Shown here in pieces: positions 1 to 36,548 of a stretch of DNA of 36,548 bases. Below the pieces are notes generated by a model. The model was not told the DNA's origin and did not search any database. It saw nothing but the letters and a program-made list of their open reading frames with translations. The first letter of the stretch is position 1. Each line of letters opens with the position of its first letter. The stretch is from Rhodoferax sp. (GTDB lineage Bacteria > Pseudomonadota > Gammaproteobacteria > Burkholderiales > Burkholderiaceae_C), in assembly GCF_023701345.1 (NCBI RefSeq), contig NZ_JAMPXE010000017.1, forward strand, positions 1-36,548. Direction: 5' to 3'. The translations under genes were made by a program, and so were the position numbers.

Positions 1-1658
1 CCACCGCAACAGGAGCCACAGTAACCATCACAGCGGTGTCTTCGGATCAAACGAACCGGGTGTCAACAATCACGGCATCGTGTACGAATTGCTCAGCAAG
101 TCCGGTTACCACTCAAATCAAAGTTGTAGGTGCCAGCATTGCTTTAACCAATGTCGGTAGCACCTCGTTGATCGTTGGTGGTGCGACTTCAACGCTGAGT
201 GCCACGGTCAAGAGTTTTTCTGGTACATCTCTATCAGGCGTGGATGTTTCTTTTGCTGCAACTGATCCACTGGTGCTTGGATTGAATGTGGCTTCGGCAA
301 AAACCAATAGTGCGGGTGTTGCACAGGTCACGGTTTCTGGATTGAAGGCAGGTAACGCCATTGTGAATGTATCTGCGTTGGGTGATGCCAAATCTCAGGC
401 ATATACCAGTGGTGCTCCAGCAGTTGTTTTGGCGATAACATCTCCAACTAATAATTCTGTGCTGGTAACCAATGTATCTGAAGATATTACCGTTTCTGCA
501 CCAGCTGGTGCCACATCGGTCACTTTTGCAACAACTCTGGGTACTTTTGCCAACGGACAAGCAAGTCAAAGTATCGCAGTGCCACCAGCAGGGACGGCAA
601 CTGCAAAACTGACTGCGGCTCAGGCAGGTATTGCAACTGTTACCGTCATTGATAATTTGAAGAACACTGCGAATGTAACCATCGTGGTATCGCCCCCAGT
701 GTCAGCTGCTAACAAAATCCTTCTAAACGCAAGTCAAACTACGCTGCCTATCTCGTTGGCAGATGGTAGTCAAAACTCGCTAACCCTCGTGGCTCGGGCG
801 ATAGCATACGATGGTTCAAAGGATCAGGCCGTTGCCAAAGCTCCAATCCTTTTCACCATGACGGGCGGGCCAGGGGCTGGTGAATCCTTGTCCCCGGCGC
901 TTGCCTATACCAATAGCGCTGGTTTTGCGGTTGCGACATTCACTTCCGGCACAGTGGCATCAATACCAAACGGGATTGTGATTACCGCCACTATCCTGAA
1001 CCTTGATTCAACTACTCCTAATTATCCTAACCCTTTGGCTCAGACTGGTATTGTTCCTTCTGGTAACGACATCTTGTTAACCGTAGGCGGAGCGCCTTTG
1101 TCTGTAGCCTTTGGTCCGGCTTCTGTGTTGGGGGAGAGTTCTGACAAGACTTTGTATGTGCATGCGTATTCCGTTCAGGTTACGGATGCAAATAACAATC
1201 CTGTGCCTGGTCAAGTGGTGACTTTGCGTATGAACCCCGTTGCTTTCAGTACAGGTCCAGCCTGCACGCCTGAATTCACCTATTGTTCAGAGGATGTGAA
1301 TGGCAATGGCTCTAGGGATGTTGGTGAAGATGGAACACGTACGCTGCTCCCTTCGGCCATAGATGCAGGAAGTTGCCCTTCTATTGCACCACCTCCAACT
1401 GGGACTTTGGATCTTGGGTTGACACCATCTAACTCTGATGGTGGAGGAATTCCGGCAACTGTGACGACTGATACAAACGGTATCGCAGCGTTTAATTTGA
1501 CATATCTGAAGGGTTCTGCACTTTGGGTAGTGAATAAATTGACTGCAACAGTGAGTTCCAACGGAACTGAGACCAGAAAATCGACGATATTCCGGTTGAG
1601 CGCGCTCCGTGGTGATCTTGAGCCATGCAGCCTTCCCGCCTCACCTTATAGCTATTAA
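1..1658 (+). CDS. Large secreted Ig-like repeat protein, C-terminal part (5' end outside window)
   Basis: The reading frame is open from base 3, so the gene starts upstream; the GTG at 36 is internal. About 551 residues are visible. They form at least four beta-rich repeats of roughly 90-130 residues with invasin/Big_1-like features: alternating Thr/Ser/Val/Ala strands and the recurring phrase TNSAGVA or TDTNGIA near the end of a repeat. The last repeat carries an Asp/Asn/Gly-rich stretch (DVNGNGSRDVGEDG, coded around 1298-1340) that resembles a calcium-binding loop, and several Cys that could form disulfides in an exported protein. No anchor or autotransporter domain is seen at the C terminus, which ends in PASPYSY. 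GC is clearly lower than in the following genes. A surface or periplasmic adhesin-like role is inferred from the repeats only. The stop lies 14 bases before aroK. Confidence 0.75.
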   Translation, partial: TATGATVTITAVSSDQTNRVSTITASCTNCSASPVTTQIKVVGASIALTNVGSTSLIVGGATSTLSATVKSFSGTSLSGVDVSFAATDPLVLGLNVASAKTNSAGVAQVTVSGLKAGNAIVNVSALGDAKSQAYTSGAPAVVLAITSPTNNSVLVTNVSEDITVSAPAGATSVTFATTLGTFANGQASQSIAVPPAGTATAKLTAAQAGIATVTVIDNLKNTANVTIVVSPPVSAANKILLNASQTTLPISLADGSQNSLTLVARAIAYDGSKDQAVAKAPILFTMTGGPGAGESLSPALAYTNSAGFAVATFTSGTVASIPNGIVITATILNLDSTTPNYPNPLAQTGIVPSGNDILLTVGGAPLSVAFGPASVLGESSDKTLYVHAYSVQVTDANNNPVPGQVVTLRMNPVAFSTGPACTPEFTYCSEDVNGNGSRDVGEDGTRTLLPSAIDAGSCPSIAPPPTGTLDLGLTPSNSDGGGIPATVTTDTNGIAAFNLTYLKGSALWVVNKLTATVSSNGTETRKSTIFRLSALRGDLEPCSLPASPYSY

Positions 1659-1672
1659 GCAATTACTTTTGT

Positions 1673-2182
1673 GTGATCTCCCTCATCGGCCTGCCCGGCT
1701 CAGGAAAATCCACCGTCGGGCGACAACTTGCCCGGCGGTTGCAACTTCCCTTCTTTGACTCCGACCATGTGATAGAGCAGCAGCTTGGCTGCTCTATCCG
1801 TGAGTATTTCGAGCGCGAGGGGGAGGTTCGCTTTCGCGACCTGGAAGCCTCGGTCATCGACGAACTCACACAGAACCCGGCAGCCGTTTTGTCCACCGGC
1901 GGTGGCGCCGTGTTGCGGCCGGAAAATCGCCAGAACCTGCACAGCCGGAGCCAGGTTGTTTATTTGAATTCGTCGCCCGACGATTTGTTTCGGCGCCTGC
2001 GGCACGACAAAAGCCGGCCTTTGCTGCAAGTCGCCGACCCGCTGCAACGACTGCGGGATTTGTACGCCCAGCGCGACCCCTTGTATCGCGAAACAGCGCA
2101 CTTTCATGTCGATACCGGCCGCCCCTCGGTGGCCACTTTGGTCACGATGATCGTGATGCAGCTTGACATGCTGGGGGCATAG
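1673..2182 (+). CDS. aroK: Shikimate kinase
   Basis: Catalyses ATP-dependent phosphorylation of shikimate to shikimate 3-phosphate, the fifth step of the aromatic amino-acid pathway, in the cytosol. The 169-residue product is of normal family length. Visible motifs are the Walker A loop GLPGSGKST at residues 6-14, the DSD shikimate/Mg-binding segment near residues 29-31, the STGGGAV substrate loop near residue 75, and RPLL in the lid region. The start is a GTG directly before the conserved [12 protein letters not shown] strand; an in-frame stop at 1649 leaves no room for a much longer N terminus, and no good Shine-Dalgarno is seen. aroB follows after 49 bases, the classical aroKB pair. In many betaproteobacteria this pair lies downstream of pilMNOPQ; here the upstream neighbour is the Ig-like gene. 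Confidence 0.95.
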
Positions 2183-2231
2183 AGCTGCCGCTGACTGTTC
2201 GCCTCTTGCCCAGTTCGCTAAACTCCGGGCC

Positions 2232-3341
2232 ATGCATTCCTCCGACCTCCAAACCGTTGCCATTGACCTGGCTGAGCGCAGCTACCACATCGCCATCCGT
2301 GGCTCGCTGTTTGACAACCCCTTGAGTTACGCTGAACTGCCGGCGGCACACAGCGCGCTGATTGTCACCAATACCACGGTGGCGCCCTTGTATGCCGAGC
2401 GGCTGCAGCGGGCCTTGTCTGGCAAATACCCGCAGATTCACACGGTGGTGCTGCCCGATGGTGAAGCCTTCAAGACATGGGACAACCTGAACCTGATTTT
2501 CGATGCCTTGCTGAGCCATGGCTGCGACCGCAAAACCATACTCTTCGCACTCGGCGGCGGCGTGGTTGGCGACATGACCGGCTTTGCCGCCGCCAGCTTC
2601 ATGCGCGGCGTGCCGTTTGTGCAGGTGCCCACCACCTTGCTGGCGCAGGTGGATTCATCCGTGGGCGGCAAAACCGCCATCAACCACCCGCTGGGCAAGA
2701 ACATGATTGGCGCGTTTTACCAGCCGCTCAAGGTGGTCTGTGATCTGGATACGCTCAAGACCCTGCCCGAGCGCGAACTTAGCGCCGGCCTGGCCGAGGT
2801 CATCAAATACGGGCCGATTGCCGACATGGATTTTCTGGCCTGGCTGGAGGCCAACATGGACGCCGTGCTGGCGCGTGATCCAGCCGCGCTGGCGCACATC
2901 GTCAAACGCAGTTGTGAGATCAAGGCCGATGTGGTGGGGCAGGACGAGCGCGAGTCGGGTTTGCGCGCCATTCTTAATTTTGGCCACACTTTTGGCCATG
3001 CCATTGAGGCAGGACTGGGTTATGGCGAGTGGCTGCATGGCGAGGCTGTGGGTTGCGGCATGGTGATGGCGGCACATTTGTCGCAGCGTTTGGGCTTGGT
3101 GGATGCATTTTTTGTCAACCGATTGGTGCATTTGATCCAAAAGGCCGGCCTGCCAGTCAAGGCCCCGCGCCTGGCCGACACTGACAACGCCGGGCGTTAT
3201 CTGGAACTGATGCGGCTCGACAAAAAGAGCGAAGCCGGAGAGATCAAGTTTGTCGTCATTGAGCAGCCTGGCCGGGCGTCGGTGCGCGCCGCGCCGGACG
3301 ATGTGGTGCGCAAGGTGATCGACGCGTGTTGTGCCGGCTGA
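2232..3341 (+). CDS. aroB: 3-dehydroquinate synthase
   Basis: Converts DAHP to 3-dehydroquinate, the second shikimate-pathway step, using NAD and a divalent metal. The 369-residue product has the expected length. Visible motifs include the NAD-binding [14 protein letters not shown], the [19 protein letters not shown] segment and the [11 protein letters not shown] block. Metal-ligand regions are AEVIKYG and the histidine-rich [11 protein letters not shown] and HGEAV motifs. The open frame extends upstream to 2163 inside aroK, but the ATG at 2232 (MHSSDLQTV) fits the family N terminus better. It is probably co-transcribed with aroK and with the dGTPase gene 10 bases downstream. Confidence 0.96.
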
Positions 3342-3351
3342 CGCTCAAGCC

Positions 3352-4530
3352 ATGACCCTGGCTCCCTATGCCTGTGACCCGGCAAAGTCGCGCGGGCGGC
3401 GCTACCCGCAGGCGCCGGCGCCCACCCGTACCGACTACCAGCGTGACCGCGACCGCATTGTGCACAGCACGGCGTTTCGGCGCCTGGTTTATAAAACCCA
3501 GGTCTTTTTGAACCACGAAGGCGACCTGTTTCGCACCCGGCTGACGCATTCGCTCGAAGTCGCGCAACTGGGGCGTTCGATCGCCCGCTCCTTGCGACTC
3601 AACGAAGATCTGGTCGAAGCCATCGCGCTGGCACACGACTTGGGCCACACGCCTTTTGGCCATGCCGGCCAGGACACGCTCAACGCCTGCATGGCCGACT
3701 TTGGCGGCTTTGAGCACAACCTGCAAAGTCTGCGCGTGGTGGACCATCTGGAAGAGCGTTACCCCGAGTTTGACGGCTTGAACCTGACGTTCGAAACGCG
3801 TGAAGGCATCCTCAAGCACTGCTCGCGTCACCATGCCGAGCAGCTTGAGCGCGCCGAGCCAAGCGGGGTAGGGCGGCGTTTTCTGGAGCGCACCCAGCCC
3901 AGTCTGGAGGCTCAGTTGTGCAATCTGGCCGATGAGATTGCCTACAACGCGCACGACATTGATGATGGCGTGCGTTCCGGGCTGATCACGCTGGCGCAGT
4001 TGCAGCAAGTGCCACTGTTTGATGATTTCAGGCGACAAACGCAAGAGGCGTATCCGCAGTTGCAGGACAAGGCGCAGGGGCGGCGCCTGCTTTACGAGTC
4101 GATTCGCCGCATGTTGAGCGCGCAGGTCTATGACGTCATTCATGCGACGCAGGGCGCACTGCAAACGGCGGTGCCGGGGACGGTCGATGCGGTGCGTCAT
4201 TCGCCCCCGCTGATTCGATTCAGTGCTGCCATGCGCGAGCAATCGCAAACGCTGAAAAGTTTTTTGCTGGAAAAACTGTACCGCCACCCGCAGGTGCTGG
4301 AGACCACCGGGCAGGCGCAGCAGGTGGTGCGCGATTTGTTTCAGCGTTATTTGGCGCAGCCCGGCAACATGCCCGAGAGCCACCACCGTCGATTGGCTGC
4401 GGCGCAGGCGACGGGGCTGGTGCACGGACGTGCTTTGGCACGCATCGTGGCGGACTATATTGCCGGCATGACCGACCGTTTTGCACTGCGCGAACATGAA
4501 CGCCTGACAGGCTTGAGGTTGCTGGCATGA
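3352..4530 (+). CDS. dgt: dGTPase-like HD-domain triphosphohydrolase
   Basis: The 392-residue protein belongs to the deoxyguanosinetriphosphate triphosphohydrolase-like family, which removes triphosphate from dNTPs in the cytosol. Early motifs are DRDRIVHSTAFRRL and YKTQVF, then the metal-binding set R-THSLEVAQ, the HD pair in ALAHDLGHTPFGHAG, and a later DEIAYNAHDIDDG block that supplies the final Asp. A GTG at 3331 would overlap aroB, but the ATG at 3352 (MTLAPYACD) is a more natural start 10 bases after the aroB stop. The 3' end overlaps the next gene as ATGA, so the two are translationally coupled. The exact nucleotide specificity cannot be read from the sequence. Confidence 0.92.
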   Translation: MTLAPYACDPAKSRGRRYPQAPAPTRTDYQRDRDRIVHSTAFRRLVYKTQVFLNHEGDLFRTRLTHSLEVAQLGRSIARSLRLNEDLVEAIALAHDLGHTPFGHAGQDTLNACMADFGGFEHNLQSLRVVDHLEERYPEFDGLNLTFETREGILKHCSRHHAEQLERAEPSGVGRRFLERTQPSLEAQLCNLADEIAYNAHDIDDGVRSGLITLAQLQQVPLFDDFRRQTQEAYPQLQDKAQGRRLLYESIRRMLSAQVYDVIHATQGALQTAVPGTVDAVRHSPPLIRFSAAMREQSQTLKSFLLEKLYRHPQVLETTGQAQQVVRDLFQRYLAQPGNMPESHHRRLAAAQATGLVHGRALARIVADYIAGMTDRFALREHERLTGLRLLA

Positions 4531-5126
4531 TCCCCCACGATCTCGTGATAGCTGATACCCGGGCCTGGCTGGAACGCGCCGTGATCGGCCTCAACCTGTG
4601 CCCGTTTGCCAAAAGCGTGCATGTCAAGGGGCAGGTGCATTACGCAGTCAGCCGTGCCTCCACTGCCCATGACTTGCTCGACGACCTGGTTTCCGAGTTG
4701 AAAAACCTTGTCGCCACCGATCCAAAAGAACGGGATACCACGCTATTGATGGCGCCGGACTGCATGCATGATTTTCTGGATTTCAATGACTTTCTGGCCC
4801 AGGCCGAGCAGGCACTGGCAGAGCTGGACCTTGACGGTGTGCTGCAAATCGCTTCGCTGCACCCCAGGTATCAGTTTGCCGGGACCTTGGAGGACGACAT
4901 CACCAACTTCACCAACCGCTCGCCTTACCCCACGCTGCACCTGCTGCGTGAAGACAGTATTGACCGCGCGGTGGCGGCTTTTCCTGATCCCGAATCCATT
5001 TTCGAGGTGAACATGCAAACCATGGAGCGACTTGGGTCTGAAGGTTGGGCTGCGCTCAAGGTGGATGCCACCGCAGTTGGCGATGCGGTCGTGGCATCAT
5101 CGGTTCATGACACATCGAAAACCTGA
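4527..5126 (+). CDS. DUF1415 domain protein
   Basis: A 199-residue protein recognised as the DUF1415 family. Typical features are the N-terminal AWLERAVIGLNLCPFA segment, where the CPF cysteine is conserved, and the central HPRYQFAGT and FTNRSPYPTLHLLRE blocks. The biochemical role is not established. It starts inside the dgt stop codon (ATGA) and ends 20 bases inside the next coding region, so it belongs to a tightly packed operon. No signal peptide or membrane segment is visible, and a cytosolic location is likely. Confidence 0.88.
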   Translation: MIPHDLVIADTRAWLERAVIGLNLCPFAKSVHVKGQVHYAVSRASTAHDLLDDLVSELKNLVATDPKERDTTLLMAPDCMHDFLDFNDFLAQAEQALAELDLDGVLQIASLHPRYQFAGTLEDDITNFTNRSPYPTLHLLREDSIDRAVAAFPDPESIFEVNMQTMERLGSEGWAALKVDATAVGDAVVASSVHDTSKT

Positions 5127-6030
5127 AAAAATCCAGCGCAACCCGCCTGTGGCATCTGTGCCGCCGACTTTGCCCGACGACATCCGTCCCGGTCAATCCA
5201 TTGAGTTGCTCAAGGAACTGCACATCCTGACGCGTGACGGCAAGCTCAACCAGGATTCACGGCGCAAACTCAAGCAGGTGTATCACCTGTACCAGTTCAT
5301 CGAGAAGCTGCTGCTGGAGTTGGGCGATGCAGGCATCACCCTGGCCGATCATGGTGCGGGCAAGTCGTATTTGGGCTTCATCCTGTATGACCTGTTTTTC
5401 AAGGGCCGTGCCAAGGGGCATATTTACGGCATCGAGACCCGCCCTGAACTGGTGCAGAAGTCCCAGGAACTGGCCCGCCGATTGGGTTTTGAGCGCATGT
5501 CGTTTCTGAACCTCACGGTGGCTGAGTCGGCCCAGTCTGCGCAATTGCCGGCGCGCATTGACATGGTCACGGCCCTGCACGCCTGCGACACCGCCACCGA
5601 CGATGCGATTGCCTTTGGCCTGCAAAAACAGGCCCGCTTCATGGTGCTGGTGCCCTGCTGCCAGGCCGAAGTGGCGCGGGTGCTGAGCCAGCACAAGGCG
5701 CTGTCGTTGTCACGCACGCCCCTGTCGGAACTGTGGCGCCACCCGTTGCATACCCGTGAAATGGGCAGCCAGATCAGCAACGTGCTGCGCTGCCTGTATC
5801 TCGAGGCCTGCGGCTATCAGGTTACGGTGACCGAGTTGGTGGGGTGGGAGCACAGCATGAAAAACGAGCTCATCATGGCGCGCTATACGGGGCAGAAGAA
5901 GCGCGCCGCAGGCCAGCGACTGCATGCCTTGTTGACAGAGTTTGGACTGTGCGAGCTGCTTCATACCCGCTTTACAGAGCTGCCCGACAATGCGCCATTG
6001 CTGCCAGACGATCCTGGCGATCAAGTCTGA
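5107..6030 (+). CDS. Class I SAM-dependent methyltransferase (Methyltransf_32-like)
   Basis: The 307-residue protein has a Rossmann-type methyltransferase core. SAM-binding motif I is ADHGAGKSYLGF, followed by an acidic end of strand 2 in YGIETRPELVQ and by HACDTATDDAI in the region of motif IV. A VPCCQAEVA segment follows. This layout resembles the PF13679-type methyltransferase family; the substrate is unknown. The open frame extends to 5032, but the ATG at 5107 (MTHRKPEK) is the likely start and overlaps DUF1415 by 20 bases. The basic, Lys/Arg-rich N-terminal region could contact nucleic acid, which is inference only. Confidence 0.82.
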   Translation: MTHRKPEKIQRNPPVASVPPTLPDDIRPGQSIELLKELHILTRDGKLNQDSRRKLKQVYHLYQFIEKLLLELGDAGITLADHGAGKSYLGFILYDLFFKGRAKGHIYGIETRPELVQKSQELARRLGFERMSFLNLTVAESAQSAQLPARIDMVTALHACDTATDDAIAFGLQKQARFMVLVPCCQAEVARVLSQHKALSLSRTPLSELWRHPLHTREMGSQISNVLRCLYLEACGYQVTVTELVGWEHSMKNELIMARYTGQKKRAAGQRLHALLTEFGLCELLHTRFTELPDNAPLLPDDPGDQV

Positions 6031-6065
6031 TGTGTGTGCCATTTGAGTTTAAATTGGAGTCAATC

Positions 6066-6533
6066 ATGAAACGATGGATTCAAAGTTTGCTATCGGCCAT
6101 TTCTGCGAGTTTGTTGCTTGCCTGTGCCAGCAGCAGTCCAGATGTCATTCAACGCGGCGATGCCCAGCGTCTGTCAAAGGTTGAAGACGGCGTGGTGCTG
6201 TCGGTCCGCAATGTGGTGGTGGATGGCAGCCAGAGCGGTATTGGTGCGGCGGTGGGTGGTGTTACAGGTGCCGTGGCGGGCGCCACACGCGGCGGCTCCA
6301 GCGCTGAGAGCAACGTGATTGGCTTGCTCGTGGGCGTGGCCGGTGCCGCGGCAGGTAACGCCATCGAGCGCATGAGCACACGCGAAGATGCCACAGAGTT
6401 GCTGGTTCAACTCAAAGGCGGCGAGCGCCGCGCCGTGGTGCAGGCCAGGGGCACAGAAGTATTTGTTCCCGGCGATGCCGTGATCCTGGTCACCACGGGC
6501 GGCAAGGTCCGCATTGCCAAAGCCCCCAGGTAA
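6066..6533 (+). CDS. Small outer-membrane lipoprotein with glycine-zipper (SlyB/Pcp-like)
   Basis: A 155-residue product starting MKRWIQSLLS, with a lipoprotein signal peptide ending in a lipobox-like LLLACAS (Cys near residue 19). The middle holds Gly/Ala-rich hydrophobic stretches (GAAVGGVTGAVAGAT and VGVAGAAAGNAIE) typical of glycine-zipper lipoproteins of the SlyB/Pcp type. A beta-rich C-terminal part follows, with VFVPGDAVILV. The open frame extends far upstream inside the methyltransferase gene, but the signal peptide and a GGAG before the ATG support this start. It probably sits in the outer membrane. The stop codon is directly followed by the ATG of the RAYT gene. Confidence 0.85.
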   Translation: MKRWIQSLLSAISASLLLACASSSPDVIQRGDAQRLSKVEDGVVLSVRNVVVDGSQSGIGAAVGGVTGAVAGATRGGSSAESNVIGLLVGVAGAAAGNAIERMSTREDATELLVQLKGGERRAVVQARGTEVFVPGDAVILVTTGGKVRIAKAPR

Positions 6534-7238
6534 ATGGCGCGCCTTCCTCGACTCACCCTGCCGGGCTATCCGCACCATGTGATTCAGCGCGGCAACAACA
6601 AGCAGGCCATTTTTTCCACGGCCGCTGATTACCGGGTGTTGCTCGACCTGATTGAAGAAAACGCCAAGAAATTCAGTGTCGCCTTGCACGCGTATGTGCT
6701 CATGAGCAACCATTTCCACTTGCTGGCCACGCCGCAAACAAATGACGGTTTGCCCAAAATGATGCAGGCGGTGGGGCGCAGTTATGTGCGCTTTTTCAAT
6801 AACACGCACAAACGCACGGGCACCTTGTGGGAGGGGCGCTACAAGTCGACCCTGATTCAGACCGACCGATATCTGTTGGCCTGCATGGCCTACATTGACC
6901 TCAATCCGGTGCGTGCCGGGCTGGTGACGCAGCCGCAGGACTACCCCTGGTCCAGCCATTTGCATTACCTTGGTGTACGCGCTGACCGATTGATCACCCC
7001 GCATGCACTGGTATGGGAGCTGGGCAACACACCCTTTGCGCGTGAAGCCGCGTACGCCGAATTGGTGCAAAGCGGCATCAGCCCGGTGCAGCAGACCGCC
7101 ATCACGCAGGCTACTTTGAGCGGTTGGGCCTTGGGGGATGCGGATTTTGTGGCTGATTTACAAAAAAGAACCGAGCGACGCGTCGTCAAAACAGGCGCTG
7201 GGCGCCCATTTTTTGTCAATAAATCTATCGCTAAATAA
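6534..7238 (+). CDS. REP-associated tyrosine transposase (RAYT, Y1/IS200-like domain)
   Basis: The 234-residue protein belongs to the Y1 HUH-nuclease transposase superfamily, RAYT branch. It begins with the family phrase RLPRLTLPGYPHHVIQRGNN. The metal-binding HUH motif is HFH at residues 60-62, and the Tyr-containing segment is DRYLLACMAYIDLNPVRAG. RAYTs are single-copy housekeeping-type transposases thought to act on REP palindromes by single-strand nicking near a GTAG tetranucleotide. It has no flanking partner ORF. Its ATG directly follows the stop of the lipoprotein gene (TAAATG), so it is probably co-translated. Two REP-like palindromes carrying GTAG at their foot occur elsewhere in the window (12174 and 35732) and are candidate substrates. 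Confidence 0.9.
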   Translation: MARLPRLTLPGYPHHVIQRGNNKQAIFSTAADYRVLLDLIEENAKKFSVALHAYVLMSNHFHLLATPQTNDGLPKMMQAVGRSYVRFFNNTHKRTGTLWEGRYKSTLIQTDRYLLACMAYIDLNPVRAGLVTQPQDYPWSSHLHYLGVRADRLITPHALVWELGNTPFAREAAYAELVQSGISPVQQTAITQATLSGWALGDADFVADLQKRTERRVVKTGAGRPFFVNKSIAK

Positions 7239-7257
7239 GCCTGGAATGGCTTTATTT
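7233..7257 (+). terminator. AT-rich hairpin at the end of the RAYT gene
   Basis: AAATAAGCC and GGCTTTATTT form a near-perfect stem around a 6-base loop, overlapping the RAYT stop codon and ending in a short T-rich tail. It could be an intrinsic terminator working in either direction. The remaining bases up to gltB are AT-rich and non-coding. Confidence 0.45.
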
Positions 7258-7351
7258 GGATGTTGTATAGCTACTTATTTTGATGTGTCCCTAATTAAAT
7301 ATAAAACTATTTTTTTAAAAATTAATTGGAATCTGACCCCAATTAATTTGT

Positions 7352-7380
7352 TTGGCATAAATGCTGCAATGCGGTAAAGT
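7352..7380 (+). promoter_or_regulatory. Candidate sigma-70 promoter overlapping the sigma-54 site
   Basis: A TTGGCA -35 box and a TAAAGT -10 box are separated by 17 bases. The start would fall near 7387. This reading competes with the sigma-54 interpretation, because both use the same TTGGCA. Confidence 0.4.
7353..7369 (+). promoter_or_regulatory. Candidate sigma-54 (-24/-12) promoter for gltB
   Basis: The sequence TGGCATAAATGCTGCAA matches the RpoN consensus TGGCACG-N4-TTGCW well, with the invariant GG and GC separated by exactly 10 bases. The predicted start of transcription is near 7379, leaving a leader of about 33 bases that contains AGGAG before the gltB ATG. No enhancer site was identified. 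Confidence 0.4.
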
Positions 7381-7411
7381 TCACTTTTCTGAAATTTTTA
7401 GGAGCGCTCCC

Positions 7412-12145
<4,734 letters not shown>

Positions 12146-12173
12146 AAAGTTCGTGAGAGCAGTTGTGAGCGAT

Positions 12174-12245
12174 CGTCATTGCGAGCGTAGCGCGGCAATC
12201 CATGCAGTTATGGATTGCCACGTCGCTTCGCTTCTCGCAATGACG
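12174..12245 (+). repeat. REP-like palindrome, copy 1, between gltB and gltD
   Basis: The outer arms CGTCATTGCGAG and CTCGCAATGACG are perfect 12-base complements. The inner stem GGCAATCCAT/ATGGATTGCC (12194-12203 and 12210-12219) has a 6-base loop. A GTAG tetranucleotide at 12187-12190 sits just 5' of the inner stem, as in REP sequences processed by RAYTs. The same element recurs at 35732-35804. Confidence 0.85.
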
Positions 12246-12278
12246 ATTCCTTGACGTTAGTGACAAAGGAAAAATATC

Positions 12279-13745
12279 ATGGGAAAAGTTACCGGTTTCA
12301 TGGAATACGAGCGTCTCGAAGAGGGCTACAAGCCCGTACCCGAGCGCCTGAAAAACTACAAGGAATTCGTCATCGGCCTGGACGACCAGGCCGCCAGCAC
12401 GCAAGCTGCGCGCTGCATGGACTGCGGCACGCCGTTTTGCAACAATGGTTGCCCGGTCAACAACATCATTCCGGACTTCAATGACCTGGTCTATCAGGGT
12501 GACTGGAAAGAGGCCATTGACGTGCTGCACAGCACCAACAACTTCCCCGAGTTCACCGGGCGCATCTGTCCGGCGCCTTGTGAAGCGGCCTGCACCCTGA
12601 ATGTGAATGACAGTGCCGTCGGCATCAAGTCGATCGAGCACGCCATCATCGACCGCGCCTGGGAAAGCGGCTGGGTCAAGGCGCAGCCGGCCCAGATCAG
12701 GACCGGCAAAAAAGTGGCCGTGGTGGGCTCCGGCCCGGCGGGCATGGCGGCCGCGCAGCAGTTGGCCCGTGCCGGCCATGACGTCACCCTGTTCGAAAAA
12801 AATGACCGGGTGGGTGGCTTGCTGCGCTACGGCATTCCCGACTTCAAGATGGAAAAAACGCACATCGACCGCCGGGTTGAGCAGCTCAAGGCCGAAGGCG
12901 TGACGATCCGCACCAGCGTGCTGGTCGGCGAGCTGCCCAAGAGCTCCAAGGTGACCAATTGGGCCAAGGAAACCATTTCCCCCGCCCAGTTGCAGGCCGA
13001 GTTTGACGCCGTGCTGCTCACCGGGGGCGCCGAGCAGTCGCGCGATCTGCCGGTGCCCGGACGCGACCTGGACGGCGTTTATTTTGCGATGGAATTCCTG
13101 CCACAGCAAAACAAGGTCAACGCCGGTGACAAGCTCAAAAACCAGTTGCGCGCCGACGGCAAACACGTCATCGTCATCGGTGGCGGTGACACGGGTTCCG
13201 ACTGCGTCGGCACCAGCAACCGCCATGGCGCTGTCAGCGTGACCCAGTTCGAGGTCATGCCGCAACCGCCGGCGGAAGAAAACCGGCCGCTGACTTGGCC
13301 CTACTGGCCCATGAAGTTGCGCACCAGCTCCAGCCACGATGAAGGTTGTGTGCGTGAATTCGCCATTTCCACCAAGGAATTCATCGGTGAAAAAGGCAAG
13401 CTGACCGGCCTCAAAACCGTGCACATCGAGCTCAAGGACGGCAAGATGGTCGAAGTTCCTGGCACCGAGAAAACCTACAAGGCCGACCTGGTGTTGCTGG
13501 CCATGGGTTTTGTCAATCCGGTGGCCACCGTGCTCGATGCCTTTGGAGTCGACAAGGATGCCCGTGGCAATGCCCGCGCCAGCACCGATTTCACCGGCGG
13601 TTACGCCACCAATGTTGCCAAGGTGTTTGCCGCCGGTGACATGCGTCGCGGCCAAAGCCTGGTGGTCTGGGCCATCCGCGAGGGCCGCCAGGCCGCCCGT
13701 TCGGTCGATGAATTCCTGATGGGCTTCAGTGATCTGCCGCGCTGA
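12279..13745 (+). CDS. gltD: Glutamate synthase small subunit
   Basis: The 488-residue beta subunit of GOGAT oxidises NADPH through FAD and passes electrons to GltB. The N-terminal cysteine clusters [14 protein letters not shown] and [10 protein letters not shown] bind 4Fe-4S clusters. The first nucleotide-binding loop is [12 protein letters not shown] (FAD) and the second is [11 protein letters not shown] (NADPH). A late segment, [17 protein letters not shown], is the usual second FAD contact. An AAAGGA ribosome site lies before the ATG. It probably shares a transcript with gltB across the REP-like hairpin, and a strong terminator follows. Confidence 0.97.
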
Positions 13746-13803
13746 TTGGGTGGTTTTGAAGACCGCCTCTAATCGTTCATAGGTGTAATCCCTTATGATC
13801 GAC

Positions 13804-13829
13804 AGGCCGGGCATCCCCGGCCTTTCTTT
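13804..13829 (+). terminator. Rho-independent terminator after gltBD
   Basis: The perfect 8-bp stem AGGCCGGG/CCCGGCCT (13804-13811 and 13816-13823) has a 4-base loop and runs into TTCTTTTT. It ends only about 7 bases before the mlaF ATG. A TATGAT box at 13794-13799, just upstream, could be a -10 element for mlaF, in which case the hairpin would lie in the mlaF leader. The terminator reading for gltBD is the simpler one. Confidence 0.75.
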
Positions 13830-13835
13830 TTATTT

Positions 13836-14654
13836 ATGGCCCTTTCTTCTTCAGACGCGCTTGTCGAATTACGCAACCTCACCTTCGGCTATGGGGAGCG
13901 GGTGATTCTGGACGACGTATCCCTGTCAATCCCGCGCGGCAAGGTGACGGCGCTCATGGGCGCCTCGGGGGGCGGCAAGACCACCATCCTGCGTTTGATG
14001 GGCGGCCAGAACCGGGCGCAGTCCGGCCAGGTGCTGTTTGACGGGCAGGATGTCACGCCCATGAATCAATCGCAAATCTATGCGGCGCGTCGTCGCATGG
14101 GCATGTTGTTCCAGTTTGGTGCGCTGTTTGCCGACTTGTCGGTGTTTGACAACGTCGCTTTTCCCCTGCGTGAACACACCGATCTGCCCGAAGCGCTGAT
14201 TCGGGACATCGTGCTGATGAAGCTCAATGCCGTCGGCCTGCGCGGCGCGCACGACCTGATGCCAAGCGATCTGTCGGGTGGCATGGCGCGGCGCATTGCG
14301 CTGGCGCGCGCCATTGCGCTCGACCCCGAGCTGGTGATGTATGACGAGCCTTTTTCGGGGCTGGACCCGATTTCGCTCGGTACCGCAGCGCGGCTGATCC
14401 GTCAGCTCAATGACTCGATGGGGCTCACCAGCGTCTTTGTCTCGCACGAGCTGGAACAAACGTTTACCATTTCTGACCATGTGATCATTCTGGCCAATGG
14501 CAAAATTGCCATGCAGGGCACGCCCGAGCAGGTGCGTCAAAGCGCCGACCCGCTGGTCTACCAGTATGTGAATGCCTTGGCCGACGGACCAGTCCGTTTT
14601 CATTACCCGGGCCCGTCGATTGTTGAAGATTTTGGTGTGGAGGCCTGCGTATGA
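13836..14654 (+). CDS. mlaF: Phospholipid ABC transporter ATP-binding protein MlaF
   Basis: The 272-residue ATPase belongs to the Mla inner-membrane complex, which moves phospholipids between the inner and outer membranes to keep the outer leaflet asymmetric. Walker A is GASGGGKTT, the signature is LSGGMARRIALARA, and Walker B is ELVMYDEPF followed by SGLDP. SVFVSHELEQT holds the switch His. No clear Shine-Dalgarno precedes the ATG; the bases upstream are the T-rich tail of a terminator hairpin. It overlaps mlaE by ATGA. Confidence 0.93.
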   Translation: MALSSSDALVELRNLTFGYGERVILDDVSLSIPRGKVTALMGASGGGKTTILRLMGGQNRAQSGQVLFDGQDVTPMNQSQIYAARRRMGMLFQFGALFADLSVFDNVAFPLREHTDLPEALIRDIVLMKLNAVGLRGAHDLMPSDLSGGMARRIALARAIALDPELVMYDEPFSGLDPISLGTAARLIRQLNDSMGLTSVFVSHELEQTFTISDHVIILANGKIAMQGTPEQVRQSADPLVYQYVNALADGPVRFHYPGPSIVEDFGVEACV

Positions 14655-15433
14655 GTTGGTACAAACCTGTCGACATCGGCTTGGCCACGCGCAACCAGCT
14701 GGCGAATATGGGTTTGGGCGCGCGGCTTTTCGTGCGCCTGCTTACCACCCTGCCGGGCAGTCTGAAGCGTTTTGGCCTGATTCGTGACCAGATTCACTTT
14801 TTGGGCAATTATTCGCTCGCCATCATTGCGGTGTCGGGTCTGTTTGTTGGTTTTGTCTTCGGCTTGCAGGGCTATTACACCTTGCAGCGTTATGGTTCTT
14901 CGGAGGCCCTGGGTCTGCTGGTCGCGCTCAGTTTGGTGCGTGAACTCGGGCCGGTGGTCACCGCCTTGTTGTTTGCCGGGCGGGCCGGCACCTCACTGAC
15001 CGCCGAGATCGGTCTGATGAAGGCGGGTGAGCAGATCAGTGTCATGGAAATGATGGCGGTTGATCCGGTGCAGCGCATTCTGGCGCCGCGTTTCTGGGCC
15101 GGTGTGATCGTCATGCCGCTGCTGGCCGCGGTGTTCAGCGCCATGGGCATCATTGGCGGCTGGGTCGTGGGCGTGCTCATGATCGGGGTCGACGCCGGCT
15201 CGTTCTGGAGCCAGATTCAGGGTGGCGTGGATGTCTGGCAGGACGTGGGTAACGGCGTCATCAAAAGCATTGTGTTTGGCTTTACCGTGACCTTTGTCGC
15301 GCTGCTGCAGGGCTTTGAAGCCCAGCCCACGCCAGAAGGTGTGGCCAGTGCCACCACCCGCACCGTGGTGGTGGCGTCGCTTGCCGTGCTGGGTCTGGAT
15401 TTCATCCTGACCGCCATGATGTTCACGATTTAA
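14651..15433 (+). CDS. mlaE: Phospholipid ABC transporter permease MlaE
   Basis: The 260-residue inner-membrane permease of the Mla system (MlaE/YrbE family) has several hydrophobic segments. Conserved blocks include GLFVGFVFGLQGYYTL, LVRELGPVVTALLFAGR and the coupling-helix segment EIGLMKAGEQISVMEMM. FWAGVIVMPLLA follows. Its start is inside the mlaF stop (ATGA), so the two are translationally coupled, as expected for two subunits of one transporter. A 77-base gap separates it from mlaD. Confidence 0.94.
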   Translation: MSWYKPVDIGLATRNQLANMGLGARLFVRLLTTLPGSLKRFGLIRDQIHFLGNYSLAIIAVSGLFVGFVFGLQGYYTLQRYGSSEALGLLVALSLVRELGPVVTALLFAGRAGTSLTAEIGLMKAGEQISVMEMMAVDPVQRILAPRFWAGVIVMPLLAAVFSAMGIIGGWVVGVLMIGVDAGSFWSQIQGGVDVWQDVGNGVIKSIVFGFTVTFVALLQGFEAQPTPEGVASATTRTVVVASLAVLGLDFILTAMMFTI

Positions 15434-15510
15434 TGAGAAGACCTTGTGGGAAATACCGAAGTGACGCGAAGCGCACCAGCCCTGTCCCCAACTGATTAAG
15501 AGGAAGTTTT

Positions 15511-15999
15511 ATGCAACGTTCAAAAAATGATGTCTGGGTTGGTATTTTTGTGTTGATCGGCGCCGCGGCCATTTTGTTTTTGGCCCTGCAATCCGCCAAC
15601 CTGCTGAGCCTGAGTTTCCAGAAAACCTACATCGTCAAGGCCAAGTTTGACAATGTCGGCGGCGTCAAGCCCAAGGCGGCGGTGCGCAGTGCCGGGGTCG
15701 TCGTCGGCCGGGTTGAAAACATTGTCTTTGATGACAAGTCGTTCCAGGCGGTGGTGACACTGGCGCTCGAGAGCCGTTATGTGTTTCCCAAGGACAGCTC
15801 ACTCAAAATCCTGACCAGTGGTTTGCTGGGCGAGCAGTACCTGGGGATTGAACCCGGCGCAGAGGACAAGACGCTGGTGGCCGGTGACACCATATCCAGC
15901 ACCCAGTCAGCCGTGGTGCTGGAAAACCTCATCAGCCAGTTTTTGTTCAGTAAAGCCGCAGAGCCAGCGGATGGGAATTCGAGTCAGGGAAAACAATGA
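15511..15999 (+). CDS. mlaD: Phospholipid-binding MCE protein MlaD
   Basis: A 162-residue substrate-binding subunit. One N-terminal membrane anchor (about residues 8-27, VGIFVLIGAAAILFLAL) is followed by a single MCE domain (about 37-118) with VKAKFDNVGGVKPKAAVRSAG and LLGEQYLGIEPG. MlaD forms a hexameric ring on the periplasmic face of MlaFEB. It is slightly shorter than the E. coli protein at the C terminus. An AGAGGAAG ribosome site lies before the ATG. The stop overlaps mlaA as ATGA. Confidence 0.93.
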   Translation: MQRSKNDVWVGIFVLIGAAAILFLALQSANLLSLSFQKTYIVKAKFDNVGGVKPKAAVRSAGVVVGRVENIVFDDKSFQAVVTLALESRYVFPKDSSLKILTSGLLGEQYLGIEPGAEDKTLVAGDTISSTQSAVVLENLISQFLFSKAAEPADGNSSQGKQ

Positions 16000-16760
16000 G
16001 ATATTTTCGCATTTCAACAAATGGCAGGATGAGCCACAGCTTGTGGGCGGGTCTGGCGCTGTTCGTGCTCATGTTGAGCGGCTGTGCCACGGGGCCCAAC
16101 GCCAATCCGCGCGACCCGCTGGAGCCCTTCAATCGGGGTGTGTACCAGTTCAATGACGTCGTGGACCGGGCTGTGGTCAAACCGGCCGCCACCGTTTACC
16201 GCGATGTCTTGCCGTCGCCGGTTCGCACTGGCGTGAGTAATTTTTTTGCCAACCTGCAGGATGCATGGTCGTTCGTCAACAACAGCCTGCAACTCAAGGG
16301 TGAGGCGGCAGGTAACAGCCTGGTGCGTTTTGGCGTCAACACGTTCCTTGGTTTTGGCGGTGTGCTGGACATCGCCTCCGAGATGCAAGTCGAGCGGCAA
16401 AGCGAAGACTTCGGCCAGACGCTGGGTTATTGGGGGGTGGGCGCTGGCCCCTATCTGATCCTGCCTTTGCTGGGGCCATCCACCTTGCGCGACACCGCGG
16501 CGTCACCGATCAACGCCTATGGAAATTTTGTTGCGGGGATTGATCATGATTTGACGCGCTACACACTGACCGCCGTGAATTTGTTGAACCAACGGTCGCG
16601 TTTACTGGAAGCCTCCAACATATTGGATCAAGTCGCGCTGGATCCCTACACCTTTACCCGCGATGCCTTTTTGCAGCGCCGTCTAAATGCCGTGCATGAC
16701 GGTTATCCGCCTGATGACAGCGAGCCGTTTGAACCAACAGAAGAAAATGAAGTCAAATGA
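15996..16760 (+). CDS. mlaA: Outer-membrane lipoprotein MlaA (VacJ)
   Basis: The 254-residue lipoprotein removes misplaced phospholipids from the outer leaflet of the outer membrane. The signal peptide ends in the lipobox LSGC (Cys at about residue 29). Conserved MlaA blocks follow: DPLEPFNRGVYQFND, VRTGVSNFFANLQDAW, and NTFLGFGGVLDIASE. GYWGVGAGPYLILPLLGPST is the usual membrane-embedded part. In enterobacteria mlaA is unlinked to mlaFEDCB; its place between mlaD and mlaC is a common betaproteobacterial arrangement. The start overlaps mlaD as ATGA. Confidence 0.94.
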   Translation: MRYFRISTNGRMSHSLWAGLALFVLMLSGCATGPNANPRDPLEPFNRGVYQFNDVVDRAVVKPAATVYRDVLPSPVRTGVSNFFANLQDAWSFVNNSLQLKGEAAGNSLVRFGVNTFLGFGGVLDIASEMQVERQSEDFGQTLGYWGVGAGPYLILPLLGPSTLRDTAASPINAYGNFVAGIDHDLTRYTLTAVNLLNQRSRLLEASNILDQVALDPYTFTRDAFLQRRLNAVHDGYPPDDSEPFEPTEENEVK

Positions 16761-16779
16761 GCTTTGGGAACAATAGACC

Positions 16780-17430
16780 ATGAACAGACGTTTTTTAAAC
16801 CAATGGCTGCTGGCCGTCACTGCCAGTTTGTTCATGTCGGTGCCGGTGCATGCTGCAGACGAAGCACCTGATGCGCTGATTGAGCGGCTGACCCGGGAAG
16901 CCCTTGACACCATGCAGGCTGACAAGGCGGTGCAGGCGGGCGACGTGGCGCGCATCATCGAACTGGTTGACGAAAAGGTCATGCCCCACCTGAACTTCCA
17001 GCGCATGACCGCTTCTGCCGTTGGTCCCGGCTGGCGTCAGGCGACCCCGGAGCAACGCAAGCGCCTTGAGTCTGAGTTCAAGACCCTGTTGGTGCGCACC
17101 TATTCCGGGGCCATGAGTCAGGCCAAAAATCTGAGTTTCAGTGTCAAACCCCTGCGCGCTGCGCCAGATGACAAGGAAGTGATCGTGCGCACACTGATCA
17201 CCGGCCGTGGCGATCCGGTGCAATTGGACTACCGTCTTGAAAAAACGCCGGGTGTGGGTGCTGGCTGGAAAATTTACAACCTCAATGTGCTGGGCGTTTG
17301 GCTGGTGGAAACCTACCGTAGTCAGTTTGCCCAGGAAATCAGTGCCAAGGGCATTGATGGCTTGATTGCCACGCTGACCGAGCGCAACAAATCCAACGCT
17401 GTAGCCAATGCCAAACCGGCCAAAGGTTGA
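16780..17430 (+). CDS. mlaC: Periplasmic phospholipid carrier MlaC
   Basis: The 216-residue soluble carrier shuttles phospholipid between MlaA and MlaFEDB. It has an N-terminal Sec signal peptide of about 25 residues ending VHAADEAP. The Tol_Tol_Ttg2 fold is shown by VMPHLNFQRMTASAVGPGWR, FKTLLVRTYSGAM and WKIYNLNVLGVWLVETYRSQF. It begins 19 bases after mlaA. The 3' end is close to or overlaps mlaB, depending on the mlaB start chosen. Confidence 0.94.
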   Translation: MNRRFLNQWLLAVTASLFMSVPVHAADEAPDALIERLTREALDTMQADKAVQAGDVARIIELVDEKVMPHLNFQRMTASAVGPGWRQATPEQRKRLESEFKTLLVRTYSGAMSQAKNLSFSVKPLRAAPDDKEVIVRTLITGRGDPVQLDYRLEKTPGVGAGWKIYNLNVLGVWLVETYRSQFAQEISAKGIDGLIATLTERNKSNAVANAKPAKG

Positions 17431-17431
17431 T

Positions 17432-17704
17432 ATGTTGGTGTTGCCTGAGGCGATTACCCACACCAGTGCTGTTGCCTGTCTGGCAAGCTTGTCCAGGACC
17501 CTGGACAATGAGCCAGGGGCCGAGCTGGTGCTCGATGCCGGGGATCTGAGCCGCTTTGACTCGGCGGCCCTGGCGGTGCTGCTTGAAGTGCGCAGGAATG
17601 TTCTCAAAATGGGCAAAAAACTCGTGGTCAAGAACGCTCCGCAACGCCTGCAAGACTTGGCTGCTTTATACGGCATTGCTGAATTGCTGCCGTCAGCGGC
17701 CTGA
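17432..17704 (+). CDS. mlaB: STAS-domain protein MlaB
   Basis: A 90-residue cytosolic STAS protein that binds MlaF and stabilises the transporter. Visible motifs are LVLDAGDLSRFDSAALAVLLEV, which carries the conserved Asp-Ser of STAS domains, and KLVVKNAPQRLQDLAALYGI. The frame also offers an ATG at 17408 inside mlaC. The ATG at 17432, one base after the mlaC stop, gives the normal family N terminus (MLVLPEAIT). It completes the operon mlaF-E-D-A-C-B. Confidence 0.88.
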   Translation: MLVLPEAITHTSAVACLASLSRTLDNEPGAELVLDAGDLSRFDSAALAVLLEVRRNVLKMGKKLVVKNAPQRLQDLAALYGIAELLPSAA

Positions 17705-17727
17705 TGCCCCGGTAAAATAGCGGCCCC

Positions 17728-18669
17728 ATGCCCGCCATTTCATTCCAGTCCGTCTCCAAGCGCTATCCCTCACCACGCGGCCCGCAGGGCGGCACCTTTC
17801 TCGCCCTTGATGAGGTGAGTCTGGCCGTTGAACAGGGTGAATTTTTTGGTTTGCTCGGCCCCAATGGTGCGGGCAAAACCACCATGATCACTATTTTGGC
17901 GGGTCTGGCCAAAGCCAGCTCCGGGCGCGTCAGCGTCATGGGTCATGACGTGCAAACAGACTTTGCCGCCGCCCGCCGTGCCTTGGGTGTGGTGCCGCAA
18001 GAACTGGTGTTCGACCCCTTTTTCAATGTCCGCGAAGCGCTGCTGTTTCAGTCGGGCTACTTCGGCGTCAAGCACAACGCAGCCTGGGTTGACGAACTGC
18101 TCGACAACCTGGGGCTCACTGACAAGGCCAATGCCAACATGCGCGCGCTTTCTGGCGGCATGAAGCGCCGCGTGCTGGTGGCGCTGGCGCTGGTGCACAA
18201 GCCGCCCGTGATCGTGCTGGACGAGCCCACCGCCGGCGTCGACGTGGAGTTGCGCCAAACGCTGTGGCACTTTATTGCCAAGCTCAACAAACAGGGCCAT
18301 ACCGTCTTGTTGACCACCCATTACCTGGAAGAGGCGGAGGCCCTGTGCGGCCGCATTGCCATGTTGAAAACGGGCAAGGTGGTGGCGCTCGACAGCACCA
18401 GCGCCCTGCTCAGCGCGGCATCCGGCAATGTGTTGCGCTGCACGGTCGATGGCGAACTGCCCCCCGAACTGGCGCGCCTGGCGCGTGTCACCGGGCGCGT
18501 CGTGCAATTGCCCGCCAAGGATGCCCTGGCCGTCGAACACTACCTGATTCAAATTCGCCAGGCGGGTCTGCAGGTGCAGGACATCGAGATTCGACGTCCC
18601 GACCTCGAAGACGTATTTTTAAAAGTGATGCAACAGCACCCCGGACGCGACGATCGGAGCCCCGCATGA
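17728..18669 (+). CDS. ABC-2 type exporter ATP-binding protein (YadG-like)
   Basis: A 313-residue ATPase with Walker A GPNGAGKTT, signature LSGGMKRRVLVALAL, Walker B PPVIVLDEPTAGVD and H-loop LLTTHYLEEAE. The C-terminal part after about residue 220 is a typical extension of the CcmA/YadG group. The partner permease begins in its stop codon (ATGA). The substrate is unknown. A TAAAAT box at 17713-17718 lies just before the start and could be a -10 element giving a nearly leaderless transcript. This pair is often found between mla and ibaG-murA in Burkholderiales. Confidence 0.88.
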   Translation: MPAISFQSVSKRYPSPRGPQGGTFLALDEVSLAVEQGEFFGLLGPNGAGKTTMITILAGLAKASSGRVSVMGHDVQTDFAAARRALGVVPQELVFDPFFNVREALLFQSGYFGVKHNAAWVDELLDNLGLTDKANANMRALSGGMKRRVLVALALVHKPPVIVLDEPTAGVDVELRQTLWHFIAKLNKQGHTVLLTTHYLEEAEALCGRIAMLKTGKVVALDSTSALLSAASGNVLRCTVDGELPPELARLARVTGRVVQLPAKDALAVEHYLIQIRQAGLQVQDIEIRRPDLEDVFLKVMQQHPGRDDRSPA

Positions 18670-19421
18670 CCGGCTGGCAAATGCTCCTGTACAAAGAGGT
18701 GCTGCGTTTCTGGCGGGTGGCGGCACAAACCATCACCGGCCCGATCCTGACCGCACTGCTGTACTTGCTGGTCTTTGGCCAGGCGCTCGAGTCCCACGTC
18801 AGGGTCTATGACAACGTCAGTTACACCGCCTTTTTGATTCCCGGGCTGGCCATGATGAGCCTGTTGCAAAACGCCTTTGCCAACAGCTCATCGTCTTTGG
18901 TCGCCAGCAAGGTCATGGGCAATCTGGTGTTCTTGTTGCTCACCCCCCTGTCGGCCTGGCACTGGTTTGTCGCCTATGTCGGTGCGGCGGTGGTGCGTGG
19001 TCTGGTGGTGGGCCTGGGCGTGCTGGCGGTGTCGCTGATTTTTGCCGTGCCACCGGTGGTGCAACCGCTGTGGGCGCTGCTGTTTGCGGTGCTGGGGTCT
19101 GCCCTGATGGGTGCTTTGGGTGTGGTGGCCGGTTTGTGGTCAGAAAAGTTTGAGCAAATGGCCGCTTTCCAGAACTTTGCCGTGATGCCCATGACGTTTC
19201 TGAGCGGCGTTTTTTATTCCATCAATTCCTTGCCGCCGTTTTGGCAGACCGTGAGCCACTTCAATCCGTTTTTCTACATGATTGACGGTTTTCGTTATGG
19301 CTTTTTCGGGGTCAGCGATGTCTCGCCCTGGCTCAGCCTGGGTATCGTGACGGCGGCGACAACAGGCGTTGGCCTGTGGGCGCTGCTGCTGCTGCGCATG
19401 GGTTACAAAATTCGTTCCTGA
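18666..19421 (+). CDS. ABC-2 type exporter permease (YadH-like)
   Basis: The 251-residue membrane protein has about six hydrophobic helices and the ABC2_membrane signature region MTFLSGVFYSINSLPPFWQ, then HFNPFFYMIDGFRYGFFG. The open frame extends back to 18264, but that part is antisense-like noise inside the ATPase gene. The ATG at 18666 (MTGWQMLLYKE) overlaps the ATPase stop and gives a normal N terminus. It forms a half-transporter pair with the preceding gene; the exported substrate cannot be inferred. Confidence 0.87.
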   Translation: MTGWQMLLYKEVLRFWRVAAQTITGPILTALLYLLVFGQALESHVRVYDNVSYTAFLIPGLAMMSLLQNAFANSSSSLVASKVMGNLVFLLLTPLSAWHWFVAYVGAAVVRGLVVGLGVLAVSLIFAVPPVVQPLWALLFAVLGSALMGALGVVAGLWSEKFEQMAAFQNFAVMPMTFLSGVFYSINSLPPFWQTVSHFNPFFYMIDGFRYGFFGVSDVSPWLSLGIVTAATTGVGLWALLLLRMGYKIRS

Positions 19422-19439
19422 TTTTTATGAGATTCCAAT

Positions 19440-19682
19440 ATGACTGCTGACCAAATCAAACAACTCATTGCCGCCGGCCTGGCTTGTGACTACCTCACGC
19501 TGGAAGGCGACGGCCGCCACTGGTATGCCGTCGTGGTCTCGCCCGAGTTTGACGGCAAACGTGCCATTGCGCGCCATCAGCGGGTCTACGCCTGCCTGGG
19601 CGACAAGATGAAAACCGATGAGGTTCATGCCTTGTCGATCAAAGCCTTCACGCCCGCCGAATGGGCGGCACAACCGGTCTAA
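19440..19682 (+). CDS. ibaG: BolA family protein IbaG
   Basis: The 80-residue BolA-like protein (YrbA/IbaG type) is implicated in iron-sulfur trafficking together with monothiol glutaredoxins. The key segment is the KRAIARHQRVYACLGDKM helix-turn region, and the C-terminal VHALSIKAFTPAEW contains the conserved His. The same neighbourhood (mla genes upstream, murA downstream) occurs in E. coli, which supports the name. The murA ATG lies 3 bases after the stop. Confidence 0.9.
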   Translation: MTADQIKQLIAAGLACDYLTLEGDGRHWYAVVVSPEFDGKRAIARHQRVYACLGDKMKTDEVHALSIKAFTPAEWAAQPV

Positions 19683-19685
19683 GCC

Positions 19686-20963
19686 ATGGATAAATTACTC
19701 ATTCGCGGCGGCCGGACCTTGCACGGCACAGTCATGATTTCCGGGGCCAAAAATGCCGCGCTGCCCGAGCTGTGCGCGGCCTTGCTGACCGCCGAGACCG
19801 TCACCTTGCGCAACGTGCCGCGCCTGCAGGACGTGGCCACCATGCGCAAGCTGCTCGACCACATGGGGGTGCAGACCCAGACGCACGGCGAGCGCGGAGG
19901 CATGAGTTTGCAGGCCGCCGGTGCCATCACGCCCGAAGCGCCTTACGAGTTGGTCAAGACCATGCGTGCCTCGGTGCTGGTGCTGGGTCCGCTGCTGGCG
20001 CGCTTTGGTCACGCCCGCGTGTCGCTGCCAGGAGGCTGCGCCATTGGTTCGCGCCCGGTTGACCAGCACATCAAGGGGCTGACGGCCATGGGGGCTGAAA
20101 TCGTGGTTGAACATGGCTACATGGTCGCCAAACTGCCGCAAGGGCGCACGCGCCTCAAGGGTGCACGCATTGCAACCGACATGGTGACCGTCACCGGCAC
20201 TGAAAACTTCATGATGGCAGCTTGCCTGGCCGAGGGTGAGACCATACTGGAAAACGCCGCGCAGGAGCCCGAAATTCCGGATCTGGCCGAAATGCTGATC
20301 CAGATGGGTGCCCGCATCGAAGGCCACGGCACCAGTCGCATCGTCATCCAGGGGGTGGACGCCTTGCACGGTTGCACGCACCAGGTGGTGGCCGACCGCA
20401 TTGAAACCGGCACCTTTTTATGCGCGGTGGCTGCAACGGGTGGGGATGTGGTGGCACAGCATGGCCGTATCGAGCACCTGGAAGCGGTGGTGGAAAAACT
20501 GCGTGACGCGGGTGTCACGGTCAGCAAGGTGGCCGATGGCATTCGGGTGCAGTCAGGCGGTGCCCGGCAGCTCAAGGCACAGAGCTTTCGCACCACCGAA
20601 TACCCCGGTTTTCCGACCGACATGCAGGCCCAGTTCATGGCGCTCAACACTGTGGCGCAGGGTTCGGCGATAGTGACCGAGACCATTTTTGAAAACCGAT
20701 TCATGCACGTCAACGAGCTGGTGCGGCTCGGGGCCAACATCCAGATCGACGGCAAGGTGGCGGTTGTCGATGGGGTGCATGCCTTGTCGGGCGCCACCGT
20801 GATGGCGACTGACCTGCGGGCCTCAGCCAGCCTGGTGATCGCCGGAATGGTGGCCGAGGGCGAGACGCTGGTGGACCGCATTTACCACCTCGACCGTGGC
20901 TACGACCAGATGGAAGCCAAGTTGCGCGGTCTGGGCGCTGACATTGAACGGGTCAAAGCATGA
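19686..20963 (+). CDS. murA: UDP-N-acetylglucosamine 1-carboxyvinyltransferase
   Basis: The 425-residue enzyme adds enolpyruvate from PEP to UDP-GlcNAc, the first committed step of peptidoglycan synthesis, in the cytosol. [10 protein letters not shown] at residues 19-27 contains the catalytic Lys22-Asn23. The loop [15 protein letters not shown] places the active-site Cys at residue 118, the fosfomycin-reactive position. [12 protein letters not shown] and [10 protein letters not shown] are further family markers. The length is normal. The end overlaps hisG as ATGA. Confidence 0.97.
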
Positions 20964-21598
20964 TCACCCTGGCCCTGTCCAAAGGACGCATTTTTGAAGA
21001 AACCCTGCCGCTGCTGAAGGCCGCAGGGATCGAGGTGCTGGAAGACCCGGAAAAGTCACGCAAGCTCATTTTGACCACCAACCAGCCCGACGTGCGGGTG
21101 CTGGTGGTGCGCGCCACCGACGTGCCCACCTATGTGCAATATGGCGGCGCCGACCTCGGCATCACCGGCAAGGACACGCTGCTGGAGCACGGCAGCGAGG
21201 GCCTGTACCAGCCGCTCGACCTGCAAATTGCCAAGTGCCGCATCAGTGTGGCGGTACGCTCGGATTTTGACTACCCGAGTGCCGTCAAAAAAGGCTCGCG
21301 CCTGACCGTGGCCACCAAATACGTGGCGATCTCAAGGGACTTCTTTGCTGCCAAGGGCGTGCATGTGGACCTGATCAAGCTCTACGGCAGCATGGAACTG
21401 GCGCCGCTGGTGGGCATGGCTGATGCCATTGTCGATCTGGTCTCGACCGGCAACACCCTCAAGGCCAACCATCTGGTCGAGGTCGAGCACATCATGGACA
21501 TCAGCTCGCGTCTGGTGGTGAACCAGGCCGCGCTCAAGCTCAAACAGGCCCCCATCCGCAAGATCATTGATGCTTTTTCCTCGGCCATCGGTAAATAA
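20960..21598 (+). CDS. hisG: ATP phosphoribosyltransferase, short form
   Basis: Catalyses the first step of histidine synthesis, ATP plus PRPP to phosphoribosyl-ATP. At 212 residues it is the short HisG form, which lacks the C-terminal regulatory domain and works with HisZ; no hisZ lies in this window. Visible motifs are [21 protein letters not shown] and the PRPP-binding region [16 protein letters not shown]. It is coupled to murA by ATGA and is followed by hisD after 16 bases. Confidence 0.95.
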
Positions 21599-21614
21599 TT
21601 TTGGATTGAATGCC

Positions 21615-22931
21615 ATGTCACTGCTCGCCACGCCCGCCCGCTTGTCAACCGCCAGCAGCACTTTTGAGGCTGATTTCAAGGCGCGCCTGCATTGGTCGGC
21701 TGAAACCGATGCCGGCATTGAGCAGCGCGTGGCTGATATTCTGCGCGATGTTCAGACGCGTGGCGATGCCGCCGTGCTGGACTACACCGCGCGTTTTGAC
21801 GGCCTGCAGGCCAGCGCGATGGCCGAGCTGGAACTGACCCAGGCCGAGCTCAAGGTGGCTTTTGATGCCTTGCCAGCGGTTCAGCGCGAGGCCCTGCAAG
21901 CGGCGGCGGCGCGCGTGCGCAGCTACCACGAAGCCCAGCGCAAGGCCAGCGGTGAAAGCTGGAGCTACCGCGACGAAGACGGCACGCTGCTGGGCCAGAA
22001 AGTCACGCCGCTGGACCGGGTCGGCATTTATGTGCCGGGCGGCAAGGCCGCTTACCCCAGCAGCGTGCTGATGAACGCCATACCTGCCCATGTGGCCGGT
22101 GTCGATGAAATCATCATGGTGGTGCCCACGCCCAAAGGCGAGAAAAATGCCCTGGTGCTAGCCGCCGCCTATGTGGCCGGTGTCACCCGTGCCTTCACCA
22201 TTGGTGGTGCCCAGGCGGTGGCGGCGCTGGCCTATGGCACGGCAACAATCCCCAAGGTAGACAAAATCACCGGCCCCGGCAATGCCTATGTGGCTGCCGC
22301 CAAGCGCCGTGTGTTTGGCACGGTGGGCATCGACATGATTGCCGGACCCAGCGAGATTCTGGTGCTGGCCGACGGCAGCACGCCACCCGACTGGGTGGCC
22401 ATGGACTTGTTCAGCCAGGCCGAGCACGACGAACTGGCGCAAAGCATCTTGTTGTGCCCCGATGCGGCCTACATCGACCAGGTGCAGATGAGTATCAACC
22501 GCCTGCTGCCCGAGATGCCACGGCGCGAGATCATTGCCAAGTCGCTCACCGACCGCGGCGCTTTGATTTTGACGCGCAGCATGGAAGAAGCCTGTGCCAT
22601 CAGCAACCGGATTGCGCCCGAACACCTGGAGGTGTCCAGCCGCGACCCGCACCGCTGGGAACCTTTGCTGAAACACGCCGGCGCCATTTTTCTCGGCGCC
22701 TACACCAGCGAGTCGCTGGGCGACTACTGCGCCGGCCCCAACCACGTGCTGCCCACCAGCGGCACCGCGCGGTTTTCATCGCCGCTGGGGGTCTACGACT
22801 TTCAAAAGCGCAGCAGCCTGATCGAAGTCAGCGAAGCCGGTGCCCAGACCTTGGGCCAGATTGCCTCGGTGCTGGCCCATGGCGAAGGCCTGCAGGCTCA
22901 TGCGAGGGCTGCGGAAATGCGGCTGCGCTGA
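21615..22931 (+). CDS. hisD: Histidinol dehydrogenase
   Basis: The 438-residue zinc enzyme oxidises L-histidinol to histidine in two NAD-dependent steps. Key blocks are [31 protein letters not shown] and [24 protein letters not shown] supplies zinc ligands (Gln and His), and RIAPEHLEV contains the catalytic Glu-His. The open frame begins at 21567 inside hisG, but the ATG at 21615 (MSLLATPAR) just after the hisG stop fits. Unlike the usual Burkholderiales order, hisC and hisB do not follow. Confidence 0.96.
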
Positions 22932-23140
22932 AACTGCCAGGTTTCTTCAACGGCGTAGGTGGGTGACAGGGGACGGGTTGAACTGGAGCGAGGGAGAAAA
23001 AAGCCCGGAGCTTGGCATCGTCAGGCATGTCAGGAGCGCAGCATGGCAAGTGGAAGCAAAGAAAAGCATGCAAGACTGCACCAAAGCGCCAGGGGCGCGC
23101 CCGTACACTGTGCGGTGTTTTGACCCACAGCAGTACACCC

Positions 23141-23497
23141 ATGCCAGAATCCAACATCACGCGCATCAACCCCCAAGCCCAATGGTCCGACGCCGTGGTG
23201 CACGGCCACACCGCCTTTTTTGTGGAAGTGCCCGACAGCGGCACCGACATTGAAAGCCAGACCCGCGCCCTGCTGGCACAGGCCGAAGCTACGCTGATCA
23301 AAGTGGGGTCGGACAAAACCCGCCTGCTCATGGCCACCATTTACCTCAAGCACATGGCGGATCGTGCCGCCTTCAACGCCTTGTGGGCCGAATGGCTGCC
23401 CCAAGGCTGCGCCCCGGCCCGCGTGTGCGTCAGCGCCGAAATGGCCAGCCCCGACTACCTGCTGGAGATCGCGTTCACCGCGGCCTCGCCGCTGTAA
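23141..23497 (+). CDS. RidA family (YjgF/YER057c) protein
   Basis: The 118-residue protein of the RidA superfamily starts MPESNITRINPQ. The middle region TRALLAQAEATLIKVGSDKTRLLMATIYLKHM and the end GCAPARVCVSAEMASPDYLLEI match the family. RidA proteins hydrolyse reactive enamine/imine intermediates from PLP enzymes. The Arg in PARVCV corresponds to the substrate-binding Arg. The frame is open from 23012, but the ATG at 23141 gives the family length. It lies 209 bases after hisD, where no other gene is seen, and ends the conserved left part of the window. Confidence 0.82.
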   Translation: MPESNITRINPQAQWSDAVVHGHTAFFVEVPDSGTDIESQTRALLAQAEATLIKVGSDKTRLLMATIYLKHMADRAAFNALWAEWLPQGCAPARVCVSAEMASPDYLLEIAFTAASPL

Positions 23498-23875
23498 CAG
23501 AAAACTGCTGTGGCGGGCGAGCCCCTGCACGGTCAGGTCCGCAGCGATAGCGGGCTTACAAAAACTCACATTGCCCGCCCTATACCAGCCGGTGGTAATT
23601 GTTAGTTTTGGAGCCCAGAGTCCATCCAATGAGGTCGTTCACAAACGTATTACCTTCGTTCTCATACAATTGCGGCATGGAAAATGCCACGGGATTACGG
23701 CTACTTACAGCCATCACCGCTTCTGTGGGGAAATCAACATTGCTCTGCATTCGTTTGATCACCCCACCATAGCTGGCCGCGCCACTCTAGCGCCTCCGCT
23801 TCTGTGACATCCTGGCGTTCCTGATCCATAAGGACATTCAAGCGGAATCTCCATTTCTCTCATGGGAGTATCGCC
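23498..23875. other. Intergenic spacer of unclear origin
   Basis: 378 bases without a convincing gene. On the minus strand, 23580-23762 can encode about 60 residues starting at GTG and containing AFSMPQLYENEGNTF and DLIGWTLGSKTNNYH. A second minus-strand frame just upstream gives about 31 residues (starting MDQERQDVTEAEALEWRG). Together these might be remnants of one frameshifted gene, but I recognise no family. On the + strand there is a short ribosome site before the next ATG. Confidence 0.3.
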
Positions 23876-24241
23876 ATGTCTTTGAATCTTTCCCATTTCC
23901 GTCAACGGCTGATTGATGAGCTCGAAAAAGGCGAGATGTCCCTGCAGGCTTCACATAGCGCTGGTGAAACGGTGATCCTCGACCAATCCAGCGTCGGTCG
24001 ATTGTCCCGGATGGACGCTTTGCAACAGCAGGCCATGGCCTACGAATTGACAGAGCGTCTGCAGTTGTCAAAACGAAAGGCGCACGCTGCACTGAATCGG
24101 CTCGATGCCGGTACTTATGGCCTTTGCTGTCAGTGCGAAGAAGAAATCGACCCCAGTCGCTTGGAGCACGATCCAGCTGCGGTGTTTTGCCACAGTTGCA
24201 TGGAAGAGCGTGATACAGCGCACCACGGGCACGGGCACTGA
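23876..24241 (+). CDS. Short DksA/TraR-type C4 zinc-finger protein
   Basis: A 121-residue protein whose C-terminal part holds a four-cysteine zinc finger of the DksA/TraR type: GLCCQCEEEI and, 17-20 residues later, VFCHSCMEER. A helical N-terminal part (about residues 1-75) precedes it, and the C terminus is His-rich (HHGHGH). Full DksA has a longer coiled coil of about 150 residues in total, so this is one of the small paralogues that may bind RNA polymerase through the secondary channel. The acidic tip DxxxD of DksA is not evident, so ppGpp-type activity is uncertain. ATGGGAGTATCGCC before the start contains a GGAG ribosome site. Confidence 0.85.
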   Translation: MSLNLSHFRQRLIDELEKGEMSLQASHSAGETVILDQSSVGRLSRMDALQQQAMAYELTERLQLSKRKAHAALNRLDAGTYGLCCQCEEEIDPSRLEHDPAAVFCHSCMEERDTAHHGHGH

Positions 24242-24353
24242 AACTGGGCGTTCACAAAACTGGGCAAGTGTATTGGTCGGACCTAATTTATGAACGTTTG
24301 AAATATGGACTTATCGAACGCGCCCTCGTCATGGTGCCGAAAGCCTCCGGCAG

Positions 24354-24851
24354 TCATTCACTTGTTACGACATGTCGAGCGATTGGGTGATCTTTGAACT
24401 GAGCAATAACCTCTCTGAAAAGATCCCTCTGTTCTGGAATTTTGATCAGTTCCTCAACAGCAACCGCCGATGCCCAGCAAAACGCCTGAATCTCTTCGGC
24501 CTGAAGTTGGACAACAGATGCAGAATCCACGATTACGAAAAAGACCTTTGCAATTTGTCCGTCGTAGTCAAGCGCGCGTACTTTTAATCTGGTCTGAGAA
24601 TCGGAACCAGTGTCGAGCGGATGACGTATGCAACTCCACTAGCGCACAAATGCCAGTCTCTTCGAATATTTCTCGAACAATTGCTTGCTCATCGCTCTCA
24701 CCACCTTCGACACCACCGCCTACAAAAGTCCAAGTGTCCGACTTATACCGTGGGGCTGAATCAAGAGAAACTCGCCTTTGTCGGTCGCGATGATTGCACG
24801 AACTTTTTTGCGGAGTTAGTTGCCGTCAACATATTCAAATTTTGAAGTCAT
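24354..24851 (-). pseudogene. NUDIX hydrolase pseudogene with a nonsense codon and two frameshifts
   Basis: Reading the minus strand from the ATG at 24851 gives MTSKFEYVDGN, then an in-frame TAA (24816-24818), then VRAIIATDKGEFLLIQ. A frameshift at the C-run opposite 24752-24755 moves the frame to PRYKSDTWTFVGGG. A perfect Nudix box follows (about 24649-24717): G-x5-E-x7-REIFEETGI. A second frameshift near 24581-24600 leads to VRALDYDGQIAKVFFVIVD, then IQAFCWASAVAEEL and a TGA at 24354-24356. Joined, the pieces give about 165 residues, a normal NUDIX length, so this was an intact gene. Three lesions make a single sequencing error an unlikely explanation. The substrate is unknown; the family hydrolyses nucleoside diphosphate derivatives. 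The short + strand frames here are antisense shadows. Confidence 0.85.
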
Positions 24852-24852
24852 T

Positions 24853-24874
24853 CTGTAACGTCCATTTGTTACAG
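24853..24874. repeat. 7-bp perfect palindrome between the NUDIX pseudogene and the stress-protein gene
   Basis: CTGTAAC and GTTACAG flank an 8-base loop. The site is immediately upstream of the NUDIX pseudogene start and about 24 bases downstream of the usp stop. It could be an operator of the former gene or a weak terminator; there is no T-tract. Confidence 0.35.
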
Positions 24875-24897
24875 GTCCAATACATTCTCAGATGAAA

Positions 24898-25782
24898 TCA
24901 GCGCAGCAACATTGTCGGAACACGGGCAGATCTCAGCAATTCGGTGGTCTTGCTACCAGCAAAAAGACTTTTGATGGGCGAATGGGTATAGGCACCCATG
25001 ACCAGCATATCAATGTGTTGTTCTTGAATGGCGCGGGCAATGGCGGTCTCAGGATCGCCCGTAATCAGAAAGGCATTGGATTCCATGCCAGCAGACACCA
25101 GCGCAGATTGCGCGGCATCAAGCTGTTTCGAGGCATCCCTATCCTCAGCTTTTCCGACCATAAAGAGGTAGCACGGTATACCCTTGAACAAGGGGCTGGA
25201 GGCGACCATCTCAACGGCGTGCCTGGCAGCTGACCCACCATCAAAGGCGATCAGCACGCGTTGCGGCGCTGTGAAATTGTTCGTGACCGTCAGAATCGGC
25301 CGATCCATCGCGCGTACGACCCGTTCCACGTGTCTGCCCAGGTCGCGAGATGTGGTCTGAGCCGATTCGCCGCGCCGCCCCATCACCACCAAACGCACAT
25401 CGGCCTGTTGCTCAGTCAGAGTTTCAACCAGTTCACCATGTCGCTGACGCATATCAGGTGACTGCACCCCAGTGGCCTGGGCACGTTCTCGCAATCGATT
25501 TAGAAAAATTCGCCCCTGCTCCCGAGCGGCTTTTGCTTCAATGGCGTCGTCTTCAGCCAGTTTGCCGAGTAAGGTCTCCTGCGCATTGATGCCAATTGAG
25601 CCGCTGTGGTCGTTGCTGTGTACTGCTGACGACTCCTTGTCAATGACGTGCAGAAGTTCCAATGGCGCCTGCATTCTGATGGATGCCCAGGCTGCAGCAT
25701 CCGTCACATGGTCAGCATAGGGCGACTGATCCACACAGGCCAACACTTTGCGATCTCCGAATTTTTTTGTATCTGTATTCAT
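24898..25782 (-). CDS. Tandem universal stress protein (two UspA domains)
   Basis: A 294-residue protein with two Usp domains, about residues 10-150 and 160-294. Domain 1 runs from KVLACVDQSPYADHV to LVVMGRRGESAQTTSRDLG. Domain 2 runs from RVLIAFDGGSAARHAV to MLVMGAYTHSPIKSLFAGSKTTELL, with the G-rich ATP-binding loop better kept in domain 2. Usp proteins bind ATP and are induced by stress; the precise role is unknown. A GAGAGGA ribosome site precedes the ATG. The gene starts 16 bases after the SulP stop, so the two probably form an operon, and joint control of transport is an inference. Confidence 0.9.
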   Translation of the reverse strand: MNTDTKKFGDRKVLACVDQSPYADHVTDAAAWASIRMQAPLELLHVIDKESSAVHSNDHSGSIGINAQETLLGKLAEDDAIEAKAAREQGRIFLNRLRERAQATGVQSPDMRQRHGELVETLTEQQADVRLVVMGRRGESAQTTSRDLGRHVERVVRAMDRPILTVTNNFTAPQRVLIAFDGGSAARHAVEMVASSPLFKGIPCYLFMVGKAEDRDASKQLDAAQSALVSAGMESNAFLITGDPETAIARAIQEQHIDMLVMGAYTHSPIKSLFAGSKTTELLRSARVPTMLLR

Positions 25783-25798
25783 GTTGTGTCCTCTCTTA

Positions 25799-27274
25799 TC
25801 AATGACCCATCAGAAGGTCTTCAGCGCCATCTTTGTCGTGTACGGCAAATTTGTCCACCATGGTGGTGCTGGCTGCGTTTAAGCCAACTACCTCAACGTC
25901 AGTACCTTCGCGGCGAAATTTCAGGACCACCTTGTCCAAGGCGCTAACCGCTGTGATGTCCCAAAAATGCGCGCGGCTGACATCAATGCGCACCTTGTCG
26001 ATCACTTCCTTGTAATCAAATGAATTCGTAAAGCGGTCGCCTGTGGCGAAGAACACCTGTCCGAGCACTTCGTAGGTACGGGTTCGACCTTCCTCTTCTG
26101 CGCGCGACTTGACACGAAGGATTTGACCCACCTTGTGCGCAAAGAAGAAGCCCGAGAGCAAAACGCCCACCAGTACACCCTTCGCCAGATCGTGAGTGGC
26201 CACGGTCACGACAACAGTGGCAATCATCACCAAACTGGAACTCTTAGGGTGGTCGCGCAGATTCTTGATTGAACTCCAACTGAATGTTCCGATGGATACC
26301 ATGATCATCACTGCGACCAAAGCAGCCATCGGAATTTTCGCGACCCAGTCACCCAGGAATACCACCATCAGCAACAGGAAGACACCGGCTGCAAGTGTGG
26401 ACAAGCGTCCGCGTCCACCTGATTTGATATTGATGATGGACTGGCCGATCATTGCGCAGCCCGCCATGCCACCGATAAAGCCTGAAGCGATGTTGGCTAA
26501 ACCTTGGCCCACGCACTCACGATTTTTATCACTCTTGGTGTCGGTCAGGTCGTCCACGATGGTGGCCGTCATCAGTGATTCAAGCAGCCCAACAACCATC
26601 AGCGTCACAGAGTAAGGAAAGATAATTTTCAGAGTCTCGAAGTTCAAGGGAATATCGGGAATCAGGAACATCGGCAGACTGTCAGGTAACTTGCCCATGT
26701 CACCGACTGTCCGAATGTCTAAGCCCAGTGACATCGCGACAATGGTCAGTACCACGATGGTCACCAGCGGTGATGGCACCGCTTTGGTGATGTAAGGGAA
26801 GCCGTAGATGATTGCCAAGCCACCGGCAGTCATGGCATAGACGTGCCAACTGACGTTGGTCAGTTCAGGCAACTGCGCCAGGAAGATCAGGATAGCCAGT
26901 GCATTGACGAACCCCGTGACAACTGAACGCGAAATAAACCGCATGTGTGCACCAAGTCGTACCCATCCTGCAATTATCTGCAGGACGCCAGTGAGCACAG
27001 TAGCGGCAAGCAGGTATTGCAGACCGTGGTCCTTAACCAGGGTCACCATCAACAAGGCCATGGCACCCGTTGCCGCTGAAATCATGCCGGAGCGTCCTCC
27101 AACAAAGGCGGTGACCACGGCGATACAGAAGGACGCATACAACCCCACTTTGGGATCAACGCCCGCAATAATGGAAAAGGCAATGGCTTCGGGAATTAAG
27201 GCGAGCGCGACTACGATGCCAGCAAGTAGATCGTTTCGGACATTGGAAAACCAGTCCTGTTTCAGAGAATTCAT
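25799..27274 (-). CDS. SulP family inorganic anion transporter
   Basis: A 491-residue inner-membrane protein with about 10-14 hydrophobic segments. The SulP signature lies near the N terminus ([24 protein letters not shown] and VGLYASF), with [13 protein letters not shown] after it. A C-terminal STAS domain (about residues 400-480) contains [21 protein letters not shown]. Members carry sulfate, bicarbonate or other anions; the substrate is not readable here. The open frame runs up to 27397, but the ATG at 27274 ([19 protein letters not shown]) is the natural start before the first helix. It forms a unit with the tandem Usp gene downstream. Confidence 0.92.
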
Positions 27275-27760
27275 AAGCAATAGGTAATGCGGCAAGTCAG
27301 CAAACGTGACCAGCCTGTTTGAGCAATGGAAGAAAGCACTAAGCCTGCACCGGAGAAGTGAGGTTGAAGAACCACATGGGTGATGTGCAAGACGCACATG
27401 GCATCACGCCAGCCCGAACTGAGAAATCGAGTCGGGTCGCCCTAATTAACTGTGGGGGCGAATGGCGTGGGGTGCTGAGGGGTTACAACGGAATATGCCT
27501 TGCTGTGAGACTTGATTCTAACCGGAGGATCACGATTTGCAGATTTGGTCAAAGTTTTCCGACTGCGTACAGCCCTTTACGTCGGCTTTATTGCCTTGGA
27601 ATTCGTACCTGCTTTGTTTCCACCGCGTGACCGAGCAAGTGTCACAAGGCGGGTTGCAGTGCTTGGCAGGTCAATAAATTGGCATTCAGCAATAACTACG
27701 GTTCACACTGACCGACGTTGAACTGGACAACCTGAAAGATGACTGTCGTGGCTGTCGGCA
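27275..27760. other. Spacer between the SulP gene and the RIT element
   Basis: 486 bases with no gene I can support. Short + strand open frames (27358-27630 and 27512-27721) show no recognisable protein. It must carry the promoter of the SulP-Usp unit. An 11-base word at 27737-27747 (AGATGACTGTC) recurs in the same orientation at the far end of the RIT element (31158-31168). Confidence 0.5.
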
Positions 27761-27795
27761 ATGGGTCTTTATGCAGAGCGCACAGTTATGAATAG
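27761..27795 (+). repeat. Candidate left terminal inverted repeat of the RIT element
   Basis: Begins ATGGGTCTTTATGCAGA and ends TTATGAATAG. It aligns with the reverse complement of 31152-31184 with small gaps. Its last ten bases are also the left arm of an inverted repeat with 27853-27862. Confidence 0.55.
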
Positions 27796-27862
27796 ATCGG
27801 CACCGGCAAGCATATTGGCCGTTGGCACAGCGACCAGAAACACACCCGCCAGCTATTCATAA
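27786..27862. repeat. 10-bp inverted repeat flanking the tail of the RIT element
   Basis: TTATGAATAG (27786-27795) and CTATTCATAA (27853-27862) are perfect complements 57 bases apart. The right arm abuts the ritC stop codon. It could be a pair of recombinase-binding sites within the end region. Confidence 0.5.
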
Positions 27863-28879
27863 TTACAGTGTCTTCAAGAAGTCCAGCAGCGAGTCGGATG
27901 CCCGATACCGTTGGATTTTTTCTTCAGGCTCCTGTAGCCGAGCCAGCGCACGTTCTTTCATTGCCAGGTCCGCTTCCACGTAATGATGCGTGGTCGTCGG
28001 ACTCTCGTGACCCAGCCACAGCGCAATCACACTGATATCGACCCCCGACTGAAGCAGGTTCATGGCCGTCGTGTGTCGAATCGTATGGGGAGATATATGG
28101 CGATCGGCTAACTCAACATTGACTTTGGCGGCGGCTGCCACTGCCAATGCCAGCCGTTTCGCCACGTTATCGCGCGTCATGGCCTCACCATCGCGGTTGG
28201 GCAGCAGCGCAGAGGTAGGCAGTAGCTGTGGGTTCAGCCTCAACCAAGCGCGAATCTCTTTCACCGTCGAGCGCCATAACGGCACCGACCGCTGTTTGCG
28301 GCCCTTGCCTCGCAGATGGACGCAGGCTACGCCATCAAGCACCACATCGGCCACACGCACGCCAATGATCTCGGAAACACGGGCGCCAGTGTTGTAAAGC
28401 ATTCCGAGCAGCAAGTGATCGCGCTGACTGATCCAACTGATACCGGGCGCTCCGATCACTGCCAACATCTCATCGCGCGACAGGAAACCCAGCATGGGCC
28501 GCTCAAAGCGTTTCATGGGCACGCCCAGGGCGCTCTCAATGACATGCAGCGATGCCACGTCGCGATGGGAAGCAAACTTCAGAAACGAGCGCAGAGCCGC
28601 CAGGCGAGCATTGCGGCTACGCACCGCGTTGTGGCGATCTTGCTCCAGATGGTCCAGAAAGGCCCGAATCACTTCTGGCGTGATGTCCGCCAGCTTCATT
28701 GATGCGGGAGACTTGCCGCAATGCTTGGTGGTGAAGTCCAGAAACAACATGAACGTGTCCCGGTACGCAGCGACGGTGCAGGGGCTCAGCGCTCTTTGCT
28801 GGGTGATGTGCTCTGCAAAGAACGCCTGTATCAGCGCGGGAAATGACGGTGGCGCGGACGGTGCTTTTTTGTTATTCAT
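27863..28879 (-). CDS. ritC: Tyrosine recombinase, third gene of the RIT trio
   Basis: A 338-residue phage-integrase-type recombinase. An N-terminal SAM-like core-binding domain (about residues 15-110) precedes the catalytic domain. The catalytic residues are all visible: Arg in YNTGARVSEI, Lys in GKGRKQRSVPL, His-x-x-Arg in PHTIRHTTAM, His in WLGHESPTTT and the nucleophile Tyr in HHYVEAD. The frame is open to 29041, but the ATG at 28879 (MNNKKAPSAPP) overlaps the ritB stop by 8 bases, matching the tight coupling of RIT genes. It closes the element. The exact role of each of the three recombinases in RIT movement is not established. Confidence 0.88.
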   Translation of the reverse strand: MNNKKAPSAPPSFPALIQAFFAEHITQQRALSPCTVAAYRDTFMLFLDFTTKHCGKSPASMKLADITPEVIRAFLDHLEQDRHNAVRSRNARLAALRSFLKFASHRDVASLHVIESALGVPMKRFERPMLGFLSRDEMLAVIGAPGISWISQRDHLLLGMLYNTGARVSEIIGVRVADVVLDGVACVHLRGKGRKQRSVPLWRSTVKEIRAWLRLNPQLLPTSALLPNRDGEAMTRDNVAKRLALAVAAAAKVNVELADRHISPHTIRHTTAMNLLQSGVDISVIALWLGHESPTTTHHYVEADLAMKERALARLQEPEEKIQRYRASDSLLDFLKTL

Positions 28880-29846
28880 CACCAGCCTCCGCTGCTTGTG
28901 CGTAGTGTTCAAACTTGGCACCAGCCAGCGCCACGAGTTCCGGCACGCCGGTGAGATACCAGTAGGTTTTGGAAATCTTGGCGTGCCCCAGATAGGTTGA
29001 CAGTGACAGCATGGCCTCGTCGACATTGATGCCTTGCGCATGCCAGAGCATCACCCGGCGCACCGCAAAGGTGTGCCTCAGATCATGGATACGCGGCTCG
29101 CCGTGACAGCCGCGATCAATCCAGCCTAATTTGTCGCTCAGCTCACGAAAGACCCGATGCACCTGACGGTCGCCCAAGGGCTGCCCCAGCAATCGGCCTC
29201 GTGTGCCGACGAAAAAGTGGGTTTCTGTGGTGGTCGGCACTTGGCGACTGCGCAACTCACGATAACGAGCCAGTGCCAATACGGTGCTTGGGTGCAGGGG
29301 CAGCCATCGCGACTTTTTGCATTTGCTCAGACGAACGGTTAGCGCACCGTCTTTGAGGTCAACATCTGAGTCAAGCAGTGCCAACGCCTCCGACACACGC
29401 AGTCCTGCCGAGGCAATGAGTCCGAACAAGGTCTCAAAGGTGGCAGATCGCAGGCTGCCCTTGGGCTCCATGTCTCGCGCAGCACCCATCAACGCAACGA
29501 TTTCGTCTTCACGGTAAATATGCGGGGCGACACGGCCTGGCACCGGGCCAAATGCCGACTCATCGAGCACTTCTGTCAGTGGCTCAAACTGACATAGCCA
29601 GCGGGCAAAGGGGCGCACCACCTCAATTCGCCGCGCGCCAGTGGCTGGCAAATGGCTTTGCTTCTTGTCCAGACGAGCCCACTCAGTCATCAGTTCGGCA
29701 GTCAACGCCCTTTCGTGACCAGAACTGGCAGCAAAGCTGGCAAGACTTGTCAGAGCGTATTCCATGCTGCGCAATTCAAAACCCAGTTGTCGGCGTTCGG
29801 CGAGATAGTCATCGACTTTGGCTTGGAGATAAGTACGTGTGTTCAT
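28872..29846 (-). CDS. ritB: Tyrosine recombinase, second gene of the RIT trio
   Basis: A 324-residue tyrosine recombinase. The catalytic set is Arg in SAGLRVSEAL, Lys in the KCKKSRWLPL strand, His-x-x-Arg in RIHDLRHTFAV, His in YLGHAKISKT and Tyr in YWYLTG. The open frame runs to 29990 inside ritA, but the ATG at 29846 (MNTRTYLQAKVDDYLAERR) overlaps the ritA stop as ATGA and gives a normal core-binding domain. It is translationally coupled to ritA upstream and ritC downstream. No catalytic residue is missing, so it should be competent. Confidence 0.88.
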   Translation of the reverse strand: MNTRTYLQAKVDDYLAERRQLGFELRSMEYALTSLASFAASSGHERALTAELMTEWARLDKKQSHLPATGARRIEVVRPFARWLCQFEPLTEVLDESAFGPVPGRVAPHIYREDEIVALMGAARDMEPKGSLRSATFETLFGLIASAGLRVSEALALLDSDVDLKDGALTVRLSKCKKSRWLPLHPSTVLALARYRELRSRQVPTTTETHFFVGTRGRLLGQPLGDRQVHRVFRELSDKLGWIDRGCHGEPRIHDLRHTFAVRRVMLWHAQGINVDEAMLSLSTYLGHAKISKTYWYLTGVPELVALAGAKFEHYAQAAEAGDE

Positions 29847-31096
29847 GCCGCACTCCCAGGCCAAGGCAAGGCCACAGCCACCAGTTTTGAGTTGTCCAGT
29901 TTGGCGTAAATCATTGAGGTGTTGAGGTGGCGATGACGCAGTACATCGGCCACCTCCTTGAGTGAACTGCCCTGATTGACCAGTTGGCACGCCAGTGTGT
30001 GACGTAGCGCATGGGTGCGCCCGTGCTTCAGACCAATGCGACGGAAAGCATCACGGATGACGCGGTGGATGGCATCTGGTCCGATGGGTTGATCGTGCGG
30101 TGCCAGCACGCGGACGAAGACGGCTTGATTCGTGGTCTTTGGCCGCTCAAAGCGGACATAGTCGGCCAGCGCCTGGCCAGTGACGGCTGGCAGCGGCAAG
30201 GTGTCTTGGCGCAGTGCCTTGGTGCGTTTGATCGTGACGGTGCCGTTGCGCCAGTCAATATCGGTCAATTGAAGTTTGGCTATTTCGCCTCTGCGCAGTC
30301 CCAGATCCAAAGCACAGCGGACGATGGCGTAGCCACGCTTTTGTGACGGCAAGGATGCGTTGAACGAGGCAAGCAAGCGAGCAACCTCGTCGGGCTTGAG
30401 GGCCTGGGGCAGTGATGCCAAATTCCAGTGGGCAGGCGAAGAAATGACACCAATCAGTCCGTAAACCTGATCGCCGCAGGTCGCTCTGTATCGAAAGTAG
30501 GCACGCAGCGCCGAAGCCAGCATGATGGCGTTGGATGTGGTGCCGACCTGATCGAGTCTTGCCGCGATAAATTTGCGCACATCATCTGGCTTCAGTTCGG
30601 CAATCACAACCGGGCGCCCAGCAAAGGCATACAACAACAATTGGCGCACCGTGGATAGCGCACTTTGACGCGTGCCCTCACTCAAGCCGCGTGATTTGTT
30701 CATATGGTCGTCGTATCGGCGCAATTCATCAGCTATTTCCCCAGTGGGTGCTGGGGGTGCATGAATCACACCCTGTTCGAGCAGAACGGCCAGCATGTGA
30801 CCGAGCGCAGCACGCAAAGTACCGTGGTCTCGCCTGACAGGTCTAGGGCAATCGCAGCACGGCAGATGCTCATCGAGAAATTGCTCGACCGTGCGCTCGT
30901 CAAGCTGTTCGACCGCCAGACCACATTGCGTCATCCATCGGGCAAAGTGGGCTAGCCCAGCGACGCAGCCTGCCGAAGTGGTGGCGGCATAACGACCAAG
31001 CCTGAAATGCGCGCAATACGACTCAAGATGCGGTGCAAGCGCGCTATTGAGTAGCCACGCCTTGGCCGTCGGGTGAAGTGACTCGATGATGTCCAT
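29843..31096 (-). CDS. ritA: Tyrosine recombinase, first gene of the RIT trio
   Basis: The largest of the trio, 417 residues. A longer N-terminal region (about 1-115) precedes the core-binding and catalytic domains. Catalytic residues are Arg in LGLRRGEIAKL, Lys in KRTKALRQDTLPL, His-x-x-Arg in THALRHTLACQL, His in LRHRHLNTSM and Tyr in IYAKLD. The ATG at 31096 is preceded by CTGGAG. This ribosome site and the start lie in one arm of a perfect 10-bp hairpin, so translation of the whole trio, which is chained by overlaps, may be controlled at this point. Confidence 0.88.
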   Translation of the reverse strand: MDIIESLHPTAKAWLLNSALAPHLESYCAHFRLGRYAATTSAGCVAGLAHFARWMTQCGLAVEQLDERTVEQFLDEHLPCCDCPRPVRRDHGTLRAALGHMLAVLLEQGVIHAPPAPTGEIADELRRYDDHMNKSRGLSEGTRQSALSTVRQLLLYAFAGRPVVIAELKPDDVRKFIAARLDQVGTTSNAIMLASALRAYFRYRATCGDQVYGLIGVISSPAHWNLASLPQALKPDEVARLLASFNASLPSQKRGYAIVRCALDLGLRRGEIAKLQLTDIDWRNGTVTIKRTKALRQDTLPLPAVTGQALADYVRFERPKTTNQAVFVRVLAPHDQPIGPDAIHRVIRDAFRRIGLKHGRTHALRHTLACQLVNQGSSLKEVADVLRHRHLNTSMIYAKLDNSKLVAVALPWPGSAA

Positions 31097-31123
31097 GATG
31101 GTCTCCAGTAGTTGAGACCATCA
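31096..31123 (-). promoter_or_regulatory. Hairpin covering the ribosome site and start of ritA
   Basis: On the minus strand TGATGGTCTC and GAGACCATCA form a perfect 10-bp stem around an 8-base loop (AACTACTG). The second arm contains most of the GGAGA ribosome site and the first base of the ATG. As RNA this would block initiation; as DNA it could be a dimeric recombinase-binding site. Confidence 0.6.
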
Positions 31124-31151
31124 GTTCAAACCTTCTCGAAAATTATGTCTA

Positions 31152-31184
31152 CTACCGAGATGACTGTCTGCCCATAAAGCCCAT
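31152..31184 (-). repeat. Candidate right terminal inverted repeat of the RIT element
   Basis: The reverse complement begins ATGGGCTTTATGGGCAGA and continues with CAGTCATCTCGGTAG. It aligns with the left end at 27761-27795. It includes the 11-base word also present outside the left end at 27737-27747. Confidence 0.55.
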
Positions 31185-31238
31185 GTTCAGAAGGCTTGCG
31201 GGCGAATCACCTCAAATCCTATTCCAAGGGTCTTTTTC

Positions 31239-31255
31239 AGCCTTCGGGCTATTTT
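31239..31255. terminator. Weak hairpin beyond the urease operon
   Basis: AGCC-TTCG-GGCT (31239-31250) is followed on the + strand by ATTTT and preceded by TTTTTC, so it could act in either direction. The stem is only 4 bp, with a UUCG tetraloop. It lies between the RIT right end and the ureG stop. Confidence 0.3.
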
Positions 31256-31278
31256 GCAGCCGGCTGCGCGGGTCTCAC

Positions 31279-31938
31279 TTATGCGCTTTTCAGCATGCCT
31301 TTCTTCTCAATGAACGCCACCACCTGCGCCAGGCCATCCAGTGTCTTCAGGTTGGTCATGACAAAGGGCTTGAGCCCCTTGGGTGTGCTGCGCATGCGCG
31401 TCGTGTCGGCGTGCATCACGTCCAAGTTGGCACCCACATAAGGCGCCAAGTCGGTCTTGTTGATGACGAACAAATCGCTTTTGGTGATGCCGGGGCCGCC
31501 CTTGCGCGGGATTTTTTCGCCAGCGGCCACGTCGATCACATAAATCGTCAGGTCGGAAAGTTCGGGGCTGAAGGTGGCGGCCAGGTTGTCACCGCCGCTC
31601 TCGATGAACACAATGTCGGCCTCGGGAAAATCCACCAGCATGCGGTCGATGGCTTCCAGGTTGATCGATGCGTCTTCGCGGATGGCGGTGTGCGGGCAAC
31701 CGCCCGTTTCCACGCCCATGATGCGCTCGGCCGGCAGGGCGCCGCTGACGGTGAGCAGGCGCTGGTCTTCCTTGGTGTAGATGTCGTTGGTGATGGCCAC
31801 CAGGTCGTACTGCTCGCGCATGGCCTTGCACAGCATTTCCAGCAGCGTGGTTTTGCCGGAACCCACCGGCCCGCCAATGCCCACGCGCAAAGGGGGCAGG
31901 GGTTTGGTGCGGTTCTTGATGTGGTGGAGTGGGTTCAT
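31279..31938 (-). CDS. ureG: Urease accessory GTPase UreG
   Basis: The 219-residue SIMIBI-class GTPase delivers nickel to apo-urease in complex with UreF and UreD/H, using GTP hydrolysis. The P-loop is GPVGSGKTT at residues 23-31, the nickel-binding CPH is at residues 81-83 within [14 protein letters not shown], Walker B is [10 protein letters not shown], and the guanine-specificity motif is NKTDLA. It is the last gene of the operon, 8 bases after ureF. The RIT element begins 94 bases beyond its stop. Confidence 0.97.
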
Positions 31939-31946
31939 GGTGTGGC

Positions 31947-32624
31947 TCAGGAACGGAAAAGACGTGAATACTGGACTTCGTGCTGGGCGCTCAAAATGGC
32001 AAGCATCGGTGAAAAAGCCTGGCGCGCGTCGTCTGGCAGAGATAGCGCGCGGTTAATGGCCGCAGGGATTTCAGCCGTCAATGCGGACAGAATGCGCTGC
32101 CCGGCGCTTTGGCCCAGGGGTACTGATTTGATCGCGGCCTGCACCATGTTTTCGGCCCAGCCAAAGGCGTAAGCCAGCAGGCAGTCGCGCAACGGTGCGC
32201 TGGTGGCGCCCGCGGCCAGCGCAAAGGCCAGCGGATAGCTGGGTTGCAGTTCGGCCAGCAGCCCGATTTGTGATGCGCTGGCGGTGGTGTGGTTGCGCAG
32301 CCATTCGAGCAGGGAGCGGCCCATCTGCTCGGTCTGTGCCCGCAGCTCGCTGCTTTCGCGCGTTTGCAGCACCCAGGCGTTGAGGGCGGCAATGCGGGTG
32401 GCGTCTGCGGCCCGCCATGCGGGAATGGCTTGGGCCAATACCGCCAGGTCACCGCGCGCCAGGTTCAATTCGAGTTGATCCAGCAACCAGGCAGTGGCTT
32501 CAGCCTCTGTCGTGACGCGGGCCGATTCGACCGCTGCTTCCAGGCCTTCCGAGTAAGAAAAGCCGCCAATCGGCAGCGCCGGCGAGGCCAGCCACATGAG
32601 TTGCAGCAGGCTGGTGTCATGCAT
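31947..32624 (-). CDS. ureF: Urease accessory protein UreF
   Basis: A 225-residue all-helical chaperone that bridges UreD and UreG during nickel insertion. The family phrase [18 protein letters not shown] lies near the N terminus, and the end has [11 protein letters not shown]. The frame is open to 32684 and other Met codons are possible (for example at 32645). I chose the ATG at 32624 ([12 protein letters not shown]), which overlaps the ureE stop by 8 bases and gives the usual N terminus. Confidence 0.92.
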
Positions 32625-33108
32625 GGGGGTGATCGTGCCCGTGCCCATGGCCGCCGCTGGCATAGGCGCCGCTTTCCGGCTCAAACGCCTCGTTGACCTC
32701 CACCACGGTCAGGTGCATGGCGCGCAGCAGGTCGGCGAGCACATGGTCGGGCTCGATCTTGAGGTGGTCGGGCTTGAGTTCGATCGGCACATGGCGGTTG
32801 CCCAGGTGATAGGCGGCGCGGATCAGGTCGAAACTTGTGCCATGGCTGCGGCATGGCGTGATGCGCAGCACGGTTTGCGGTGCCGCCATCACCTTGATCA
32901 GTGAACCGTCCTCGGCGACCAACACATCGCCACCACGCAGCACGGTGCCGCGCGGCAGAAAGATGCCAATTTGCCGGCCGGCAGAGTCGCAGGCTTCCAA
33001 CCGGCTTTTCTGCCGCACGTCCCAGTCCAGCTCGACCTGTGTCGCGCGCTTGAGCAGCACAGTGGCCAGGCCCTGGCCCTGCGGAATCAGTTTGGAGATG
33101 TGCAGCAT
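32617..33108 (-). CDS. ureE: Urease accessory nickel chaperone UreE
   Basis: A 163-residue metallochaperone that supplies nickel to the UreDFG complex. An N-terminal peptide-binding domain is followed by the metal-binding domain with [13 protein letters not shown], where the first His is the conserved inter-subunit nickel site. The C-terminal tail [12 protein letters not shown] adds five His and is a typical extra nickel store. A TTG start at 33111 is possible, but the ATG at 33108 shares one base with the ureC stop (TGATG), indicating coupling. Confidence 0.94.
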
Positions 33109-34853
33109 CAAAACAAGAAGTAGCGCTGCGCCATCGGCAAGCTCACAGCCGGTTCGCAGGTGAGCAGTTCGCCGTCGGCGCGCACGCTGTAGGTTTGGGC
33201 GTCGATCTCCATCCTGGGCAAGGCGTGGTTATGGATCATGTGCTCCTTGCGAATGCCGCGAATGTCGCGCACCGCGCTCACGTTTTTGGCCAGGCCAAAG
33301 CGCTCCTTGATGCCGGCGTTCTCGCCCGCCTGTGAGATGAAAGTGATGGAGCCTCTGGCCAACGCGCCACCATAAGAGCCAAACATGGGCCGGTAATGTA
33401 CCGGCTGCGGCGTGGGAATTGACGCATTGGGGTCGCCCATGGCGGCCATGGCGATGAAGCCGCCTTTGAGGATCAGCGCGGGCTTGATGCCAAAAAAGGC
33501 GGGTTTCCAGACCACCAGGTCGGCCCATTTACCAAGCTCGATACTGCCCACCTCATGCGCCATGCCGTGGGTCAGCGCCGGGTTGATGGTGTACTTGGCC
33601 AAGTAGCGCTTGACGCGGTAGTTGTCGTTGCGCTGCTGCTGTTCCACCGGCTCGTCGCGCCCGGTCGGGGGGGAAAGCCAGCCGCGCTGCGCCTTCATTT
33701 TGTGTGCCGTCTGCCAGGTGCGGATGATCACCTCGCCGACCCGGCCCATGGCCTGGCTGTCGCTGCTCATGATGCTGATCGCGCCCAGGTCGTGCAGGAT
33801 GTCTTCGGCGGCAATGGTTTCCTTGCGGATGCGGCTCTCGGCAAAGGCCAGGTCTTCGGCAATGCCCGCGTCCAGGTGGTGGCACACCATCAGCATGTCG
33901 ACGTGTTCGTCGAGCGTGTTGACGGTGTAGGGTCGCGTCGGGTTGGTGCTTGAGGGCAACACATTGGGTTCGCCCACCAGTTTCATGATGTCGGGCGCAT
34001 GGCCGCCGCCCGCGCCTTCGGTGTGAAAGGTATGGATGCTGCGGCCCTTGAAGGCGGCCAGCGTGTCTTCCACAAAGCCCGATTCGTTGAGTGTGTCGGT
34101 GTGGATCGCCACCTGGGTGTCGGTGAGTTCGGCCACGTTCAGGCAGTTGTCGATGGCGGCTGGCGTGGTGCCCCAGTCTTCGTGTAATTTCAGGCCGATG
34201 GCGCCGGCGTTGATCTGCTCATGCAGTGCTTGCGGCAGGCTGGCATTGCCCTTGCCCAGAAAACCCAGGTTCATGGCAAAGCCGTCGGCGGCCTGCAACA
34301 TGCGCTCGATGTGCCACGGGCCGGGTGTGCAGGTGGTGGCAAAGGTACCGGTGGCCGGACCGGTGCCGCCACCGGTCATGGTGGTGATGCCGCTGCTCAG
34401 GGCTTCTTCGATCAATTGCGGGCAAATGAAATGGATGTGGCTGTCAAAGCCGCCGGCAGTGACGATGCTGCCTTCGCAGCTGATGATTTCGGTGCCCGGG
34501 CCAATCACAATGTCGACGCCCGGCTGGGTGTCGGGGTTGCCGGCCTTGCCAATCGCCACGATGCGGCTGTCCTTGAGGCCGATGTCGGCCTTGATGATGC
34601 CCCAGTGGTCGATGATCAGGGCGTTGGTCATGACCGTGTCGACAGCACCTTCAGTCCGGCTGCGCTGCGATTGGGCCATGCCGTCGCGGATGGTCTTGCC
34701 TCCGCCGAACTTGACTTCCTCGCCGTAGCCGCCGGCGCGCAAGGTCAGGTCGTCTTCGACCTCGATGATCAGGTTGGTGTCGGCCAGGCGCACCCGGTCG
34801 CCTACCGTGGGGCCAAATATTTCAGCGTAAGCGCGTCGTCCAATCGTTGCCAT
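33108..34853 (-). CDS. ureC: Urease alpha subunit
   Basis: The 581-residue catalytic subunit hydrolyses urea to ammonia and carbamate at a dinuclear nickel site. All residues of the site are present: His139 and His141 (DSHIH), carbamylated Lys222 and His224 (GLKLHEDW), His251, His277 and Asp365 (SSDSQAMG). The flap carries Cys324 and the catalytic His325 (MVCHHLD). The offset from the Klebsiella numbering is a constant +5. The length is slightly above the usual 567. It lies 24 bases after ureB and is coupled to ureE. Confidence 0.98.
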
Positions 34854-34877
34854 GTGATTTTCTTTCAGTACTGGCAG

Positions 34878-35183
34878 TTAAAGCGGACCTTGCGTGAGGC
34901 CACGAAAGCCGTAAACGATGCGGTCGCCGGCGTAGTCCACGAGTTCCACTGTGCGCTGCTGTCCGGGCTCAAAACGCACCGCCGAGCCCGACGCAATGTT
35001 CAGCCGCATGCCTTGCGCTGCGGCCCGGTCAAAGCCCAGCGCGCCATTGGTTTCGGCAAAGTGGTAGTGCGAGCCGACCTGAATCGGGCGCTCGGACGCG
35101 TTGACCACCACCAGCGTGTGGCTGCGCCGCCCCGGGTTCAGCACGTGGTCGGGGCCGTCGGTAAAGAGTTCACCCGGGCTCAT
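34878..35183 (-). CDS. ureB: Urease beta subunit
   Basis: A 101-residue structural subunit of urease. It starts [18 protein letters not shown] and contains the family core [21 protein letters not shown] and the [12 protein letters not shown] strand, ending [12 protein letters not shown]. The frame is open far upstream to 35381, through the small gene on another frame, but the ATG at 35183 is the family start. It lies 8 bases after the 58-residue membrane protein gene. Confidence 0.96.
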
Positions 35184-35191
35184 TGCCTGCC

Positions 35192-35368
35192 TCACTTGCC
35201 GCCGCGTGACAGCCAGATGGCCACGGCGATCGCACCACCCAGGGCCACAAAACCCCAGACGTCGGTGGCATGCCAGTGGCTGCCCTGCAGGCCATGGTTG
35301 TCGTGGGCTAGGGCCAGGCCGGAGGTGCTCAACAGGGTCAGTGCGGGAAGAAGTTGAAGTTTTTTCAT
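35192..35368 (-). CDS. 58-residue membrane protein encoded between ureA and ureB
   Basis: A short gene read directly from the minus strand: ATG at 35368, TGA at 35192-35194. The product starts [21 protein letters not shown], a signal-peptide-like segment, continues with the His-rich [15 protein letters not shown], then a hydrophobic helix (about residues 37-54, [17 protein letters not shown]) and a basic end SRGGK. Four His and one Asp precede the helix on what would be the periplasmic side. Spacing to ureA is 9 bases and to ureB 8 bases, so it is part of the operon. Small proteins at this position are a feature of comamonad urease operons as I know them. A nickel- or urea-related role is inference; the family is unnamed. 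Confidence 0.8.
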
Positions 35369-35377
35369 TTGGCTGCC

Positions 35378-35680
35378 TCAAACAATGGGTTGGTGGACCG
35401 TCACCAGTTTGGTGCCATCAGGAAACGTGGCCTCCACCTGGATGTCGGGAATCATGTCGGCGATGCCGTCCATCACGTCGGCGCGTGTCAGGATGGTACG
35501 GCCAAAACTCATGAGCTGGGCCACGGTCTGGCCGTCGCGCGCGCCTTCCATGACGGCGCAGCTGATCAGCGCCACGGCTTCCGGGTAGTTGAGTTGGAGG
35601 CCACGCGCCTTGCGGCGTTCGGCCAGCAGACCGGCTGTGAACAGCAGGAGTTTGTCTTTTTCGCGGGGGGTGAGTTCCAT
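35378..35680 (-). CDS. ureA: Urease gamma subunit
   Basis: A 100-residue structural subunit, starting with the canonical [20 protein letters not shown] and containing [21 protein letters not shown] and [21 protein letters not shown]. The start is therefore secure, although no good Shine-Dalgarno is present upstream (GAAAGTTAC). It is the first gene of the operon ureA-small protein-ureB-C-E-F-G seen here. A candidate sigma-54 site ends about 12 bases upstream. Confidence 0.97.
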
Positions 35681-35691
35681 GTAACTTTCAA

Positions 35692-35708
35692 TGCAAAAGC
35701 CGTGCCTG
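35692..35708 (-). promoter_or_regulatory. Candidate sigma-54 (-24/-12) site upstream of ureA
   Basis: On the minus strand the motif AGGCACGGCTTTTGCA matches TGGCACG-N4-TTGCW with one mismatch, and GG and GC are exactly 10 bases apart. The predicted transcription start is at about 35681, one base before the ureA ATG, which would make the mRNA essentially leaderless. That geometry argues for caution. Confidence 0.35.
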
Positions 35709-35731
35709 ATGACTATTTCATGAACTTATCT

Positions 35732-35804
35732 CGTCATTGCGAGCGTAGCGTGGCAATCCATGAATGCGGAAGTCATGGATTGCTTCACTCTGTTCGCAAT
35801 GACG
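35732..35804. repeat. REP-like palindrome, copy 2, between ureA and the NCS1-type gene
   Basis: Same family as 12174-12245: it begins CGTCATTGCGAGCGTAGCG and ends CGCAATGACG. The inner stem GCAATCCATGA/TCATGGATTGC (35753-35763 and 35773-35783) has a 9-base loop, and GTAG is at 35745-35748. It lies in the divergent intergenic region. Confidence 0.85.
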
Positions 35805-35874
35805 GAAGGTGTTCATGGAAAGGAGCGCAGTGACGAACTGCAGTTTCATGGCATGAAAACTGCACCACAAGGGT

Positions 35875-36548
35875 GTGACTTCAGAAACCCAGCCTCCATC
35901 CAGTTCTGTGCCTCAAGATGCGCCGTCGCAGCGCATCACGCTGGTGCGCCGCGACTACAACGCCTGGGTGGCGAGCGAAACGCTGGAGGACTACGCCTTG
36001 CGTTTTACGCCGCAGGGCTTTCGCCAGTGGTCGCCGTGGCGGGTGGCGCAAACCGCGCTGGGCGGTGCCGCCGCCTTTTTGATTCTGGAGGCGGTGGGCG
36101 CCACGCTGCTGGTGCAGTACGGCTTTGTCAATGCGTTTTGGGCGATTTTGGCGACCGGGTTGATCATCTTTCTGGCGGGGCTGCCCATCAGCATTTACGC
36201 CGCCAAGTACGGTGTCGACATGGATTTGCTCACGCGCGGGGCGGGTTTTGGCTACATCGGCTCGACGCTGACTTCGCTGATTTATGCCTCGTTCACCTTC
36301 ATTTTTTTCGCCCTTGAGGCCGCGGTCATGGCCTATGCGCTGGAGCTGGCGCTCGATATTCCGCCGCGCTGGGGTTATCTGATTTGTGCGCTGGTGGTGA
36401 TCCCATTGGTCACGCACGGGGTGTCCACCATCAGCCGGTTGCAGGTCTGGACGCAGCCGCTGTGGCTGGTCATGTGGCTGCTGCCCTTCGCCTTTGTGCT
36501 GTGGCGCGAGCCCACCGCGTTCGCCGGTGTGATGCACTATATTGGTGA
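35875..36548 (+). CDS. NCS1-type (purine/cytosine permease-like) membrane protein, N-terminal part; 3' end outside window
   Basis: The frame is open from 35857 to the window end without a stop. The likely start is the GTG at 35875 (MTSETQPPSSS) after an AAGG; another GTG lies at 35908. The visible 224 residues begin with a soluble stretch, then LVRRDYNAWVASETLEDYALRFTP. About five or six hydrophobic helices follow, with GLIIFLAGLPISIYAAKYGVD, the motif LLTRGAGFGYIGSTLTSLIY and YASFTFIFFALEAA, which fit the NCS1 transporter family. I recall comamonad proteins of this type in which the permease domain is fused to a histidine kinase; whether that holds here lies beyond the window. It is divergent from the urease operon. 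Confidence 0.75.
   Translation, partial: MTSETQPPSSSVPQDAPSQRITLVRRDYNAWVASETLEDYALRFTPQGFRQWSPWRVAQTALGGAAAFLILEAVGATLLVQYGFVNAFWAILATGLIIFLAGLPISIYAAKYGVDMDLLTRGAGFGYIGSTLTSLIYASFTFIFFALEAAVMAYALELALDIPPRWGYLICALVVIPLVTHGVSTISRLQVWTQPLWLVMWLLPFAFVLWREPTAFAGVMHYIG

Follow-up and report, generated by a model that had tools for sequence, protein, structure and literature searches.

The window, a stretch of 36,548 nucleotides from Rhodoferax sp., carries three tyrosine recombinase genes on the minus strand that form an overlapping chain. The first, ritA (29843–31096), encodes a protein of 417 aa with two successive core-binding-like four-helix groups and a catalytic domain; one 76-aa ORF lies inside this gene. 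The start of ritB (28872–29846; 324 aa) overlaps the ritA stop by 4 bp (ATGA), and ritC (27863–28879; 338 aa, with an extra C-terminal helix) shares 8 bp with ritB. Each protein contains a Pfam Phage_integrase domain. The Arg-Lys-His-Arg-His-Tyr set is complete in RitA (R268, K293, H362, R365, H388, Y397; alignment of 32 sequences), RitB (R150, K175, H254, R257, H288, Y297; 5 sequences) and RitC (R167, K192, H265, R268, H291, Y300; 35 sequences), as read from alignment columns taken as the catalytic ones of XerD and its kin. No further minus-strand ORF of at least 60 aa lies outside the three genes between 27769 and 31227. The ORF coordinates and alignments thus bear out an earlier note made from the sequence, which had described three overlapping minus-strand genes, ATGA and 8-base overlaps, a full catalytic set in each protein and no cargo.

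In the predicted structure of RitA, helices spanning residues 21–107 and 120–206 form the two four-helix groups (mean pLDDT 85), as judged without a fold-library comparison. The additional helix of RitC is predicted at residues 329–337 with low local confidence (about 62–66); in this tail L335 and L338 are invariant and F334 is nearly invariant among 35 sequences. The same features are described for recombinase-in-trio (RIT) elements, in which RitA carries two core-binding domains and RitC an extra C-terminal helix (PMC8138268) and the genes overlap by 4 to 8 bp (PMC3414803); in PMC12306157, 'RIT' denotes something else. Three adjacent tyrosine recombinase genes on one strand in the order A-B-C, with overlaps in this range, are also found in the RIT elements of Cupriavidus metallidurans CH34 and plasmid pHG1, with which the window element further shares a length of about 3.5 kb and three distinct recombinase families. 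Against both pHG1 elements, each window protein finds its best match in the protein of the same letter (169/194 bits for RitA, 160/157 for RitB and 174/247 for RitC, at 31–44% identity) and reaches at most 48 bits with the others, which places each protein with its own Rit family. Gene order, overlaps, protein relationships, predicted domains and one true end identify the trio as a genuine RIT element, as the earlier note had read it. It is a further example of an already known kind of element, and the copy itself is ordinary.

The RitC-side (C-side) boundary of the element lies at 27769. An intact terminal repeat, defined by a model and by alignment with relatives, occupies 27769–27795 on the plus strand and consists of the arm TTATGCAGAG, 7 bp and the arm TTATGAATAG; an internal inverted arm, CTATTCATAA (27853–27862, plus strand), which is also seen in aligned relatives, is located at the ritC stop codon. 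The 27-bp terminal-repeat model scores 28.2 bits at 27769, its best match in the whole window, and the ten lowest-scoring repeats used for training reach 25.0–32.0. Sixteen short repeat matches from the same genus or from the organism's own genome begin at 27768–27771, and matches to copies of the repeat that lack the element break off at this boundary. The boundary is adjoined by the target hexamer GGGTCT (27763–27768, plus strand). The earlier note had proposed a comparison with genomes lacking the insertion, and G077, from the same genus, has the C-side site without the element and GGGTCT at the same place. The aligner follows this flank to 27750; the last 18 bases, compared without gaps, agree at 10 positions, among them all of the final 8 (ATGGGTCT), and beyond them the sequences differ. 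Two contigs of the organism's own genome (C138 and C140) also carry GGGTCT at this place. Bases 27761–27768 are not repeat but the target hexamer plus two more target bases, and the low-coordinate end claimed earlier is real, although it starts at 27769 rather than 27761.

The RitA-side (A-side) end is decayed. Upstream of ritA, an alignment of upstream regions identifies a conserved internal arm, TTATGTCTAC on the plus strand (GTAGACATAA on the coding strand; 31143–31152), and the segment that follows (31153–31227, given on the minus strand) contains no recognisable terminal repeat. When the C-side end is aligned, with gaps, to the 143 bp on the A-side, the score is 18, compared with 36–66 for the end pairs of 37 relatives, and this score is reached by 6.4% of 3000 random sequences and by 35 of 1002 other window segments. 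The terminal-repeat model gives at most -4.1 between 31080 and 31290. The repeat near 31184, which the earlier note had put forward as the opposite end, is therefore not supported; of the note's 'complete' element, the genes with their intact catalytic sets stand, and the ends only on the C-side. Weak single arms occur at 31168–31177 (minus) and 31219–31228 (plus), at a chance expectation of 0.3 for that score per 150 bp; the single-arm model is imperfect, its second arm being shifted by one base, which leaves the 27-bp model unaffected. An automatic inverted-repeat search of the window gave nothing convincing among the 25 longest of 41 pairs, and no palindrome is recognisable in the window itself. 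Sequence homologous to the flank of ureG in G003 begins at 31227, and a second GGGTCT at 31228–31233 (plus strand) forms a 6-bp direct repeat with 27763–27768. On the basis of this hexamer and the homology to one genome we place the likeliest A-side boundary, with moderate confidence, at 31227/31228. The element so delimited (27769–31227, minus strand) measures 3459 bp, within the 3353–3521 bp of 37 relatives. Another GGGTCT occurs at 31270.

The draft genome (3.42 Mb in 224 contigs, completeness 90.57%) contains one full copy; identical or second copies, for which the earlier note had suggested looking, were not found elsewhere in it. The closest full trio found, L042, encodes proteins 66–79% identical to those of the window, and G106 has a fragment of RitC with 88% identity across 65 aa. 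Among 35 same-genus genomes, relatives of RitB with at least 52% identity were seen in 5 besides its own (G005, G008, G017, G018 and G026), so that the genus does not carry the trio as a fixed part of its genome. Five pattern matches returned by a scan of viral contigs with RitB include no relative. The three genes differ from the L042, L043 and L054 lineages mainly at third codon positions, which indicates that selection acted on them during most of the time since they diverged from these relatives. With no second copy, a closest full trio at 66–79% identity and an A-side repeat not clearly above chance, the suggestion that the copy is recent and may be functional is not supported. Having lost its recognisable RitA-side end, the copy can probably no longer move in cis, with its genes still open. 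For defining the ends, the use for which it had been recommended, it is a poor subject; relatives present several times in one genome serve far better.

Among 45 relatives with both ends located, 33 carry a palindrome of 20 bp at just one of their two sides, with 6-bp hexamers flanking it. It lies beside RitA in 17 and beside RitC in 16 of these; L082 and L084 share the IS66 context of L081, and merging them changes the counts to 17 and 14. In the palindrome count L279 is the same site as L052, and L037 and L067, which are the same contig, are both left out of it. Six elements lack a palindrome although sufficient flanking sequence is available at either end (L048, L050, L065, L068, L070 and L092), and in L086 both sides carry one. 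Three targets were hit in both orientations, and in each of them the palindrome stays with one half of the target: IS66 in Burkholderia sp. OK233 (L081/L083), an ArdC-like gene (L116/L117) and a site in Paraglaciecola (L052/L055). All three hexamers are equal in 17 of the 33 one-sided elements. In the remaining 16, the outer hexamer equals the distal one (5) or the inner one (5), the inner equals the distal (2), or all differ (4); the arm-adjacent base never varies among these hexamers and the next base varies in two. In the fifth complete copy of OK233 the two sides differ, one having the element's hexamer and the other a different one. When the flanks are joined without element and palindrome, open frames result at 10 of 32 sites (six of them checked in Pfam) and run through conserved motifs of IS66, ArdC-like, RitC, serine-recombinase and rve genes; the other 22 give no informative frame. 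As a hexamer is two codons long, the joined frames cannot tell one hexamer from two.

One-sided palindromes, hexamers and open joined frames suggest a circle with two mirror-image core sites. The recombinases would pair 10-bp arms (consensus TTATGCACAG) flanking a 6-bp exchange region. The junction of the excised circle is predicted to be a symmetric double core, R3' - N6 - R1R2' palindrome - N6 - R3, and either of its two mirror-image cores could recombine with a target Ta - N6 - Tb by strand exchange over the hexamer. Gene orientation would be free, and the palindrome would invariably end up next to Tb, with hexamers at both outer edges and a third inside. As a general mechanism we propose this only tentatively: RIT elements may move via a palindromic double-core circle with two exchange regions, integrating in random orientation but always placing the palindrome at one particular half of the target, excision at the inner core may leave a 20-bp palindrome as a scar, and the recombinases may have separate tasks, serving different arms (outer, inner, palindrome or target). 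For the window, an element would have inserted at GGGTCT of the intergenic site by tyrosine-recombinase site-specific recombination, and this copy would afterwards have lost its recognisable RitA-side end. Together with the circle model drawn from relatives, this is the explanation that we favour and consider reasonably probable. Solo palindromes, which would resemble scars of such a circle, are scattered in the genus of the window. For two of them we obtained no unoccupied allele; one flank matched and the other did not.

The palindrome could instead be a small resident element that serves as a landing site, with RIT inserting beside it and its side relative to the genes set only by RIT orientation. 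Of the 28 palindrome sites found in the window's genus, 19 distinct ones were inspected and 11 have no adjoining RIT arm, as a resident sequence might. Against this, all exact copies of an element's palindrome in OK233 (five) and Paraglaciecola (three) adjoin RIT genes, and ten other genomes with RIT elements have a single copy each; moreover, the IS66 and ArdC-like frames are open when palindrome and element are both omitted, and 20 or 26 extra bases would, by arithmetic, shift them. We regard a resident palindrome as quite unlikely. Inversion in place after insertion, which needs no double-core circle, would flip the palindrome side if the inner core is an inverted copy of the distal one. 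Equal hexamers do put these cores in inverted orientation, and in L086 the outside sequence is the same at either end, which an assembly that mixes the two orientations could produce. However, the palindrome can lie on either side even in elements with unequal inner and distal hexamers (L054, L095, L107, L116 and L117), an observation that is not decisive; overall, in-place inversion appears unlikely.

Two further alternatives to the favoured insertion and end loss concern the window copy. It may be a relic, or a trio that has been domesticated for some role other than transposition, a sizeable if minority possibility that would fit the unrecognisable A-side end, the single copy and the constraint on the genes. 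That constraint was measured against the L042, L043 and L054 lineages, however, and is silent on the role of the genes in this strain, and a trio that is not fixed in the genus argues against domestication. The insertion site is intergenic, between a sulP/usp module and ureG, which are apart in G003 (ureG and sulP) and likewise in G083; in a draft of 224 contigs, the junction of sulP module, RIT and ureG could be a misjoin through a repeated element. This is very improbable, as a single copy was seen, well inside its contig, both flanks end at GGGTCT as insertion would give, and a hisD block and ureG are adjacent in G003, G064 and G089, so that the outer order is ordinary with an extra module in it. 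For the same adjacency, with the sulP/usp module as an extra insert, we dropped the idea of a RIT-made rearrangement of this neighbourhood.

For CH34, a RIT insertion into an IS66 transposase gene is reported (PMC2864759), and insertion into IS66 is also seen here in relatives of the window element. The window copy itself differs from the CH34 and pHG1 elements in its decayed A-side end and its site, an intergenic GGGTCT rather than a transposase gene. Inverted repeats of 28–29 bp with an overlapping palindrome were published for RIT in 2012, along with the observation that the ends do not fit the usual core and arm sites (PMC3414803). Like Tn554, SE and GInt, RIT elements have several tyrosine recombinases acting together, and Tn554 and SE have a 6-bp footprint (PMC10214605). 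In contrast to these, which carry a gene of the TnpC/Srap/GinD type, the window trio has no fourth gene among minus-strand ORFs of at least 60 aa in 27769–31227; the available part of PMC10214605 does not mention a one-sided palindrome for them. The recombinases resemble the Xer type in that the best solved-structure match of the RitA profile by sequence is XerD (1a0p) and the best NCBIfam match of all three is XerC, but they fall well short of the curated NCBIfam cut-offs for XerC and XerD. A 2023 table marks RIT target specificity, empty site and movement all as not tested (PMC10214605). The comparison of relatives supplies boundaries and targets for RIT, along with a putative exchange region of 6 bp and a prediction of the circle junction, and with these the question of how three recombinases cooperate becomes a PCR experiment.

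The three genes of the RIT element (minus strand, 27863-31096) overlap by 4 and 8 bp, and RitA, RitB and RitC each possess all six catalytic residues, as the earlier note had described. Alignments of 32 RitA, 5 RitB and 35 RitC sequences show these residues as invariant or conserved to at least 90%; across 70 trios, the catalytic residues are at least 95% conserved, save the first His of RitA and the second His of RitB. All three proteins match the Pfam family Phage_integrase and fall far under the curated cut-offs of the NCBIfam XerC and XerD models. For reference we used the two RIT sets of plasmid pHG1, whose RITs are described in excerpts of PMC3414803 and PMC2864759: the A, B and C proteins of both sets have the same-letter window protein as their best match, which speaks for RIT membership. 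The AlphaFold2 model of RitA contains two successive four-helix groups followed by the catalytic domain, and that of RitC a short additional C-terminal helix of low confidence; an excerpt of PMC8138268 states both features. The window element is a new RIT member whose genes are intact and of whose two ends one is good.

Relatives were gathered by scanning genome contigs with the RitB alignment. Adding the window and four same-genus loci to the best 80 of 251 confirmed loci gave 85 sources, of which two are the same contig. A script located paired terminal repeats in 37 of these; the window is among the 48 in which the scripted search found none. Across the window, a 27-bp terminal-repeat model built from 34 repeats of 17 elements matches best on the plus strand at 27769 (28.2 bits, against 25.0 to 32.0 bits for the ten training repeats that score lowest), and on the A-side, beside RitA, its score never rises above -4.1 between 31080 and 31290. 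Aligned with the RitA-side region, the C-side end scores 18, compared with 36 to 66 in the 37 relatives. Of 3000 random sequences 6.4% score as high, as do 35 of 1002 window segments, so an A-side repeat near 31184 is not clearly separable from chance. Among the relatives listed, the 21 closest (L035 to L071) have the start of the repeat upstream of ritA at a distance of 138 to 166 bp, where the window has no such repeat. Of the inverted-repeat ends proposed at 27761 and 31184, only the C-side one is supported, at 27769.

The C-side boundary is placed at 27768/27769 because 16 short intergenic repeat matches from the own genome and the genus start at 27768-27771, the element edge, and because the flank agrees with same-genus genome G077. 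Past sulP, G077 is 86% identical as far as 27750; the final 18 bases before the boundary agree, ungapped, at 10 of 18 positions, including 8 of 8 in ATGGGTCT, and divergence follows. For the C-side, this supplies the comparison with a genome lacking the insertion that the note proposed: G077 has the C-side flank through ATGGGTCT, then other sequence. Homology of the ureG flank to genome G003 begins at 31227, adjoining a second GGGTCT (31228-31233). Were the A-side boundary at 31227, the unit would measure 3459 bp and have a direct repeat of 6 bp; as a third GGGTCT lies at 31270, confidence in this boundary is no more than moderate.

The block of an EPSP-synthase-type gene and hisD is separated from ureG on the same contig by 3.9 kb in G003, 98 bp in G064 and 2.1 kb in G089. 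In the window, an additional segment (about 23546-27768) and then the RIT element part hisD from ureG. This segment encodes a SulP transporter and has a universal-stress-type gene, and its match to contig C135 of G077 falls into two pieces; it is absent from this position in G003 and G064, and G003 has other DNA in its place. It resembles an inserted module with GGGTCT at its end. An intergenic repeat block (27708-27768), also found at L152-L155 (own contigs C166, C138 and C140), L237 and L238, ends in GGGTCT. In six copies of the block that has ATGGGTCT at its end, the sequence beyond the block differs from copy to copy, which resembles a cassette end; one of these right sides recurs in G078.

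The own genome is a draft (3.42 Mb, 224 contigs, completeness 90.57%) in which the window is all of contig C166. A DNA search of it returned the window as the single full match. The copy, which the note had held to look recent, gives no sign of recency. Partial matches span 61 and 90 bp, the former terminating exactly at the hexamer (6-bp target sequence) adjoining the element. The window copy is probably not mobile in cis; the part worth following is the model drawn from its relatives.

Exact ends are known in Burkholderia sp. OK233 and Paraglaciecola sp. MB-3u-78, since each carries several identical copies. The general plan is a hexamer, a 10-bp arm TTATGCACAG, 7 bp, a second arm and the genes, after which the same layout returns in mirror image; outside the repeat, on one side only, stand a 20-bp two-arm palindrome and a further hexamer. 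We recounted 45 pairs of ends (37 scripted, 7 by hand and one extra OK233 copy), scoring a palindrome at 13 or more of 20 positions. It is present on exactly one side in 33 pairs, in relatives from the best 80 of 251 loci; six pairs lack it despite enough flank, five are too near a contig end and in one (L086) both sides carry it. The 33 divide into 17 with the palindrome on the RitA side and 16 with it on the RitC side, or 17 and 14 when three OK233 copies in one IS66 context are counted once. Three targets are occupied in both orientations, each time with the palindrome on the same target half. The element's own palindrome occurs in exact form five times in OK233 and three times in Paraglaciecola, always beside RIT genes, and once apiece in ten further genomes (four in one screen, six in another); a near-exact version accompanies the truncated sixth copy of OK233 (L080). 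With a looser pattern, OK233 yielded two additional palindromes and Paraglaciecola one; the same pattern reversed, as a control, matched once in each of three of six genomes.

At L086, identical outside sequence and palindrome flank both element sides at a contig end, which may reflect an assembly fold-back or both orientations in the population. In L034 (positions 1-250, reversed), 111 bp separate two palindromes; a C-side RIT end precedes the first and the A-side end follows the second, which would be either tandem copies or mixed orientations. Another OK233 palindrome is present twice (L265, L269), each time bordered on one side by GGGTCG and with no RIT gene closer than 1.5 kb.

In 17 of the 33 one-sided elements the outer, inner and distal hexamers are identical. 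The outer equals the distal and not the inner in five, the outer equals the inner and not the distal in five, the inner equals the distal and not the outer in two, and all three are unlike in four. In these 16, the four positions farther from the arm hold most of the differences; the arm-adjacent base is constant in all 16, and the second differs in two. Under the double-core model, in which the junction of an excised circle carries two mirror-image cores around the palindrome, either able to integrate, each mismatch class would be expected if one of the two cores exchanged strands across 6 bp. Excerpts of PMC3414803 describe a 28-29 bp inverted repeat with an overlapping palindrome, not fitting the usual core and arm sites; those of PMC10214605 give 34-bp repeats and list the movement, empty site and target specificity of RIT elements as untested. 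Our literature search yielded no further papers on RIT mobility. The one-sided palindrome, hexamer pattern and double-core idea are unmentioned in the RIT literature covered, which comprised excerpts; we claim no priority, since Ricker 2013, the main paper on RIT organisation, lies outside it.

Targets were reconstructed by joining the flanks of 32 sites without element and palindrome, keeping one hexamer. A frame across the junction was assignable in ten; in the other 22 it was absent or uninformative. The ten comprise IS66 transposases (DNNVIER/DIRP at L081, L082, L083 and L084; RPITLQR/KNALF at L076; RPLAL/TRKNALF at L077), an ArdC-like protein (HELA/HATK, L117), a serine recombinase (L095), an rve transposase (L107) and another RitC (L073), and a Pfam check of six returned the expected families. 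In the window's clade, target sites appear mostly intergenic. At L073, a single RitC-like protein is encoded across the joined flanks of the scripted end pair, interrupted at its conserved catalytic-lysine motif; this would be a RIT element within ritC of another RIT-like element.

The palindrome-plus-hexamer pattern, with one mismatch allowed, matched 28 sites in 19 of 89 same-genus genomes, and its reversed control none in the 89. Among 19 distinct sites inspected, 7 have a terminal arm alongside, 11 have none and one is ambiguous. The arm-less palindromes (L195, L197, L200-L204, L206, L209, L210 and L213) have no RIT end, and solo-palindrome hexamers are variously direct, inverted or unlike. 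Solo palindromes may be scars or landing sites; a search for an unoccupied allele of two of them found none. RIT ends also stand at GGGTCT sites in L181 (G091:C18), L183 (G091:C74) and L185 (G078:C1), with no RIT genes found in the stretches covered; L185 retains one end, a short middle part and the palindrome.
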